From NCBI GenBank assembly GCA_018971185.1, contig JAGXBH010000001.1:1-64000 (forward strand): a stretch of 64,000 nt of DNA. The letters run 5' to 3'. The position numbers and the translations under genes are program-made. The stretch is from Acidobacteriota bacterium. Lineage in GTDB: Bacteria; Actinomycetota; Acidimicrobiia; Acidimicrobiales; RAAP-2. Numbering within the stretch: the first letter of the stretch is position 1; each line of letters begins with the position of its first letter. The notes below the pieces were generated by a model. The model was not told where the DNA came from. It saw nothing but the letters and a program-made list of their open reading frames with translations, and made no database searches. Below, piece after piece: positions 1-64,000 of this stretch.

Positions 1-65
1 CGGGAGTCGAACCCGCGACACCACGATTATGAGCCGTGTGCTCTAACCACCTGAGCTACGCCGCC
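1..65 (-). tRNA. tRNA-Met (anticodon CAT), 3' end cut by window edge
   Basis: Read on the minus strand, the 5' acceptor strand GGCGGCG lies at 59-65. It is followed by a D arm, an anticodon stem CACGG/TCGTG closing the loop CTCATAA, and a T arm with TTCGACT in its loop. The last T-stem base and the 3' acceptor strand lie beyond position 1. The 5' end does not look like an initiator tRNA, so elongator Met is the best reading; Ile2 with a modified C34 cannot be excluded. It follows tRNA-Thr closely and is probably cotranscribed with it. In many actinobacteria this pair precedes rpmG/secE/nusG, which would lie off the window. Confidence 0.9.
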
Positions 66-70
66 TGGCG

Positions 71-143
<73 letters not shown>

Positions 144-145
144 GT

Positions 146-175
146 CGTGTCAAAATGACACGGTTGATTAGTGTA
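146..175 (-). promoter_or_regulatory. Possible -10 element and leader palindrome before tRNA-Thr
   Basis: On the minus strand a -10-like TACACT lies at 170-175. It is followed by a perfect 7-bp inverted repeat CGTGTCA-AAA-TGACACG at 146-162, just before the tRNA-Thr 5' end at 142. The hairpin would sit in the short 5' leader, where it could aid processing. No convincing -35 was found, so this is tentative. Confidence 0.3.
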
Positions 176-225
176 CTCCGCCTCGGGCATTGGTTTCCAG
201 CCGCCAAGGACTACCCTTTTAGACG

Positions 226-756
226 ATGAGAACCCGATTGGCCGAGATCGCCGACGCCGCGGCCCTTCAGGCGATCTACAACCCCGAGGTCCTCGAGACG
301 ACCAACACGTTCGACCTCGTCGCGCGCACCCTCGCCGAGCAGGAGGAGTGGATTCGCGCCCACCAGTCCTCGCACCCGTGCATCGTCGCGGTCAATGACG
401 TCGACCAGGTCGGCGCGACGGGTGCCCGCGGCGAGCGGATCGTCGGATTCGCGGTCCTCTCCAGCTTCCGAGCGCGTCCCGCGTACGCCTCGACCGTCGA
501 GAACTCGGTCTACGTGCATCGCGACGCGCGTGGGCGCGGCGTGGGCGAGCTCCTGATGCGCGAACTGGTCGCGACCGCCAAGGAATCGGGCTACCACGCG
601 ATCATCGCGAGGATCGTGGGTGAGAACGAAGGGAGCATCCGATTGCACGAGAAAGTCGGGTTCACCCTGGTGGGAACCGAGATCGAGGTCGGGCGCAAGC
701 ACGGTCGCTGGCTCGACGTGGTCGAGTACCAATACGTCGTCCCCGAGGCAAGATAG
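226..756 (+). CDS. GNAT N-acetyltransferase, phosphinothricin acetyltransferase-like
   Basis: This 176-aa protein is a single GNAT domain. The acetyl-CoA pyrophosphate-binding loop RGRGVG is at residues 102-107, after the strand ending ENSVYVH. FRARPAYAST at about 81-90 is typical of the PAT/Bar/YncA branch, which acetylates small amines such as phosphinothricin or methionine analogues. The real substrate cannot be told from sequence. A 12-residue stretch near 60-71 before the IVGF strand is a loop insertion. The gene is monocistronic and converges on the MptB-like gene. The start ATG has no clear Shine-Dalgarno; TACCCT lies 8 nt upstream. Confidence 0.85.
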   Translation: MRTRLAEIADAAALQAIYNPEVLETTNTFDLVARTLAEQEEWIRAHQSSHPCIVAVNDVDQVGATGARGERIVGFAVLSSFRARPAYASTVENSVYVHRDARGRGVGELLMRELVATAKESGYHAIIARIVGENEGSIRLHEKVGFTLVGTEIEVGRKHGRWLDVVEYQYVVPEAR

Positions 757-812
757 CCCAGGCTGGGTGACTCAGGCTGGGTGACTCAGGCCGGGGAACT
801 CAGGCCGCGGCG
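757..812. repeat. Four tandem copies of a degenerate 14-nt repeat
   Basis: Units begin at 757, 771, 785 and 799. The first two are CCCAGGCTGGGTGA and CTCAGGCTGGGTGA; the third and fourth drift to CTCAGGCCGGGGAA and CTCAGGCCGCGGCG. The array starts immediately after the GNAT stop codon and runs into the 3' end of the convergent MptB-like gene, suggesting slipped-strand expansion around that stop codon. Confidence 0.7.
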
Positions 813-2428
813 GCCGCCGACTCCTCGGCCCAACTCCACTGCGTCCAACTCCCCATGGGCACCACCAGCACCCCGCCGAGGACCACAATGGCCGTAGCGA
901 TCAGCAGCAGATCCGAGTGCACGAGGCCCGTGACGAGGTCGTGGCCCCCGGGGAGACCGGCGAAGGGGCCAGTGATGGACATCAGGAGTATCCAGAAGTG
1001 CTGGCGTCCCACGTAGCTGGCCGCGAGCAGCGCGATCCCCCAGACGAAGTACCAGGGCTGCACCACCGGACCGAGGATGACCAGGACGATGAGGGAGAGT
1101 CCGAGGGCACGGACCCAGCGGTGACGCTGTTCGCCCAGCAGGAGCCACGTGGTGATCGCGAGGGCGATGACGAACCCCGCCGACCTGGTCACGGTGAGGA
1201 CCGTGGTGACGCTCAAGCCGTGCCAACCCAGCACGTGGCCCGTGTCGGCGAGCGCCAGGCCCACCGCGGTCATCGGGGCGTCCCAACTTCGCACGGCCCC
1301 GTTGGAGGTCAAGTTCGCGACCCAACCCCAGCCGAACCCCGCCAGCCAGGTCCAGAGGGCGAAGACCCCCGCCGTGACCGCGATCGACCCCAGGATGGGC
1401 TTGACCCGCTCGCGCACGCTCGCACGCGAGCCCAGCCACGTCCAGGCGATGAAGACCAGTCCGAGCGCCGCGGGTGCCTTCACCGCCGCCGCACAGGCGC
1501 AGACCACCACCGCCCAGAACAATCGCCGCCGTAGCGCGAGGACGACCCCCCACACCAGGAGCGCCGCCATGAGCGCGTCGTTGTGCGCCCCGTCGACCAG
1601 CGTGATGAGGACGATGGGGTTGAGCGCACACAGCGCGAAGGCCTCTGCGCCGTCGCGGCCGAGCGCGCGCGCCAGGGCGACGACCCCCAGCGCCAGGGCC
1701 ACCACCGCGGCCAGTTCCAAGAGGCGCAACCCGATCACCGTCGCCAGTTGATTGTGCTGAGCCAGACGGTCGATGGACCCGTCGAGGAACAAGAAGAACG
1801 GGCCGTAGGGCGCGGGCGCGTTGAGCCACAACGGGTCGACCGGATTGACGTAGGGGCTCGACCCGAGGGAGAAGGGGCCGAGGAGGTAGGGACTCAGGTG
1901 GTAACTCGTCATCTCGCCCTGGGCGGCGTAACTGAACACGTCACGCGAGAACATCGGTGGGGCGATCAGCATGGGTGCGGCCCACATCGCGAAGATCCAC
2001 CACAGCGATCGCAAGGGTGCACCGGCGTGTAGCTTGAGCACCTCGACGAGACGTAGCCACACCCGCATCAACAGCACCAGTCCCCCGTAGCCGAGGACCA
2101 CGGAGAGCAGGAGGGTGACCTGGGTGGGCGACGTCGAGATCGCCCGCGCCGGCTCACCGAAGAACCACGTCCCCGCGTAGTCGAACTTGAGCGGCGAATT
2201 GGGGAACGACCCGCCCGCGAACAGCAGACACATCGCGAGGAATCCGACGACCGCGGGCTGCCAGAGGAACTCCCAACCCTCGAATGGCCCGGGCCGGAAA
2301 CGCCCGAGACCCGTATAACGACGTTCGAGCAATTGGATGCCCGACTCGAGGCCGTCCGCGGCCCTCTCGTAGCGGCGGCGCACCCATTGCGCTCTGCGCT
2401 TCACTCGAGACTCCCCATCGCCCTTCAC
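800..2428 (-). CDS. MptB-like polyprenol-phosphomannose-dependent mannosyltransferase (GT-C)
   Basis: This 542-aa protein has about a dozen hydrophobic segments and the GT-C type signature SRDVFSYAAQGEM followed by LSPYLLGP at about residues 165-190. In MptB/MptA and related enzymes the acidic residue of this first extracytoplasmic loop is catalytic. Family members extend alpha-1,6-mannan of lipomannan-like glycans from a polyprenyl-phosphate mannose donor outside the membrane. Here the acceptor is unknown. The basic N-terminus (about 40 residues) is cytoplasmic. The listed start is GTG without a Shine-Dalgarno; an in-frame GTG at 2404 preceded by GGGGAG may be the real start. The extreme C-terminus is an Ala run next to the 14-nt repeat. 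Confidence 0.75.
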   Translation of the reverse strand: MKGDGESRVKRRAQWVRRRYERAADGLESGIQLLERRYTGLGRFRPGPFEGWEFLWQPAVVGFLAMCLLFAGGSFPNSPLKFDYAGTWFFGEPARAISTSPTQVTLLLSVVLGYGGLVLLMRVWLRLVEVLKLHAGAPLRSLWWIFAMWAAPMLIAPPMFSRDVFSYAAQGEMTSYHLSPYLLGPFSLGSSPYVNPVDPLWLNAPAPYGPFFLFLDGSIDRLAQHNQLATVIGLRLLELAAVVALALGVVALARALGRDGAEAFALCALNPIVLITLVDGAHNDALMAALLVWGVVLALRRRLFWAVVVCACAAAVKAPAALGLVFIAWTWLGSRASVRERVKPILGSIAVTAGVFALWTWLAGFGWGWVANLTSNGAVRSWDAPMTAVGLALADTGHVLGWHGLSVTTVLTVTRSAGFVIALAITTWLLLGEQRHRWVRALGLSLIVLVILGPVVQPWYFVWGIALLAASYVGRQHFWILLMSITGPFAGLPGGHDLVTGLVHSDLLLIATAIVVLGGVLVVPMGSWTQWSWAEESAAAAA

Positions 2429-2501
2429 GTCTAGTCACCGTACTCCCCCGGGGGCGCGGCCCCCCCGGGACGTGGTCAATCCAGCCTCGCTGAATTGACC
2501 G

Positions 2502-2586
2502 TGGTGGGCCGGGAGGGATTTGAACCCCCGTAGGCAAAGCCGTCTGGTTTACAGCCAGATCCCATTGGCCGCTCGGGCACCGACCC
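2502..2586 (-). tRNA. tRNA-Tyr (anticodon GTA), CCA encoded
   Basis: Acceptor strands GGGTCGG (2580-2586) and CCGGCCC (2506-2512) pair with one G-T. The anticodon stem TCTGG/CCAGA encloses CTGTAAA, giving anticodon GTA. A long variable arm follows, as expected for bacterial tRNA-Tyr, and CCA is encoded at 2502-2504. A -10-like TAGGCT at 2594-2599 (minus strand) lies 7 nt upstream. It is divergent from yajQ. Confidence 0.95.
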
Positions 2587-2611
2587 GTGGACGAGCCTAG
2601 TGCGTGGCGCC

Positions 2612-2640
2612 GTGACGCTTCCACTGCGCCGTCCTAGACT
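2612..2640 (+). promoter_or_regulatory. Promoter of yajQ, predicted leaderless
   Basis: The -35 element GTGACG (2612-2617) is separated by 17 bp from the -10 element TAGACT (2635-2640). The -10 ends exactly 6 nt before the ATG at 2647, so the predicted transcription start is at or next to the A of ATG. No Shine-Dalgarno is present, which agrees with a leaderless mRNA. Confidence 0.65.
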
Positions 2641-2646
2641 CGCCTC

Positions 2647-3135
2647 ATGCCCAGTTTTGACATCGTCTCCGAGATCGACCACCAAGAGATTCGCAACGCC
2701 GTCGACCAAGCAAACCGTGAGGCCTCGACGCGTTTCGACTTCAAGGGCACGGGCGCGACGATCGAGATCGGCGACAAGGAGCTCACCCTGTCCGCGTCCA
2801 CCGAGGACCGGCTGCGCGCGCTCTACGACCTCCTCGAGGAGAAGATGGTCAAGCGGTCGGTCTCGCTCAAGAGTCTCGACCCGGGCAAGGTCGAGGTGGC
2901 GAGTCACGGTTCGGCGCGTCAACGCGTCACGCTCAAGGCCGGCATCTCCCAGGAGATCGGCAAGAAGATCAACAAGATGGTGAAGGACATGGGAGTGAAG
3001 AACCTGAGTTCCTCGATCCAGGGCGATCAAGTGCGCGTGACCGGAAAGCAGCGCGACGACTTGCAGAGCGCCATCGCCTTCTTCAAGGAGGCCGACATGG
3101 ACGTGCCGCTGCAGTTCACCAACTTCCGCGACTAA
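2647..3135 (+). CDS. yajQ: YajQ family nucleotide-binding protein (UPF0234)
   Basis: The 162-aa length is standard for the family. The N-terminus MPSFDIVSE, the STRFDFKG stretch (about residues 27-34) and the C-terminal LQFTNFRD are hallmark YajQ sequences. The fold is two ferredoxin-like domains. Homologues bind cyclic di-GMP or tRNA/rRNA, and in some species act as c-di-GMP effectors. Its role in this organism is unknown. It lies next to tRNA-Tyr and near the tRNA-Thr/Met pair. A strong leaderless-type promoter lies directly upstream. Confidence 0.95.
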   Translation: MPSFDIVSEIDHQEIRNAVDQANREASTRFDFKGTGATIEIGDKELTLSASTEDRLRALYDLLEEKMVKRSVSLKSLDPGKVEVASHGSARQRVTLKAGISQEIGKKINKMVKDMGVKNLSSSIQGDQVRVTGKQRDDLQSAIAFFKEADMDVPLQFTNFRD

Positions 3136-3186
3136 CGGTCGGCGCGCCGTCGGGTCCGACGAGCTCCGCCCGACCGCGGGCCGAGA

Positions 3187-3705
3187 CTAGCGTTGCTCCG
3201 CGAGGCGCTCTCGCTGGGCCCGATAGGAGTGCTTGGCGTGCGCCACCCGTGTGCCCGGATGGAAGATGCGGTTGAAGAGGAGCATCTTGAGGACCCAGAA
3301 GATGGCGAACGCGCCGATATTCGTGCCCCCCACGATCGCGGTGTTGATCACGTGGGCGAAGTGATGCGTGTGCACGACGTGGCGCGCGTAGGTGGCGCCG
3401 ACCAGGGAGAAGGTGGTGCCCAACGAGGACATTGCGAAGTAGGGCACGATCTCGCCGCGCAGCGTCGACCGGCCGCGCTTACCCCAGGCCCAGCGCCGGT
3501 TGAGGTGGTAGGCCGGGAACATCGCCATGACGTTAGAGAAGAGGGTGGCCTGGATCTCACCGGGGATCAGTCGGAAGCCGTACGTGATGAGGATGAGACT
3601 CTCGGAGATGACCGTCGAGATCAGCGAGGTCGTGGTGAAGCGAATGAGTTTCTTACCCTCATAACTTCGCGACCACTCCCGGAGCTCACGCAGGTTCCGC
3701 GGCAC
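3187..3705 (-). CDS. GtrA family membrane protein (downstream copy)
   Basis: This 172-aa protein has four predicted membrane segments of the GtrA/DPMS-flippase-like fold. It shares KKLIRF, WAWGKRGRS and LLFNRIFH with the gene immediately upstream, so the two are tandem duplicates. GtrA proteins are thought to help move or present polyprenyl-linked sugars for cell-surface glycosylation. It starts with GTG inside the end of the upstream copy (20-bp overlap), so translation is probably coupled. Its partner glycosyltransferase may be one of the GT2 genes at 8-15 kb, but none is adjacent. Confidence 0.85.
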   Translation of the reverse strand: MPRNLRELREWSRSYEGKKLIRFTTTSLISTVISESLILITYGFRLIPGEIQATLFSNVMAMFPAYHLNRRWAWGKRGRSTLRGEIVPYFAMSSLGTTFSLVGATYARHVVHTHHFAHVINTAIVGGTNIGAFAIFWVLKMLLFNRIFHPGTRVAHAKHSYRAQRERLAEQR

Positions 3706-4207
3706 CCTGCCTTGCTTCCTCTTCCCACAGGTGCTCGTCGATGCTCTCGATGGTGTTCGTGTGGAAGATCCGGTTGAACAGCAGGATCTTCAAGACCCAG
3801 AACACCGCGAAGCTGACGAGGTTCATTCCCGCGACCAGAATCGTGTCGACCAGGTGGTCGAGGTCGTGGGCGTGCACGATCTGCTTGACCCACATGGCGC
3901 CCAACAGCGAGAAGGCGATGCCCGCGAAGGACATCAGCCAGTAGGGCAGCACTTCCTTGCGCAGGTGGCTCCGGCCCCGCTTGCCCCAGGCCCAGGCGCG
4001 GGTCAAGTAGTACGACGGCACGATGGCCACCACGTTGCCGAACAGGGTGGCGGTGTAGATGCCCGTGATGATGTGGAAGCCGTACACCACCAGAATCGTC
4101 GTCAACGAGACCATCGTCGTGATGACCGAGGCCAGGGTGAACCGGATCAACTTCTTGCCTTGGTGGGTCTTCGACCACGCAATGGCGTCACTCAGGGCAA
4201 TGGACAC
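3686..4207 (-). CDS. GtrA family membrane protein (upstream copy)
   Basis: This 173-aa, four-TM GtrA protein is the first of a tandem pair. The conserved KKLIRF opens TM1 at about residue 18, WAWGKRGRS precedes TM3, and LLFNRIFH ends TM4. The C-terminal tail is acidic and differs from its paralogue. Divergence between the copies is high outside the shared motifs, so the duplication is not recent. The GTG start has no Shine-Dalgarno, but a -10-like TAAGGT (minus strand, 4214-4219) lies exactly 6 nt upstream, suggesting a leaderless bicistronic transcript for both genes. Confidence 0.86.
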   Translation of the reverse strand: MSIALSDAIAWSKTHQGKKLIRFTLASVITTMVSLTTILVVYGFHIITGIYTATLFGNVVAIVPSYYLTRAWAWGKRGRSHLRKEVLPYWLMSFAGIAFSLLGAMWVKQIVHAHDLDHLVDTILVAGMNLVSFAVFWVLKILLFNRIFHTNTIESIDEHLWEEEARQGAAEPA

Positions 4208-4422
4208 CCCACAACCTTATCTGCTAGACACCCCCGGGGCATGGGCGACGCGACGGCCGTAGGTCTCGGGCGGGTGACAACGACGGCTCCCTGGCGCGCT
4301 CACCCGTCGCGCCGGGCCCGTGCGCCGCACGCTGTGACCTTGGTCGCTGGCCGTCGTCGATGATCAGGCCTACCTTCGAGCGAAAGGGCGTCACGTCGTG
4401 AGGAACCCTCGGGGAGGCGCAG

Positions 4423-4968
4423 ATGGACCAGACGAAGGAACGTCGGCGAGGAGGCGTGCGACCCCGTCACCAGGACCGCCACGGCCAGGGTCCGGGCCCG
4501 CATAGATGCGCCGGCCGCGTGGCGCGAACGGGGTTGCGCGTTCTGGTCGGGGCGAGCGTGTTGTCAACTCTCGCCCTATGCGGCGCCGTCGCACCCGGCG
4601 CACAGGCGGGGACGCTGCCCCAGTGCCCGGTGTACTCGAAGTGGCCGGTTCGACCGCTCTCCGCCGAGGTCCGCGCCGCCCTCACCAAGTACTACGCGGT
4701 GCGCAAGATGACGCCGATCAGCGTCGAGAAGAACCAGATGTCCGTGCTCAACGTGAACACCGAACGCGTGGGCGTTCACTGGTGCCAGAACGTCGGCGGC
4801 GGCCGCTCGGGCTACGTGGGGGTCGTCCCCAAGAACGCGCTGTCCGCGGTCATGGTCCACGTCCGCCACAAGGCCTACGCGGTGACGGGGGCCTCCTACA
4901 CCTTCGCCACGGTCGTCCGGCTGCCAGCCGCCGGTTGGCGGATCGTCTCGGACGACACGGCACCCTGA
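4423..4968 (+). CDS. Secreted hypothetical protein
   Basis: This 181-aa protein has a long basic N-terminus (about 35 residues), a hydrophobic segment near 38-58 and a likely signal-peptidase site after AQA near residue 62. The mature part of about 120 residues has two cysteines (near 68 and 120) and no recognised domain. GGGGAGG at 4411-4417 is a good Shine-Dalgarno for this ATG. The upstream 215 bp holds no gene; TACCTT near 4371 could be a -10. Function is unknown; secretion is inferred from the N-terminus alone. Confidence 0.7.
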   Translation: MDQTKERRRGGVRPRHQDRHGQGPGPHRCAGRVARTGLRVLVGASVLSTLALCGAVAPGAQAGTLPQCPVYSKWPVRPLSAEVRAALTKYYAVRKMTPISVEKNQMSVLNVNTERVGVHWCQNVGGGRSGYVGVVPKNALSAVMVHVRHKAYAVTGASYTFATVVRLPAAGWRIVSDDTAP

Positions 4969-5092
4969 GTCTCGTCGGAATCGCCCGCGTCGTCGAGTCG
5001 ACGACGACAGGAGAAGCCACTGGGACCACAGAGGTTCGCGGCGCACAGGTCTCGCCCCGGTTCCTCGTTCGCCCGGCTGGCACAATGGACGT

Positions 5093-5950
5093 ATGTCGCT
5101 CGACCTTGACGCCCTTATCGACCTGCTGGACCTCGAGGCGATCGAGGTCAACATCTTTCGTGGCAAGCATCCCGCCGGCGAGCGACAGCGGACCTTCGGT
5201 GGGCAGGTGGCGGCCCAGGCCCTGATGGCCGCGGGCCGGACGGTCGATCGTGGACGGGTCCACTCCCTACACTCGTACTTCCTTCGCCCCGGCGACTCCA
5301 GTGCGCCGACCCTCTACGAGGTGGACCGCATCCGCGACGGGCGCAGCTTCTGCACCCGGCGCGTCGTCGCCATCCAGCACGGTCGCGCCATCTACAACAT
5401 GCAGGCGAGCTTCCATTCCGACGAGGTCAGTCTCGAGCACCAGGTCGTGATGCCCGAAGTGCCCGAGCCCGAAACCATCCCTTCGCTCCAACAACGATTG
5501 CGCGGCGCGACCGGCGACGCGAGCGACTGGGACCAACTGCCGCACCCCATCGAGCAGCGGTACTTGGGGGAGTTGCCCTGGGTCCCCGGCCACTCCCGCG
5601 AGCCCCGCCAGCGCCTGTGGATCCGCGCGGACGGCGACCTACCCGATGATCCCCTGCTGCACGCGTGCGTCGTGACCTACGCCAGCGACATGAACCTCTT
5701 CGACGCCATGCTCGCCCCGCACGACGTGCGCTGGGACGACGGTTCGTTCATGGGCGCGAGCCTCGACCACTGCATGTGGTTCCACCACGAACTGCGCGCG
5801 GACCAGTGGCTGCTCTACGACATGGACTCACCCGTGGCCCACGGTGGTCGCGGCCTCGCGCGCGGGTTCTTGTTCTCACGCGACGGCGAACTCAAGGTGT
5901 CGATGGTCCAAGAGGGGCTCACACGACTGCTCACCCCTCGCGACACCTAA
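5093..5950 (+). CDS. tesB: Acyl-CoA thioesterase II
   Basis: This 285-aa protein is a double-hotdog thioesterase that hydrolyses acyl-CoA to free fatty acid and CoA. The N-terminal hotdog carries FGGQVAAQAL and HSYFLRPGD, and the C-terminal hotdog has SLDHCMWFHH and GRGLARGFLF, both characteristic of TesB. Length equals the family norm. CACAAT at 5081-5086 sits exactly 6 nt before ATG with no Shine-Dalgarno, another leaderless-type start. The stop codon overlaps that of the convergent membrane protein gene by 4 bp. Confidence 0.92.
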   Translation: MSLDLDALIDLLDLEAIEVNIFRGKHPAGERQRTFGGQVAAQALMAAGRTVDRGRVHSLHSYFLRPGDSSAPTLYEVDRIRDGRSFCTRRVVAIQHGRAIYNMQASFHSDEVSLEHQVVMPEVPEPETIPSLQQRLRGATGDASDWDQLPHPIEQRYLGELPWVPGHSREPRQRLWIRADGDLPDDPLLHACVVTYASDMNLFDAMLAPHDVRWDDGSFMGASLDHCMWFHHELRADQWLLYDMDSPVAHGGRGLARGFLFSRDGELKVSMVQEGLTRLLTPRDT

Positions 5951-7908
5951 CCGGACGTCGACGGGCCGGCCGCGCTCGCGGGGAACAGGCGGCGGAACGC
6001 GGGACAGGTGGCGCGTAGCGTGACGATCACGTGCGGGTCCGAGGTGATCACCCGCGTCTTGAAGTCCGTGACCGCCGTGCACAGTGCGGCGGGCGTGTCG
6101 TTCTCGTTGTAGGCCCAACTCATGAAGCTGTTGCCACTCTTCGTGGTCAACACGGTGGCGTTGGCGCTGTAGTCCCACGCCAGGGCCGACCAGAAATTGC
6201 CGAGCCGGTTGTCGATGAGTTCGGGCGTGTACAGCCACACGACGAAAGGTCCCCCCTTCGCCGCCTCCCGCAAGACGGCCTCGACGACACGTGGCGAAGG
6301 GTACGTCGAGCCCACGTAGGCCCACTGCCAGAGGAAGGGGAAGGGGGTCTCGTGCCCGATCCCCCCGATGATCACGCCCGAGCCCGCGAGCGACACGACC
6401 GCGTTGGTCGCGACCCGCGGCCCCACGCGGCGTACCCACTGGTCCAACTTTCGCACCAGGTCGATCAGGAGGACGAAGGGAACCCACACGATCGTCGCGG
6501 TGGCCAGCCACAACATCTTGGTCGCGTAGTACGACCAGTCCTGCCCGAAGGGATGCAGACGTCGGATCCACAGCGTCGTCAGTGCGAGGACCGCGAACTC
6601 GGCGAGGAGGAGCGCGCGTGCGCGCCGCGACGGCCCCTTGGCGACGGTGAACACGCTGACGAGCACGATCGGCCCCAGCCAGTAGAAGAACAGGCCCGGG
6701 TTGGGGGCGACGATGCCTCCGCTCGCCTTCAGGGTCGCGGTCAGCGTGCCCTGTTTGAGGAGCAAGACGCCGCACACCGCGACGAGGGTGACGAGCGCGA
6801 ACCCGACGCTCGCGCGGGTGAGGACGCGCTCGCGCGGGGTTGCGACGGCGGGCGAGCGAAGGCGCCGCGCCCCACCGATGATCCCGACGACCATCGCGAG
6901 CGCGGGGACCACGAACACGAAGGTCCACGACCCCATCGCCAGCACCAGTGTGAGGGTGAGCAGGACGAGCGTCAGGTTGTCGTAACGCTGAACGACGCGC
7001 AGACCCAGGACCAGACCGGCCACGCAGAACACGAGGGCGCCGATCGCCGAGAGGAAGCCGCCCGAGGCGCTGAGGCCCAGTACGAAGGCACTGACCCCGA
7101 GCGACCCGCAGGCCACCAGGGCGATGGCGAGTCGCGGGGGCAGTCGACGCGGTCGTCCTTCGGGCCAGGGCACGGTCTCAACGACCGCCGCGATGAAGGC
7201 GAGGGCGAGGGCGATGCTCGAGAGGACCACGGTGGCGACCATGGCCTGGATGTCGCGGACCATCAGCACCGCGGTGTTCAGGTCCGCACGCCCTCCCGCT
7301 CCGTCGACGATGGCGCACAGGGCGTTGACGAGCGCCGGGTAGCTCGACATCTCCTTCAGCGTGATCCCGCCCGCGGCCAGGATGGCACGATTGCCCACCA
7401 CCTGGTTGCGGGCATCGCTCGCCATGAACCACGTGAGGCCGAAGTCGTGCCCGTGCAATTTGATCGCCTCGAACATCGCGTCGATCACCACGACCGCCAG
7501 CACCGCGATCCAGGATTCGCCGCTCACGCGCGGTGAGACCCTCGACGCACGCGATCGCGGGGCACGACTCAAACGTTCGTGCGCGAGGAGAGCGATGGCG
7601 AGCGGGACGAGCAGCACGACCACGTAGACCCACTGGGGATGGGGATGGGGCGCCACGAACGCCAACGCGGCACTCTCGGCGAGGAGCACGGTCGCCTCGG
7701 CCACGATCCCCGCCACCCACGAGGTCGGGCCCGAGAGGGCGGGCACCCATCGATTGAAGAGGGCGGCGAAGGACCACGCCCCCGCACCCAGAAGCGTCGC
7801 GGGCACACCGACCGTGGCGACGCTCAGCGCCGCGACCGCGGCGGCGACGACGACGACGGCGACTCGTCGCCGACTGGTGGCCACGCGTGGCGTCACGCGA
7901 CTAGCCAC
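5947..7908 (-). CDS. Large multi-pass membrane protein, possible GT-C-like enzyme
   Basis: This 653-aa protein has around a dozen strongly hydrophobic segments and a soluble C-terminal domain of about 150 residues beginning near RVVEAVLREA. That architecture resembles GT-C glycosyltransferases or O-antigen-type membrane proteins, but I do not recognise a family. A loop with DFGLTWFMASDARNQ near residue 165 contains acidic residues that could be a GT-C catalytic loop. It lies directly downstream of a GT2/DUF2304 pair on the same strand, which supports a surface-glycan role. The GTG start lacks a Shine-Dalgarno; GTG four codons further in is an alternative. Confidence 0.6.
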   Translation of the reverse strand: MASRVTPRVATSRRRVAVVVVAAAVAALSVATVGVPATLLGAGAWSFAALFNRWVPALSGPTSWVAGIVAEATVLLAESAALAFVAPHPHPQWVYVVVLLVPLAIALLAHERLSRAPRSRASRVSPRVSGESWIAVLAVVVIDAMFEAIKLHGHDFGLTWFMASDARNQVVGNRAILAAGGITLKEMSSYPALVNALCAIVDGAGGRADLNTAVLMVRDIQAMVATVVLSSIALALAFIAAVVETVPWPEGRPRRLPPRLAIALVACGSLGVSAFVLGLSASGGFLSAIGALVFCVAGLVLGLRVVQRYDNLTLVLLTLTLVLAMGSWTFVFVVPALAMVVGIIGGARRLRSPAVATPRERVLTRASVGFALVTLVAVCGVLLLKQGTLTATLKASGGIVAPNPGLFFYWLGPIVLVSVFTVAKGPSRRARALLLAEFAVLALTTLWIRRLHPFGQDWSYYATKMLWLATATIVWVPFVLLIDLVRKLDQWVRRVGPRVATNAVVSLAGSGVIIGGIGHETPFPFLWQWAYVGSTYPSPRVVEAVLREAAKGGPFVVWLYTPELIDNRLGNFWSALAWDYSANATVLTTKSGNSFMSWAYNENDTPAALCTAVTDFKTRVITSDPHVIVTLRATCPAFRRLFPASAAGPSTSG

Positions 7909-7992
7909 GCGACGAGGTGGCGTGATCCCCGCCGTGACGCGCGCCCACGGTCCGCCGCGGCGCCGCGCGGTGTCGTCGCGACGCGGCCGGTC

Positions 7993-8343
7993 TCATGGCG
8001 CGGACTGCGCATCCAGCATCGCCTGGACCAGTGCCAGGTCCTGGACCAGTTGCTTCTGGCGAGTTGAGAGCCGGCTCATCGCCACCGAGAGGTAGAAGGT
8101 GAAGAGGGTGAGGAAGAACAAGCCGAAGACCAACACCATGGTGGGTGGGTAGGCGACGCCGAAGAGGTGCGAGAGGGAGAGGAACGCACTCGACGGGAGG
8201 AGGGCGCTGAGGAACACCGCGGCGAGGCTGACCCCTAGCCATAGGATGGCCAACATCTCGGTCAGCTGCTTCTTGCGGATCGCCCGGATCGTCACGAACA
8301 ACAAGACGACGCTGATCACCGCCGCGAGTACGTACCCCTTCAT
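7993..8343 (-). CDS. DUF2304 membrane protein
   Basis: This 116-aa protein has three hydrophobic segments (about residues 4-20, 33-50 and 66-90) and a charged C-terminal helix, matching DUF2304. Members almost always accompany a dolichol-phosphate-mannose-synthase-like GT2 enzyme and probably anchor or assist it. The ATG overlaps the upstream GT2 stop codon by 4 bp (ATGA), which fixes the start and indicates translational coupling. A longer reading frame through this region exists, but its first half is a shadow of the GT2 gene. Confidence 0.85.
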   Translation of the reverse strand: MKGYVLAAVISVVLLFVTIRAIRKKQLTEMLAILWLGVSLAAVFLSALLPSSAFLSLSHLFGVAYPPTMVLVFGLFFLTLFTFYLSVAMSRLSTRQKQLVQDLALVQAMLDAQSAP

Positions 8344-9068
8344 GAGTTCTCCCCTCCCATCACGCCGATCAACAGTCCAATGGTGACCCTCACCATGAAG
8401 TACACGGTGCTCAGGCCGGTGATGCTCGAGGTGCCGTGCTCGCGCGCGTTCATCTTCACCGGCACTTCGGTCACGTTGAGCCCAGCGTGGTGCGCGAGCA
8501 CGATCGATTCCACCTCGGGGTAGTCCGATGGGTAGTGGACCGCGAACAACTCGATCGCGCGACGATTGAGCGCCCGAAAACCCGAGGTCGTGTCGGTGAA
8601 GCGGCTCCCCGCGCGCCACGAGACCAGCGCCTCGAGCAGCTTCATCCCGAAGCGCCGATTCCGCGGGGCCACGTAGTTGCCCCGTCCGAGCCACCGTGAA
8701 CCGATGACCAGGTCCGCGTCGCCGTCCATCAGCCGCTCGATCAAGTGGTGCGCCTCGCTCGGATCGTGCTGGCCGTCGCCGTCGATCTGCAGCGCGTAGG
8801 AATGGCCGCGTCGCAGCGCGAACTTGTACCCCGTCTGCACGGCGCCCCCGATACCGAGATTCTGCGACAGCGAGAGGACGAGGGCCCCCGCCTCACGCGC
8901 CCGGTCCGCGGTGTCGTCCGACGACCCGTCGTCCACCACCGCCACGGTGGCACCGGGAAGGTGTTCGTGCACCGACCGGACGACCGCCGCGATCGAGCGC
9001 CCCTCGTTGAACGCCGGGACGACGACGCAGGTCCGCGACAAGGCGTCAGCCAGTTGCTCGGGCGTCAT
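8340..9068 (-). CDS. GT2 glycosyltransferase, polyprenyl-phosphate sugar synthase-like
   Basis: This 242-aa protein has a GT-A fold. VVPAFNEG lies at about 16-23, the nucleotide-binding DDGSSDDT at 46-53, and the metal-binding DGDGQHD at 96-102. These match the DPM1/GtrB branch, which transfers mannose or glucose from a nucleotide sugar to polyprenyl phosphate on the cytoplasmic face. There is no C-terminal TM pair as in GtrB; the coupled DUF2304 protein may supply the membrane anchor. A -10-like GATTAT lies exactly 6 nt before the ATG. Confidence 0.9.
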   Translation of the reverse strand: MTPEQLADALSRTCVVVPAFNEGRSIAAVVRSVHEHLPGATVAVVDDGSSDDTADRAREAGALVLSLSQNLGIGGAVQTGYKFALRRGHSYALQIDGDGQHDPSEAHHLIERLMDGDADLVIGSRWLGRGNYVAPRNRRFGMKLLEALVSWRAGSRFTDTTSGFRALNRRAIELFAVHYPSDYPEVESIVLAHHAGLNVTEVPVKMNAREHGTSSITGLSTVYFMVRVTIGLLIGVMGGENS

Positions 9069-9275
9069 TCATCAATAATCGCACATGGGGCCTCACAGCC
9101 ACCTCTAAGGCTTCGCCCCGCGCCTCTCGTACCAGGCCGGCGCGGACTCCTCGAGGAGCGACGCCAGGTGACGCGTAGAGTGGGCTGGCCACGACGTGGC
9201 GAATACGACGGAGCCAGCATTGACGCGATTCCACGAGGAGCCCCGACGGCCGTCCCCGATCACGGCGAGGACCAG

Positions 9276-10286
9276 ATGAGGCACGTCTCAGTCATCATCC
9301 TCGCCTACGGCGACGAGCCGTTGCTGGAGGACTGCGTACGTTCGGCCCTCGCGTCACGCGACGTCGTCGTCGAGGTCATCCTGGTCGACAACGGCTCCTC
9401 GTCCGTCGCGAACATCGCCGAGGACCCCCGACTGCGGATCCTCACCCCGGGCGACAACACGGGCTTCGCGGGCGGTTGCAACCTGGCCGCGCGCGCCGCG
9501 CGCTACGACGAATTGGTCTTCGTGAACAGCGACCTCGTCGTGTACGACGACGCCATCGCGCATCTGCTGGCGCGGCTCGACGACCCCGGCGTGGGCATGG
9601 TCACCGGCGCGGTACTCCTGCCCGGGGAACCCGCGATGGTGAACTCGATCGGGAATCCCATCCACTACCTGATGTTCTCGTGGGCGGGCGACTTCGGCGA
9701 ACCCTTCGCGGCGCACGACCACGACGAGGCGGTGGCCGGCATCTGCGGCGGTCTCTTCGCCTGTCGTCGCGAGCTCTGGCGTGCGCTCGACGGATTCGAC
9801 GATCAGTACTTCGCCTACGCCGAGGACGTCGATCTGTCCTTGCGGGCCCGTCAGCTCGACAAGTCCATCGTCTTCGAGCACCGCGCGCGCGGCGTGCACC
9901 ACTACGAGTTCACGAAGGACAACACCAAGTGGTTCCTCCTGGAGAGGAACCGACTGATGAACCTACTCACCCTCTACGACCGGACCTCGCGATGGTTGTT
10001 GCTGCCGGTAGTGGTGCCCGTGGAGTTAGGGGTCCTGGTCGCGGCGATTCGAGCAGGCTGGGGGCGCGAGAAGCTCGCGTCGTGGCGGTGGTTGTGGCGC
10101 CACCGCGACCACCTCCGCCGGCGCCGAGTCCGCGTCGCGGCGCTCAAGACGGACCGGGGACGAGCGTGGACCGACGTCCTCTCGGGCGAGATGCACATCC
10201 CCGAGGAGTTCGGTCTGCACGTGCCGGCCGCGGCGAACTGGGTGCTCGGCCGCTACTGGCGCCTGGTCAGGTCGCGCGTCAACTGA
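9276..10286 (+). CDS. GT2 family glycosyltransferase, rhamnosyltransferase-like
   Basis: Start MRHVSVIILAYG was chosen because it begins the GT-A fold and is preceded by GGCGAGGA. The protein has 336 aa. DNG at 38-40 and NSD at 84-86 (the DXD equivalent) bind the nucleotide sugar, and YAEDVDLSLR at about 190-200 holds the catalytic acidic pair. A hydrophobic segment near 240-260 could anchor it. The pattern fits WbbL/RfbN-type rhamnosyl- or galactofuranosyltransferases. It is followed 73 bp later by a flippase on the same strand. A much longer open frame extends upstream but is not coding-like. Confidence 0.88.
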   Translation: MRHVSVIILAYGDEPLLEDCVRSALASRDVVVEVILVDNGSSSVANIAEDPRLRILTPGDNTGFAGGCNLAARAARYDELVFVNSDLVVYDDAIAHLLARLDDPGVGMVTGAVLLPGEPAMVNSIGNPIHYLMFSWAGDFGEPFAAHDHDEAVAGICGGLFACRRELWRALDGFDDQYFAYAEDVDLSLRARQLDKSIVFEHRARGVHHYEFTKDNTKWFLLERNRLMNLLTLYDRTSRWLLLPVVVPVELGVLVAAIRAGWGREKLASWRWLWRHRDHLRRRRVRVAALKTDRGRAWTDVLSGEMHIPEEFGLHVPAAANWVLGRYWRLVRSRVN

Positions 10287-10359
10287 GTGTCGCGCGAGCG
10301 AGGATCCTCGCCGCGCGACCCCTTCGGGTCGCCCAGCGCGAATTAGGCTTGGCGGGGCG

Positions 10360-11658
10360 ATGAAGAACTCCTCGAACGACCGCGCGCCGTCACGAGTGGC
10401 GGCGGCGGTGCGCACGCAACTCAGTTCGGGGGTCTTCGCTCGGGGGGCGATGTCCTATCTGGTGGCCTTCGCCGCCGTGAGCGTACTGAGCTTCGTCTTC
10501 CACGTCATCGTCAGCCGGCTCCTCGGGCCCGACCACTACGGCGTGATGGGCGCGCTGCTCGGCATCATCAGTCTGCTCACCGTGCCGCTGGGCGCGGTCC
10601 AGATCGCGGTCACGCGGGCCGTCGTGGACGAGGAGGAGCGCGGCGAGCCCTTCTCGGTGGTGCGGGTCACCTGGCGCTCCTTCGCCGCGGGGGCGGTGGC
10701 GATGGTGGTGCTCGCCGCCGGGGCGCCCCTCATCGACGGATTCCTCCACATCTCCTCGCCCATCCCGATCATCTTGGTGGCGGTCTGGATACCCCTGGCC
10801 ACGGTCTCGGCCGTCCTACAGGGAGCGCTCATTGGCGAATACCGGTTCCGCGCCGTCGCCGTCGCCACCTTCTTCGGGATCGGTGTGGTGCGCCTCGTGC
10901 TGGGTGACGTCCTGGTGTCGGCGGGCCTGGGCGTCTCGGGTGCCGTGGCGGCGACCATCTTCGCCCAGGCCTTCACCATGCTCACCTTGCTCTACTCGGC
11001 CCGCCACGAACTCCTCGGACAACGTCACGCCGCGGTCGTGACGACGAGGTTGCGCGACACCGTCCTTTCGGTGGCCGGACTGGCGGGCTACACCACCCTG
11101 ATCGGTATCGACACCTTCCTCGCGCAACACTTCTTCCCCACGGCGGCGGCCGGCAAGTACGCGGCAGTGGCCGTGGCCGCCCACATCGCCTTCTTCATCC
11201 CGGCCGCTCTGGTGACGGTGGCCTTCCCCCATCTCGCCGACGGTAAGGGGGTGAGCGAGTCCAGCCGGCGCATCTTCAACCAGACGCTACGCACCAGCAT
11301 CATCCTGGGCGTGGGGGCCGCGGTCGTGATGAGTCTGCTGCCCTCGTTGACGGTGCGACTACTCTTCAGCGCGAAGTACGCGGGAGCGGCCGGCATTCTC
11401 GGGCAGCTGTCCTTCGCCTCGGTCGCCATCGGCCTCCTGATCCTCTTCACGTACCTGCACCTGGCGCGGCGCTCGATCATGGCGCTCACGCCCTGGCTCG
11501 GGGTGGCGCTCGCCGTGGTCCTGATCGCGATATTCCATCACTCCAACGAGTCGGTGGCGTTCATCATGCTGATCGTCTCGGTCGCGACCATGGTCGTCGC
11601 GGGCATCCCCGCGCTGCGCTGGGAGGTCCAGACGGCGCACGACGTCGAGTCGAGCTGA
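10360..11658 (+). CDS. Polysaccharide biosynthesis flippase (Wzx/MurJ-like, MATE fold)
   Basis: This 432-aa protein has 12 or so TM segments throughout. It opens with a basic tail and FVFHVIVSRLLGPDHYGVMG, the characteristic TM1-TM2 signature of polysaccharide exporters (oligosaccharide flippase family). It likely flips polyprenyl-linked glycans to the outer leaflet. Length fits the family. It is downstream of a GT2 gene on the same strand and probably in one transcript. TAGGCT at 10344-10349 could give it an additional promoter. It converges with the DUF2142 gene, 20 bp between stops. Confidence 0.88.
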   Translation: MKNSSNDRAPSRVAAAVRTQLSSGVFARGAMSYLVAFAAVSVLSFVFHVIVSRLLGPDHYGVMGALLGIISLLTVPLGAVQIAVTRAVVDEEERGEPFSVVRVTWRSFAAGAVAMVVLAAGAPLIDGFLHISSPIPIILVAVWIPLATVSAVLQGALIGEYRFRAVAVATFFGIGVVRLVLGDVLVSAGLGVSGAVAATIFAQAFTMLTLLYSARHELLGQRHAAVVTTRLRDTVLSVAGLAGYTTLIGIDTFLAQHFFPTAAAGKYAAVAVAAHIAFFIPAALVTVAFPHLADGKGVSESSRRIFNQTLRTSIILGVGAAVVMSLLPSLTVRLLFSAKYAGAAGILGQLSFASVAIGLLILFTYLHLARRSIMALTPWLGVALAVVLIAIFHHSNESVAFIMLIVSVATMVVAGIPALRWEVQTAHDVESS

Positions 11659-11678
11659 CGCGACCACCGCCGCGTGGA

Positions 11679-13136
11679 TCACGGCCAATAGCGGTTCAGG
11701 ACCGTGAGGACGTAGGCGGTGAAGATCCACGCCTGCAGGCCCACCAGGGCGATGGCCCCGTAGTCGCGTACGAGGAGGCCGAGGGGCTGTTCGAGAGAAC
11801 GCGTCGCTGTCGGTGTCGGCGTGCGCCAACCCAACGCCACCAGCAACGACGGCACGAGCGGTAGTAGGTACCGGCCCTGGAACCCGATCACCGTCGGATT
11901 GAAGTACGGCGTGTCCACCAAGTAGAAGGTGAACAACAGACCAGCCGCAGTGAGCGCGAGCACGGCCAATGACGAGTACGTCCGCGCCGCGCCGCGCCGC
12001 GCGACGGAGATCGCGCTCACCAACGCGATCACGACGACCAGCCCCGCGCCGCGGTAGAACCAGCTCGGGAACCACGTGTCGAGCCATCCGATGCCGGCGA
12101 GGAACTCCTTCGCGTAGAGCACTCCGGACTGTTCGAGCGAAGTCGTCAGCACGTCGAAGCCCTTCACCGGGTTCGACACCAGCAGCCCCAATTGGTGCAG
12201 GGGTGCGATGCCGGCGGCGTGATGCGTGACGACGTGGGGCACGGCGGCGACTCGGGCCCAGAGTTCGTAGGCCAACGCGATTGAGGCGGTCACCACTACC
12301 GAGCGCAGTACGTACCGACGCACGCTCACCTTGAGGTCGGCCAAGGGCAACAGCAGTCCGAGTAGGAGAAGGGGCGGCTTCTCCATCGCCATGGCGAAGA
12401 GTGCGGCGTAGGCGATGAGTCCGTTGCGGTCCGACCAGATCTTCCACCACCGAGGTGTCTCCCCGTCGTCCACGGCCGCGCGCGCGTCGTCGACCTCGCG
12501 CAGGCGTCGGTACCACGCGGCGGCGAACACCGAGGAGAGCGCGATCAGCAGGCAGTCGGGATTCACGGAGATGGCCAACGACGTCACCATCGGCAGGAGC
12601 AGGAACACGGCGAAGGGGAACGCGAGTCGTCGGGGGAACTGCAACATGGCCCAGCCCGTGAGGGCCACGAACGCGAGGAAGTTCATGAACTCCGCCGCGT
12701 AGTAACTCACCAGGATGTGCCCCCCGGCCACCCGGCCGATCTCCACGCCCAGGGTCTGGGGGAGATAGAGGAAGGGGATGTTCCCCCCAGTGGTGAAGGT
12801 CGTGAAGTACTTCGGTGAACTCCACGTCTGGCGCCACCCGTAGACGAACTCCGACCACGCCAGGCGAACGGCCGGGGCCTCGGCCATAGCCGAGAAGACG
12901 ACCTCCGTCTGATACACGCCGACCGGCAGGGCGTCCCCGGGCGAACCGGCCGATGCCGTGGAGGTCAACTGCCCCTGGGCGAGCTGCACACTGCGATCGA
13001 AGTGTGCGAATGCGTCGGGACTCTGGAAGGGTGGCGTCACGCCCATGAGCCCCAGGCCCGCGACGAGATAGAGGGCGAGGAACGCCAGGACGAACTGTCG
13101 AGGGAAGGACCCAGTCTCGTCGCGCGGTTCGAGCAA
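11679..13136 (-). CDS. DUF2142 membrane protein
   Basis: This 485-aa multi-pass protein carries, after TM1, the motif TPPFQSPDAFAHFDR (about residues 34-48), which is the DUF2142 hallmark; in other members it reads PPFQxPDExxHF. DUF2142 proteins are GT-C-like and occur in cell-surface polysaccharide loci, but no reaction is established. The acidic residues of that loop would be the candidate catalytic site. The only in-frame start before TM1 is TTG at 13136, so the exact N-terminus is uncertain. A perfect hairpin lies 11 bp upstream. Confidence 0.8.
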   Translation of the reverse strand: MLEPRDETGSFPRQFVLAFLALYLVAGLGLMGVTPPFQSPDAFAHFDRSVQLAQGQLTSTASAGSPGDALPVGVYQTEVVFSAMAEAPAVRLAWSEFVYGWRQTWSSPKYFTTFTTGGNIPFLYLPQTLGVEIGRVAGGHILVSYYAAEFMNFLAFVALTGWAMLQFPRRLAFPFAVFLLLPMVTSLAISVNPDCLLIALSSVFAAAWYRRLREVDDARAAVDDGETPRWWKIWSDRNGLIAYAALFAMAMEKPPLLLLGLLLPLADLKVSVRRYVLRSVVVTASIALAYELWARVAAVPHVVTHHAAGIAPLHQLGLLVSNPVKGFDVLTTSLEQSGVLYAKEFLAGIGWLDTWFPSWFYRGAGLVVVIALVSAISVARRGAARTYSSLAVLALTAAGLLFTFYLVDTPYFNPTVIGFQGRYLLPLVPSLLVALGWRTPTPTATRSLEQPLGLLVRDYGAIALVGLQAWIFTAYVLTVLNRYWP

Positions 13137-13510
13137 CGTCGATCGGACGCTTCGGCGCCGAGCGACGCCGAAGCGACGAGGGGACGATTCGGGGGGACCA
13201 TCACCACGGAAACGTCGACGCGCCTGGCCGTCGAGGGCCCCGACGCCGACCTCAGGCGTGGGGTCCTCCTCTCACTGCGGTGCGCCCCCGACGCGGCGAC
13301 GGGCCGGATTCACCTCGTTGACATTGGAATCGACTGGTCACGGCAGGCCCACTCGCTCGGAAGGTTCACGAATCGACCGCCATCCTATTACGCGTCGCGG
13401 TGAATTCTCACGGGGCTCCTTAGAGATGGCACAGAATCGTCAGGGCCCGGGCGGTGGTGTCACCGGGCGGACCCGCTGGCCGGTCCCTCGTCGTCCTCCG
13501 CAGGTCGGTA
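13137..13510. other. Intergenic region with a perfect hairpin
   Basis: This 374-bp stretch has no convincing gene. It holds a perfect 10-bp inverted repeat CGCTTCGGCG...CGCCGAAGCG with an 8-nt loop (13148-13175), directly before the DUF2142 start, so it would lie in that gene's 5' leader. A plus-strand TTGACA at 13319-13324 has no good -10 at 16-18 bp. TAATAG near 13385 on the minus strand is a possible -10. Confidence 0.5.
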
Positions 13511-14374
13511 CTAGCGCGGCCGACGATCCGAGACGAAGGCACTCGCCCGAATCACCGACTCGACGTCGAACTCCGGCCCATCGCCCGGAGCGTTGCGCGC
13601 GATCACGACGATGTCGTAAGGGCGGCGGGCCTCCGCCGCGAGGGGGGTCCAGCCGGACGCCCCCACGAGGGTCACCGCACTGCGCAGGTCCAGTACGTGA
13701 TGATGCACGCTCCTAGTCGCCACGTTGTCGGCGACACGACGCGCAAGCTCCTCACGCGAGGCGAGACCGGAATCGCGGCGGACGTCGTGGAGCGCGATGA
13801 TCTCCTCGAAGTGGGTGTCGTCGTCCTCCCCGACGTCGCGGGCCTCATCGGCGCGGTAGTGCTCCATGGACGTCACCGGTCGACGCCAGTCGAACGTGCC
13901 GTCGCGATGGGGAAGGACGAGGCAGAGGTGGCCGTCCGGCGCGCAGATCCGACGCCACTCCTTCAGGGCGCGCAACGCGTTGGCACTGTGCTCGAGGCAA
14001 TGCGAGGAGAACACCACGTCGTAGGCATTGTCCGCGATCCCCGAGAGGTCGGTCGCCTCTCGAAGGAACTGGACTCCGAGCACTTGACCCTCGGGCGCGA
14101 ACGGAGCGCCTTCGGCGATGGAGCCCTCCCATATCGTCGAACCCGAGAAGTTGACGATGTCGAGACTCGCCACCACGGGGTAGACGGGGAGGATCCCGCG
14201 TTGGCGAAAACACCGACTCGGGCCGCCGATCTCGATCGCGCGCGCGCCCTTGGCGAAGGACTCGACCTCGGGGGCGAGTAGTGACCGCGCCCCGGTCACC
14301 ACGTCCACGGCGACCTTGAGCGAGCCCAGGGCCCCCTGGCTACGCCACGCGGCGCTCAGTGAGGAGAGGTTCAT
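13511..14374 (-). CDS. Class I SAM-dependent methyltransferase
   Basis: Start ATG at 14374 gives 287 aa; a TTG at 14410 would add 12 residues. The SAM-binding motif I is degenerate (AIEIGGPS, about 47-54), as in surface-glycan methyltransferases of the Methyltransf_11/23 type. VVFSSHCLEH is the motif IV/post-IV region typical of this family, and DGHLCLVLPHRDGTFDW follows. Substrate is unknown. It sits between DUF2142 and a GT2 gene on the same strand, so methylation of a surface sugar is a reasonable inference. The reading frame is intact. Confidence 0.8.
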   Translation of the reverse strand: MNLSSLSAAWRSQGALGSLKVAVDVVTGARSLLAPEVESFAKGARAIEIGGPSRCFRQRGILPVYPVVASLDIVNFSGSTIWEGSIAEGAPFAPEGQVLGVQFLREATDLSGIADNAYDVVFSSHCLEHSANALRALKEWRRICAPDGHLCLVLPHRDGTFDWRRPVTSMEHYRADEARDVGEDDDTHFEEIIALHDVRRDSGLASREELARRVADNVATRSVHHHVLDLRSAVTLVGASGWTPLAAEARRPYDIVVIARNAPGDGPEFDVESVIRASAFVSDRRPR

Positions 14375-14448
14375 GCGAAGGCAACTTAACACCCGGCCTC
14401 GGTTCGACAAGCACGCGCGGTCGTCCCTCGAGCGCCCGGCGAGCGACG

Positions 14449-15366
14449 CTAACGCCGACCGCGGGCCAGGAAGCGATACTCGCGACGCCCGAGTCGACCC
14501 AGGACCCCATCAACGACGCCCACAGCGACGACCCGCGCGCACTGCGCGGTGGAACGTGCGCCGTTCACCGAGACGTAGGCGCCGCAGAACATGATCACCT
14601 GAGCCAGGTAGTGACGCACCAAGAGTCGACGGCGCAGCACCAGGTAGGTCGAGTTGCGCACGATGTAGTACAGCCGCTGGGCGTTCTCGTACGGGTGCAG
14701 GCGAGCAGCGTCGTCGTAGCGTTCACCCAGGATGTGGTCCATCGTGATCGTCTTCTGCTGCACGACGCGTAAGCCCCGGTGGCGCAGCGAGTAGCAGAAG
14801 TCGAAGTCGACCTGATCGATGAACAACCGCTCGTCGTAGGGCACGGCGCGCGCCACGTCAGCACGCACGAGGTTGCCGCTGGTGATCACGCCGCGGCGTT
14901 CGAGGAACGCGCCCAGGTCCCCCGTCACCAGCAGGCGCTCCGCGTAGCGCGTCAGCCAAATACTGGCCGGCTGCGGATGAGGGCGCAGGGCCACCAGCGC
15001 GCAACGTGAGCGAACCGACTCGTCGAGCGCGGCGAGGTCTTCCAACGCGCCGGCCACCGCACCCTCACCCACCAGGGTGTCCTGGTCCATGGTCAAGATC
15101 CACGCGGGATCTTTCGAGAGGGCCCGCGACACCCCGACGTTCAGCGCGGCGGCGATGCCGCGATTCTCGGACAACCCGACGAACTCGATGTCCTCGTGCC
15201 CGGACCAACGCGCCGCCAGGGCCCCGAAGTCCTCGGACCCGTTGTCCACCACGATGATTCCCCCGACCTGGGGCGCGAGCGCGTCGAGGACCGCCGCGAG
15301 TCGCTCCACGTCGGGTTTCCACGTGACGACCACACAACGCACCGCGTCGCGCGTCACGCGCGTCAT
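14449..15366 (-). CDS. GT2 glycosyltransferase, rhamnosyltransferase-like
   Basis: This 305-aa protein has VVVTWKPD at the N-terminus, VDNGSEDF for nucleotide binding and LTMDQDT as the metal-binding DXD equivalent. MDQD is typical of the RfbF/WbbL rhamnosyltransferases that use dTDP-rhamnose. IDQVDFDFCYSLR is the acidic catalytic region. The C-terminal basic hydrophobic stretch could associate with the membrane. GGAGAGGAG upstream of the ATG is a good Shine-Dalgarno. It precedes the methyltransferase on the same strand, 74 bp apart. Confidence 0.88.
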   Translation of the reverse strand: MTRVTRDAVRCVVVTWKPDVERLAAVLDALAPQVGGIIVVDNGSEDFGALAARWSGHEDIEFVGLSENRGIAAALNVGVSRALSKDPAWILTMDQDTLVGEGAVAGALEDLAALDESVRSRCALVALRPHPQPASIWLTRYAERLLVTGDLGAFLERRGVITSGNLVRADVARAVPYDERLFIDQVDFDFCYSLRHRGLRVVQQKTITMDHILGERYDDAARLHPYENAQRLYYIVRNSTYLVLRRRLLVRHYLAQVIMFCGAYVSVNGARSTAQCARVVAVGVVDGVLGRLGRREYRFLARGRR

Positions 15367-15428
15367 GTCATCGCTCCTCTCCCGACGTCGCGACGCCCCG
15401 GTCCGTTGGTCGTCACGACGCCGAGTTC

Positions 15429-16697
<1,269 letters not shown>

Positions 16698-16770
16698 GAT
16701 GCCTCTTTTCATCTTGGGGGGTTCCCCCATGGTATGCCAACTGGCCAGTAACCCCACTGAACTTTATTCG

Positions 16771-17760
16771 TCAGCCCGTCGCCGTCGGGGAGATCCTGAC
16801 CGCGTACGTGCGACTGTGGGCCAGCGCGGACGAGGCGGGCACCCCATCGAGCGAGACCGTCAGAGTGGCGCTCTCGCCGGGGACGACACTGAAATTGTGG
16901 CCCGGGAATGCGAACGACGTGGCGGGGGCCAGGGTCTGGGTCATGGTCACGCGCTGCACCGATCCCTGCGCCGGGGTGAGCGTCATCGTCACCGATACCG
17001 GCTGGACGATCTCGCGCAGGTTCGACACCGCGACCTGGACCTGGAACGACGAGGTCGGCGCGATCAGCAACGTCAGCGCGGGGGCCGGGAAGGGTGCGGG
17101 CTGCACCCTGATCGCCGCGATCACGATGGCGCGCGTGGCGGCCAGGGTGGGCGCGCTCGCGAGAGTCGCGACGTCCTGGGGAACGTTGAGGCGGCCGGTC
17201 TGATTGGTGAGCGACATCAGGGTCACGTGGCCGGGCGCGCTCGCCAGCGAGTGGCGCTGCATCCCCCAGGTCGCCGCCGTCTGCGAGAGCGACAACTGAG
17301 CGACGCCGAGCGAGAGCGACGAGTGGGCGGGGACGTCAAGCGCCAGGGCGCGCGCCACGTAGGCCAGCACGGTCTCGTAATCATTCACGCGGGTGAGGGT
17401 GGCGTTGGCCAAGGTCACATTGAGACTCGGCGAGAGGACCGGCGACCTGATGGTGGACGCGACGTCGCGCCAGCTGGTCAACTCCTGAGCGAACTGGGAC
17501 ATTTGGACGGCGAAGTCGGTCCTGGTCAACGTGGCACCCGAACTCAACAGCGCGGCCAGTCGAGCGTCGAAGGAGTTCTCCTGTCCGAGCAGCGTCGTGG
17601 CCACCGCGGAGAAGTTCAGGTTCTCGCTCTGACGCGCGGCACTCTCCTGGTGGGCGGCCCGTGAGACCTCCCGGGTGAAGATCACGACGACGAAGGTCAC
17701 GACGAGCGCGACGACGACGCGAAGCGTCTGCCGTCGACGATGAGCCCGAGTTCGCACCAC
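16771..17760 (-). CDS. Membrane-anchored extracytoplasmic hypothetical protein
   Basis: This 329-aa protein has a basic N-terminus, one TM helix at about residues 12-29, and an Ala/Thr/Ser-rich extracytoplasmic part. The middle (about 40-220) looks alpha-helical; the C-terminal 100 residues, rich in alternating V/T and ending in SLDGVPASSALAHS, resemble an Ig-like beta-sandwich. I know no assigned function. It follows rmuC by 28 bp on the same strand. A perfect 12-bp palindrome GTAAGAACTTAC (17764-17775) sits directly before the GTG start and could be an operator. Confidence 0.65.
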   Translation of the reverse strand: MVRTRAHRRRQTLRVVVALVVTFVVVIFTREVSRAAHQESAARQSENLNFSAVATTLLGQENSFDARLAALLSSGATLTRTDFAVQMSQFAQELTSWRDVASTIRSPVLSPSLNVTLANATLTRVNDYETVLAYVARALALDVPAHSSLSLGVAQLSLSQTAATWGMQRHSLASAPGHVTLMSLTNQTGRLNVPQDVATLASAPTLAATRAIVIAAIRVQPAPFPAPALTLLIAPTSSFQVQVAVSNLREIVQPVSVTMTLTPAQGSVQRVTMTQTLAPATSFAFPGHNFSVVPGESATLTVSLDGVPASSALAHSRTYAVRISPTATG

Positions 17761-17788
17761 GACGTAAGAACTTACTCAGACCCGAGCC

Positions 17789-19111
17789 CTACCCTTCGAG
17801 GTCCGACTCCCCCAGCGCCTCGAGCTCGATGATCTGGGACTCCGCGGCCAGGTCGGGGTCCTCAAGATCGGCCCCCCACTTCGGCGCGTCGAGCGGTCGC
17901 ACGCTCGCGGCGACGTCGGGAAGTGCCTCGATGGGCTTGGCGCCAGCGGCGCCGTCGAGTTGGCGCACCCGGCGCGCGATGGGGATGAGGCGCGACTCCA
18001 CCGACGCGATCGCCTCGTTGTAGCTGACGACCGAGTCGTTGAGGGTCCGTCCCAGTTTGGCGAGGGGTCCGGCGACGACGCGGATACGACTGTAGAGCTC
18101 GCTTGCGGCCTTCATGATCTCCTGGGCGTTCGCCACGAAGGCGTGACGCTGGAGCACTTCGGCCGCCGTCCAGAGCATGGCGAGGAGGTTGGTCGGTCCG
18201 ACCAGGAGCACCCGCTTCTCGGTCGCGAAATCGTGCAGGGACGGGTCCGCCTCGTAGGCGGTGGTGAGCGCGGCGTCGCTGGGCACGAAGCAGACGGTGA
18301 ACTCCGGCGAGTAGTCCAGGGCCTGCCAGTACGACTTGGTGGCGAGGACCTTGACGTGGTCGCGTAGATCGCTCGCCGAGCGCTCCTCGTAGAGACGCCG
18401 CTCGTCGGCACTCGATGACGAGAGGGCCCTCTCGAAGTTGGCGAAAGGGAACTTCGCGTCGATCACGATGGCCGAACCGTTGGGCAACCGCACCACGCAG
18501 TCGGGACGCTGACGTTGGCCGGACTCGGCGGCCTGGGTCACCTGGAGGTCGAAGTCGATGTTGGCGCGAAGCCCCGAGGCGCGCATCACGTTCGCCAGTT
18601 GCACCTCACCCCAGCGCCCGCGATCGGCGCTACGACCCAGCAGTTGGTTGAGACGGCTCGTCTCCTCCTGGGTCTTGATCTGCGCCTGCAGCAGATCGTT
18701 CGTTCGGGTCTTGACGTCGATGAGCGCCGCACGATGGTCCTTGTCGAAGCTATCGAGACTGCGCTTGTACTGTGCGAGGAGCTCCTCCAGGGGGCCCAGA
18801 CTGTCCTTGAGCTTCGAATCACGCTCGCGCAAGATGCGCTCCTGGGTCTCGTTGAAGCTCGTGAGGGAACCGGCCATGACGCGGCTCGACGTGGCCTCGA
18901 ACAGCGACTCGAGATTCGCCACCGCGGCGGCGTGTTCGCCGCGCTCGCGCTCGAGGGTCTCCACGGCCGCGCGATGGAGCGCCTCGGCGACCTGGGAGCG
19001 TGAGAGCGCGTCGGCGATCTGCTCGCGCAGCCGCTGGGCCACCCGGGTCGCGAGGGTCCACGCGCCCAACGCTCCGACAATCATTCCCACGACGATCCAC
19101 ACGACGATCAC
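17789..19111 (-). CDS. rmuC: RmuC family DNA recombination protein
   Basis: This 440-aa protein has an N-terminal TM helix (about 3-22), a coiled-coil region to about residue 150, and the RmuC nuclease-like domain. GRWGEVQLANVMRASG, DCVVRLPNG, IDAKFPF and a later LLVGPTNLLAMLWTA are family signatures; the IDAKFP stretch resembles the PD-(D/E)XK core. E. coli RmuC limits recombination at inverted repeats. The GTG start is preceded by GGGGGAG. It is divergent from the phoU-like gene. Confidence 0.93.
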   Translation of the reverse strand: MIVVWIVVGMIVGALGAWTLATRVAQRLREQIADALSRSQVAEALHRAAVETLERERGEHAAAVANLESLFEATSSRVMAGSLTSFNETQERILRERDSKLKDSLGPLEELLAQYKRSLDSFDKDHRAALIDVKTRTNDLLQAQIKTQEETSRLNQLLGRSADRGRWGEVQLANVMRASGLRANIDFDLQVTQAAESGQRQRPDCVVRLPNGSAIVIDAKFPFANFERALSSSSADERRLYEERSASDLRDHVKVLATKSYWQALDYSPEFTVCFVPSDAALTTAYEADPSLHDFATEKRVLLVGPTNLLAMLWTAAEVLQRHAFVANAQEIMKAASELYSRIRVVAGPLAKLGRTLNDSVVSYNEAIASVESRLIPIARRVRQLDGAAGAKPIEALPDVAASVRPLDAPKWGADLEDPDLAAESQIIELEALGESDLEG

Positions 19112-19138
19112 GACTCCCCCTCGACGTCCTACAACCTA

Positions 19139-19166
19139 GAGACACCCTGCGACACCCGGGTATCCT
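19139..19166 (+). promoter_or_regulatory. Promoter of the phoU-like gene, predicted leaderless
   Basis: A -35 element GAGACA (19139-19144) is followed after 16 bp by the -10 element TATCCT (19161-19166), which ends exactly 6 nt before the ATG at 19173. No Shine-Dalgarno is present, so the mRNA is probably leaderless. Confidence 0.6.
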
Positions 19167-19172
19167 CTCACT

Positions 19173-20872
<1,700 letters not shown>

Positions 20873-20875
20873 TGG

Positions 20876-22093
20876 TCAAGCGGCGTCGAGTCCGAAGGCG
20901 GTGTGCAGGGCCCGTACCGCCTCGGCGACCTTGTCCGCGCCGACGACGCAGGAGATACGGATCGAGCTGGTCGAGATCATGTCGATGTTGATGCCATTGT
21001 TCGACAGCGTCTCGAACATCAGCGCCGTCACCCCGGGACTCGACTTCATCCCTGCGCCGATGATCGACACCCGGCCGATCTTCTCGTCGGAGGTCACGCG
21101 CGCCGCGCCGATCTCGTCCTTCACCTCGTCACAGGTCGCGCGCGCGGCCTCGAGGTCGGTACGCGCCACGGTGAAGGAGATCGCGGTCAACCCGTTGGTC
21201 CCCGTGTTCTGCACGATCATGTCCACGTTGATACCGCGGTCCGAGAGCTTGCGAAAGAGCGTCGCCGCCACGCCCGGACGGTCGGGCACGCCGTCGACGG
21301 TCAACTTCGCCTCCGAGGTGTCGTCGGTGATGGCCGAAACGATGGCCTCTTCCATAGTGGGGTCCTCCTCCACGATCCAGGTTCCCGGTTCCCAGGTGAA
21401 ACTCGAACGCACGTGCAACGGCACACCGTGACGACGCGCGAACTCCACCGAACGAAGCATCAGTACTCGCCCACCCGTCGCCGCCATCTCCATCATCTCG
21501 TCGAAGGAGACCTTGGGGAGGCGTCGCGCCTTGGGAACCACGCGAGGGTCCGCGGAGAACACTCCGGTCACGTCGGTGTAGATCTCGCAGACGTCCGCTC
21601 CCAGGGCGGCCGCCAGGGCAACCGCCGTCACGTCGGAACCCCCTCGACCCAGAGTGGTGATGTCGCGCTCGGTGGAGACCCCTTGGAAACCCGCGACCAC
21701 CGGTACCAGGCCCGCGTCGATGGCCTCTCGAATCCGATCGGGGCGCATCTCGAGGATCTTCGCCTTGGTGTGGTCGGTATCGGTGATGATGCCGGCCTGG
21801 GAACCGGTGAACGACGCCGACTCCGCCCCAAGGTCCGACAACGCCATCGAGACCAGAGCCATCGAGATCCGTTCGCCCGCGGTGAGCAGCATGTCGAGCT
21901 CCCGCGGCGGACGCGTAGGTGATACCTGATCAGCCAGGTGAATGAGGTCATCGGTGAACTTACCCATCGCCGACACGACGACCACCACGTCATTGCCGTC
22001 CGCGCGGGTGCGCGCCACGTGGTCGGCCACCGCGCGAATCCGATCCGCATCACCCACTGATGTACCGCCGAACTTTTGGACGATGAGGGCCAT
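20876..22093 (-). CDS. lysC: Aspartate kinase with two ACT domains
   Basis: ATG at 22093 begins [14 protein letters not shown], the standard N-terminus, giving 405 aa. KFGGTS binds ATP/aspartate, and [13 protein letters not shown] is the kinase signature. Two ACT domains follow: one around [15 protein letters not shown] and one around [15 protein letters not shown], the usual sites for feedback inhibition by lysine and/or threonine. An internal start for a separate beta subunit, as in some actinobacteria, is possible but not obvious. No lysine riboswitch is visible upstream. It is divergent from the FKBP gene, 60 bp between starts. Confidence 0.96.
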
Positions 22094-22153
22094 GGGCTCC
22101 GACTTTACTTGAGTCAACCGAAGGCCCCTGAGCGTCCTAGTAATGTCGAACGA

Positions 22154-22822
22154 ATGGCCACCACCAAACGTCAACGTCAAAAAGAGGCACGTCGCCAGAA
22201 GATGGAGGCGCTCCAGCGCCAGAACAAGCGCCGCCAGACGACGCGACGTCTCGTGATCGCCGCCGTCATCGCGGTGCTCGTGGTCGGCTCGGCGGCTCTC
22301 TTCTTCCAGAAGTCGACACCGCCAACGGTGACCATTCCCACCACCACCACCACGGCGGGTACCACGACCACGGTCGGCACCCTGTCAAGCACGTGCGCGA
22401 CCACCCCCTTCGCCGTGCCCGGATTCCCGACGATCGCCTGTGCGTCGCCCATCGGCACGGCCGGGAAGGCACCCACCATGGTCATCCCGACCACCGCGCC
22501 GCCCACCGTGATGCAGGCGGCCGACCTCATCAAGGGCACCGGTGCCACGCTCAAAGTCGGCGACAACATCACCGCCCAGTACGTCCTCGGCGACTACGCG
22601 ACCCACAAGATCCTCCAATCTTCGTGGTCCTCGGGCCCCTTCACCACACCCCTCCAGTCGGGCTCGCTGATCGCGGGCTGGATCAAGGGCCTGCCAGGCA
22701 TGAAGGTCGGAGGTCGCCGCGAGCTCATCATCCCGCCCTCGCTCGGCTACGGGAAGGGCGGCAACGGCATTCCCGCGAACGACACCCTGGTCTTCATCGT
22801 CGACCTGCTCAAGATCGGCTGA
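22154..22822 (+). CDS. Membrane-anchored FKBP-type peptidyl-prolyl isomerase
   Basis: ATG at 22154 gives 222 aa. A highly basic N-terminus (about 30 residues, Lys/Arg/Gln) precedes a TM helix at about 34-50 and a Thr-rich linker. The C-terminal 95 residues form an FKBP domain: [46 protein letters not shown] and [18 protein letters not shown]. It should catalyse proline isomerisation outside the membrane in folding of exported proteins. It is followed 33 bp later by a cyclophilin gene, so the two PPIases form one operon. TAATGT lies 7 nt before the start. Confidence 0.9.
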
Positions 22823-22855
22823 CGAGATCCGCCCCGTCCCACGAAAGAGGTAGCC

Positions 22856-23407
22856 ATGAGTGACCAGATCCCCAACCCCGACGGTTCGAGCCCGCAGCGC
22901 CAGAAGTTCGACGCCGCCCCGCCGATGATCATCGACACCGCCAAGACCTACACCGCCACCATGGTGACCTCGCACGGCACGATGGAATTCCTGCTCGACG
23001 CCGCCGGGGCACCCCAGACGGTCAACAGCTTCGTGTTCCTCGCGCGCTGGCACTACTACGACGGCATCGTCCTGCACCGCATCATCCCCGGCTTCGTCCT
23101 GCAGGGGGGCGACCCCACGGGCACGGGCGCCGGTGGTCCCGGCTACCGCTTCAACGACGAACTCCCCAAGCCCGGACGCTACGAGATCGGGTCCCTGGCC
23201 ATGGCCAACGCGGGTCCCCACACCAACGGCTCGCAGTTCTTCATCATCTCCGGGCCAGACGGCGTGCGCCTGCCGCCCCTCTACGCGCTCTTCGGCAAGG
23301 CGGTGAAGGGGCTCGACGTGGTGAGTGCGATCGACAAGGTGGGCTCGCCCTCAGGCGCGCCCCGCGAGACCGTCACCATCGAGTCCCTGACCATCACCGA
23401 GTCATAG
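22856..23407 (+). CDS. Cyclophilin-type peptidyl-prolyl isomerase
   Basis: This 183-aa single-domain cyclophilin contains VLHRIIPGFVLQGGDPTGTG, MANAGPHTNGSQFFI and ALFGKAVKGLDVV, the conserved active-site strands including the catalytic Arg of HRIIPGF. Unlike the preceding FKBP it has no TM or signal peptide and is probably cytosolic. AAAGAGGTAGCC before ATG is a good Shine-Dalgarno. Its stop codon directly abuts that of the convergent S51-like gene (TCATAG). Confidence 0.95.
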   Translation: MSDQIPNPDGSSPQRQKFDAAPPMIIDTAKTYTATMVTSHGTMEFLLDAAGAPQTVNSFVFLARWHYYDGIVLHRIIPGFVLQGGDPTGTGAGGPGYRFNDELPKPGRYEIGSLAMANAGPHTNGSQFFIISGPDGVRLPPLYALFGKAVKGLDVVSAIDKVGSPSGAPRETVTIESLTITES

Positions 23408-24004
23408 TTCGACGCGCGCCCCGTCGCGGGTGACCTCGAGGTCGCGCCCGTCAACGACCCTCCAATGACCGTCGTACTCAACCACGGTGCCGCGACCCAA
23501 CTCCACCAGCGTCTGATGGCCGACCAGGACGCGCGTCCTCGCGCTCTGTTCGACGCTGACCGCGGCGCTCACCACCACGTCGGAGAAGAGGCCTAGCCCC
23601 GTGGTCGGGGCCCCACCACGCGGATCGATCATCGTCGCGCCCAGCACCGAACCGGTCGCGCCGACGCATACCAGCGTGGACCCGGCCAGGACGCTAGCCA
23701 GCGGCGAATGTCGCCAGACGCTGCGCGCGTGCAGCGGAGCCCCATCGAGCAGAACCACCACGTCCGCCAACGCCACGCGGGCTACCGTGTCGTCGTCACT
23801 CGCGCTCGCGCGGTCGGTCCCGGGTATCGCGTGCACGGTCGCGCCACGGGCGACCAGTCGTCCGCGCACCTCCTCGAAGGCCTCGTCGATGCCCCGGAAG
23901 GCGGCGGCCGTCGCCAGCACGCACACCGAGGACGAGGACGTGACCGTCCGATCTAGGCCCTCGTCCAGGACGTCGAGCGAACCGACGAAGACCGCCCTCA
24001 CCAC
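23402..24004 (-). CDS. Peptidase S51-like protein with degenerate nucleophile motif
   Basis: This 200-aa protein has the shape of the cyanophycinase/peptidase S51 group (class I glutamine amidotransferase fold). A beta-strand VCVLATAAAF, a LLDGAPLHARSVW stretch in place of the GGNP loop, and DPRGGAPTTGLGLF after the nucleophile elbow all fit. The elbow itself reads CVGATGSVLGAT (about 113-124), where active members have GxSAGA, so the catalytic Ser is lost and the protein is probably not a peptidase. An intact S51 paralogue lies at 60.2 kb. It follows the acyl-CoA carboxylase epsilon gene by 30 bp on the same strand. The family call is by eye. Confidence 0.6.
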   Translation of the reverse strand: MVRAVFVGSLDVLDEGLDRTVTSSSSVCVLATAAAFRGIDEAFEEVRGRLVARGATVHAIPGTDRASASDDDTVARVALADVVVLLDGAPLHARSVWRHSPLASVLAGSTLVCVGATGSVLGATMIDPRGGAPTTGLGLFSDVVVSAAVSVEQSARTRVLVGHQTLVELGRGTVVEYDGHWRVVDGRDLEVTRDGARVEL

Positions 24005-24034
24005 GGACTCGCTCCCCTCGCCGTTTCGAAGCGC

Positions 24035-24205
24035 CTAGGCAAGTCCGCGCGGAGTCCCGAAGGATCGCCCCGAGAATCGCCACGGGGGCGTGACATCGGC
24101 CACCACCGATGGTGCCGCCCGTGGCCGGACGAGCATGGTGACCGCGACGACCACCGCCGCCATCTCCTCGGACGAGAGTGGCGCCGGGTTCCGCTCCGGG
24201 GTCAT
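24035..24205 (-). CDS. Acyl-CoA carboxylase epsilon subunit (small)
   Basis: This 56-aa protein is easily missed. Its ATG overlaps the carboxylase beta-subunit TGA by 4 bp (ATGA). The sequence has a helix SSEEMAAVVVAVTMLVR and a C-terminal PPWRFSGRS, which fits the actinobacterial ACC epsilon family (helix starting PEE-x-AAL, then a conserved Trp/Arg tail). Epsilon subunits stabilise the alpha/beta carboxylase complex and affect substrate choice. A longer open frame through the beta gene is a shadow. The alpha (biotin) subunit is not in the window. Confidence 0.75.
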   Translation of the reverse strand: MTPERNPAPLSSEEMAAVVVAVTMLVRPRAAPSVVADVTPPWRFSGRSFGTPRGLA

Positions 24206-25746
24206 AGGGGGATGTTCCCGTGCTTGCGTTGGGGCAGGTCCTCGCGCTTGGAGCGCAGCAGGTTCAACGACCGGGCGATCACCTCGCGCGTCTGCGCGGG
24301 ATCGATCACGTCGTCGATGAACCCTCGCTCCGCCGCGATGAATGGCGACGAGAACCGCTCCTCGTACTCCGCGACCAGTTGACGTCGCGTCGCGTCGGGA
24401 TCCTGCGCGGCGGCGAGCTCGCGACGATGCACGATCTCGACCGCCCCCGCCGAGCCCATGACCGCCAGCTCCGCCGACGGCCACGCGAACGCGAAGTCGG
24501 CCCCGATGCCCTTGGAGTTCATGACGACGTAGGCCCCCCCATAGGCCTTGCGCGTGATCACCGAGACGCGCGGCACCGTCGCCTCGCAGAAGGCGTAGAG
24601 CAGCTTCGCGCCGCGACGGATGATGCCGTCGTACTCCTCGCTGACTCCCGGCAAGAACCCCGGCACGTCGACGAAGGTGACCAGAGGGATATTGAACGCG
24701 TCGCACGTCCGTACGAAGCGCGCAGCCTTCTCGCTCGAGTCGATGTCCAGCACTCCCGCCAGCACTTGGGGTTGGTTGGCCACGATCCCGACCGTGAACC
24801 CGTCGATGCGCGCGAAGCCACAAGTGATCTGGGCGGCGAACGCCGCGTGCACCTCGGTGAACTCACCGTCGTCCACCACCGCGGTGATCACCTTCTTCAT
24901 GTCGTAGGGCTGATTGGAGGAGCTGGGCATGAGGTCGCGCAACTGGGGACAAGGTCGGTCCGCGGGATCGTTGGACATGATGCGCGGTGGCTCCTCGCGG
25001 TTGTTCGAGGGCAAGAAGGACAGCAGGTAGCGGACCTCGTCCAGCGCGGTGGTCTCGTCGGGAAAGACGAATCCCGCCACCCCGGACTTGGTGGCGTGGG
25101 TCATCGCTCCGCCGAGCTCCTCGAGCGTCACGTTCTCGCCGGTGACCGCGCGGACCACGTCGGGTCCGGTGATGAACATGTGACTCGAGTCCTTCACCAT
25201 GATGGTGAAGTCGGTGATGGCCGGGGAGTACACCGCCCCACCCGCGCACGGACCGAGGATCACCGAGATCTGCGGGACCACGCCCGACGCGCGCACGTTG
25301 CGCCAGAAGATCCCGCCGTAGGCGTTGAGCCCCGCGACGCCCTCTTGGATCCGCGCTCCGGCGCCGTCGTTGAGCCCGATGATCGGCAATCCCATCGACA
25401 TCGCCAGATCCATCACCTTGTGGATCTTTTCACCGTGCGTCTCGCCCAATGCTCCTCCGAACACGGTGAAGTCCTGGGAGTAGACGCACACCTGTCGTCC
25501 GTCGATCTGGCCGTAACCCGTGATCACGCCGTCGGTGTAGGGTCGGGCCCCATCCATCCCGACGCCCGCCGCGTGATGGCGACTCAACATGTCCAGTTCC
25601 TGAAAGGTCCCCTCGTCGAGCAGGTACTCGACGCGCTCACGCGCGGTCATGCGGCCCTTGGACTTGTGGCGCTCGATCGCTCGTTCACCACCCGCGACCC
25701 GCGCCTCGGACTTTCGCGCCTCGAGCTCGGCCAGACGTTGCACCAT
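24202..25746 (-). CDS. pccB: Acyl-CoA carboxylase beta subunit (propionyl-CoA carboxylase type)
   Basis: The carboxyltransferase moves CO2 from biotin to propionyl-CoA (or acetyl-CoA). ATG at 25746 has GGAGAA 6 nt upstream and gives 514 aa; an ATG at 25758 would add four. Both crotonase-like halves are present: GDGAGARIQEGV, GPCAGGAVYSPA and FVDVPGFLPG form the acyl and biotin sites, and the protein ends RKHGNIPL as in AccD5/PccB. The epsilon subunit is translationally coupled downstream. Together with the epimerase gene 100 bp upstream this supports methylmalonyl-CoA formation. Confidence 0.94.
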   Translation of the reverse strand: MVQRLAELEARKSEARVAGGERAIERHKSKGRMTARERVEYLLDEGTFQELDMLSRHHAAGVGMDGARPYTDGVITGYGQIDGRQVCVYSQDFTVFGGALGETHGEKIHKVMDLAMSMGLPIIGLNDGAGARIQEGVAGLNAYGGIFWRNVRASGVVPQISVILGPCAGGAVYSPAITDFTIMVKDSSHMFITGPDVVRAVTGENVTLEELGGAMTHATKSGVAGFVFPDETTALDEVRYLLSFLPSNNREEPPRIMSNDPADRPCPQLRDLMPSSSNQPYDMKKVITAVVDDGEFTEVHAAFAAQITCGFARIDGFTVGIVANQPQVLAGVLDIDSSEKAARFVRTCDAFNIPLVTFVDVPGFLPGVSEEYDGIIRRGAKLLYAFCEATVPRVSVITRKAYGGAYVVMNSKGIGADFAFAWPSAELAVMGSAGAVEIVHRRELAAAQDPDATRRQLVAEYEERFSSPFIAAERGFIDDVIDPAQTREVIARSLNLLRSKREDLPQRKHGNIPL

Positions 25747-25847
25747 TGAGTTCTCCATAGGAGTCAAGGCTACCGAGGTCGGTGCGCCCACGCCGACCCG
25801 GGCCCTCGACGGCGCCCGACGATATCCATCGCGTCGACCCTTCAGCG

Positions 25848-26285
25848 CTACGAGCGCGTGGTGGCGGGGGTCTGTGCGGACTCCTCGACCAGCTCGATCA
25901 GCGTCCCGAAGCTCGACTTGGGATGCACGAAGGCGATGGTGGTACCACGCGAGCCGGGACGCGGCACCTCATCGAGCACCCGCGCACCGGTGGCCTTGAC
26001 GGCCGCGAGGGCCTCGGCGCAGTTGCGCACGCGGTAGCCGACGTGATGCAGACCCTCGCCGCGCCGCTCCAGGAACGTGGCCACCGTCGAATCGTCGCGC
26101 AGGGGCGTGAGCAGCTGGATGTAGGAGTCGCCCACCTTGATCAGCGCTTCGACGACGCCGTCGCTGAGCACCTCCTCACGATGCACGACGCGGGCGCCCA
26201 GCGTCTCGGCGTACCAGGCGATCGCCGCGTCGATGTCACGTACCGCGATGGCCACGTGGTCGACCTCGGTGAGTAGGGAATCCAT
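25848..26285 (-). CDS. mce: Methylmalonyl-CoA epimerase
   Basis: ATG at 26285 is preceded by GGAGGAGG, giving 145 aa. The VOC-fold metal ligands are visible: His in TEVDHVAIAV, His in EGLHHVGYRV and Glu in GTLIELVEES. The enzyme interconverts (S)- and (R)-methylmalonyl-CoA between propionyl-CoA carboxylase and the B12-dependent mutase. It is upstream of pccB on the same strand. The methylmalonyl-CoA mutase is not in the window. Confidence 0.93.
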   Translation of the reverse strand: MDSLLTEVDHVAIAVRDIDAAIAWYAETLGARVVHREEVLSDGVVEALIKVGDSYIQLLTPLRDDSTVATFLERRGEGLHHVGYRVRNCAEALAAVKATGARVLDEVPRPGSRGTTIAFVHPKSSFGTLIELVEESAQTPATTRS

Positions 26286-26350
26286 GTTGCCTCCTCCAGG
26301 TGACACTACACAGAGCGGCCCGGACGCACCGGACTTCGTAGGATGAAGCG

Positions 26351-26983
26351 ATGTCGCTCGTGCGGGTCCTGCCCGTGTTCGCCGTCACCGCGCTGGTCCT
26401 GGCCATGGTCCCCGGCCAGAGCATGGCCATGGTGCTGCGACAGACACTCGTCGGCGGCGCGCGCTGCGCCCTGGCCTCGGTGGCGGGGAACGCCTCGGGA
26501 CTGGTCGTCTGGGGGTTCGCGTCGGCCGTGGGGCTCAGCCAGGTGTTCGCCCGCTCGCCCCTCGCCTACAACTTGCTCAAATTCGCGGGCGTCGGCTATC
26601 TCGCGTACCTCTCGGCGCGCACGCTCCTCGCCCTTCGACACTCGGCGGGGGCGTTCCAGACGAACGGGGCCGCCACCACGCGCCTGGTCGCGGCGTTCCG
26701 ATTGGGTCTCGTCACCAATCTCACCAACGTCAAGGCGGCGGTGTTCGCCGTCGCCTTCATTCCCCAACTGGTACCAAGGGGGTTTTCCCTGGGTCGGGGC
26801 ATCGTTCTGCTGGCCCTCGTCCAGGCGCTGGTGTCCGCTGGTTGGTACGGCGGACTCGTCGCGACGGTCGATCGGGCGGCGAGCGCCCTCAAGAGTGACG
26901 CCACACGGCGGGCCCTGACGGCGTTGTCGGCCGCCGGCCTGCTCGTCCTGGCGCTGGTGCTGCTCGTGTCCTCACCGCGCTAG
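26351..26983 (+). CDS. LysE/RhtB family amino-acid exporter
   Basis: This 210-aa protein has six hydrophobic segments and the LysE signature VPGQSMAMVLRQTLVGG in TM1-loop. GVGYLAYLSARTL and RLGLVTNLTNVKAAVF are also standard for RhtB-type homoserine/threonine/lysine exporters. Substrate is not predictable. TAGGAT at 26339-26344 sits exactly 6 nt before the ATG with no Shine-Dalgarno, suggesting a leaderless mRNA. It is divergent from mce. Confidence 0.9.
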   Translation: MSLVRVLPVFAVTALVLAMVPGQSMAMVLRQTLVGGARCALASVAGNASGLVVWGFASAVGLSQVFARSPLAYNLLKFAGVGYLAYLSARTLLALRHSAGAFQTNGAATTRLVAAFRLGLVTNLTNVKAAVFAVAFIPQLVPRGFSLGRGIVLLALVQALVSAGWYGGLVATVDRAASALKSDATRRALTALSAAGLLVLALVLLVSSPR

Positions 26984-27023
26984 AGGGTCTAACGTCGTTG
27001 CAGGACCAACTGTGAGGAGTGAC

Positions 27024-28202
27024 ATGACGCGTAGTGTGATCGTCGCGGGACTTCGCACCCCGATCGGAAAACTGGCGGGGGCGCTCGCCCCGCTGCGAGC
27101 GAGCGAGCTGGGCGGCGTCGCCATCGCGGCCCTGCTCGCGCAGACGCGCCTCGATCCCACCGAGGTCGACGCGGTCCTCATGGGCCAGGTCCTGCAAGCC
27201 GGACAGGGCCAGATCACCGCTCGTCAAGCCGCGGTCTACGGCGGCGTACCGATGAGCGTGCCGGCCACCACCATCAACAAGGTCTGTCTCTCGGGACTCA
27301 ACACCATCTACCTCGCCGACTTGATGGTCCGCGCCGGTGAGGCCGAGGTCGTGATCGCGGGAGGGATGGAGTCGATGACCAACGCCCCCTATCTCCTGCC
27401 CGGGGCCCGCGCCGGGTACCGCGCGGGTGACCAGACCGTGGTGGACGCGATGATGCACGACGGCCTGGTCTGCGCCTTCGAGCATTGCGCCATGGGCCTG
27501 GCGACGGAACGCCACAGTGCCCGGCGCATCTCACGGGCGCGCCAGGACGAGTTCGCCGCCCGCTCTCACGCCTTGGCCGCCGCCGCGACCTCCGCGGGCC
27601 ATTTCGCCCACGAGACGGCGGCCGTCAGCGTCCCCCAGCGCAAGGGCGATGACCGCCGCGTGGAGGCCGACGAGGGGATCCGCACCGACGTGACGCCGGA
27701 GTCGCTCGCCGCCCTGCGCGGGGCGTTCGAGGTCGACGGCACCATCACCGCGGGCAACGCCTCACAGATCTCCGACGGCGCCGCGGCGGTGCTGGTGATG
27801 TCGGAGTCACGGGCCGCGCGCCTCGGCCTGGAGCCCTTGGGTGAGCTCGTCGGCTACGGCCAGGTCGCCGGACCCGACACCTCGCTCCTGCTCCAGCCCT
27901 CCAACGCCATCAACCGGGCACTCGCGCGAACGGACCTCGCGGTGTCGGACCTCGACGTCGTGGAGATCAACGAGGCCTTCGCCGCCGTCGCGCTGGCGTC
28001 GATGGACGCTCTCGGGATCGACGAGGACCGGCTCAACGTCAATGGTGGAGCGATCGCGCTGGGACACCCCATTGGCATGTCGGGAACCCGGCTGGCCCTG
28101 ACGGCGTTGATGGAACTGCGACGTCGAGGCGGTGGCACCGCGGCCGTCGCGCTCTGCGGGGGTGGCGGGCAAGGTGACGCCGCGATCCTGCGGTCGCTCT
28201 AG
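27024..28202 (+). CDS. Acetyl-CoA C-acetyltransferase (thiolase)
   Basis: ATG at 27024 with GAGGAGTG upstream gives 392 aa. The catalytic Cys88 lies in NKVCLSGLN, the His in GGAIALGHPIGMSG and the second Cys in ALCGGGGQG. The enzyme condenses two acetyl-CoA or cleaves acetoacetyl-CoA. Biosynthetic versus degradative use cannot be decided; no beta-oxidation partners are adjacent. It ends 16 bp from the convergent sixA stop. Confidence 0.93.
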   Translation: MTRSVIVAGLRTPIGKLAGALAPLRASELGGVAIAALLAQTRLDPTEVDAVLMGQVLQAGQGQITARQAAVYGGVPMSVPATTINKVCLSGLNTIYLADLMVRAGEAEVVIAGGMESMTNAPYLLPGARAGYRAGDQTVVDAMMHDGLVCAFEHCAMGLATERHSARRISRARQDEFAARSHALAAAATSAGHFAHETAAVSVPQRKGDDRRVEADEGIRTDVTPESLAALRGAFEVDGTITAGNASQISDGAAAVLVMSESRAARLGLEPLGELVGYGQVAGPDTSLLLQPSNAINRALARTDLAVSDLDVVEINEAFAAVALASMDALGIDEDRLNVNGGAIALGHPIGMSGTRLALTALMELRRRGGGTAAVALCGGGGQGDAAILRSL

Positions 28203-28218
28203 GGCGACCCCACTGCGG

Positions 28219-28740
28219 TCACTCGACGTCGGGAACGAACTCGGCCACCAGGGGGTAGCGCGACAACCCGATGGGCACGTCATCGCGCAACGCCAGTACG
28301 AACGCCGCGGCTAAGGGATAACCACGGCGACGCAACACGTCGGGCACCTCCTCGGCGATGCTCTCGACGAGTTCGTGCACGGTGGGGTTGTGCGCGACCA
28401 CAAGGAGCGACGTCGTCACCGGGTCGATGGCCGCGAGGTCGATCAGGACGTCCTCGGCGCTGACGTGGCGCTGTCCGTTGTAGATCAGGTCGCTGTAGGA
28501 CACCGACGCCACGAAGGGCGTGCCCTCGAAGGAGCGCACGAAGGTCTCGCGGGTCCGCCGCGCGGAGGAGACGAGCGCCGTCGTCGGACCGTAGGCCCCC
28601 AGGGCGTGGTCGTCGCTGGCCCAGGCGCGCAGCGTGTCACACTGTCGTCGACCCCGCCCGCTGAGCGCGCGCTCGAAGTCACTCGCCCCCGATGCGGCGG
28701 GCGAGGCCTTGGCGTGACGAACGACGACCAGGTATCGCAC
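28219..28740 (-). CDS. sixA: SixA-type phosphohistidine phosphatase
   Basis: This 173-aa histidine-phosphatase-fold protein begins MRYLVVVRHAKAS, with the catalytic RHA motif at residues 8-10. SSARRTRET supplies the second Arg and VVAHNPT the second catalytic His. SixA removes phosphate from histidine on phosphotransfer proteins. GTG start; CAGACT (28747-28752) sits exactly 6 nt upstream. It is divergent from uppP. Confidence 0.9.
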   Translation of the reverse strand: MRYLVVVRHAKASPAASGASDFERALSGRGRRQCDTLRAWASDDHALGAYGPTTALVSSARRTRETFVRSFEGTPFVASVSYSDLIYNGQRHVSAEDVLIDLAAIDPVTTSLLVVAHNPTVHELVESIAEEVPDVLRRRGYPLAAAFVLALRDDVPIGLSRYPLVAEFVPDVE

Positions 28741-28746
28741 GTCACC

Positions 28747-28792
28747 AGTCTGGCACGAGGCGCCGCCGCGGGCGTCAGTGGTGGTTTAGCGT
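28747..28792. promoter_or_regulatory. Divergent -10-like elements of sixA and uppP
   Basis: On the minus strand CAGACT (28747-28752) ends 6 nt before the sixA GTG. On the plus strand TAGCGT (28787-28792) ends 6 nt before the uppP ATG. Only 58 bp separate the two start codons and neither gene has a good Shine-Dalgarno, so both transcripts look leaderless. -35 elements are not clear. Confidence 0.45.
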
Positions 28793-28798
28793 GGTGGG

Positions 28799-29698
28799 AT
28801 GATCGCGTCGCTCACCTACCTCCAAGCGGTGGTCATGGGGTTGCTGCAGGGCGTGACCGAATTGTTCCCCGTCTCGAGCCTGGGACACAGTGTCCTCCTA
28901 CCGGGACTCCTCGGCTGGCACAACCTGGTCTCGAGTCAGGCCCAGGCCGAGTCGTTCTTCCTCGTCTTCCTCGTGGGCCTGCACGTGGGCACCGCGTGCG
29001 GACTCATCGTGTACTACCGCGCCACGTGGTTCAAGCTCTTTCGCGGACTCCTGGTGCAGCTGCGCTCCAGCCGTGACGAGGGGGTGTCGTCACTCTGGCG
29101 GCTCTCGAATGCGACGATGGATCACGACTATCGCCTCCTCCTGCTCCTCGTCATCGGATCGATACCCGTGGGTCTCGCCGGCGTCGTGCTCGACAAGCCG
29201 CTGCGCGAGCTCTTCGCCAAGCCGCTGGCCGCGGCAATCTTCCTCGTGCTCAACGGAGTGATCCTGCTCGTGGGCGAACGCATGCGCCGCCACCGCGGTC
29301 GGCACGCCCGTTACGAGACGATCGCGACCCTGAACGCGCGAAACGCCTTCACCATCGGCGCGGCCCAGAGCCTGGGACTTCTCGCCGGCATCTCGCGCAG
29401 CGGCGCCACGATGGTCGCCGGGCTCACCCGTGGTCTGGACCACGAGGACGCCGCCAACTTCTCCTTCCTCCTGGCCACGCCCGTCATCCTGCTCGCGGGT
29501 CTCTACAAGCTGCCGTCCCTGATGGGTCACCTCGGCCATGGGGTGCGTACTCAGACCGCCGTGGGGGCCGTCTGCGCGGGCGTCGCGGCGTACGTCGCGG
29601 TGCGGTTCCTGACGCGCTGGTTCACGACGAAGACACTCAATCCCTTCGGTATCTACTGTGTGGTGGTCGGCATCGCCTTCACCGTCCACTTCGCGTGA
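28799..29698 (+). CDS. uppP: Undecaprenyl-diphosphatase (UppP/BacA)
   Basis: This 299-aa multi-pass enzyme recycles undecaprenyl pyrophosphate to the monophosphate lipid carrier for peptidoglycan and surface glycans. The catalytic motifs QGVTELFPVSSLGH (about 20-33) and GISRSGATMVAGL (about 199-211) are intact. Length is slightly above the usual 270. Overproduction gives bacitracin resistance in other bacteria. TAGCGT lies exactly 6 nt before the ATG. Confidence 0.96.
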   Translation: MIASLTYLQAVVMGLLQGVTELFPVSSLGHSVLLPGLLGWHNLVSSQAQAESFFLVFLVGLHVGTACGLIVYYRATWFKLFRGLLVQLRSSRDEGVSSLWRLSNATMDHDYRLLLLLVIGSIPVGLAGVVLDKPLRELFAKPLAAAIFLVLNGVILLVGERMRRHRGRHARYETIATLNARNAFTIGAAQSLGLLAGISRSGATMVAGLTRGLDHEDAANFSFLLATPVILLAGLYKLPSLMGHLGHGVRTQTAVGAVCAGVAAYVAVRFLTRWFTTKTLNPFGIYCVVVGIAFTVHFA

Positions 29699-29816
29699 CC
29701 GACACGAGGCCCCGCGCTGGGGGACACCGTGCGTGCCCTCAAGCGCGAGTTCGCGTCGTCGGGAGTGCCCGCCGCCTACGATGAGCTCACAGGCGAGAAG
29801 CGGATCAAGGAATGCT

Positions 29817-29987
29817 ATGGCGACACGGCACTCGAAGCGGACCGGTCACGCGGGAGAGAACGGCCCCTGCACCGCCCCGTCTCGGTCCGACGGCACCGGC
29901 GACGTACCCGACTGCGCCAGTGGTCCCGCTTATCGACTGAGGTGGACCTTTCGCGAGATCCTCGACATCATTCGTCGGCGTTCGTAA
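29817..29987 (+). CDS. Possible small protein, 56 aa, unknown function
   Basis: The 373 bp between uppP and recR contain this short frame: ATG with AAGGA 5 nt upstream, high third-position GC, and a C-terminus YRLRWTFREILDIIRRRS that reads like protein. The N-terminal half is Ser/Gly/Asp-rich with two Cys. A strong hairpin follows 12 bp after the stop. A competing frame starts with GTG at 29729 and looks coding-like over its first 35 codons; both cannot be fully real, and a frameshifted single gene is possible. Confidence 0.35.
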   Translation: MATRHSKRTGHAGENGPCTAPSRSDGTGDVPDCASGPAYRLRWTFREILDIIRRRS

Positions 29988-29999
29988 TCGCCGATCGTC

Positions 30000-30026
30000 C
30001 CCTGACGCGGAACAACCGCGTCAGGG
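30000..30026. terminator. Hairpin terminator between uppP and recR
   Basis: A perfect 11-bp stem CCCTGACGCGG/CCGCGTCAGGG encloses the loop AACAA. There is no long T run, so this may be a U-independent or bidirectional actinobacterial terminator for the convergent uppP side and recR. Confidence 0.6.
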
Positions 30027-30071
30027 AGCCTTGAGCCGATTGCCCGACCCCGCGCAGCGCCGCGCGACGCG

Positions 30072-30674
30072 TCACTCGCCCAACACGTGGCGGCCGGTGA
30101 TCGCTCGACTGAGGGTCAGGTCGTCGGCGAACTCGAGGTCGCCGCCCACGGGGAGCCCGTTGGCGGGCTGGGACACCACGAGTCCAGGAACCTGCAGCAG
30201 GCGGCTCAGGTACATGGCCGTCGCGTCACCCTCGAGGTTCGCGTTGAAGCACAAGATGACCTCCTTCACCGGGCCATGGAGGCGCTTCAACAGTTCCTGG
30301 ATCCTGAGCCGGTCCGGTGTCACACCCTCCAGCGGACTGAGGAGACCGTGCAGGACGTGATACGTGCCCTGAAAGGCCCGCGAACGCTCCACCGCGACCA
30401 CGTCCGGTGGGCTCTCCACGACGCAGATGACCGTGGGATCGCGACGCGAGTCAGAGCAGGTCGGACACAGTGCGCCCGCCTCGGCGAAGTTGCAGCATTG
30501 CTCACAGAAGGTGAGGTTCTCCTTCATGTCCTCGAGCGAGTGGCTCAGGCGCCGCACGTCCTCGGCGGGCTGACGCATCAGCCAGAACGCGATGCGCTGC
30601 GCCGACTTGGGTCCGACCCCGGGGAACCGGCCGAGTTCGTCGACCACCGCCTGCAGTGAGGGTGGATAACTCAC
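30072..30674 (-). CDS. recR: Recombination protein RecR
   Basis: This 200-aa protein has the RecR layout: helix-hairpin-helix near GRFPGVGPKSAQRIAFWL, a zinc finger with CEQCCNFAEAGALCPTC, and a Toprim domain with VVESPPDVVAVE and a Walker-like LCFNANLEGDATAMYL. With RecF/RecO it loads RecA at gaps. GTG start overlaps the dnaX TGA by 4 bp (GTGA), so translation is coupled. The dnaX-recR order is widely conserved. Confidence 0.96.
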   Translation of the reverse strand: MSYPPSLQAVVDELGRFPGVGPKSAQRIAFWLMRQPAEDVRRLSHSLEDMKENLTFCEQCCNFAEAGALCPTCSDSRRDPTVICVVESPPDVVAVERSRAFQGTYHVLHGLLSPLEGVTPDRLRIQELLKRLHGPVKEVILCFNANLEGDATAMYLSRLLQVPGLVVSQPANGLPVGGDLEFADDLTLSRAITGRHVLGE

Positions 30675-32476
30675 GAGATCTCCTCGGCGCCCGGGAACAT
30701 CTCGGTGATCAGGTGCTCGGCGACGGAATTCACGACAGGTCCCTCATGATCGTCCGCGCTGGACTCGTCAAAGTCCGGAGAGGGCTCACTCGTCGGCGGC
30801 GAGGTCGGAGCGTGGCGCGTGGCCATCGCGGCGACGGGCACCTGGTGGAGTCCTGGATCGACGGTCCAGCTCACGGCGAGCGGCACGCGGAACTCGTGTT
30901 CGAGCGCCCCTCTAAGTCCCTGGGAGATCTGGTCGGTGTTCTGTCGGATCTCCTCGCTGGCGACCGCCAGGGTGATCCGGCCCCCATCGAAATCGACCAC
31001 CGCCGCCGACTTGAGGACGAGTTGGGCACCCCGCGACGTCCGGGGAATCACTCGCTCGACGAAGCGTCGTCGTACGTCGTCGATGCCGAGGACCGCCTCG
31101 TTCGCCGCGACGTTGTGGTTGACGTCGACGGAGCGCGCTTCGCTCCGCTCAGGCCCTTCTGGCGTCTGGGGCACGTCGGTCCGCGGCGACTTCGGGGTCG
31201 GAGTCGACGTCGGGGTCGGAGTCGACGTCGGGGTCGGAGTCGACGTCGGGGTCGGAGTCGACGTCGGGGGAGGAGTCGACGTCGGGGTCGAGCCAATCGG
31301 GCGCAGCGCCGGCGCCGCGGGTGGCGTGGCGGGCGCGGACACCGATCGCTCCTGGCGCTCGAGTGTGGTGACCCTCTCGGCCAATGCGTCGAGGGTGGCG
31401 TCGAGTTCCGGGTTGGCGAGGCGTACGACCGCGACCTCGAGGACGACGACCTTCTCCGGCGCACCCTTCATCTCGCGCAGTGCCCGTCCGAACGTCTCGA
31501 GGACGCGCACCGTGCGCGCGAGTCCCATCTGGCGGCCCCACTCGGCCAGTCGCTCACGATCAGCGTCCACGGCGTCGGACACCGCAGGGGCCACCTGGAG
31601 GAGGAACGCCTGACGAACCTCCGCGGCGAAACTCTCGCCCAATTGCTCCGGGTCCCAGCCGTCGCCGGTCAAACGAGCGAGGGCCGTGATCGCAGCTACC
31701 GCGTCGCTGGTGACGAACGCCCGAAACAGTCCATCAAAGTCCGGTACCGTCTCGTCCGTGGCCCCGGTGGCCAAGAGTTGATCGAGCGCGCTCAGCGCGT
31801 CGCGAGCCGAACCACGCCCGAGGCGTACCGCGGTCTGGATCGTCGAGTCATCCACGCTCAGCCCGGCCGCTCCTTGCACGTCATGCAACAGCTCGCTCAA
31901 GGTGTCGCCACCGATCAGTCGGAACTCCAGGTGCTGCGTACGCGATCGAATGGTCGGCAGGACCTTGTGCGGATCAGTGGTCGCTAGCACGAAGATCACG
32001 TGGGGGGGCGGCTCCTCCAGGGTCTTCAAGAGCGCGGCGGAGGCCGGTTTGGAGAGCTGATGGACCTCGTCGAAGATGTAGACCTTCCAGCGTCCGGGGG
32101 TCCCGTGCCACGCCCCCGCGGTGATCTCGCGGATATCATCGACGCCGTTGTTCGACGCCGCGTCAAGTTCGGTCACGTCAAGCGACGATCCACGGGTGAT
32201 CGCTCGGCAACTGGCGCAATCGTTGCAGGCGTCGCCGTCGGTGGGATTCTCGCAGTTGAGGGCCTTGGCGAGTATGCGCGCGGTGGTGGTCTTACCCGTC
32301 CCGCGCGGCCCCGAGAACAGATACGCGTGACTGACGCGATCGCGAGCCACGGCACCTTGGAGGGCGCGCACGACATGATCCTGACCCCGTAGCTCGCCGA
32401 AGCGGCCCGGCCGAAACCGGCGGTAGAGCGACGTGACCCCATCGGTGGAAGTGGGGATCGAGGGGCGAACGGCCAT
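30671..32476 (-). CDS. dnaX: DNA polymerase III subunit gamma/tau
   Basis: This 601-aa clamp-loader ATPase starts with RFRPGRFGELRGQDHVV. Walker A GPRGTGKTTTARILAKAL, four zinc-binding Cys (CENPTDGDACNDCASC), Walker B IFDEVHQ and sensor 1 LATTDPHK are present. The tau-type C-terminal region follows a Pro/Thr-rich linker (about 395-430) encoded by an 18-nt tandem repeat. No slippery A-tract for programmed frameshifting was seen. TAGCAT (minus strand, 32483-32488) lies exactly 6 nt before ATG. It is downstream of the SRP RNA and coupled to recR. Confidence 0.96.
   Translation of the reverse strand: MAVRPSIPTSTDGVTSLYRRFRPGRFGELRGQDHVVRALQGAVARDRVSHAYLFSGPRGTGKTTTARILAKALNCENPTDGDACNDCASCRAITRGSSLDVTELDAASNNGVDDIREITAGAWHGTPGRWKVYIFDEVHQLSKPASAALLKTLEEPPPHVIFVLATTDPHKVLPTIRSRTQHLEFRLIGGDTLSELLHDVQGAAGLSVDDSTIQTAVRLGRGSARDALSALDQLLATGATDETVPDFDGLFRAFVTSDAVAAITALARLTGDGWDPEQLGESFAAEVRQAFLLQVAPAVSDAVDADRERLAEWGRQMGLARTVRVLETFGRALREMKGAPEKVVVLEVAVVRLANPELDATLDALAERVTTLERQERSVSAPATPPAAPALRPIGSTPTSTPPPTSTPTPTSTPTPTSTPTPTSTPTPKSPRTDVPQTPEGPERSEARSVDVNHNVAANEAVLGIDDVRRRFVERVIPRTSRGAQLVLKSAAVVDFDGGRITLAVASEEIRQNTDQISQGLRGALEHEFRVPLAVSWTVDPGLHQVPVAAMATRHAPTSPPTSEPSPDFDESSADDHEGPVVNSVAEHLITEMFPGAEEIS
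31194..31283 (-). repeat. 18-nt tandem repeat inside dnaX linker
   Basis: Five consecutive 18-nt units start at 31194, 31212, 31230, 31248 and 31266. The first four are identical on the plus strand (GGGGTCGGAGTCGACGTC); the fifth carries two substitutions, and a partial sixth begins at 31284. On the coding strand each unit encodes six residues of a Pro-Thr-Ser linker. The unit is a multiple of 3, so copy-number change keeps frame. Confidence 0.9.
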
Positions 32477-32482
32477 GGGCCA

Positions 32483-32488
32483 ATGCTA
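32483..32488 (-). promoter_or_regulatory. -10-like element of dnaX (TAGCAT)
   Basis: TAGCAT on the minus strand ends 6 nt before the dnaX ATG, between the SRP RNA 3' end and dnaX. No Shine-Dalgarno is present. It could drive dnaX-recR separately from the SRP RNA. Confidence 0.4.
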
Positions 32489-32504
32489 ACGGCGAGGTGT
32501 GAGT

Positions 32505-32636
32505 GCCGAGGTCCAAAGCGGTGGCCAGGCGGACCGTGGCACCCGGCACAATCCGCTGAGAGCTGCTGGCTTCCACCCCTGACTCGGTTCACGAACGGCC
32601 GTCGCACGGGACCCGGCCACCGCTGTGAACCTCGGC
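32505..32636 (-). ncRNA. ffs: Signal recognition particle RNA (4.5S type)
   Basis: The minus strand carries the SRP domain IV signature GTCAGG-GGT-GGAA-GCC-AGCAGC at 32562-32583, with the GGAA tetraloop and the asymmetric-loop sequences GUCAGG and AGCAGC that bind Ffh. A closing helix joins GCCGAGGT and GCGGTGGCC on the 5' side to GGCCACCGC and ACCTCGGC on the 3' side, setting ends near 32636 and 32505 (132 nt). The position upstream of dnaX-recR and next to tRNA-Ser is the order recalled for other actinobacteria. Exact ends are inferred from pairing. Confidence 0.85.
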
Positions 32637-32640
32637 TCCC

Positions 32641-32683
32641 CAAGGCTACCGGAAGTCCGTCGGGCGCGTCTCGGGTAGCCTTG
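32641..32683. promoter_or_regulatory. Symmetric divergent promoter region of ffs and tRNA-Ser
   Basis: A perfect 10-bp inverted repeat CAAGGCTACC (32641-32650) and GGTAGCCTTG (32674-32683) is separated by 23 bp. Each arm contains a TAGCCT hexamer facing outward. The minus-strand copy lies 6-7 nt before the predicted SRP RNA 5' end; the plus-strand copy lies about 42 nt before the mature tRNA-Ser. The SRP side has GAGACG 18 bp upstream as a weak -35. The arms may alternatively be an operator. Confidence 0.45.
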
Positions 32684-32723
32684 CATGCCGGTATTCATTT
32701 TCCTCGTTGACGCGAGGAGCCAT

Positions 32724-32811
32724 GGAGGAGTGCGAGAGCGGCCGAATCGGCACGATTGGAAATCGTGTGAAGGGAAACCTTCCGTGGGTTCAAATCCCAC
32801 CTCCTCCGCCA
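32724..32811 (+). tRNA. tRNA-Ser (anticodon GGA), CCA encoded
   Basis: Acceptor strands GGAGGAG and CTCCTCC pair fully. The anticodon stem CACGA/TCGTG encloses TTGGAAA, giving anticodon GGA. A long variable arm (TGAAGGGAAACCTTCC region) marks a class II tRNA; discriminator G and encoded CCA (32809-32811) follow. It is divergent from the SRP RNA and followed by a low-GC ATPase gene. Confidence 0.96.
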
Positions 32812-32947
32812 CGGGGTCTCGACGGGAGTTGATCGCATCATGTTTGCGAGAGTCCAGTCAGAACATACAAGAAGCGTCTTCCATCGTCACAACGGAAAGG
32901 TCGGGTCCGACAGCGACAGTGCGGCGGAAATCGGCGAACGAGTGCGG

Positions 32948-34234
32948 TTAGGCACCCAGGAGCGCCAACGGTACGACCGCCACTCCGTCGGACCGACGAT
33001 ATGCCTGCGGACCTGTTGTGATAACCATCGAGTCGATGAGGCGATCGCCAATTCGGTCTTTCAACCACGCGAGATGACGTACGTCCTTGTCGTCAACCAC
33101 GCCCGCCAACTTGACCTCAATACCGAGTACCCCTTTCTGACTTTCAACGATGAGATCAACTTCATGAGCGCCTCCGTGTTCACGCACATGGAAGACCTCA
33201 GCGCCGGCAGCTTGCGCGAACGTTCGCACCGAAAGGGCCACAAGTGACTCAAACAACCCCCCGAGGAGGGTTCCGTCACCTGGAACCCTGATCGGGCCTT
33301 CGCTCCCTTTCAGCAGTTGATCCCTAGTCCGCTTAAGTAGTCGCACGGCAAGTGCTGGATCGGCGAGGTGGTGCTTCGGGGCCGAACCGAGTCGACTGAA
33401 ATGATTGGAGGAGGGAATCCATGCTTCAATCGGATCCAGGATCCGAAGCGCAGTAAGGAGTTCGACGTACCCGACTGTCGTCTCCTTCGCCGGTTTCGTG
33501 TCATATCCGGCAGTCGCGGCGTCGCGAATTCTCTCCCAGGACGCGGTGGTGCCTGTGGCGGCAGCGTACGCGGCCAACCACGCCTTCACTGCTGCCGGTC
33601 GACGAACAGTGAATCCCGCTTCAGCGAGGTCATGGTCAACGATCCGCTCAAGGTACCCGTTCATCTGTGCTGTGTGCGCACGCCCAACCAGATGCCGCAT
33701 GCCAGGAAACCCCCCGGAGATGATCTCGTCTACGTATTTGGTCAGTGTCAGACTCGAACGACCGGTGAGTTGTGGCGATCGTCCCTCGAGGATTGTCCGA
33801 AGTGAGACCGTCGGCCTACAGATTCCTCGTTCGGGTAGGGTCAGCGGCCGAACTCGAATACTCGTCATCCGCGCCGCCCCAGAGTGAGTTCCTTTGATGG
33901 GTGCCGACCCGGTCAAGATGAAGCGACTCGGTGCAAGTTCCTGGTCGATGAGATCACGAACCGTGTCCCAAACCTCGGGGACGAGTTGCCACTCGTCTAT
34001 CAAGAGTGGAGGTTCGTCATCGGCTATGACCATTGGATCCGCTTCGATGATTGTGCGCTCGCTCTTGCGACTGAGGCGACGCACCGACTTGCAACGCTGG
34101 ATCGCCGTGGTTGTCTTGCCAACCCCTTTCGGTCCGTCTAGGACGATCGCGGCGAGTTGGGGAAAGAGTTCGTCAAGTTCGTCATCGACAATCCGGTGCC
34201 GGTAGTCACCACCAAAAGTGGTTGGGTCAGTCAT
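32948..34234 (-). CDS. AAA_14/DUF4143 ATP-binding protein
   Basis: This 428-aa protein combines an N-terminal AAA_14 ATPase and a C-terminal DUF4143 domain. Walker A GPKGVGKTT is at about 34-42 and Walker B LLIDEWQ at 77-83, followed by RFILTGSAP. EVDLIVESQKGVLGIEVK near the C-terminus resembles the restriction-endonuclease-like core usual in this family. Such genes are mobile, found singly beside tRNAs or defence genes; no cellular role is established. Base composition is visibly lower in GC than its neighbours, supporting transfer. TAATCT lies exactly 6 nt before the ATG. Confidence 0.88.
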   Translation of the reverse strand: MTDPTTFGGDYRHRIVDDELDELFPQLAAIVLDGPKGVGKTTTAIQRCKSVRRLSRKSERTIIEADPMVIADDEPPLLIDEWQLVPEVWDTVRDLIDQELAPSRFILTGSAPIKGTHSGAARMTSIRVRPLTLPERGICRPTVSLRTILEGRSPQLTGRSSLTLTKYVDEIISGGFPGMRHLVGRAHTAQMNGYLERIVDHDLAEAGFTVRRPAAVKAWLAAYAAATGTTASWERIRDAATAGYDTKPAKETTVGYVELLTALRILDPIEAWIPSSNHFSRLGSAPKHHLADPALAVRLLKRTRDQLLKGSEGPIRVPGDGTLLGGLFESLVALSVRTFAQAAGAEVFHVREHGGAHEVDLIVESQKGVLGIEVKLAGVVDDKDVRHLAWLKDRIGDRLIDSMVITTGPQAYRRSDGVAVVPLALLGA

Positions 34235-34240
34235 AGGCAG

Positions 34241-34246
34241 AGATTA
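34241..34246 (-). promoter_or_regulatory. -10-like element of the DUF4143 ATPase gene (TAATCT)
   Basis: TAATCT ends 6 nt before the ATG on the minus strand and no Shine-Dalgarno is visible. The surrounding 90 bp (34240-34330) are markedly AT-rich compared with the rest of the window. Confidence 0.45.
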
Positions 34247-35196
34247 GCAGGGTTAATGCTCCTATACCCTTCCTTTTCTAGACATCAAACTCTACCATCT
34301 AGTGTCATGAAACTCTTCCATTTCACTGATTCATTCAATGCTCTAGGAACGCACTCCGCAAGGGTGCGGTCAACAAGCCCAAGACCGTGTAGTGGGTACT
34401 TTCGCACAGCTCGAACGTCTAGTTGTGGCAGGGCACGAAGGAGTTTCGCAGACACCCCGCAACTAGGTCTCGACGAAAGTCGCCCCCAGTTGACAAAAGC
34501 TCCGGCGCGAGTCGCCCATAGGGATCGGAGCCTTCACCAACAGTCCGAATCGACGTTCACGAGTGTCAACGGGGCGCCGACGCTTCCTGATCTTGATGCG
34601 CGAGCGACGGAGCCCGGGGGCCTTCGAGGATCCGAGAAGTCCGAAGAGGTGGGTGCCGAGCACTGAACCCAATAGGTTGCAGTCGTCGTCGGGCTCGACG
34701 CGACGGATCTAGCCATCGACGGCGAATCCCTCGAAGCCGTAGTCGTCGGCGAGAGCAGCAATTGGACGAATTGAAAGGATCTGACGGTCCCCACGGGTTT
34801 CGTCAACACCCCGCCACGGAGTGATGACTAGGCACCCGACCGTGATCCGACCAGTCACCACGAGCGGACCCTCCGTGCCAGTTGCTGGCATTCGACGAAC
34901 CCCGGGTCAGTACGGCCACGGCGTCCCATCGCACGGCGGCGTCGTACGACCACGAGACCCTCGACGTGCCACATCGGTGGCCCTGGTCATGGCGCGCCTG
35001 GGGACCAGCGCGGTGCATGTCGGTCGGACGAGTGACCGGGTAGGTCAATCGTGAAGCGCCACTCTCCCTCGGTCTTCCTGGCGCCGCGGGCACAGGCGAG
35101 CGACCTCGTCGCCTTTGTCGATCGCAACCCTCGCCCTCGACGACGCGGTCCGCTCGTGGACCCGTCGGTCGGAGATGGTGCTCGGCGCCGGTCGAC
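34247..35196. other. Gene-poor 950-bp region, likely degenerate
   Basis: No convincing intact gene was found. The first 90 bp are AT-rich; the rest is mixed composition with only short overlapping frames in several phases. It lies between the transferred DUF4143 ATPase gene and the PknB-type kinase gene, and probably holds remnants of inserted or decayed DNA. One possible remnant is listed separately at 34463-34891. Confidence 0.5.
34463..34891 (-). pseudogene. Possible decayed gene interrupted by one stop
   Basis: On the minus strand a frame from ATG 34891 reads ITVGCLVITPWRG, then IRPIAALADDYGFEGFAVDG, hits TAG at 34709-34711, and continues in the same phase with IRRVEPDDDCNLLGSVLG and GTHLFGLLGSSK to 34463. 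Both halves read like protein across the stop. I do not recognise the family. It could be chance. Confidence 0.25.
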
Positions 35197-36675
35197 TCAC
35201 CCCATCGCCGTCGCCAGGCGCTCGATGGCCGTGGCCATCGCGCGGATGGTCGCCCCACCGACGATCTGATGGTCCTGCACGCCGCGCAGGTACTGCTGGA
35301 GAACATAGTTGAACTGCTGCGCTTGACGCTGAGGCTGCAGGACGAGGCTCGACGTGAGGAGTGGACCTACGGCGTCGCTGAGCGCCCGTCCGAGGGCGGC
35401 GTCGATCGTCGCGTCGCCCTCACCCCTGGTGATGACGGCGTCGAGCGCGGCGGCCGCCGATTCGACTTGGACGGACGTGGCCGACAACGTAGGGCTCGTC
35501 GACGACCCGCTACGCGCAACCGCGGGGCTGAGCGCGTGAGAACGCAGCGCCTCCTTCGTCGGGTTCACCGGTCGCTTCGTCGCCGTGAGCAACACCAGAC
35601 CGGCGGTGAGGGCGATGGTGAGACCACCCACGCAGACACTACGCACCGTACGCCGGGTCACGCGGCGCGCCTGGTCACTTCCCGCGCGTCGCGCCCTCTC
35701 GCGTCGTGTCCCCACGTGCGCGAGGGCCGCGACGGTCTGCGTGGTTGCCCCGCGAGAATCAGGCGGGTCGCCGCGGTGCGGCGACGTCGCGGGGGCGTCG
35801 GGCCACGGTTCAGTGATCGCGGCGAGATAGGCGTCAACGCGGGCCAGCGCACCCAACTGGGCCACGACGTCGGACGCATTTGGCCGTTCCGCGGGTGAAC
35901 GTCGCGTCATCCCCGCGAGTATCTGTCGCCAGCCCTCGCCCACCTCAAAGGGTATGGCGGGATCGTGTCGGAGGCGTTCACCCGCGATCTCCGACGGTTC
36001 CCCCTCGAAGGCCCGTCGCCCACTCAGACACTCGATGAGGACCAGACCCAGCGAGTAGACGTCGGTGCTGGGTCCCACCCTGGAACCCTCCACCTGCTCG
36101 GGGGACAGGTAGGCGGGTGTCCCGAGAGGACGGTCGGTCACGGTGATGCTCGTGCTGTCGATCAGACGGGCGATGCCGAAGTCGGCGAGGAAGACGTCGC
36201 CGCCCTCGGTGAGCAGGACGTTGGCGGGCTTCACGTCGCGATGGATGACGCCCGCGTCGTGGACAAAGGCGAGTGCGGCGGCGACGCGGGCGCCGATCCT
36301 CGCCGTCTCCTCGCGGTCGAGTGGACTCTCGGCCACACGCTCGGCCAGGCTGCGCCCCTGCACCAGGTCCATCACGAGAAACGGGCGCGACGCGAGGTCC
36401 CCCGCGTCCAGGAGCCGCACGAGGTCCGGGTGCGCGAGCCGCTCGAGGATCTTGATCTCGGCCTCGAAGCGGTCAGTGTCGGCGCGCTCGATGCTGCGCA
36501 GGACTTTGATGGCGACTGGTCGGTTGAGCCGCAGGTCGAGCCCCCGATAGACGCTACCCATCCCACCGCGGCCCACCACCTCGATCAGGCGATAGCGACC
36601 GCCGAGCGGGCGCGCCACTGACGCGTCGATGGCGATCGATTCCGTCGCCTCGAGGTGATCCGGCGAACGTGTCAC
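35197..36675 (-). CDS. PknB-type serine/threonine protein kinase
   Basis: This 492-aa receptor-like kinase has an N-terminal kinase domain (about 28-285): glycine loop GRGGMGSVYRG, catalytic Lys57 in VAIKVLR, HRDVKPAN at 145-152 and DFGIAR at 165-170. A basic juxtamembrane stretch precedes one TM helix (about 350-372), then about 120 extracytoplasmic residues that are Ser/Ala/Gln-rich. There are no PASTA repeats, so it differs from canonical PknB. TAGATT sits exactly 6 nt before the GTG start. No cognate phosphatase is adjacent. Confidence 0.93.
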   Translation of the reverse strand: MTRSPDHLEATESIAIDASVARPLGGRYRLIEVVGRGGMGSVYRGLDLRLNRPVAIKVLRSIERADTDRFEAEIKILERLAHPDLVRLLDAGDLASRPFLVMDLVQGRSLAERVAESPLDREETARIGARVAAALAFVHDAGVIHRDVKPANVLLTEGGDVFLADFGIARLIDSTSITVTDRPLGTPAYLSPEQVEGSRVGPSTDVYSLGLVLIECLSGRRAFEGEPSEIAGERLRHDPAIPFEVGEGWRQILAGMTRRSPAERPNASDVVAQLGALARVDAYLAAITEPWPDAPATSPHRGDPPDSRGATTQTVAALAHVGTRRERARRAGSDQARRVTRRTVRSVCVGGLTIALTAGLVLLTATKRPVNPTKEALRSHALSPAVARSGSSTSPTLSATSVQVESAAAALDAVITRGEGDATIDAALGRALSDAVGPLLTSSLVLQPQRQAQQFNYVLQQYLRGVQDHQIVGGATIRAMATAIERLATAMG

Positions 36676-36681
36676 GAGGCC

Positions 36682-36687
36682 AATCTA
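36682..36687 (-). promoter_or_regulatory. -10-like element of the kinase gene (TAGATT)
   Basis: TAGATT on the minus strand ends 6 nt before the GTG start. A perfect TTGACA at 36716-36721 lies in the same direction but with a 28-bp gap, too far for a normal -35/-10 pair. Confidence 0.45.
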
Positions 36688-36778
36688 AGCCCTCACGGCG
36701 CCACAACCCGCGCATTGTCAAGGAAACGACGTACTGGCCGGTGAGGGGCCGACTCTAGAGGGGCCCCGCCGCGACGGT

Positions 36779-37192
36779 TCAGTCGCGTCGCAGCTCCACC
36801 ACGGGGATGACGCGCGTCGTCTTCGCCTGGTACTCGGCGAAGCCCGGATACCTCTCGGATTGAACCTGGTAGATGCGGTCGCGCTCGGCGCCGCTCACCA
36901 CGACGGCCGTCGCGTCGAAGGTCTCTGGGCCCAACTCCACCTGGACCCCGGGATTGGCGACGAGATTGCGGAACCAGTCAGGATCGCTGTCGGCTCCCGC
37001 CTTGGACGCGAAGACGTACACCCGACCCGACTCCTCCAGGTACATCATGGGATTCACCCGCTCCAGGCCCGACTTGGCACCCGTGGTGTGCAGCAGGAGC
37101 ACCGGGCTGCCCTCGAACTGACCACCCACCTTGCCCTGATTCGCCCGAAACTCCTCGATGATCTTGGCGTTCCAATCGTTCATCTCGCTCAT
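36779..37192 (-). CDS. Deazaflavin (F420)-dependent nitroreductase family protein (Ddn-like)
   Basis: ATG at 37192, with GGGAGG 4 nt upstream, gives 137 aa, the family length. LLLHTTGAKSGLERVNPMMY and DPDWFRNLVANPGVQVELG are the signatures of the Ddn/TIGR00026 split-barrel family, which uses reduced F420 to reduce quinones or nitro-compounds such as pretomanid. The substrate here is unknown. It implies F420 synthesis elsewhere in the genome. Confidence 0.9.
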   Translation of the reverse strand: MSEMNDWNAKIIEEFRANQGKVGGQFEGSPVLLLHTTGAKSGLERVNPMMYLEESGRVYVFASKAGADSDPDWFRNLVANPGVQVELGPETFDATAVVVSGAERDRIYQVQSERYPGFAEYQAKTTRVIPVVELRRD

Positions 37193-37323
37193 TATGCCTC
37201 CCTCGCCTCGAACGCATCCGCCCACCGCGTCGAGGTTCCCTGGCGCGATGTTACCCGTGATGGGACCGCGCACCCGAGGGCTCGACGAGCGGCGCTCCGC
37301 GCCACTTCGCCAATACTGGAGGG

Positions 37324-38103
37324 ATGGTGAACGTCGAGGGCTTGCGCAACTGGCTATGCGACATGGACGGTGTGCTGATCAACGACGGGGCCATGGTGCC
37401 GGGGGCCGACCTCTTCCTCGACCGCCTGCGCCGCACCGGTCGGCGTTTCCTGGTCCTCACCAACAACTCCCTGTTCACTCCCCTCGAGGTCGCCGAGCAA
37501 CTGGGCTCGATGGGCCTCGACGTCGACGTCGCCAGCATCTGGACGTCGGCCCTCGCCACGGCGCGGTTCGTCGCCACACAGCGCCCCGGGGGCAGCGCCT
37601 TCGTCATCGGCAAGGACAGTGTGCACCAGGCGCTGTCCGACGTCGGCTACCGCGAAGACCCGCACCTACCTGACTACGTCGTCCTCGGCGAGACCTGGGA
37701 GTACTCCTTCGACGACTTCGCCCTCGCGGTTAGGGCAATCAAGGGCGGCAGCCACTTCGTCGCCACCAATCCCGAGCCGACGGGACCAACGACCGATGGC
37801 TCCCTGCCCGGCTGCGGGGCGATGGCCGCGCTCATCGAGAACGCCACCGGGGTGGCCCCGTTCTTCGTCGGCAAGCCGAACTCCCTGATGATTCGCGAGG
37901 CGATGGGAATGTTGCACGCCCCCACCCAGTCGAGCGTGATGATCGGGGACCGCATGGAGACCGACATCCTGGCCGGCGTCGACGCCGGGCTCACGACCAT
38001 CCTCGTACTCTCAGGGGCCAACGTCGAGGGAGACGCGCTGCGCTACCCCTTTCGCCCGTCGCGAGTGGTGCCGTCCGTGGCGGATCTGGTGGGAGAACTC
38101 TGA
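37324..38103 (+). CDS. HAD-IIA family hydrolase (NagD-like phosphatase)
   Basis: This 259-aa protein has HAD motif I CDMDGVLIND near residue 13, motif II VLTNNS near 44, a cap domain, and motif III/IV VGKPNSLMIREA and MIGDRMETDI. This is the NagD/AraL/PGP class that dephosphorylates small phosphoesters. It is not a trehalose-phosphate phosphatase (OtsB is HAD-IIB), although it is convergent with otsA. GGAGGG directly before ATG is the Shine-Dalgarno; AATACT also lies 6 nt upstream. Confidence 0.9.
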   Translation: MVNVEGLRNWLCDMDGVLINDGAMVPGADLFLDRLRRTGRRFLVLTNNSLFTPLEVAEQLGSMGLDVDVASIWTSALATARFVATQRPGGSAFVIGKDSVHQALSDVGYREDPHLPDYVVLGETWEYSFDDFALAVRAIKGGSHFVATNPEPTGPTTDGSLPGCGAMAALIENATGVAPFFVGKPNSLMIREAMGMLHAPTQSSVMIGDRMETDILAGVDAGLTTILVLSGANVEGDALRYPFRPSRVVPSVADLVGEL

Positions 38104-38161
38104 AGTCTCGCCGCATCTCTCTGGACCCCGTCGAGGGCGTCCACGGCCGCTCGACGACGAC

Positions 38162-39646
38162 TCAGGCGGAGGTCCCGCGCTGTAGCGCCAAGAGGAACGA
38201 CTGCGCCCAGTCCGCCACGTCGTGACGCAGCACCCGGCGGCGCATGCGCTGCATCCGGGCCTTGGCCTCCTCGGGACCCGCCCGGAGCGCCGATCCGATG
38301 GCCTCCTTGATCCCGTCGAGGTCGTGAGGGTTGACCATGAACGCCCCACGCAGTTCGGCGGCGGCACCGGCGAACTCGCTCAGCACCAGTCGCCCGGTCA
38401 GGTCGGTGCGGCACGCCACGTACTCCTTGGCCACGAGGTTCATGCCGTCGCGAAACGGGGTGACCAGCATGATGTCGGCCGCCAGGTAGAGCGCCAGAAG
38501 CTCGTCGAAGGGGAGGTTCTGGTGGAGGTAGTGGATGACGGGGCTGCCCACGAGGCCGTAATCGCCGTTCAACGCACTGACGACCTGTTCGAGATTGTGG
38601 CGCTCCTGGTCGTAATGGGCGTCACTCTCCCGGCTCGGCACGGCGACCTGGACGATGACGTGCGTGCCCCCGTGCAACTGACCGTCCGCGTACATCTCGC
38701 TGAGCGCGCTCAGTCGTTGTTGAATGCCCTTGGTGTAGTCCAATCGGTCGACCCCGAGGAGCACCACCTCGGGATTGCCCAGGTCGCGGCGGATCTCACG
38801 GGCTCGTTCTCGAATCTTGGGGTCCCTCGTCATGTTGATGATCTGCGTGGTGTCCACCGTGATGGGGAACGCGCCCACGCGAACGGTCCGACCGTCGGAC
38901 TGGATCGTCGAGTCGGTGCCGGTCACCCCCACCAGGCGCCGCGCGGTACGCGAGAAGTTGGACGCCGCGTGAGGGACCTGGAAGCCGATCAGGTCCGCGC
39001 CGAGTAGCCCGTTGATGATCTCGCGGCGCCACGGCAACTGCATGAAGAGCTCACTGGGTGGGAAGGGGATGTGCATGAAGAAACCGATGCGCACGTCGGG
39101 TCGCATCCGGCGCAGCATGTCGGGCACGAGTTGGAGTTGGTAGTCGTGGATCCACACCGTCCCCTCGGGTGCGACCGCCTCGGCCGCGGCGACCGCGTAA
39201 CGCCGGTTGATGTCCTGGTAGGCCCGCCACCACTTGCGATGGAAGGTCGGTGCCCGGATGGCGTCGTGATAGAGCGGCCAAAGGGTGGCATTGGAGAATC
39301 CCAGGTAGAAGTCGCTGTACTCCTCGGGGCTGATCGCCACGGCCTTGATGCGGATGCCCTCGTAGTCGGTGGGCGCCGACGCCGCGGCCGTCCCCCCGAG
39401 CCAACCGATCCAGAGTCCGTTGCGACTCTGCAGCACCGAGGTCAGCGCCGAGGCGAGCCCCCCGGGACTCGGGCGCCAGTCCTCGCCCGAGGAGTGCGAC
39501 TGCTGCACCGGGAGACGATTGGCCACGACCACGAAGGAAGACGTGTGCACGTCGCGCGGGGCCACGGGGGCGGCGTTGGAGGAGTCCAGTCTCACGCGAG
39601 ACCCCCAGGTCGTCTCGACGCGTCGTGCATTCGTCTGTTCCAACAT
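38162..39646 (-). CDS. otsA: Alpha,alpha-trehalose-phosphate synthase (GT20)
   Basis: ATG at 39646 with GGGAGGTGAGG upstream gives 494 aa. The enzyme makes trehalose-6-phosphate from a nucleotide-glucose and glucose-6-phosphate. VVVANRLPV opens the GT-B fold; [28 protein letters not shown] and [15 protein letters not shown] are the conserved substrate-binding stretches. It lies 17 bp downstream of a GH15 gene on the same strand, likely one operon. No otsB gene is nearby. Confidence 0.95.
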
Positions 39647-39663
39647 CGCCTCACCTCCCTCAC

Positions 39664-41757
39664 CTAGGTCACCGGTCCGGGTCGGTCGGTCGTGCCCGCG
39701 GCACTCCACCAACTCGGCGAGCCCGCCGGGCCGATCGAGCGGTCCAACGTGCGCTGCTCGGCCTCGATCACGTCCAGCAACGCGTTGATCAGGGCGAGGT
39801 GGGTCAGGGCCTGGGGGAAGTTGCCCAGGTGTCGCGCCGTGGAGGGCTCGATCTCCTCGCCGTAGAGTCCCAGGATGCTGGCCGCGCCGAGCAGCTTCTC
39901 GCACTGGACCCGCGCACGCTCGAGCTCACCAATCTCGACCAGGGCCGAGACCAACCAGAAGGAACACGCGGAGAAACTGCCCTCGGGCTGACCCTGTAAC
40001 CCGTCGTCGGTCGTCTCGGGGCGGTAGCGATAGACGAACGCTCCGTCGCACATGTCGACGCTGTCGGCGATCGCCATCACCGTCGCACGGATCCGCGCGT
40101 CCTGCACGGGGAGGAACCCGAGGGAGCCCAGTAGCAGCAACGACGCGTCGAGTTCGTCCGATCCGTAGGACTGGCTGAAGTAGCCGCCGTCCGCGAGCGC
40201 GTTGGCGCAGATGTCCGCGTGGATCTCCTGGGCCGCGCTCCACCAGAGCTCGGCGCGCTCGCGCTCCCCTCGTAACGCCGCGAGCCGCGAGCCGCGGTCG
40301 GCGGCCACCCAGCACATGACCTTGGAGAAGGTGAAGTGCATGGGCTCGCCGCGCACCTCCCAGATGCCGCGGTCCACCTCGCGCCAGTTCTTGAGGGCCG
40401 TCTCGACGGCCTGCACCACGATGCGCCACGAACGTTCGCTGAGCGAATCGCGCGAGCGAGTGTGCTCGAAGACGCAGTCGACGATGGCGCCCAGGATGTC
40501 GAATTGGGTCTGGTTGTACGCCGCGTTGCCGGTGCGCACCGGACGGCTGCCCACGTGGCCCGTCAGGTGGTCGAGTTCGAACTCGGGCACCGCCGTCGCC
40601 CCGTCGACCGGGTAGAGCACCTGAAGGTCACCCCTCGTCGTCGACGTGGCCGGCGAGGAGTGCCGTGGCTCCAGGACGTCGCCCAGGAAGGCCAAGAAGT
40701 CGTCGGCCTCGGTGTCGAAACCCAATGAGTGCAGCGACCTCAGGGCGAAGGCCGCGTCACGGATCCACGTATAGCGGTAGTCCCAGTTGCGCTGACCACC
40801 GGGTTGCTCGGGCAATGAGGTGGTGGACGCCGCCAACATGGCGCCCGAGGGCGCGTAGGAGAGCCCTTTGAGCGTCAGGGCGCTGCGCTGGAGCAGCTCG
40901 CGCCACGGATGATCGGGGAAGCGCCCTCCGTCGAGCCAGTTCCTCCAGAACCTGCTGGTCTCCGCACGAGACAGGTCGACCTGCGCGCGCGTCGTCAGCG
41001 GCGTCGAGTTCCCCCAGTCCAGCACGGCGAACAGCGACTCGCCCTCGGTGAGGCGGTGACGCGCGCGCACGGCTCGCCCCTCGATGCCGAAGCGCATGTC
41101 GCCCGAGAGGGTCAGCCGGTCGAAGTCGCTGTTGGTCGTGGCCACCTGGTCGTATCCCTCGCCGGTGTACTCCCAGCGTGCGTCGGTGCGGCCGTAGTCG
41201 AAGGAGGGCTCGCAGTTCAACACCACGTCCACCGTGCCGTGCAGGCACGTGGCGGTGCGCACCAGGCAATGGCGCGCGTCGAAGTCGCCGGGCGTGCGCC
41301 GGTGCATCTCTGAGCGCTCGCCCGTGCGGTACCACGGGCCGATCGCCATGAAGTCGGTGACGATCAGCCAACCACTGCGCGTCTGCCAGGTGGTCGCCAG
41401 CACCATCGTCCCCGGGACGTACTGGCGGTGAGCGGGCACGGCGCTGTCGGCGGGCGCGAGCCGGAACGACCCCGCCGCACGATCAAGGATGGTCCCGAAC
41501 ACGCTGGCGTCGTGGGGCCGAGGCAGGCAAAGCCACTCGATCGACCCCGTGGGTGCCACCAGGCAGGTGTTCTCGCAATCCGAGAGGAAGGCGTAGTCGG
41601 CGATCCCTGGGAATATCGTCGCCAGCGCCTCCTGGTTCGGCGGCCCCTGCGGTCCGACCTCTCGTCGACGCGAGCCATGCATCGACTCGTTCCTCGCCGG
41701 GTTCGCGTCGAAGCGACCGGGCGTCGATTCAGCGGCGCGATTCGAGTTGAGCATCAC
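39664..41757 (-). CDS. GH15 glycoside hydrolase, trehalase/glucoamylase-like
   Basis: This 697-aa protein has an N-terminal beta domain (DUF5911-like, FLSDCENTCLVAPTGSIEWL) and a C-terminal (alpha/alpha)6 GH15 domain. WDYRYTWIRDAAFAL is the substrate-binding signature; GIWEVRGEPMHFTFSKVMCW and PEGSFSACSFWL carry the two catalytic Glu. Actinobacterial members of this architecture hydrolyse trehalose; others cut glucans. Adjacency to otsA favours trehalose turnover. GAGGTGG precedes the ATG. Confidence 0.92.
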   Translation of the reverse strand: MMLNSNRAAESTPGRFDANPARNESMHGSRRREVGPQGPPNQEALATIFPGIADYAFLSDCENTCLVAPTGSIEWLCLPRPHDASVFGTILDRAAGSFRLAPADSAVPAHRQYVPGTMVLATTWQTRSGWLIVTDFMAIGPWYRTGERSEMHRRTPGDFDARHCLVRTATCLHGTVDVVLNCEPSFDYGRTDARWEYTGEGYDQVATTNSDFDRLTLSGDMRFGIEGRAVRARHRLTEGESLFAVLDWGNSTPLTTRAQVDLSRAETSRFWRNWLDGGRFPDHPWRELLQRSALTLKGLSYAPSGAMLAASTTSLPEQPGGQRNWDYRYTWIRDAAFALRSLHSLGFDTEADDFLAFLGDVLEPRHSSPATSTTRGDLQVLYPVDGATAVPEFELDHLTGHVGSRPVRTGNAAYNQTQFDILGAIVDCVFEHTRSRDSLSERSWRIVVQAVETALKNWREVDRGIWEVRGEPMHFTFSKVMCWVAADRGSRLAALRGERERAELWWSAAQEIHADICANALADGGYFSQSYGSDELDASLLLLGSLGFLPVQDARIRATVMAIADSVDMCDGAFVYRYRPETTDDGLQGQPEGSFSACSFWLVSALVEIGELERARVQCEKLLGAASILGLYGEEIEPSTARHLGNFPQALTHLALINALLDVIEAEQRTLDRSIGPAGSPSWWSAAGTTDRPGPVT

Positions 41758-42424
41758 TTGACCACCTCATAGCGCAGATCGGCATCGGTCACGACCAACG
41801 TTGCGCCCAACGCGGCCATGGGGTGCCTCGTGGCCACCCTACTGACGCGCGAGCAGTGGGCGCGCATCGATTCGCGATATCCACATCGCACGCCCGCTCC
41901 GAAAGTGGATACCATAAAGTTCTTTTGACCATGGATGATATATGTGAGGACGAATCGGATGAGGCGTGGACGCCGCTCGGGGCGCAGCGCTCTCATCAGA
42001 TTCTGCGAGCCATCACAGGCCCTTCTAAGTCGATCGCGGATCTGCGTCACCGCCGTGACCAGGAATCTCGCCCTCGTCACGCGGAGGGCCGAGTAGTGGC
42101 ACCACGAGACTCGTTCTCGCGACTCGACCCCGGGCATCGGCGCGGGCATATGTGTGGGTCCCCCACGGGCGACGTGACCAACCTCCCGGGCCCGCTCGCG
42201 ACGCCCACGTCGTCGCGGCGAGGGGACTCGAGAGCCTGGCCATTCCCGCGCGTCGACGACGCGGACCTGGCGGTCGGTGCCGGCATCGGCGTCACCCTCG
42301 CCGAGACGAGCGAGAACCCTGACGACACGCGATGTCGTGGGGACGTCGCTCCACGATACGAAGCGTCCAAGCCGGAGCCAGTGGGTGACCGAGGAGCGAC
42401 GTCGACGCGCCCGCCGACGGGTGA
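41758..42424. other. 667-bp intergenic region with an AT-rich patch
   Basis: Frames on both strands are Arg/Ser-rich and lack family features, so I call no gene. A short AT-rich patch at about 41915-41960 (around TTCTTTTGACCATGG and GATATATG) stands out in this GC-rich background and may hold the otsA/GH15 promoter or an operator. The region separates the trehalose operon from tadA, both on the minus strand. Confidence 0.5.
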
Positions 42425-42889
42425 TCACTGGTCGCGTCGCACCTCGAAGAACTCACGCAGCAGAGTGGCTGACTCTTCACCCGCGACGTCGAAGGTGAGG
42501 GCCGCTTCGTGGAGCAGACGGGGGTCGCTCAGCACGTTGTAGCGCGAACCGACGGCGCCAGCCTTCTCGTCCATCGCCCCCACCACCACGCGCGCCACTC
42601 GCGCGTTGAGGAGGGCGCCCGCGCACATGACGCACGGTTCCAAGGTGACGTAGGCGGTCACGTCCTCCATCCGCCACCGCCCGCGACGCTGCGCCGCGGC
42701 GCGCAACGCGACAATCTCGGCGTGGGCGGTGGGGTCGCGATCGACTTCTCGGCGGTTCTCGCCCTCGGCGACGACCTCGCCCTGGACGACGAGCACGCAG
42801 CCCACCGGCACGTCGTCGTGGGCCGCGGCGCGCCGCGCCGCGGCCAGGGCCCGGTCCATGAACACCGCGTCCGTCGTTCGATCCAACAT
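42425..42889 (-). CDS. tadA: tRNA-specific adenosine deaminase
   Basis: This 154-aa protein deaminates A34 to inosine in tRNA-Arg(ACG). Zinc-site motifs HAE at 56-58 (catalytic Glu58) and PCVMC at 85-89 are intact, and DVPVGCVLV at the N-terminus and GSRYNVLSDPRLLHE at the C-terminus fit TadA rather than other deaminases. TAGAGT sits exactly 6 nt before the ATG. It is divergent from tRNA-Ser(CGA); tadA next to a tRNA-Ser gene is common in bacteria. Confidence 0.95.
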   Translation of the reverse strand: MLDRTTDAVFMDRALAAARRAAAHDDVPVGCVLVVQGEVVAEGENRREVDRDPTAHAEIVALRAAAQRRGRWRMEDVTAYVTLEPCVMCAGALLNARVARVVVGAMDEKAGAVGSRYNVLSDPRLLHEAALTFDVAGEESATLLREFFEVRRDQ

Positions 42890-42895
42890 GGTTGC

Positions 42896-42901
42896 ACTCT
42901 A
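42896..42901 (-). promoter_or_regulatory. -10-like element of tadA (TAGAGT)
   Basis: TAGAGT on the minus strand ends 6 nt before the tadA ATG and there is no Shine-Dalgarno, so a leaderless transcript is predicted. Confidence 0.45.
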
Positions 42902-42944
42902 GGAGCCCCCGAGGGGGTTGACGGGGCGCGGTAGACTCGTCGAC

Positions 42945-43032
42945 GGAGGGGTGCGAGAGCGGCCGAATCGGGCAGTCTCGAAAACTGCTGTGTCTACGGG
43001 CACCGTGGGTTCAAATCCCACCTCCTCCGCCA
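42945..43032 (+). tRNA. tRNA-Ser (anticodon CGA), CCA encoded
   Basis: Acceptor strands GGAGGGG and CTCCTCC pair with one G-T. The anticodon stem GCAGT/ACTGC encloses CTCGAAA, giving anticodon CGA. A class II variable arm is present and CCA is encoded at 43030-43032. TAGACT at 42932-42937 is a likely -10, placing the transcription start almost at the tRNA 5' end. The last 30 or so bases are identical to those of tRNA-Ser(GGA). Confidence 0.96.
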
Positions 43033-43068
43033 CGACGAGACGGGTGACTGTGGTCACCCGTCTCGTCG
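43033..43068 (+). terminator. Hairpin terminator after tRNA-Ser(CGA)
   Basis: A perfect 16-bp stem (CGACGAGACGGGTGAC and its complement) with loop TGTG begins directly after the tRNA CCA. Its length and position indicate a terminator or 3'-processing signal. The following TCTC is not a strong U run. Confidence 0.75.
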
Positions 43069-43141
43069 TCTCAAGGCGTCGCCCGCACGAGGCAACTACG
43101 CTGGTGGCATCTGTCTGTCGCATCCCGACGAGGAGTCCACC

Positions 43142-44479
43142 ATGGTTTCGTCCCTTGAATCAACAGTCGGCACCGAGCGCAAGGTCATCACCGAGTTGCC
43201 CGGTCCCAAGTCGCGCGCGCTGCACGAGCGCCGCCAGGCGGTGGTGAGCGCTGGCGTGACCAACGGCTTCACCATCTACATCGACCGCGCGGAGGGAGCC
43301 ATCGTGGTCGACATCGACGGTAACCACATCCTGGACCTCGGGTCGGGCATCGCCGTCACCGGCATCGGCCACGCGGTCCCCGAGTTGGTCGACGCGGTCT
43401 CCACCCAGGTCGCGGCCTTCACCCACACCTGCTTCATGGTCACCCCCTACGAGAGTTACGTGCAAGTGTGCGAGGAGCTCGCCGCACTCACCCCGGGCAC
43501 CCACGCCAAGACCTCGGCGCTGTTCAACTCCGGGGCGGAGGCGGTCGAGAACGCCGTCAAGATCGCCCGTCACGCGACCCGACGGCCCGCCGTCATCGTG
43601 TTCGACCACGCCTACCACGGTCGGACCAATCTCACGATGGCCCTGACCGCCAAGAACATGCCGTACAAGGACGGTTTCGGTCCGTTCGCCGGTGAGGTGT
43701 ACCGCGTCGCGATGAGCTACCCGTTCCACGACGGCCTCTCGGGCGCCGCCGCCGCCGCCCGGGCCATCGCCGAGATCGAGACCCAGGTGGGCGCGCAGAA
43801 CGTGGCGGCGCTGCTGATCGAGCCCATCCAGGGCGAGGGTGGCTTCATCGTCCCCGCCGAGGGATTCCTCCCCGCCCTGTCGAAGTGGACCACCGACAAC
43901 GGCGTCGTCTTCATCGCCGACGAGATCCAGAGCGGTTTCGGACGCACCGGCGAGTGGTTCGCGGTCGACCACGAGGGCGTGGTCCCCGACATCGTCACCA
44001 CGGCCAAGGGTCTGGCGGGTGGCATGCCGCTCGCGGGGGTCACGGGTCGAGCCGAGATCATGAACTCCGTGCACGAAGGTGGCCTCGGAGGCACCTATGG
44101 CGGCAACCCCGTCGCGGCCGTCGCGGCCCTCGCGGCGATCCGGGTCATGCGCGACCGCAATCTCGTGGCCCGTGCCCGCGAACTCGAGACGTTGCTCTTC
44201 ACCCACCTCGAGGCACTCGCCCGCGACGTCACGATCATCGGAGAGGTTCGCGGACGAGGGGCCATGGTGGCGATCGAACTGGTCGAACCGGGTACCAAGC
44301 GCCCGAACGCCGCCGCCGCCAAGGCCGTGGTGAAGTACTGCAACGACCACGGTGTCATCGCGCTGAGTTGCGGCACCTACGGCAACGTGATCAGACTCCT
44401 CCCGCCCCTGGTGATCACCGACGAGCAGTTGGCCGACGGGCTGGGCGTCCTCGCCGAGGCGGTGCGCTCGGTCAGTTGA
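43142..44479 (+). CDS. gabT: 4-aminobutyrate aminotransferase (class III, PLP)
   Basis: This 445-aa enzyme has the class III aminotransferase features: LFNSGAEAVENAVKIAR for PLP phosphate binding, FDHAYHGRTNL, LIEPIQGEGGFIVP, ADEIQSGFGRTG with the PLP-binding Asp, and TTAKGLAGGMPLAGV with the Schiff-base Lys. Sequence follows actinobacterial GabT, which converts GABA and 2-oxoglutarate to succinate semialdehyde and glutamate. AGGAG is the Shine-Dalgarno. A possible succinate-semialdehyde-type dehydrogenase (46.7 kb) is near but not adjacent. Its 3' end overlaps the convergent MarP-like gene by 8 bp. Confidence 0.92.
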   Translation: MVSSLESTVGTERKVITELPGPKSRALHERRQAVVSAGVTNGFTIYIDRAEGAIVVDIDGNHILDLGSGIAVTGIGHAVPELVDAVSTQVAAFTHTCFMVTPYESYVQVCEELAALTPGTHAKTSALFNSGAEAVENAVKIARHATRRPAVIVFDHAYHGRTNLTMALTAKNMPYKDGFGPFAGEVYRVAMSYPFHDGLSGAAAAARAIAEIETQVGAQNVAALLIEPIQGEGGFIVPAEGFLPALSKWTTDNGVVFIADEIQSGFGRTGEWFAVDHEGVVPDIVTTAKGLAGGMPLAGVTGRAEIMNSVHEGGLGGTYGGNPVAAVAALAAIRVMRDRNLVARARELETLLFTHLEALARDVTIIGEVRGRGAMVAIELVEPGTKRPNAAAAKAVVKYCNDHGVIALSCGTYGNVIRLLPPLVITDEQLADGLGVLAEAVRSVS

Positions 44480-45614
44480 CGCAGCGCTGCGTCGAGACGC
44501 TGGTCGCGCTCACGCGCGCCAGCACGTCACGGAGTTGACCCACGGGCACCGCGTAGGACAACGAGTGATCCGCCGCCGAGCGCTGGGCGGCCACCGCGAC
44601 GACCTGGCCCTTCACCATCACCGGCGCGCCGTATTGCGACGTGGTGAGCGACGCGACCACCACCACCATCGTGCGCGTGAAGACCGGGCCGCTGTAGATG
44701 CTCCTGCCCGCGCTGGTGACCTGACCCGCGACGATGGCCTGGGTCACCGCTCGATCGGTGGCCGAGCGAAAGCCCACCACCTGCGCGGAGGACGCCGGCG
44801 CCGCGCTGGGACCCAGGGTGAGGGGCGCCGCGTCCAACCCGGGGACGCTCAACACCGCGAGATCACTGCGGGGGTCGAAGGCCACCACGCGGCCCGCGCG
44901 GCCCGCGACCGAGAACGACCGCTCGCCCGCGACGACGTGCGCCAGGGTGACGACCTGATGGGGTGCCACGACGAATCCCGTGGCCGTGGTGGCTACGCGA
45001 CAGGCACCCCCGGCCACGACGGTCACCACGCCGGCGGGGGCGCTCACGTCGTGGCGCGTGCTCAACGGGCGCGGCGAATACGCGGGCAGGGCCGGTTCGA
45101 CCACGTTGGCGAAGAGACTCGGCACGTTCAGTTGGCTCAGCACGCCTTGGATGCGGCCCGCCACCGCGGGCGGCGCGGGGAGGACGCGCTGCACGTACCT
45201 CAGGATGACCGACCGGTTCACGGACGTGGCGACGGTGCTCCACGGCACCACCGCCAAGAGGGCGCCGACGAGCCAGCAGCTGATGAGCATCCCCGCCACC
45301 CCCACACTCGCCCCGAGCAGTGAGTCCGCCAGGCCCAGGTGGCCCTCGTGGAGTCGTCGCGAGAAGACGCCACCGAAGTATCTCAGGATGAGGCTTCCCG
45401 CCACGGTGCTGGCGATGATGATCAGGACCACGTCGAGGGGCCTCCACGCGGTCTGCGTCACGTGCGGCACCACCGCGGCCGCTAGGTAGAGGCCGCCGAT
45501 CAGTCCGATGAGGCGCCCGAGGAGCGCCCCGAGTTGGCGAACCAGGCCCTGCGTCCAGCCGCGAAGTCCCGACACGACCACCAGAGAGGCAATCGCCACG
45601 TCGATCCAACTCAT
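44472..45614 (-). CDS. MarP-like CvpA/trypsin-fold membrane protein, catalytic Ser replaced
   Basis: This 380-aa protein has four N-terminal TM helices (CvpA/colicin V production domain, about 5-125) and a C-terminal chymotrypsin-fold domain (about 190-375), the architecture of the acid-resistance protease MarP. His226 (TLAHVVAG) and Asp251 (RSDLAVL) are in place, but the usual GNSGGP nucleophile loop reads SQYGAP, with Tyr328 where Ser belongs. Cys205 and Cys378 match the MarP disulfide positions. It is probably an inactive or altered protease. TACTGT sits exactly 6 nt before the ATG. Confidence 0.85.
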   Translation of the reverse strand: MSWIDVAIASLVVVSGLRGWTQGLVRQLGALLGRLIGLIGGLYLAAAVVPHVTQTAWRPLDVVLIIIASTVAGSLILRYFGGVFSRRLHEGHLGLADSLLGASVGVAGMLISCWLVGALLAVVPWSTVATSVNRSVILRYVQRVLPAPPAVAGRIQGVLSQLNVPSLFANVVEPALPAYSPRPLSTRHDVSAPAGVVTVVAGGACRVATTATGFVVAPHQVVTLAHVVAGERSFSVAGRAGRVVAFDPRSDLAVLSVPGLDAAPLTLGPSAAPASSAQVVGFRSATDRAVTQAIVAGQVTSAGRSIYSGPVFTRTMVVVVASLTTSQYGAPVMVKGQVVAVAAQRSAADHSLSYAVPVGQLRDVLARVSATSVSTQRCVN

Positions 45615-45620
45615 CCGTCC

Positions 45621-45626
45621 ACAGTA
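45621..45626 (-). promoter_or_regulatory. -10-like element of the MarP-like gene (TACTGT)
   Basis: TACTGT on the minus strand ends 6 nt before the ATG at 45614. No Shine-Dalgarno is seen, fitting the leaderless pattern in this window. Confidence 0.4.
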
Positions 45627-45699
45627 GGCCGTGGACGTCCGAGGGCCACGTCGCTCACTAGCATTGTCTCACCGAGGTCTTGTACGAAAGATGCGCTCC

Positions 45700-46722
45700 A
45701 TGAGCCGACACCACATGATGACGCGCGGCGTCGGTCGAAGCGTCGTCCTCCTCACGACGGTCTCGTTACTGTTCACGGGTTGTGCCCAAGCGGCGGTGCG
45801 CCTGAGCGCCACGGGTCAACCCTCACTGAGCCTGGCCGCGCCACTCACCACGTTGGGCTGCACCAGCACGGGTGCCTGCATCACGCTCGGGGCGTCGGGC
45901 GGCACCAACGCCCCGACGACCGTGGGGCAGGTCCGCAACCTCAAGGGCGTCTGGTCCGCACTCAACGTGCCCCCCGCACCGGTCGCGGCGCTCAACGACG
46001 CCGCCTGTGGGGCGCTCACGTGCCTCGTCGGCGGCACCAAGGAAGGCATCGACCTCGTGTGGTCGATCAACGCCAGCAGCGGCGCCATCCGCTCACTCGC
46101 GGGTCCCGCGGGCGGTGTCGTGATCAGGAACCTGGCCTGCGCGAGCGACGCGCGCTGCTGGCTACTCGACCAGGACAGCCGCGGACGCACTCGATTCGTC
46201 GCCACGACCACCGCTGGCGCCACGTGGCAAGCACCACGCACCTTGGCGTGGGCGTCGAACCGCACGACGGCGTTCGACTGCACCACGCTCTCGCAGTGTG
46301 ACGTCGCCACGACGTCGGCCTCGCACCACGTGGTCCTTCGCGAGACGCTGAACAACGGGGCGACCTGGCGGCTCGTCGCGACACCTCCCTCGTGGACCTC
46401 GCTGTCGTCGCTGCGTTGCGATCCCACTTGCGTCGCCCTGGTCACCACCCCCGTCGGCTCGGCCCTCGTCTACCAGGTGAAGAGTGGTTGGAAGACCTCG
46501 CCACTCTCGTTCGCCGCGACGTCGTTGGCCTGCGCGTCGTCGAGCACCTGCGTGGCGGTCGGACACTACGTGAACAACACCGCCGCGATGGCGGAGTGGA
46601 AGGGCGCCGCGGTCCACGCCGTGAGTCTGAGTTACGTGCCCACGCCGCTCAACCACGTGGCCTGTGCTCGCGCCGTGTGCGTCGCCACGGGCGTGACCAC
46701 GGTGGTCGCGCTGCAACCCTAG
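45700..46722 (+). CDS. Lipoprotein, probable seven-bladed beta-propeller with Cys pairs
   Basis: ATG at 45700 gives 340 aa; an ATG at 45691 is an alternative. A signal peptide ends in the lipobox LFTGC (Cys28). The mature protein holds seven regularly spaced Cys pairs (54/60, 103/108, 147/153, 194/200, 240/244, 278/284, 322/327), 38-49 residues apart, each followed by a hydrophobic strand. This suggests a seven-bladed propeller with a disulfide at each blade. TTAGATW and NNGATWRL resemble BNR/sialidase-type turns. Function is unknown. It is divergent from the MarP-like gene and convergent with the dehydrogenase gene. Confidence 0.75.
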   Translation: MSRHHMMTRGVGRSVVLLTTVSLLFTGCAQAAVRLSATGQPSLSLAAPLTTLGCTSTGACITLGASGGTNAPTTVGQVRNLKGVWSALNVPPAPVAALNDAACGALTCLVGGTKEGIDLVWSINASSGAIRSLAGPAGGVVIRNLACASDARCWLLDQDSRGRTRFVATTTAGATWQAPRTLAWASNRTTAFDCTTLSQCDVATTSASHHVVLRETLNNGATWRLVATPPSWTSLSSLRCDPTCVALVTTPVGSALVYQVKSGWKTSPLSFAATSLACASSSTCVAVGHYVNNTAAMAEWKGAAVHAVSLSYVPTPLNHVACARAVCVATGVTTVVALQP

Positions 46723-48428
46723 GAGCGTAGGGCCGACCACGCCAGGCGAGGTACCGCGAGCCAGGACTCCGTGCACTGCAACTCGAAGAGCCGCCGCATC
46801 GCCGTCGCCGAGTTCGCGTGGGTCACGAACCACGCGGGCGTCGGACGGGCGATGAAGGGGCCGCGCAAGACGGACTTCTGCGTCCTGGCGAGCATGTAGG
46901 TGTTGCCGACCACGCCGACCCCCGACTGGATATCCGTCGGCACGTGACCGCGATACGCGCCCCAGGGGGTCGTACCCGCCATGATGCCCAGCGCGTGCCA
47001 CACGTTGACGCCGATGGTCCCGTAGCGCAGCTCGCCCAGCGCCCACTCCAGCGTCGCCCCCATGTCGGGGCGTCGAGCGCTGCGCGGGCTGATGAGGATC
47101 GTCGCGCAGAGCGTGCCAAAGAGGACCTCGTTGCAGAAGCCCACGGCCCGACGCAGGAACCCTTCGGGCGAGTCGGCGTCGAGCCCGGTCTCGCTGGTGA
47201 GGGCGCAGAACGCCTCCTCGCGGAAGCACGGATGACCCTCGTCCGAAGGGTCGACGCCGCGCACCAGGGTCCAGGGCATCTCACCAGGGCCGGCGCGACC
47301 GATATGACGCGCGTCGCCGTGCGCCGCGAGGAAGCGAGCACGCCGCTCGAAGGCGCCGGGGTAGTAGGCGAGTCGCGTCGGCACCGTGGCGAGCACGCCC
47401 TCGAGCGCGTCGAGGAACTCCGCGCGCTGGGCCCATCGTGAGTGGGTCACGATGACTCGTGGGGTCAGGCAATTGAATCCCGCATTGTTCACGATCATCG
47501 TCGCCACGTGCGCCGCCTGGTACTCAATCTCGCGACGGCTCCACTCCCCAGGCACGACGATCACCGGCGACACGTTGCCCAACTCGGCGGTGACGGGCTT
47601 GTCCAACGCACCCGAGGACTTCCCCGCGGTCCCGGCGACCACGGCGTCGTAGGTGGACGCCGCACCGGTGATGTGCACCGCGCCGACGTCCGGGTGCTGC
47701 ACGAGGTGGCGACCCACGTCGACGTCACCGGTGGTGATGTGCAGGACGCCGGCCTCGATGAACACCGCTAAAGCCCGACGCCAGTAGTCGACGAGGTACT
47801 CGTTGATCGGACTGGCCTTGACGACCACCACCCGCCCCTCCCCCATCAACTGATGGATCGCGTCACGCGGCGCGAGGGAGGCGACGTTCCCCGCGCCCAG
47901 TACGAGGGTCACGCCCGCGTGTTGAGCCGCCGACCTGTACGCCGGCGCCTGTTCGGCTCGCAATTGCGACTCGTCCACCCCGGGTTCGATCCACACCTCG
48001 GCGCGCAGCCCGGCGTAGGCGACGCGGTCGAGCAGCGAGGACGGCATGACCGGGACGGACAGGCGATTCGCGCTGCGATGACGCACTCGTCCTGGATACC
48101 GTGGACGCCCCCGACGCGAGAGGTCGCTCAGCGAACGTCGGTACGCCGTCATGAGTCGTACCAACATGCCCACCCCGGCGAGCAGCTCCTCGCCACCGTC
48201 GGCCCCGCCGGGGTCGAGTCCCTTCGCCCGACACGCCGCCTCGTTCCACGCCGGCGCGACGTCGTGGGTGTCGGCGATCGCGCGCTCGAGCATCCTCGCG
48301 CGCTCGTCGGCCGGGGTCCGCGCCCAGCGCGGGGCGTTACGACGCAGCGCACGCACCGCCTCGTCGAGCGCGGCTCGCGATGATTCGTCCGCGACGTCGT
48401 CGGCGTCGTGAGCGGCGTTTCGTCCCAT
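46719..48428 (-). CDS. Aldehyde dehydrogenase superfamily protein
   Basis: ATG at 48428 with GGGAGGG upstream gives 569 aa. The Rossmann part contains LGAGNVASL and VVVKASPINEYL. VTAELGNVSPVIV is the ELGG-type motif with Gly changed to Asn, and NNAGFNCLTPRVIV carries the probable catalytic Cys. It is longer than typical ALDHs and has an N-terminal helical extension of about 130 residues. It resembles coenzyme-A acylating or LuxC-like reductases more than succinate-semialdehyde dehydrogenase, but I cannot assign the substrate. Its stop overlaps that of the lipoprotein gene. Confidence 0.8.
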   Translation of the reverse strand: MGRNAAHDADDVADESSRAALDEAVRALRRNAPRWARTPADERARMLERAIADTHDVAPAWNEAACRAKGLDPGGADGGEELLAGVGMLVRLMTAYRRSLSDLSRRGRPRYPGRVRHRSANRLSVPVMPSSLLDRVAYAGLRAEVWIEPGVDESQLRAEQAPAYRSAAQHAGVTLVLGAGNVASLAPRDAIHQLMGEGRVVVVKASPINEYLVDYWRRALAVFIEAGVLHITTGDVDVGRHLVQHPDVGAVHITGAASTYDAVVAGTAGKSSGALDKPVTAELGNVSPVIVVPGEWSRREIEYQAAHVATMIVNNAGFNCLTPRVIVTHSRWAQRAEFLDALEGVLATVPTRLAYYPGAFERRARFLAAHGDARHIGRAGPGEMPWTLVRGVDPSDEGHPCFREEAFCALTSETGLDADSPEGFLRRAVGFCNEVLFGTLCATILISPRSARRPDMGATLEWALGELRYGTIGVNVWHALGIMAGTTPWGAYRGHVPTDIQSGVGVVGNTYMLARTQKSVLRGPFIARPTPAWFVTHANSATAMRRLFELQCTESWLAVPRLAWSALRS

Positions 48429-48447
48429 GGCCCTCCCGTCGCTATGG

Positions 48448-48453
48448 GAGACT
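48448..48453 (+). promoter_or_regulatory. -10-like element of the DUF4328 gene (GAGACT)
   Basis: GAGACT ends 6 nt before the ATG at 48460. The start of the divergent dehydrogenase gene is only 31 bp away, leaving no room for a long leader. Confidence 0.3.
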
Positions 48454-48459
48454 ACAGGG

Positions 48460-49083
48460 ATGAGCGACGTCGCCACCCAGATCCCGGCGGGTTGGTATCC
48501 CGACCCGTCCGGCGAGCGCCAGTGGCGCGTCTGGAACGGATCGCAGTGGTCCCACCTCACCCGGCCCTACGGCGAGCCCCCGGCCGCGACCCCGACCAAA
48601 CGTTTCGGACTCGAGGAACTCGCGACGTTGGACTCCCTGCGTCGCATCACCCAGTTCGGCGTCCTGGCCTACTACACGGGCTTCGCCCTTCTCATCAGCG
48701 TGGTGGGCCACTGGCCCGGACGCGCGCACCCGGTCTCGGAGCGATTCGCGAGCGCGGCCCTCGGCGCAGCCATCGGACTGACGCTGATCGGCACCATCTA
48801 CTTCGCGATGTGCGTGCGAGCGCTGCGAGGACGATGGTCGCTCGAGGGGCTGATCCCCGTGGTGAACACGTTCGTGGCCGCGCGAGAGATGTCGCGACGC
48901 CTCGCGATGGCGGGCGCCGGTCCTCGTATTGTGCTCGACATCCTGCTCACGTTGGGCTTCGTCGCGCTCTGCCCCACCCAGCCGTGGGTCGGGGTGGCAC
49001 TCGCCAGCGTCGCCTTCAATCAATTGGCCCGCGCCTACGCGCTCATCGATCTCCTCAGCGGTCCCGCGCTGCGCACGGCATAA
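48460..49083 (+). CDS. DUF2510-DUF4328 membrane protein
   Basis: ATG at 48460 gives 207 aa. The N-terminus PAGWYPDPSGERQWRVWNG is a DUF2510 WYPDP module, common in actinobacterial membrane proteins. About four TM segments follow in a DUF4328-type domain (near 65-85, 105-130, 160-180, 185-200), with SLEGLIPVVNTFVAAREM between. Function is unknown. It is upstream of the nitrobindin-like gene by 39 bp, probably cotranscribed. Confidence 0.8.
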   Translation: MSDVATQIPAGWYPDPSGERQWRVWNGSQWSHLTRPYGEPPAATPTKRFGLEELATLDSLRRITQFGVLAYYTGFALLISVVGHWPGRAHPVSERFASAALGAAIGLTLIGTIYFAMCVRALRGRWSLEGLIPVVNTFVAAREMSRRLAMAGAGPRIVLDILLTLGFVALCPTQPWVGVALASVAFNQLARAYALIDLLSGPALRTA

Positions 49084-49122
49084 ACTAATCACTCCGCGAC
49101 TCACGAGAAGGTACCCGTACTC

Positions 49123-49689
49123 ATGCCGACATCACCGTGGGGGCCGCTCGCCGGACTGATCGGCACGTGGGAGTCCGACTTCGAGGGACTGGACGTGTCC
49201 TTCCACTCCGACCAGGGCAAGCTCGGCGAGACCCGATTCCGTGAGAGGACGACCTTCGCCCCCTTCGGCCCGGTCACCGTCGGTCCCCACCCCCTCTACG
49301 GACTCGACTACCGCACCGCCACCTGGCGCGACGGCGACGAGCAACCCTTCCACACCGAGGTCGGCTACTGGATGTGGGACGGCGCCAACGAGCAGGTGGT
49401 GCGCTGCTTCATCGTGCCCCACGCCACGGCGCTGATCGCCGGGGCGACGGTGCGCGCGGACGCGCGGTCGTTCAAGCTGGAGTCCTCCGTGGGCTCGAGC
49501 ACCTACGGCATCCTGTCCACGACGTACCTCAACGCCCTCGCCCAGACGACGCGATTCGACGTCTCGATCACGGTGGGTGAGGACACTTTCTCCTACGACC
49601 AGACCACGGTCGTGGAGTACCAGCAGAAGCCCACCGTGATCCTGCACACCGACCGCAACACCCTGCACCTGGTGAGCCGCGAGGTCTGA
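49123..49689 (+). CDS. Nitrobindin-like heme-binding beta-barrel protein (FABP family)
   Basis: This 188-aa protein matches the THAP4/nitrobindin-type lipocalin barrel: WGPLAGLIGTWESD at the N-terminus, FGPVTVGPHPLYGLDYR, EVGYWMWDGANEQVVR and TVILHTDRNTLHLVSRE at the C-terminus, where the heme-coordinating His is expected. The GxWxGxGxG of canonical nitrobindins is changed to GTWESDFEG, so heme binding may differ. Homologues bind ferric heme and react with NO or peroxynitrite. A Shine-Dalgarno GAGAAGG precedes the ATG. Confidence 0.8.
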   Translation: MPTSPWGPLAGLIGTWESDFEGLDVSFHSDQGKLGETRFRERTTFAPFGPVTVGPHPLYGLDYRTATWRDGDEQPFHTEVGYWMWDGANEQVVRCFIVPHATALIAGATVRADARSFKLESSVGSSTYGILSTTYLNALAQTTRFDVSITVGEDTFSYDQTTVVEYQQKPTVILHTDRNTLHLVSREV

Positions 49690-49734
49690 CACTTCGCCGC
49701 CTCACGCGGCCGACTCGATTGACGAGAGACGGGG

Positions 49735-49881
49735 CTACTTTCGTCGCGTCCTGACGACAAAGACGTAGAAGGCCAACGCGGCGATCGGCACGGCGAGCAC
49801 GACGAAGCGAGCCGCCGGCAACGGTACACCACGGTGCACGTCGATCGGCGTCGCGAGGGCCCACCCGAGTACATTCGACAC
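49735..49881 (-). CDS. Possible small membrane protein, 48 aa
   Basis: A GTG-initiated frame encodes 48 residues: a polar N-terminal half, then a single TM segment RFVVLAVPIAALAFYVFVV and a basic end RTRRK. Single-TM topology with a positive cytoplasmic tail is typical of real small membrane proteins. AGGTTGG upstream is a weak Shine-Dalgarno. It lies between the nitrobindin-like and DUF1003-like genes and was too short for routine calling. Confidence 0.4.
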   Translation of the reverse strand: MSNVLGWALATPIDVHRGVPLPAARFVVLAVPIAALAFYVFVVRTRRK

Positions 49882-49970
49882 GGCACCAACCTAGGCGAGC
49901 CCGCGCCACGCCGGATCACGCCGCCAACTCAGCGCACCGTCGCTCCCGCGCTCACGTGGCCGTCGGTGCC

Positions 49971-50438
49971 TCAGGCGGGCGTCGGACCCACCAACCTCTC
50001 CAGGCGCGCCACGATGTCGGAGATGACCTGGTCCTGGGCGAGCAAGTGCTGCTGGATCTCCTCGGCTTCCTTGAGGACCGCCTCGGCATCCTTGTAGGTG
50101 TCCTCGGCGCGCTTGTCCGCCGCGGCCGCCTGGATGTTCTGCCCGACGATGATGATGGGCAGGAGCACCAATTGCAGGAAGCTACTCGACAGCCACACGA
50201 TGACGTAGTAGGTCCCCTGCTTGATGGCCGACGGCAGGGCGAAGAGCGCCAAGACCGAGAACGCGTAGGCGGCCCACATGGTGCCCACCACGAGAGTGAT
50301 CTTCAGTCCGAACCGTGCGTTGAAACGCACCAGGGGATTTCGGTGATTGACGCGCCGTACGTCGTTGGTCTTGACGGGTCGGCTCTGTCGAAGCTCGGCC
50401 GCGCGCGGGTGTCGAACGTACTCGTAGATGTTGTCCAT
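49971..50438 (-). CDS. DUF1003-like two-TM protein
   Basis: ATG at 50438 gives 155 aa. Two TM helices (about 55-78 and 88-110) are followed by GQNIQAAAADKRAEDTY and a coiled-coil tail to residue 150; this TM-TM-GQNxQAAxxxxRAE pattern fits DUF1003-type proteins. Function is unknown. GAGACT lies exactly 6 nt before the ATG. It follows the sqd1-like gene on the same strand by 45 bp. Confidence 0.7.
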   Translation of the reverse strand: MDNIYEYVRHPRAAELRQSRPVKTNDVRRVNHRNPLVRFNARFGLKITLVVGTMWAAYAFSVLALFALPSAIKQGTYYVIVWLSSSFLQLVLLPIIIVGQNIQAAAADKRAEDTYKDAEAVLKEAEEIQQHLLAQDQVISDIVARLERLVGPTPA

Positions 50439-50483
50439 CCCCGAAGTCTCACACGTGACGAGCCGCGTCACGCGGCATTGGCG

Positions 50484-51680
50484 CTACTTCAACTTCAGGT
50501 CGGGGGAAGTCTCCATACCCTTTCGCCAGACCGAGCGCGCGATGATCTTCGTCGTGTCGGCGCGGTCGCGGTACTTCACAGCGACGTCGCGTGACTCTTC
50601 GAGGAGCCCGTCCGAGAGCAGGGTCGGGTTGAGTCCGAGTTCGAGGAACTGGTCACGACTGACGTTCAGATCGTTCTCCGCGGCCTCGTTACGCGGGTTG
50701 GGCAGGTAGGCGACCTCCACCCCCGTCTGCTGGGCGATGAGCTCGGCCAACTCACGCACGCGGTACGTTTCGGTGACCTGGTTGAAGACCTTCACCGGGT
50801 CAGCGTTCTTCGGCGGATTCTCGAGGGCGATCTGGATGCAGCGCACCGTGTCACGGATGTGGATGAAGGCTCGGGTCTGCCCGCCCGTGCCGTGCACCGT
50901 GAGCGGGTGACCGATGGCGGCCTGCATGAGGAATCGGTTCAGCACCGTCCCGTAGTCGCCGTCGTAGTCGAAGCGATTGATCAGACGCTCGTCCAGCGCC
51001 GTCTGGGGCGTCTGGGTGCCCCAGACGATCCCCTGGTGCAGGTCGGTGATGCGCAGGAGGTCGTTCTTCGCGTAGAAGGCGAAGAGCAGCTGGTCCAACG
51101 TCTTGGTCAAGTGGTAGACCGAGCCCGGGTTGGCGGGATGCAGGATCTCGCGGTCGATCTCGCCGTCGGGGGTGGGGACCTTGACGGTGAGGTAGCCCTC
51201 GGGGATCGGGGCCGTGCCGCTCCAACCGTAGCCGTAGACGCCCATGGTCCCCAGGTGGACCAACGCGATGTCGCGCCCGCTGGCGACGATGGCCGCGAGG
51301 ACGTTGTGGGTCCCGCGTACGTTGTTGTCGACCGTGTAACGCTTGGCGATCGTGCTACGCATCGAGTAGGGCGCGGCGCGCTGCTCGCCGAAGTGGACGA
51401 TGGCGTCGGGCTCGACCTCGCGCAGGAGCGTCTCGAAGCGGTCGAACTCCTCGGCCAGGTCGAGGTTCACGAAACCGATTTCCTTGCCGGTCAACTCCTT
51501 CCAGACCCGCACGCGCTCACCCATGGGACGAATCGGCGTCAGCGACTCGACCTCGAGCTCGATGTCAATCTCTCGTCGGCTGAGATTGTCAACAATGGTG
51601 ACGTCATGTCCGATGTCCGAAAGGTGCAGTGCCGTGGGCCAGCCACAAAATCCGTCGCCGCCCAGTACTAGTACCCTCAT
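50484..51680 (-). CDS. UDP-sulfoquinovose synthase (SQD1-type SDR)
   Basis: ATG at 51680 with AGGAGT upstream gives 398 aa. It is an extended SDR beginning LVLGGDGFCGWPTALHLS, as in plant SQD1/SqdB/Agl3. HFGEQRAAPYSM with Arg101 (sulfite site in SQD1), LGTMGVYG with Thr145, and YHLTK with Tyr189/Lys193 are the catalytic residues in the expected places; PLTVHGTGGQTRAF is another family hallmark. The enzyme makes UDP-sulfoquinovose from UDP-glucose and sulfite for sulfolipid or sulfoglycans. No sqdX/sqdD-like glycosyltransferase is adjacent, so the final product is unknown. Confidence 0.9.
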   Translation of the reverse strand: MRVLVLGGDGFCGWPTALHLSDIGHDVTIVDNLSRREIDIELEVESLTPIRPMGERVRVWKELTGKEIGFVNLDLAEEFDRFETLLREVEPDAIVHFGEQRAAPYSMRSTIAKRYTVDNNVRGTHNVLAAIVASGRDIALVHLGTMGVYGYGWSGTAPIPEGYLTVKVPTPDGEIDREILHPANPGSVYHLTKTLDQLLFAFYAKNDLLRITDLHQGIVWGTQTPQTALDERLINRFDYDGDYGTVLNRFLMQAAIGHPLTVHGTGGQTRAFIHIRDTVRCIQIALENPPKNADPVKVFNQVTETYRVRELAELIAQQTGVEVAYLPNPRNEAAENDLNVSRDQFLELGLNPTLLSDGLLEESRDVAVKYRDRADTTKIIARSVWRKGMETSPDLKLK

Positions 51681-51918
51681 CTCAACTCCTAAGTCTTGTG
51701 ACGTCACCCTGCGCCACCTTTCGCCGGTCACGCAGTGCACCAGTCTACCAGCGCCCTCTCGCACCCCCGTGAGCGGTGGGTCACGAGGCCTTCACATCAA
51801 ATTCCAAGGCTCGAACGAGTGGATGAGGACGTGAATCCACTGTTGTCGCGTCGCGGGGACTGGTGCGAGGGGTCGTCCTCACTCGCGCTCCCGCCACCCC
51901 CCGCGATTCGCTGCGACG

Positions 51919-52719
51919 TCAGCCCAACTTGAACCCTCCGATGTTGAAACCGCCGCCACTGCCACCGCCACCTTCGTTGGCGGGCATGTAGGGCGCGAGG
52001 GCGTGAGCCAACCCCGGTATGGTCATCGTTTGCAGGTAGACCGTGCCAGGACCCGTCAGCTTGGCCAGGAAGATGGTGTCGGCACCGAAGAGCATGTTCT
52101 TGATGCCCTTGACCATCTGGATGTCCAATTGCACGCTGGCGTCGAAGAGCCCGATATGACCCGGATGCACCATCATCGACTCCCCCGGGGCCAAGTCGTA
52201 GGTCACCAGCTCCCCGGAGAGTTCGATCCAGGCCGTGCCCTGGCCCGCGATGCGCTGGAGGATGAAGCCGTTACCCGAGAAGATGCCCACGCCGAGTTTC
52301 TGCTGGAAGCCGAGGTTGAGCGAGACATTGTCGGTCGCCGCGAGGAAGCCGTGGCGCGAGACCATGTACTCCCGGCTAGGGCTCACGTCGATCGCGCGGA
52401 TGTGCCCGGGCATCTTGGCGGCGAACGCCACGACGCCCACACCGTCGTTCGCGGTGAACTGCGACATGAAGATGGTTCCCCCGGCGACGGCACGCTTGAA
52501 GACCCCCGCAAGTCCGGCACCACCGGCGCCGCTCGTGTGGGTGCTCATCGTGACCCCCGGCGTCATCCACGACATCTCACCACCCTGGGAGATGACGGAT
52601 TGACCAGGCTGCAGTTGGACCTCGAGCACCGGAAGCGTCGTGCCGAGGACCCGGTGGGCCACCCCTGCACTCTCGGCGTCGGAGAATTCGGGCAATCCTT
52701 CTTCGATGTGTTCAGCCAT
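51919..52719 (-). CDS. AIM24/TIGR00266 family protein
   Basis: This 266-aa protein is almost all beta-strand and follows the TIGR00266/AIM24 pattern: LEVQLQPGQSVISQGGEMSWM, a Gly-rich stretch, FMSQFTAND, IAGQGTAWIELSGEL and PGHIGLFDASVQL. The Gly/Phe-rich C-terminus is typical. Family function in bacteria is not established; the yeast homologue is mitochondrial. AAGGACGG precedes the ATG. Confidence 0.85.
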   Translation of the reverse strand: MAEHIEEGLPEFSDAESAGVAHRVLGTTLPVLEVQLQPGQSVISQGGEMSWMTPGVTMSTHTSGAGGAGLAGVFKRAVAGGTIFMSQFTANDGVGVVAFAAKMPGHIRAIDVSPSREYMVSRHGFLAATDNVSLNLGFQQKLGVGIFSGNGFILQRIAGQGTAWIELSGELVTYDLAPGESMMVHPGHIGLFDASVQLDIQMVKGIKNMLFGADTIFLAKLTGPGTVYLQTMTIPGLAHALAPYMPANEGGGGSGGGFNIGGFKLG

Positions 52720-53285
52720 GTCCGTCCTTCACGGTGTCGAGTCCTGGTCATTCTTAACACCTCCACGTGCGGCGATTCCATGCGTCGACCGGGCTGATCC
52801 TTCGCCGCGGTGCCACCGTGCACGCGTAGCACCTCCACGTGACGTGCTCGACCCCGACCTCGCCTCAGGAGACGACGCGTGGCCCACGCCGGACGCGACG
52901 CGTCGTCACCGGCGCCGCGTCGAGGGAGGTCGCGTGGGGCCACGAGTCAGCAGACGCCGCACGACGCCATCGCGCGGAGGGGACGTCGAAACGCCTAGTG
53001 GGCGTCACCGAGGGAGGGCGCTCTGGTGGTGACCGCAGCCGAGTCCACGGTCACCACCGAGCCCAACACGCATCCGACGACCGCGAGACCCCTGGGGGCC
53101 CTGATTACACGCCGGCGTCGATGCGGCATGACCGCAGAGTATCACCCCCGCAAATTCGCGGGCCACTCTTCTTCTCCCTTATCGCTTCGCGTGGTTCTGG
53201 CGCTCGGTCGTCGGAGCGAGTTGGCCGTCCAAGACTGGGCACTTCGACCCGGGCGCCGCGCTCCGAAGTGGTCCATGATGAGGGG
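52720..53285. other. 566-bp region upstream of the metal ATPase
   Basis: The ATPase frame stays open upstream to 52839, but the extra 149 codons are low-complexity Arg/Thr/Ser and not conserved-looking, so I treat this as noncoding. No other gene is supported. CATGAT at 53274-53279 lies exactly 6 nt before the ATPase ATG and may be its -10. Confidence 0.5.
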
Positions 53286-55640
53286 ATGAGCGAATCCGCA
53301 CCCCACGTGGGACCCGGTCGGGCCCGGTGGTCGAGTTTCGCGCTACCCGGCACCGTGGGGACCGGCCTGCTGGTGGGATTCGTCTTCTCTCTCGCCTCGT
53401 CACCACGTGGGGCGCACCTCGCGTGGTTGGCCGTGGGCGTGATCGGCGGCGTCTTCTCGATCACCGACCTCGTGCTGGAACTTCGTCGTGGGCGATTCGG
53501 CATCGACCCCCTCGCGCTCCTCTCGATCGTGGGCGCCCTCCTGGTGCGCGAATACCTCGCCGCCGCGATCATCAGCGTGATGCTCGCCAGCGGTCGCTCG
53601 CTCGAACGGTGGGCCACCCATCGCGCCCGGCGTGAACTCCAGGCGCTCCTGGTCCGTGTCCCCAAGACCGCTCACGTGCTGCGCGACGGCGCCGTGACGA
53701 CGTTGCCCCTGGCGAGCGTCGCCCCCGGCGACCTCGTCCTCGTCGAGTCGGGAGAGATGGTTTCCATCGACGGGACGATCATTTCCGAGGCCGCGTCGCT
53801 CGACGAGTCCGCGCTGACCGGTGAGTCGTTGCCCGTCGAGCGCACCCTCGGCGAGCACGTGAGGAGCGGGGTCCTCAACGCCGGGTCCCCCTTCGAGATC
53901 CGCGCCACCGCCACCGCCGACGAGAGCACGTACGCGGGGATCATCCGGTTGGTGCGTGACGCGGAGTCGACTCCGGTGCCATTCGTGCGCCTGGCCGACC
54001 GGTACTCACAGGCCTTCTTGGTCGTCGCGCTCCTCGTGGCCGGGGCCGCGTGGCTGTTGGGCGGTCCGACGCGCGCCGTTGCGGTCCTCGTGGTGGCGAC
54101 CCCGTGCCCCTTGATCCTCGCCGTGCCCGTCGCGCTGGTCTCGGGTCTATCGCGCGCCGCGCAGATGGGGATCATCGTCAAGAGTGGCGCCGTGCTCGAG
54201 CAACTCTCGCACTGTCGGACTCTCCTCATCGATAAGACCGGCACCATCACCCGCGGTCGACCCGAACTGAACGAGGTCCTCGTCGCCGGATCGATGCCGG
54301 CCGATGAGCTCCTTCGACTGGCGGGGTCACTCGATCAGACGTCGCCCCACGTCCTGGCGAACGCCATCGTCCAAGCCGCCCTGAGCCGTCGGCTCGAACT
54401 CGCAATGCCCGCCTCGGTCGAGGAAGTCGCCGGTCAGGGCATCCGCGGCGACGTGGAAGGTCGACACGTCCGGGTCGGGACCGCCGCGTGGTGCGGGGTC
54501 TCGGGTTCAGCGTCGTGGAGCCACGCGGCGCGACGCCGGGCTCGGTTGGACGGGGCCCTGACGGTCTTCGTCGGCGTCGACGGATCCGCCGCGGGCGCGC
54601 TGGTCTTCGACGACCCGATCCGCCCCGACGTCGTGCGCACCCTGCGTTCCCTGCGTCGTCGCGGCATCACCCGTATCGCGATGGTGACGGGGGACCGCAT
54701 CGAGGTGGCCGAGACCGTCTGCGCGACCATCGGCGTCGACGCGGTGCTGGCCGAACGCACCCCCCAGGAGAAGCTCGACATCGCGCGCGACGAATCGGCC
54801 CGCGCGCCGACCATCATGGTGGGTGACGGCATCAACGACGCCCCGGCACTGGCGCTCGCTGACGTGGGGGTGGCGATGGGTTCGCGCGCGGCGACCGCGG
54901 CCTCCGAGGCCGCTGACGCGATCCTGACGTCGGACCGTCTCGACCGGTTGGACGACGCCGTGTCGATCGCCCAGCGCTCACTGTTCATCGCGCGTCAGAG
55001 CATGATCACCGGCATCTCACTCTCCCTGGTGGCGATGGTCGTCGCGTCCATCGGTTGGCTCCCCGCCGTCGGAGGAGCACTGCTGCAGGAGGTGATCGAC
55101 GTCGCGGTGATCGTCAACTCCCTGCGAGCCCTGCGACCCCGAGAGCGTCCCGTTCGCCTCAGCCCCGACGAGTTGACAGTGACTGCGCACTTTCGCGCGG
55201 AGCACGTGAACTTGCGCGCGCAGATCGACGAGATCCGTCGGGTCGCCGACGAGTTGGGCACGCTCAGCCCCGAGTCCACCATCGCCACCGTGCGCGCCGT
55301 GCAAAAGATGCTTCTCGAGGAGATCCTGCCGCACGAGGAGGCCGAGGAGTCGACGCTCTATCCAGTACTCGAGCGAGTGATGGGTGGACGCGAGCCGCTG
55401 GGCGCGATGAGCCACGCCCACCGCGAGATCGCGCACCAGATCCGTCGTCTGGGTCAAGTGATCGATGACCTGCCCGAACACGAGATGGAGGACGCCGACC
55501 TGGCGGAGCTGCGCGCGCTGCTCTACGGACTCCACGTGATCGTGAAACTCCACACCGCCCAGGAGGAGGAGAACTACCTCTACTTCGACGACCGTCACCT
55601 CGACGCGCCGACCACGCCGATGACGGGCGCACTCACCTGA
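53286..55640 (+). CDS. P1B-5-like heavy-metal ATPase with C-terminal hemerythrin domain
   Basis: This 784-aa P-type ATPase has no N-terminal metal-binding domain. TM4-type motif ATPCPL (271-276) replaces the CPC of Cu/Zn pumps; actuator LTGES (177-181), phosphorylation site DKTGT (316-320), SPH (353-355) and GDGINDAP (513-520) are intact. Residues about 630-770 form a hemerythrin-like four-helix domain with likely di-iron ligands His640, His683/Glu687, His710 or 712, His750, His755 and Glu759 or 760. TPC plus hemerythrin is the hallmark of P1B-5 (Nia) pumps, which export Fe and Ni. No regulator is adjacent. Confidence 0.9.
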   Translation: MSESAPHVGPGRARWSSFALPGTVGTGLLVGFVFSLASSPRGAHLAWLAVGVIGGVFSITDLVLELRRGRFGIDPLALLSIVGALLVREYLAAAIISVMLASGRSLERWATHRARRELQALLVRVPKTAHVLRDGAVTTLPLASVAPGDLVLVESGEMVSIDGTIISEAASLDESALTGESLPVERTLGEHVRSGVLNAGSPFEIRATATADESTYAGIIRLVRDAESTPVPFVRLADRYSQAFLVVALLVAGAAWLLGGPTRAVAVLVVATPCPLILAVPVALVSGLSRAAQMGIIVKSGAVLEQLSHCRTLLIDKTGTITRGRPELNEVLVAGSMPADELLRLAGSLDQTSPHVLANAIVQAALSRRLELAMPASVEEVAGQGIRGDVEGRHVRVGTAAWCGVSGSASWSHAARRRARLDGALTVFVGVDGSAAGALVFDDPIRPDVVRTLRSLRRRGITRIAMVTGDRIEVAETVCATIGVDAVLAERTPQEKLDIARDESARAPTIMVGDGINDAPALALADVGVAMGSRAATAASEAADAILTSDRLDRLDDAVSIAQRSLFIARQSMITGISLSLVAMVVASIGWLPAVGGALLQEVIDVAVIVNSLRALRPRERPVRLSPDELTVTAHFRAEHVNLRAQIDEIRRVADELGTLSPESTIATVRAVQKMLLEEILPHEEAEESTLYPVLERVMGGREPLGAMSHAHREIAHQIRRLGQVIDDLPEHEMEDADLAELRALLYGLHVIVKLHTAQEEENYLYFDDRHLDAPTTPMTGALT

Positions 55641-55690
55641 GATGAGAGGGCGGCGGCCACCTAGATGAAGTGACCACGTCGGTCGCCCCG

Positions 55691-56464
55691 CTACGTCAGC
55701 CCGGACTCACTCGCCGGAATCTCGAGGTATCTCACGGCGTCGCGCCAGGTGAACACCGCGCCGTTGCTCGAGGACGAGCAGGCGACCTCGAAGATCTCGG
55801 TCAATGAGGGTCCGTCGAGGGTGCGCGAGGCGAAGCCCGTCCCGCTCACCAGCTCGCTCGGACAGCCCCGCCACCCCCTCAGGGGGTTCGAGAGGATGTT
55901 GTCACGATGGCCCCAGCAGCCACTCGCCCCGACTTTGGCACAGTCGACGTTGCGAAAGATGTACTGCGGCGGGGGGCCGTCGTCGTACATCCACCCGAAG
56001 TCGGCGAAGTACGCGTACTGACCCAGCGACGTCGGCGCACTCGACCAGATCGACGAGTACGCCTGGGTGTCATCGGTGGGGTCTTGATCGCGCCGCGCGG
56101 CGACGGTAGCGAGGGCGTCGAGCCGTCGCGTCATCGCCATGGCGGGATACAGACCCCGCGTGGTGCGCTCCAGGTTGGAGATCACGAAGACCTGCTCGGG
56201 AACGCTCAGACGAGCGAAACGCGTCACGCTGAATTGCAACGGTGCGAGCCCCTCCTCGGAGTGACGCGCGGCGTCGATCGCCCTCAGGACTTGATTGACG
56301 TTCACGAGTCGAAAGTTGGCGACCGGCTCGTGCGGCGGGAGGATCCGGTGGACGGTGGTCGCGGCCCCCACTCGAGCCCCACGATTCGCCCAGCCGACGA
56401 CCATCAACGCGACCAGCGACCAGACGACTATCCGCGAGAGCATCGAGTTTCGCGTCAACGACAT
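55691..56464 (-). CDS. Secreted CAP/SCP-like domain protein
   Basis: ATG at 56464 gives 257 aa. A signal or anchor helix (about 10-27) is followed by a CAP-like domain: VNQVLRAIDAARHSEEGLAPL as the first helix, FVISNLERTTRGLYPAM, ADFGWMYDDG, and SGCWGHRDNIL as the CAP2-type motif. Two further Cys near the C-terminus may form a disulfide. Several canonical CAP residues are altered, so it may be a divergent member. It converges with the metal ATPase gene and shows no operon partner. Confidence 0.65.
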   Translation of the reverse strand: MSLTRNSMLSRIVVWSLVALMVVGWANRGARVGAATTVHRILPPHEPVANFRLVNVNQVLRAIDAARHSEEGLAPLQFSVTRFARLSVPEQVFVISNLERTTRGLYPAMAMTRRLDALATVAARRDQDPTDDTQAYSSIWSSAPTSLGQYAYFADFGWMYDDGPPPQYIFRNVDCAKVGASGCWGHRDNILSNPLRGWRGCPSELVSGTGFASRTLDGPSLTEIFEVACSSSSNGAVFTWRDAVRYLEIPASESGLT

Positions 56465-56595
56465 CACGCACCACGGTAGCAACGTCCTAGGAGAACGCTC
56501 ACAATCGAGGGCCGACGAGGGCACTCATGACGTGGCGATGAGATGGATCATGCCAGCACGTCACATGAAGGCGCACCCGCACTTCGACGGAGCGT

Positions 56596-56672
56596 TGGTG
56601 GGGCTAGTAAGAATCGAACTTACGACCTCGTCATTATCAGTGACGCGCTCTAACCGACTGAGCTATAGCCCC
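56596..56672 (-). tRNA. tRNA-Ile (anticodon GAT), CCA encoded
   Basis: Acceptor strands GGGGCTA and TAGCCCC pair fully. The anticodon loop CTGATAA gives anticodon GAT. CCA is encoded at 56596-56598. A -10-like TAGATT on the minus strand (56684-56689) lies 11 nt upstream. It is not part of an rRNA operon here. Confidence 0.96.
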
Positions 56673-56756
56673 TAGGGCTCACCAATCTACCTCATCGGCC
56701 GGACTCGCCCATCTCCTCGAGACCTCGCCCGCCGTGAGGAACATCGGGGAAAGGGG

Positions 56757-56762
56757 CAGACT
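56757..56762 (+). promoter_or_regulatory. -10-like element of the 56.8-59.6 kb operon (CAGACT)
   Basis: CAGACT ends 6 nt before the ATG at 56769, the first gene of a translationally coupled three-gene unit. The same CAGACT-6-nt arrangement is used by sixA. Confidence 0.4.
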
Positions 56763-56768
56763 GTAGGG

Positions 56769-57380
56769 ATGATTGATCCCCGATTCGTCTACGTGGCGAT
56801 CGCCTTATCGGTCCTGGGCACGGCGTCCTACGTCCTCGACACCCTTCGTGGGACGACGTCACCGCACCGCGTGACCTGGGGACTCTGGGCCGTCGAGGGC
56901 GTCCTGGCCTTCGTCGTCGAGATCCAGCAACACGTGGGGCTCGCCTCCCTCATGACCCTCGCCCTGGGTCTCATGCCGTTGGTGGTGTTCTTCGCGTCAT
57001 TCCTCAATCGTCACGCCGTCTGGCGAGTGGACAAGCTGGACGTGGTGTGCGGCGCGCTCTCGGTGGTGGGCCTGGTGTTCTGGGCTCTGGTCCACGAGCC
57101 GACAGTGGCGCTGGTGTCCTTCGTGGCGGCCGACTTCGTGGCGGCGTTGCCGACCTATCGCAAGTCGTGGCGAGCGCCCGAGAGCGAGACACCCCGGGCC
57201 TTTGTCCTGGGTGCGTTCAACACGGGTATTACGCTCTTGACACTGAAGAGTCTCACCACCGCGGGGGTCCTGTTCCCAGGAGTCATCATGCTGACCGACA
57301 CCGTCTTGAGCGTGATGATCCTGACGCGCCTCGGTCCCCGGTTCACCCAGCGGACTACCTCGAAGGAGTCGATAGCGTGA
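56769..57380 (+). CDS. Multi-TM membrane protein, PQ-loop-like, unknown function
   Basis: This 203-aa protein has about seven hydrophobic segments. RVTWGLWAVEG near residue 34 and ALPTYRKSWRAPESE near 128 resemble the conserved turns of PQ-loop/MtN3-like carriers, with internal two-fold symmetry by eye. I cannot assign a substrate. Its TGA overlaps the GTG of the next gene (GTGA), so it is coupled to the DUF2252 gene. Confidence 0.6.
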   Translation: MIDPRFVYVAIALSVLGTASYVLDTLRGTTSPHRVTWGLWAVEGVLAFVVEIQQHVGLASLMTLALGLMPLVVFFASFLNRHAVWRVDKLDVVCGALSVVGLVFWALVHEPTVALVSFVAADFVAALPTYRKSWRAPESETPRAFVLGAFNTGITLLTLKSLTTAGVLFPGVIMLTDTVLSVMILTRLGPRFTQRTTSKESIA

Positions 57381-58756
57381 AGAAGGTCAATCAGACGACC
57401 GTGGCCCAGCGACGCCTGGAGGGCCGCGGCGGGCGCTTCCTCACCTCGCGGGGAAGCCTGGCCGCCCTGGCCGACCGACCCGAGGGATACGACGTGGTGG
57501 AGCGACTCGCTCAATCACGTGAGGACGAGGTGCATTCCCTCGCCGCGTTGCGCTGGCGACGGATGCTCGAGAGCCCGCTCTCGTTCCTGCGCGGCGCTGC
57601 CCTGGTCATGGCCGAAGACCTGGCGCGAGGCCCTTCGGCGCCCCTCACCCTGCAGATCTGCGGTGACGCCCATCTCATGAACTTCGGGGTGTTCGCCTCA
57701 CCTGAGCGCCGCCTCGTCTTCGACCTGACCGACTTCGACGAGACCGACGTGGGTCCCTTCGAATGGGATGTCAAGCGTCTGGTCACCTCCGTCGTGATCG
57801 CGGGCGACAGCATTGGGTTACGCCACGGGGCGCAGGAGAAGTTAGCGCGGTCCGTGGCCCGAGAATACCGCGTGGCGATGCGGCGCTTCGCCGAGGAGAC
57901 CCGTCTCGACGTCTGGTACTCGTCGCTCACGACATCGTCACTCATGCAGGACCTGCGCGGCGCGTTCGCCGACGTGACGCGTCGACGGATCGACGACGTC
58001 CTGCACCACCTTCGCGGGACCGATGACCGGAGGGCGTATCAGCGTTTCGTCACGGGTGGCGAGGAGCCGCGGATCGTCGACGACCCCCCGCACTTCACGC
58101 ACCTCGAGGGTACCGACGAGACGGGCATCACCACCGAGGCCATCCTCGGGGTGGTCGCGAACTACGACGCCACCCTGGCGACCGATCGACAACTCCTTCT
58201 AAGCCAGTTCACCCCGGTCGACGTCGCGCGCCACGTGGTGGGCGTGGGTTCGGTCGGCTCGGAGTGCTTCGCGGTGCTACTCAGCGGGCGCGATCACCGC
58301 GACACTTTCTTCCTCCAGATCAAGGAGGCTCACGCGTCGGTGGTGGCGCGCGCCCGCGAGCGCGACGCCGCGCAGGACCCCGCGGCTCGCGTCGTCCACG
58401 GCCAGCGCGTGATGCAAGTGACCCCCGACGCCTTTCTCGGGTGGGGAACGGTCCACGTGGACGAACGTGAGCGCAGCTTCTACGTGCGTCAGCTCTACGA
58501 CCACCGTGCGAGCATCGACGTCTCGCGACTCGACGACGGCCTGCTCGAGGCGTACGGCCGGGTGTGCGCCTGGACCTTGGCACGCGCGCACGCGCGCTCG
58601 GGGACCTCGGCGCAGATCGCCGGGTACATCGGTGGCAGTCCGCGCTTCGACGAGGCCATCTCGGATTTCGCCCAGGCCTATCGCGAACGCAACGCGCGCG
58701 ACTACCGGGCCCTGCACGACGCGGTCGTCCAAGGGCGTATCAACATCGAGCACTGA
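57377..58756 (+). CDS. DUF2252 family protein (kinase-like fold)
   Basis: GTG at 57377, overlapping the upstream stop, gives 459 aa with AAGGAG upstream. It starts with a basic stretch, then RGAALVMAEDL, LQICGDAHLMNFG and VFDLTDFDETDVGPFEWDVKRL, the DUF2252 hallmarks that resemble aminoglycoside-phosphotransferase catalytic segments (GDxHxxN and DFD). QIKEAHASVV and CAWTLARAHARSG follow. The family is conserved in actinobacteria without a proven reaction. Coupled genes on both sides suggest a shared role with the membrane protein and CtaG. Confidence 0.9.
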   Translation: MKKVNQTTVAQRRLEGRGGRFLTSRGSLAALADRPEGYDVVERLAQSREDEVHSLAALRWRRMLESPLSFLRGAALVMAEDLARGPSAPLTLQICGDAHLMNFGVFASPERRLVFDLTDFDETDVGPFEWDVKRLVTSVVIAGDSIGLRHGAQEKLARSVAREYRVAMRRFAEETRLDVWYSSLTTSSLMQDLRGAFADVTRRRIDDVLHHLRGTDDRRAYQRFVTGGEEPRIVDDPPHFTHLEGTDETGITTEAILGVVANYDATLATDRQLLLSQFTPVDVARHVVGVGSVGSECFAVLLSGRDHRDTFFLQIKEAHASVVARARERDAAQDPAARVVHGQRVMQVTPDAFLGWGTVHVDERERSFYVRQLYDHRASIDVSRLDDGLLEAYGRVCAWTLARAHARSGTSAQIAGYIGGSPRFDEAISDFAQAYRERNARDYRALHDAVVQGRINIEH

Positions 58757-58757
58757 C

Positions 58758-59606
58758 GTGCCGCCCTTCGATCCGCACCCCGCGTGGATGGCGGTCATGG
58801 CGGTGCTGGGCGGCGCCCACGTCTGGTGGGTGCGCGATCGTCGACTACGCCGGCGCGCGCTGGGGGGGTGGCTAACCCTGGGCCTCGTGGTGCTGTGGCC
58901 GGTGGGGGACCTCGCGGCATCGGTCTCGCTGAGCGTGGCCACCGTGCAACGCCTCGTCATCATGCTGGGCGTCGCACCCCTCTTCGTCAAGAGCCTCTCG
59001 ACGCGACGACTGGTGACCCTGACGCGACCGGCACTGGCGGACGCCCTCGCACGTCGACTGGCGCACCCCGCCCTCGCGATGGCCGTCGTGACCATCGTCG
59101 GCACGCTCACTCTGTCGACCCCGATCGTCGACGAGGGGGCGCACAATCAGTGGATTCGTGCCGCGACCCTCATAGCCGTCGTGGTCTGCGGCATCATCCT
59201 GTGGGTCCCGGCCCTCGGCGTGATGCCCGGCGCACGACGACTCTCACCGATCGCTCGAGCGGCATACGTGTTCGTGTCCTCCCTCGTCGTGACCAGCCTC
59301 TCCTTCGTGTGGATCTTCGCCCGCCATCCCCTCTACCCCGCCCTGCACGACCAGAAGTCCTTGCTGGGCATGACGCCACTGTTCGACCAGCAACTCGCCG
59401 GCTTCGTCGCCAAGATCGGGAGCTACGCCCCCATGTGGGCGGTGGCGTTCACGATCTTCGCGCGCGCCGACGAGGCCGGCGTCGGCGTCGAGGAGTCACC
59501 CCTGCACTGGGCGGACGTGGAACGCCAGCTCCTGCGCGTCGATCGAGCGCGCGAGCGCACCACCCGACACGCACGTCGCCGAGGGGTTCGACCCGACGGC
59601 GAGTAG
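58758..59606 (+). CDS. ctaG: Cytochrome c oxidase assembly protein (caa3-type CtaG)
   Basis: GTG at 58758, one base after the DUF2252 stop, gives 282 aa. It is a seven-TM CtaG_caa3 (PF09678) type: LWPVGDLA, LTRPALADALARRLAHP, HNQWIRAATL, VPALGVMPGARRLSP and TPLFDQQLAGFVAKIG. This family aids assembly of aa3/caa3 oxidase, probably the CuB centre, and is unrelated to the Cox11-type CtaG. The tail is basic and cytoplasmic. A -10-like TAGAAT for tRNA-Ala overlaps its stop codon. Confidence 0.85.
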   Translation: MPPFDPHPAWMAVMAVLGGAHVWWVRDRRLRRRALGGWLTLGLVVLWPVGDLAASVSLSVATVQRLVIMLGVAPLFVKSLSTRRLVTLTRPALADALARRLAHPALAMAVVTIVGTLTLSTPIVDEGAHNQWIRAATLIAVVVCGIILWVPALGVMPGARRLSPIARAAYVFVSSLVVTSLSFVWIFARHPLYPALHDQKSLLGMTPLFDQQLAGFVAKIGSYAPMWAVAFTIFARADEAGVGVEESPLHWADVERQLLRVDRARERTTRHARRRGVRPDGE

Positions 59607-59619
59607 AATGGCGTACGAA

Positions 59620-59695
59620 GGGGATGTAGCTCAGTTGGTAGAGCGCGGGCTTTGCAAGCCTGAGGTCGTGGGTTCGAACCCCATCGTCTCCACCA
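59620..59695 (+). tRNA. tRNA-Ala (anticodon TGC), CCA encoded
   Basis: Acceptor strands GGGGATG and CGTCTCC pair with G-T wobbles. The anticodon loop TTTGCAA gives anticodon TGC. The T loop is TTCGAAC and CCA is encoded at 59693-59695. TAGAAT at 59604-59609 is a likely -10 inside the end of ctaG. Confidence 0.96.
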
Positions 59696-59769
59696 CTCGT
59701 CGCGTCATCTGACGTCCTCCACGACGAGCGGCCCGCGCCGCAGTCCTATGACCACGACGAATCGCGAGG

Positions 59770-60072
59770 TCACCCCAATGCCGGCGCCGCGTTGATGCGG
59801 CGTCGGCACATCTCGGTCCAACCGGCGCACCACAGCGAGAGGACCGCACTGGCACTGCCGAGCCACGACCAGGTGCTCGCGCGCACGTCGAGCAGCACCG
59901 CGATGATCCCCATCTCGATGCTGATCGTGACGATCAGACTGAGTGCGTAGGGGGCATATTCACGCGCCGCTTGGTTGATGCGGGGCGACTCAGCGCGACG
60001 TCCGGACCAGAAGACGCGCAGGACGGCGCGCTTCTCGTTGAACGAGCAGCTCCGGTAGGTCGCCAACGCCAT
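59770..60072 (-). CDS. Small two-TM membrane protein, unknown function
   Basis: ATG at 60072 gives 100 aa (a GTG three bases earlier is possible). A basic N-terminal stretch is followed by two hydrophobic segments (about 44-62 and 68-85) and a short tail RRRINAAPALG. TACGAT lies 5-8 nt upstream of the possible starts. No family is recognised. It is divergent from the S51 gene. Confidence 0.6.
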   Translation of the reverse strand: MALATYRSCSFNEKRAVLRVFWSGRRAESPRINQAAREYAPYALSLIVTISIEMGIIAVLLDVRASTWSWLGSASAVLSLWCAGWTEMCRRRINAAPALG

Positions 60073-60171
60073 CACCGGCCATCGTATCGACGCGGTCGTA
60101 CCGACGCCGCCCGCGAGCAGTTACCGTGGCGGGAGTGATATTGACGACGGGTGCGAGGCGGGAGGACGGGC

Positions 60172-60900
60172 GTGGGCTCTGATCAGGCGGGTCCGATCGC
60201 TCTAGTGGGTTCCGGGGAGTACCTCCCCGTGATGACCGAGTTCGAGGCGGGGCTCATCGCCGGGCGCTCCCCGCGCTACGTGCAGATCGCGACCGCGGCG
60301 GTACCCGACGGACCCGCGACCCTCGAACGCTGGCACCAGCTGGGCGTGGCGCAGGCCGAGCGCATCGGCGTCACCCCGGTCACCGTCCCGGTGGCGACGC
60401 GCGATGACGCCAACGACCCCGACGTCGTGCGCCTGCTCGACGACGCGGGACTGATTTACCTCTCGGGGGGCAACCCCAACTTCCTGGCGCAGACCTTGCG
60501 CGATACGGCGCTGTGGAGGGCCATCGAGCACCAGTGGCGCGGCGGCGCGGCGTTAGCCGGTTGCAGCGCGGGGGCGATGGTGATGGCGGCCTGGGTGCCC
60601 ACCATCCGCCATCCGCGCGAGGGCGGGACGCCCGGCCTCGGGCTCCTCTCCCATCTGCGGGTCATCCCGCACTTCGACGCCTTCGTCAAGCGCATGCCCG
60701 ACGTGGCCACCCGTTTCCTCGTCGGACGCGACGAGCGGGTCACGGTGGTGGGCGTTGACGAGGAGACGGCGATCGTGGGCGGCCCCGAGGAATGGGTGGT
60801 CCACGGTTCGAGCTCGGCGTGGATCCTCCAGGGTGCCCAGCGTCAGGAGTACCGTGCGGGTCAAACGCTACGCACACCCCTCGTCGAGCAGCGAGCCTAG
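60172..60900 (+). CDS. Peptidase S51 family protein (cyanophycinase-like)
   Basis: GTG at 60172 with GGAGGA upstream gives 242 aa. The class I glutamine-amidotransferase-like fold shows VGSGEYLPVM, LIYLSGGNPNFL, the nucleophile elbow LAGCSAGAMVMAA with the catalytic Ser, and GLGLLSHLRVIPHFDAF. The family includes cyanophycinase and Asp-dipeptidase PepE; substrate here is unknown. The amidase gene starts directly after its stop, so the two likely form an operon. A degenerate paralogue is at 23.4 kb. Confidence 0.88.
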   Translation: MGSDQAGPIALVGSGEYLPVMTEFEAGLIAGRSPRYVQIATAAVPDGPATLERWHQLGVAQAERIGVTPVTVPVATRDDANDPDVVRLLDDAGLIYLSGGNPNFLAQTLRDTALWRAIEHQWRGGAALAGCSAGAMVMAAWVPTIRHPREGGTPGLGLLSHLRVIPHFDAFVKRMPDVATRFLVGRDERVTVVGVDEETAIVGGPEEWVVHGSSSAWILQGAQRQEYRAGQTLRTPLVEQRA

Positions 60901-62370
60901 GTGAGCATGAGGAACGACCCACACCCCGCGAGCGCCGACGTGGCGTCGGCGAGCGTCGGCGAGCTACGCGCCCGCCTCGAGCGCGGCGAGGTCACTTCGC
61001 GCGAGCTCGTGGAGGTCTTTCGCCAGCGCGCGCACCACCTCGACTCCACGGGCGACGACGCGCTTCGCAGTGTGGCCGCCTGGGCCGGCGACGCCGAGGG
61101 GGTCGCCGACGAACTCGACGGCGCGCGAACCCGCGGCGAGTCGCGCGGCGCGTTGCACGGCCTACCGGTGCTGATCAAGGACAACATCGAGGCGCGCGGG
61201 CTCCCGGGCGTCGCGGGCTCCACCGCGTTGCAGGGTCGCCCCACGCGCGACGCGCAGTTGGTGACGCGACTGCGCGAGGCGGGGGCCATCGTGATGGGCG
61301 CCACCAACCTCAGCCAGTGGGCCAACATCCGCTCGCCCCATTCGACCAGTGGCTACTCGGCGAGCGGCGGACTGGTGGGGAACCCCTGGGCCCTGGACCG
61401 CTCGGCCGGGGGGTCCTCGTCGGGCTCGGGAGCCGCGGTGGCGGCGGGCCTAAGTCCCTGGAGCGTCGGCACCGAGACCGACGGCTCCATCACCTGTCCC
61501 GCCTCACTCAACGGTGTCGCCGGTCTCAAGCCCACGGTGGGCAACGTCTCGCGCGACGGCGTCGTCCCGATCAGTCACTCCCAGGACAGCCCGGGCCCCA
61601 TGGCGCGTTGCGTGGACGACGTCGCCCTCCTCTACGGGGTGCTGTCGGGTACCGCGGACACCGCACCACATGGCACGCGTCTGGTCGAGGCGCGCAACTG
61701 GCGCACCGGCCACCGCGACACCGACGCGCACTTCGACGTCGTGATGGGGCTGCTGCGCAGCGAAGGACTCGAGATCGGCGGCCGCGACGCGGCGTTGCCC
61801 GGACCCGGCGACTACGACGACGAACTGACGGTGATGCTCAGCGAGCTGGTCGACGACATGGACGCCTACCTCAGCGCGCGTCCGGGTGAGGGCGTGAGGT
61901 CGCTGGCCGACGTGGTCGAGTTCGAGGACCGCTTCGCCGAGGTCGAGCAGCGCTACTTCGGCCACGAGTTCTTCGTGCGCGCCCTCGCCAGCGGCGGGTG
62001 CGCCTCCGCCGATTACGGGGCGGCGCGTGAGCGCAACCTGCGCTGGGCGCGCGACCTGTGCCTGCGCGCGGTGCTGGAGGACTACGACGTCGTCCTGGCT
62101 CCCGCGTACGGGCCCGCGTGGAAGAGCGACCTGGTCAACGGTGACAACGCCAAGTACGTCTCCCCGTCGATCATGGCGGCGGCGGTCGCGGGCTGGCCGA
62201 TCATCTCGGTGCCCATGGGACTCGTCGACGGCCTCCCAGTGGGTCTGACCCTCGCCGGACGACCGCACAGTGAGTGGACGCTCCTCGCGGCCGCTCGCCA
62301 GGTGGAGGAGGCGCTGTCGCGACACGAGGTCGTGACGCCTCCCACCTGGCGAGCGGCCGGTCGAGGCTAA
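60901..62370 (+). CDS. Amidase signature family enzyme
   Basis: GTG at 60901 follows the S51 stop directly and gives 489 aa; ATG at 60907 is equally possible. The catalytic Lys lies in VLIKDNIEARG, the cis-Ser in AGGSSSGSGAAVAAG and the nucleophile Ser in TETDGSITCPAS, the full amidase triad. It hydrolyses amides or acts in tRNA amidation; it lacks GatA context (no gatB/C), so a metabolic amidase is more likely. It abuts the cytochrome operon stop to stop. Confidence 0.93.
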   Translation: MSMRNDPHPASADVASASVGELRARLERGEVTSRELVEVFRQRAHHLDSTGDDALRSVAAWAGDAEGVADELDGARTRGESRGALHGLPVLIKDNIEARGLPGVAGSTALQGRPTRDAQLVTRLREAGAIVMGATNLSQWANIRSPHSTSGYSASGGLVGNPWALDRSAGGSSSGSGAAVAAGLSPWSVGTETDGSITCPASLNGVAGLKPTVGNVSRDGVVPISHSQDSPGPMARCVDDVALLYGVLSGTADTAPHGTRLVEARNWRTGHRDTDAHFDVVMGLLRSEGLEIGGRDAALPGPGDYDDELTVMLSELVDDMDAYLSARPGEGVRSLADVVEFEDRFAEVEQRYFGHEFFVRALASGGCASADYGAARERNLRWARDLCLRAVLEDYDVVLAPAYGPAWKSDLVNGDNAKYVSPSIMAAAVAGWPIISVPMGLVDGLPVGLTLAGRPHSEWTLLAAARQVEEALSRHEVVTPPTWRAAGRG

Positions 62371-63318
62371 CTAGGCCTGCCGGGCGTAGTGCTCGCGCCA
62401 GATGATGCGGTAGATCTTCAAGCGCCGCGGTACGGACCGCAACCCCGGGATGAAGGGCAGCAGCACGAGTAGTGCCGTGAGGATCATCATCGTGCCCCAC
62501 ACCAGGAAGTCGCCGCTCGCACTCGTGTTGTACGGCGAGATCTGGTACCAGAAGGTGTAGAGCCACAGCCAGGCCTGACCCGGGTACTGTCCCGTCTCGT
62601 TCATCATGCCCCACTGGTCGCCGGCGAGGTGCTGCTTGCTCGCCAGACCCGCGAAATAGGTCCCGTCGGAGATGAACAGCAGCGGCTTGGTGTAGTTCGT
62701 GGTGTAGAAGCCGTTCTGGGCGATCAACGCCTGGTCCAGCGCCCCGCTGCGCGCCATCTGGGTCTCGTAGCTCAGCAGGACCGGTATCGGTCCGGCCGCC
62801 GTGGTCGGGAGGTGGACCTGGCCGTTGGAGTAGGTCAGCTTCGCCTCCACCTTGGCGTAGGCGGCGCCCCAGGCGCTCTGGGTGGCGCTCGAGGCGGACT
62901 TCCACTCGTTGAGCGCCGCCGTCAACCGGGGCTGGGCCGGCTGGTCGGACAACGGGTTGATGACGAAGTCATTGGTCGTGTTGATAGGGATGTGCACGCC
63001 GACCCAGTGCTCGGGCGCCAAGAATCCCCAGTGCTGGGCGGTGCCGTTGTTGTTGTACGGCGCACCGTAGCCGGCCACTGCCGACGTGCCGGTGAGCTCG
63101 TCACCCGCGGTCTGGGCGAAGTCGACGGTATCGGCGTTGGACCAAGTCTTGATGGTGATCGCCTTCTCGTCGGGCGAGCTGAACACTAGGGCCAGCGCGG
63201 CCGTGAGGATCAGCACGACCAGGACGGCGATGGCGCCCTCCTTGATGATGTCGTAGGGGACGTAGGCGCCCTTGTACTCGGGCGCGTCGACGTCGGGTCG
63301 AAAGGCCTTCTTCGTCAT
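62371..63318 (-). CDS. Cytochrome b6-type complex partner with large extracytoplasmic domain
   Basis: This 315-aa protein occupies the subunit IV position of a b6f-type operon. It has TM1 (about 28-46), then about 220 extracytoplasmic residues (GYGAPYNNNG, IPVLLSYETQMARSGALDQ, NYTKPLLFISDGTYF, GMMNETGQYPGQAWLW), then one TM (272-291) and a basic tail. Normal subunit IV is about 160 aa with three TM and a PEWY quinol-site motif, which I do not see. The ATG overlaps the cytochrome b6 stop by 4 bp. Role in quinol oxidation is inferred from context only. Confidence 0.7.
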   Translation of the reverse strand: MTKKAFRPDVDAPEYKGAYVPYDIIKEGAIAVLVVLILTAALALVFSSPDEKAITIKTWSNADTVDFAQTAGDELTGTSAVAGYGAPYNNNGTAQHWGFLAPEHWVGVHIPINTTNDFVINPLSDQPAQPRLTAALNEWKSASSATQSAWGAAYAKVEAKLTYSNGQVHLPTTAAGPIPVLLSYETQMARSGALDQALIAQNGFYTTNYTKPLLFISDGTYFAGLASKQHLAGDQWGMMNETGQYPGQAWLWLYTFWYQISPYNTSASGDFLVWGTMMILTALLVLLPFIPGLRSVPRRLKIYRIIWREHYARQA

Positions 63319-63941
63319 GCCGACACCTCCGTCGTCTCCTCGAAGGGGGGTACGACGCCCTTCACTCGGACCATGATCACGTGCAGACCGGTCAGAACGA
63401 CCGCGGCCAGGGGCAGGAGAACGATGTGCCACATCAGCATCTGGCCGAGGTTGAGCACGTTGAAGAACGCACCGCCGCCCGTCGCATTGATCCCGTCCTT
63501 GGCCTGGGTCGAGATCCACTGCGAGTCGAAGTTGGTCTGACTCACGTAGCCGGTGAAGCCGGCCAGGATAGACGCGAGGAACGTCACGCCACCGGTGACC
63601 CAGGTCATCGAGCGTCCACCGCGCCAGGCCGCCATGGAGAACTTGCCCCACAGGTGCACCACCATCGCGAAGAAGAAGATCTCAACGCTCCACAGGTGCA
63701 TGGAGTTGATGAAGTGTCCGAGGGACGAGGAGTGCCACCACTGGGGACCGTCGAGGGCCAGGATGGTCCCCGTCAGGATCACGATGCCGAGGGCGGCCAT
63801 CGTGGTGACGCCGAAGACGTAGATCCACGAGGCCACGTAGGCCGGCTGGGTATCGGGCAACAATTTCTCCGGTGGGAGCTTCTCCACCACCCGGTGGCGC
63901 AGACGCGACGTCCACTGGCGCTCGATCTGGGCGTTGCTCAT
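63315..63941 (-). CDS. Cytochrome b6-type subunit of quinol:cytochrome c oxidoreductase
   Basis: This 208-aa, four-TM protein is the N-terminal cytochrome b half. Heme ligands are His82 and His96 (13 residues between) in TM2 and His172 and His187 (14 between) in TM4; the 14-residue spacing and short length are b6-like, not mitochondrial b. GSVSQTNF-type loop GYVSQTNFDSQW follows TM3. It transfers electrons from menaquinol to the high-potential chain. Its ATG overlaps the stop of the upstream partial gene (AAATGA) and its stop overlaps the next gene, so three genes are coupled. Confidence 0.9.
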   Translation of the reverse strand: MSNAQIERQWTSRLRHRVVEKLPPEKLLPDTQPAYVASWIYVFGVTTMAALGIVILTGTILALDGPQWWHSSSLGHFINSMHLWSVEIFFFAMVVHLWGKFSMAAWRGGRSMTWVTGGVTFLASILAGFTGYVSQTNFDSQWISTQAKDGINATGGGAFFNVLNLGQMLMWHIVLLPLAAVVLTGLHVIMVRVKGVVPPFEETTEVSA

Positions 63942-64000
63942 TTGCTCCCCTTCCGGTTGCGACGGCCCGGGAAGGGCGCGAAGAGGGCCGCGATGAAGGT
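63938..64000 (-). CDS. 3' end of upstream gene of the cytochrome operon (partial)
   Basis: Only the last 20 codons lie in the window, ending TFIAALFAPFPGRRNRKGSK and stop. Four bases overlap the cytochrome b6 start. By position it is probably the Rieske or cytochrome c subunit gene, but nothing in the fragment proves it. Confidence 0.55.
   Translation of the reverse strand, partial: TFIAALFAPFPGRRNRKGSK

Follow-up and report, generated by a model that had tools for sequence, protein, structure and literature searches.

The window, that is the whole stretch of 64,000 nucleotides that was analysed, carries a gene encoding a MarP-type protein in which the serine nucleophile is replaced by a tyrosine at residue 328 (the Tyr328 protein). 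This gene is interpreted, with moderate confidence, as the single-copy MarP ortholog of an uncultured bacterium that became a pseudoprotease at its original locus, with no duplicate involved, and whose remaining function is non-proteolytic. The pseudoprotease status is well supported by the predicted active site, and the protein most likely cannot cut. As far as the assembly shows, the gene is present in a single copy and, judged by its neighbours, is located at its ancestral locus.

Domain architecture and assignment to the MarP family

The gene and the two domains deduced from its product are located as follows:

44472..45614, minus strand: MarP-ortholog open reading frame of 380 amino acids with an ATG start, overlapping the convergent aminotransferase gene by 8 bases
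45180..45605, minus strand: CvpA (Colicin_V) membrane domain, residues 4-145, Pfam
44592..44984, minus strand: Trypsin_2 (chymotrypsin-like) domain, residues 211-341, Pfam

The MarP-like architecture of a CvpA part plus a protease part, as proposed in the original prediction, was confirmed by several searches. Pfam recognised both Colicin_V (60 bits) and Trypsin_2, the NCBIfam MarP model NF033740 matched the Tyr328 protein from end to end (E 1e-54, 186.1 bits), and the top PDB match by phmmer was 3k6y (6e-17), which is described as the MarP protease domain (PMC6628586). Three hydrophobic segments (residues 31-49, 59-77 and 93-122) are located within the CvpA domain, and the order by which MarP is recognised, a CvpA-like membrane N-terminus followed by a trypsin-like domain, is thus present. 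The DegP/HtrA models gave weak matches only, and a PDZ domain was absent from the Pfam scan of the protein.

The score of 186.1 bits is below the curated NF033740 cut-off of 250 bits. Among ten rows of the alignment described below that were tested with this model, two from outside the genus reached 297 and 336 bits and three canonical genus rows 247-283 bits, whereas four relatives from the clade of the Tyr328 protein reached 178-197 bits and the sister row L042 had the lowest score of 116 bits. Accordingly, all four clade relatives tested fell below the cut-off, as did L042 and the canonical genus row L008 (247 bits). Rows L008 and L031 come from different contigs of the same assembly (G026), which contains two MarP copies and is possibly a strain mixture. 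The nearest named records, detected by one pattern-based scan, were 'Actinomycetota bacterium', 'Actinomycetes bacterium' and 'Deltaproteobacteria bacterium isolate bog_1112' with 58-61% identity, and the MarP frame is intact in two of these three. An AlphaFold2 model of the Tyr328 protein, computed together with two relatives, had a mean pLDDT of 38 and was unusable.

Active-site residues and the nucleophile loop

The residues of the outer domain that are relevant to catalysis and folding are encoded at the following positions:

45000..45002, minus strand: codon of Cys205, a MarP-type cysteine, C in 105 of 105 rows
44937..44939, minus strand: codon of His226, the catalytic-triad histidine, H in 105 of 105 rows
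44862..44864, minus strand: codon of Asp251, the catalytic-triad aspartate, D in 105 of 105 rows
44622..44642, minus strand: degenerate nucleophile/oxyanion loop, residues 325-331, T-S-Q-Y-G-A-P against the canonical P-G-N-S-G-S-P
44637..44639, minus strand: codon of Ser326 at the oxyanion-hole glycine position, aligned to a Gly of 3k6y
44631..44633, minus strand: codon of Tyr328 (TAC) at the serine nucleophile position, from the alignment with 3k6y and relatives
44481..44483, minus strand: codon of Cys378, the second MarP-type cysteine, C in 90 rows and a gap in 15 rows of the 105-row alignment

The replacement of the catalytic serine by tyrosine in a loop that reads SQYGAP, which had been noticed at the outset, is borne out by the alignment with 3k6y and by the recurrence of the tyrosine in a second assembly (G112). 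The alignment with 3k6y contains no gap across the loop and places T-T-S-Q-Y-G-A-P over E-Q-G-D-S-G-G-P, so that the catalytic serine is paired with Tyr328, the preceding residue with Gln327 and the glycine in front of that with Ser326. We take Ser326, Gln327 and Tyr328 to be chymotrypsin positions 193, 194 and 195, with position 193 being the glycine of the oxyanion hole. The catalytic triad is therefore incomplete, since His226 and Asp251 are present and the serine has become Tyr328, and this degenerate triad is found together with a non-glycine residue at position 193.

His226, Asp251 and both MarP-type cysteines are kept, as originally stated. Both Cys205 and Cys378 have cysteine counterparts in 3k6y and in the relatives, and they are predicted to form a disulphide pair that brackets the protease domain.

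Conservation of the nucleophile among relatives

A multiple alignment of 115 rows including the window protein was reduced to 105 full-length rows by removing ten rows shorter than 330 amino acids. Five of these short rows (L021, L058, L076, L077 and L078) reach the nucleophile and all carry serine; the nucleophile is not covered by L041 or by the N-terminal fragments of L021 and L058, and two pieces of L110 are outside that count. MarP matches were detected in 75 of 99 genomes of the genus, 69 of which contributed the 70 genus rows, with the partial matches in G117 and G129 left out. The other families are represented by 33 matching genomes, with the partial matches in G066, G076 and G085 left out, and for the other genera of the family rows were taken from 44 of the 64 genomes with matches. 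The MarP frames of L021 (G017), L058 (G038), L110 (G103) and L095 are broken by a stop or a shift in draft assemblies, which may reflect either decay or assembly error.

In the 105 rows the nucleophile is Ser in 101, Tyr in two, Ala in one and Val in one. Serine is present in 66 of the 70 genus rows, in all 35 rows from outside the genus and in all 40 further rows of the family, that is in 75 of 75 rows outside the genus, whereas His226 and Asp251 are invariant in all 145 rows (105 plus 40). Glycine occupies position 326 in 64 of the 70 genus rows and, without exception, in the 35 rows of other genera or families and the 40 further family rows. The second tyrosine was detected in assembly G112 (row L079), whose protein is 75% identical to the Tyr328 protein over the whole length and 72% identical over the protease part. 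The synonymous codon differences between the two (given below) suggest that the tyrosine is older than the split of the two species. The tyrosine does not extend over the whole clade: among the seven nearest rows it occurs in two, serine in four and alanine in one, and it is shared only with the nearest relative found.

The lineage carrying the nucleophile changes

A MarP tree was built without the loop columns. It places the window protein in a clade of seven rows together with L079, L002, L003, L080, L004 and L005, and in a larger set of eleven rows that additionally comprises L085 and the trio L042, L043 and L109 (G044, G011 and G119). A matching group of ten rows with a support of 97 was obtained in the tree of the aminotransferase (gabT), from which L109 is absent. 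All four genus rows without the serine (Tyr, Tyr, Ala and Val) fall into this one eleven-row lineage with a degenerate loop. The nucleophile residue is switched three times along the MarP tree, and two switches are seen in the gabT tree, which lacks L109. The Ala (L005) and the Val (L109) each rest on one assembly.

Within the clade, the loop T-S-Q-Y-G-A-P of the window protein corresponds to P-S-Q-Y-G-G-P in L079 and to S-E-A-G-A-P in L005, and loops of the A-E-S, S-E-S, S-E-S and G-E-S type are present in L002, L003, L080 and L004, respectively. A non-glycine residue at position 326 was found in six of the seven nearest rows, with L004 keeping the glycine, compared with none of the 63 other genus rows. 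The loop of the trio contains two extra residues, and its nucleophile is Ser in L042, Ser in L043 and Val in L109.

Gene order, orthology and absence of MarP

The neighbouring genes considered in this analysis are:

43142..44479, plus strand: class-III aminotransferase (gabT-like, provisional name), conserved convergent neighbour, used as a yardstick for orthology, rates and trees
45631..46722, plus strand: putative secreted lipoprotein (reading of the N-terminus, no Pfam match), conserved divergent neighbour
46719..48560, minus strand: aldehyde-dehydrogenase-like gene (ALDH), conserved neighbour that adjoins MarP in another genus too (L113)

The ALDH-like protein comprises 613 amino acids, and Pfam recognises only its middle part (residues 216-386). 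Most of the MarP-less relatives that were inspected have the putative lipoprotein gene at this locus, and in the majority of relatives compared its product is less similar than MarP.

The gene order tadA, aminotransferase, MarP, lipoprotein, ALDH, DUF2510 and THAP4-type protein recurs in part or as a whole in relatives. At least one common neighbour was present at 20 of 23 loci examined, and L093/L119 and L094/L120 each denote one and the same stretch; none of the listed neighbours was present at L128, L130 and L132. This common gene order identifies the window gene as the MarP ortholog and not as a spare copy. In the source genome (2.18 Mb in 92 contigs, 89% complete) one MarP match was detected, and the search for a second, intact MarP that had been suggested with the original prediction revealed none in this 89% complete assembly. 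The genome encodes one separate HtrA-PDZ-like protease with an intact G-D-S-G-G-P motif and two NlpC/P60 proteins, the latter on contigs C52 and C2.

A MarP match was absent in 24 of the 99 genus genomes, nine of which have a completeness of 90% or more and a contamination of 5% or less, while the absences in the rest may partly be assembly gaps. An orthologous aminotransferase locus was present in 20 of these 24 genomes, and the other four contain only distant aminotransferases. At 18 of the 20 readable loci (L138-L157) the lipoprotein or ALDH neighbour follows directly and MarP is missing; the two exceptions are L146, where about 1 kb is unaccounted for, and L156, which ends within the aminotransferase gene. 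Since the order ALDH-MarP-gabT is kept at L113 in another genus of the family, the absence in the genus reads as deletion. On the gabT tree the absence corresponds to seven changes, or to eight wholly absent groups. MarP is dispensable in the genus.

A link between the presence or absence of MarP and RipA-type hydrolases was also considered and rejected as uninformative, since NlpC/P60 domains are encoded in 99 of 99 genus genomes, whether MarP is present or not.

Constraint on the outer domain

Across the seven-row clade, 52 of 186 protease positions are invariant. Two stretches of the outer domain are best conserved in the clade, one of which is R-x-I-Y-S-G-x-x-F-x-R-T-M (residues 304-316): the 15-residue segments covering residues 295-319 contain eight invariant positions of 15, and the only other segment to reach this value is 215-229, which contains His226. 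Residues 304-316, which are away from the nucleophile loop in the sequence, may be regarded as a candidate contact surface. The retention of His226 and Asp251 is weak evidence for function, because these residues vary in no row and because, of the 46 protease positions conserved among canonical members of the genus, 24 are in any case retained throughout the seven nearest rows. The protease parts of the tyrosine pair are 72% identical, so that the retention of Tyr in one pair is often expected by chance and does not prove selection.

Alternative explanations for the tyrosine

A sequencing or assembly error or a strain mixture might be considered, since the source genome and nearly all relatives are draft assemblies in many contigs. 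The same tyrosine is, however, encoded by a different codon in a second species, and the Gln, Tyr and Gly codons of the window protein and L079 (CAA/CAG, TAC/TAT and GGC/GGG) all differ synonymously, which practically excludes assembly error for the tyrosine. As the remaining loop residues are changed too, this explanation is given next to no probability. It is also very improbable that the protein is an active hydrolase using either Ser326 or the tyrosine itself, even though Ser326 is located only two residues away and His226 and Asp251 are retained. The possibility of Ser326 as an alternative nucleophile, raised with the original prediction, was checked: Ser326 is aligned to the oxyanion-hole glycine and is therefore not a shifted nucleophile, and in L003 and L080 a serine at this position coexists with a serine at position 328. 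A non-glycine residue at the oxyanion position of the chymotrypsin fold is expected to damage the oxyanion hole, and we know of no member of this fold with a tyrosine nucleophile.

The strongest competitor is slow erosion, in which MarP proteolysis is no longer needed, the protease part is drifting, only the CvpA domain (or nothing) is under selection and the gene is heading for deletion as in its cousins. Besides the genomes and loci without MarP and the three separate losses of the serine in one lineage, erosion is favoured by the number of conserved protease positions lost by the seven-row clade, which amounts to 17 of 39 beyond the nucleophile loop and five of seven within it. Outside the loop the trio has lost 24 of 39 positions, compared with four of 39 in a canonical clade that also has seven rows and whose protease/CvpA rate is similar to that of the clade of the Tyr328 protein; losses in seven other canonical groups range from 0 to 6, and one canonical group of four has lost 15 of 42. 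The difference between the CvpA part (5 of 22 positions lost) and the protease part (22 of 46) was not significant in Fisher's test (p 0.065). Pairwise protease/CvpA distance ratios, binned by gabT distance, are 1.17-1.54 in the clade versus 0.86-1.00 in canonical pairs, but the tree-based ratio of 1.88 for the clade (1.29 for the whole tree) is matched or exceeded by two canonical clades with 1.96 and 2.17, so that the rate evidence is weak; the lost-position count separates the clade from canonical groups better than the rate test. The dN/dS values determined by the NG86 method, which are near saturation, are 0.17 for the CvpA part and 0.31 for the protease part of the window protein versus L079, 0.19-0.41 for the protease part in six other clade pairs and 0.14-0.25 for the CvpA part across all seven pairs. 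The protease values of the clade are at the upper end of those of 14 canonical pairs (0.05-0.40) but are below 1 in all seven clade pairs computed. Moreover, all seven nearest MarP proteins are full length, and the invariant protease positions argue against simple drift; the frame of a further group record, L095, is broken, possibly by an assembly fault. Since the clade has lost conserved positions and the gene is missing from the locus elsewhere in the genus, erosion retains an appreciable probability, although it is clearly less probable than a pseudoprotease with a remaining function. The original claim of a pseudoprotease scaffold or sensor, as opposed to decay, thus stands with respect to the pseudoprotease, whereas the exclusion of decay holds only in part: the open frame and the protease dN/dS of 0.31 speak for it, the lost positions and the missing gene at the locus of other species against it. 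No evidence for a sensor role was found.

Comparison with known proteins

Ser343 of MarP is reportedly needed for acid resistance. An S343A allele of MarP has been tested. MarP (Rv3671c) of mycobacteria is studied as a protease of acid resistance, and inhibitors are directed at its active site (PMC4992679); under acid stress its reported substrates include the peptidoglycan hydrolase RipA (PMC6628586). The Tyr328 protein resembles MarP in its CvpA-type membrane N-terminus, its chymotrypsin-like outer domain, the His, the Asp and the two cysteines (PMC4992679, PMC6628586), but it differs in the lack of the serine nucleophile and of the oxyanion glycine as well as in its model score of 186 bits against the cut-off of 250.

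By analogy, MamO of magnetotactic bacteria may be considered the closest precedent seen for the Tyr328 protein. As described in PMC4794232, it likewise combines a trypsin-like domain fused to a membrane domain with a non-serine nucleophile, a non-glycine residue at position 193 and a His and Asp that are kept despite lost proteolysis. The same source assigns non-catalytic functions to MamO and temperature-dependent defects to its His and Asp mutants (PMC4794232). MamO differs in having Thr as the nucleophile residue, a metal site and a TauE domain at the C-terminus, and the authors tie the inactivation to redundancy with a second protease (PMC4794232), whereas the Tyr328 protein is a single-copy ortholog changed in place.

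CvpA (colicin V production) proteins have the Colicin_V membrane domain in common with the Tyr328 protein. Stand-alone CvpA proteins contain no protease domain. HtrA/DegP proteins, among them serine mutants that retain chaperone activity, have the Trypsin_2 fold in common with the Tyr328 protein, in which Pfam recognised no PDZ domain. In the open-licence part of PMC no paper on a MarP pseudoprotease or on a CvpA-serine protease in actinobacteria was found, and none of the papers on bacterial chymotrypsin-type pseudoproteases concerned MarP by title; the papers on HtrA-related pseudoproteases included the one on MamO.

Proposed route to a non-cutting MarP

In the favoured interpretation as a pseudoprotease that arose in place, acyl-enzyme chemistry should not occur, as a serine hydroxyl is missing at position 195 and the glycine at position 193 is replaced, and the bulky tyrosine next to His226 probably occupies the catalytic cleft. 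The CvpA membrane domain would carry an outer domain whose fold is stabilised by the disulphide and which binds an envelope partner or keeps it in position; the role of His226, Asp251 and the two cysteines would then be structural. The loss appears stepwise: loop residues changed first, in a lineage with less need for cleavage, and the serine was lost afterwards, at least three times. A more specific version has the single-copy envelope protease converted, without duplication, into a non-cutting regulator, with a CvpA-held, Tyr-plugged outer domain that would still recognise the former class of substrates, such as NlpC/P60 cell-wall hydrolases, and hold instead of cleave them, the same switch having occurred independently in two other species (Ala and Val); we regard this version as rather unlikely.

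Since the nucleophile position of the same ortholog is occupied by Ser, Tyr, Ala or Val in this lineage, and since some species of the genus lack the gene, the roles of the CvpA domain and of a non-catalytic outer domain can be asked for within one group of relatives. The data also suggest an order of events, loop first and serine later, for a pseudoprotease made without duplication.

Elsewhere in the window, a P-type ATPase of 933 amino acids is encoded at 52839-55640 on the plus strand, comprising an E1-E2_ATPase domain, a HAD hydrolase domain and a C-terminal hemerythrin domain, and it presumably resembles hemerythrin-bearing metal ATPases.
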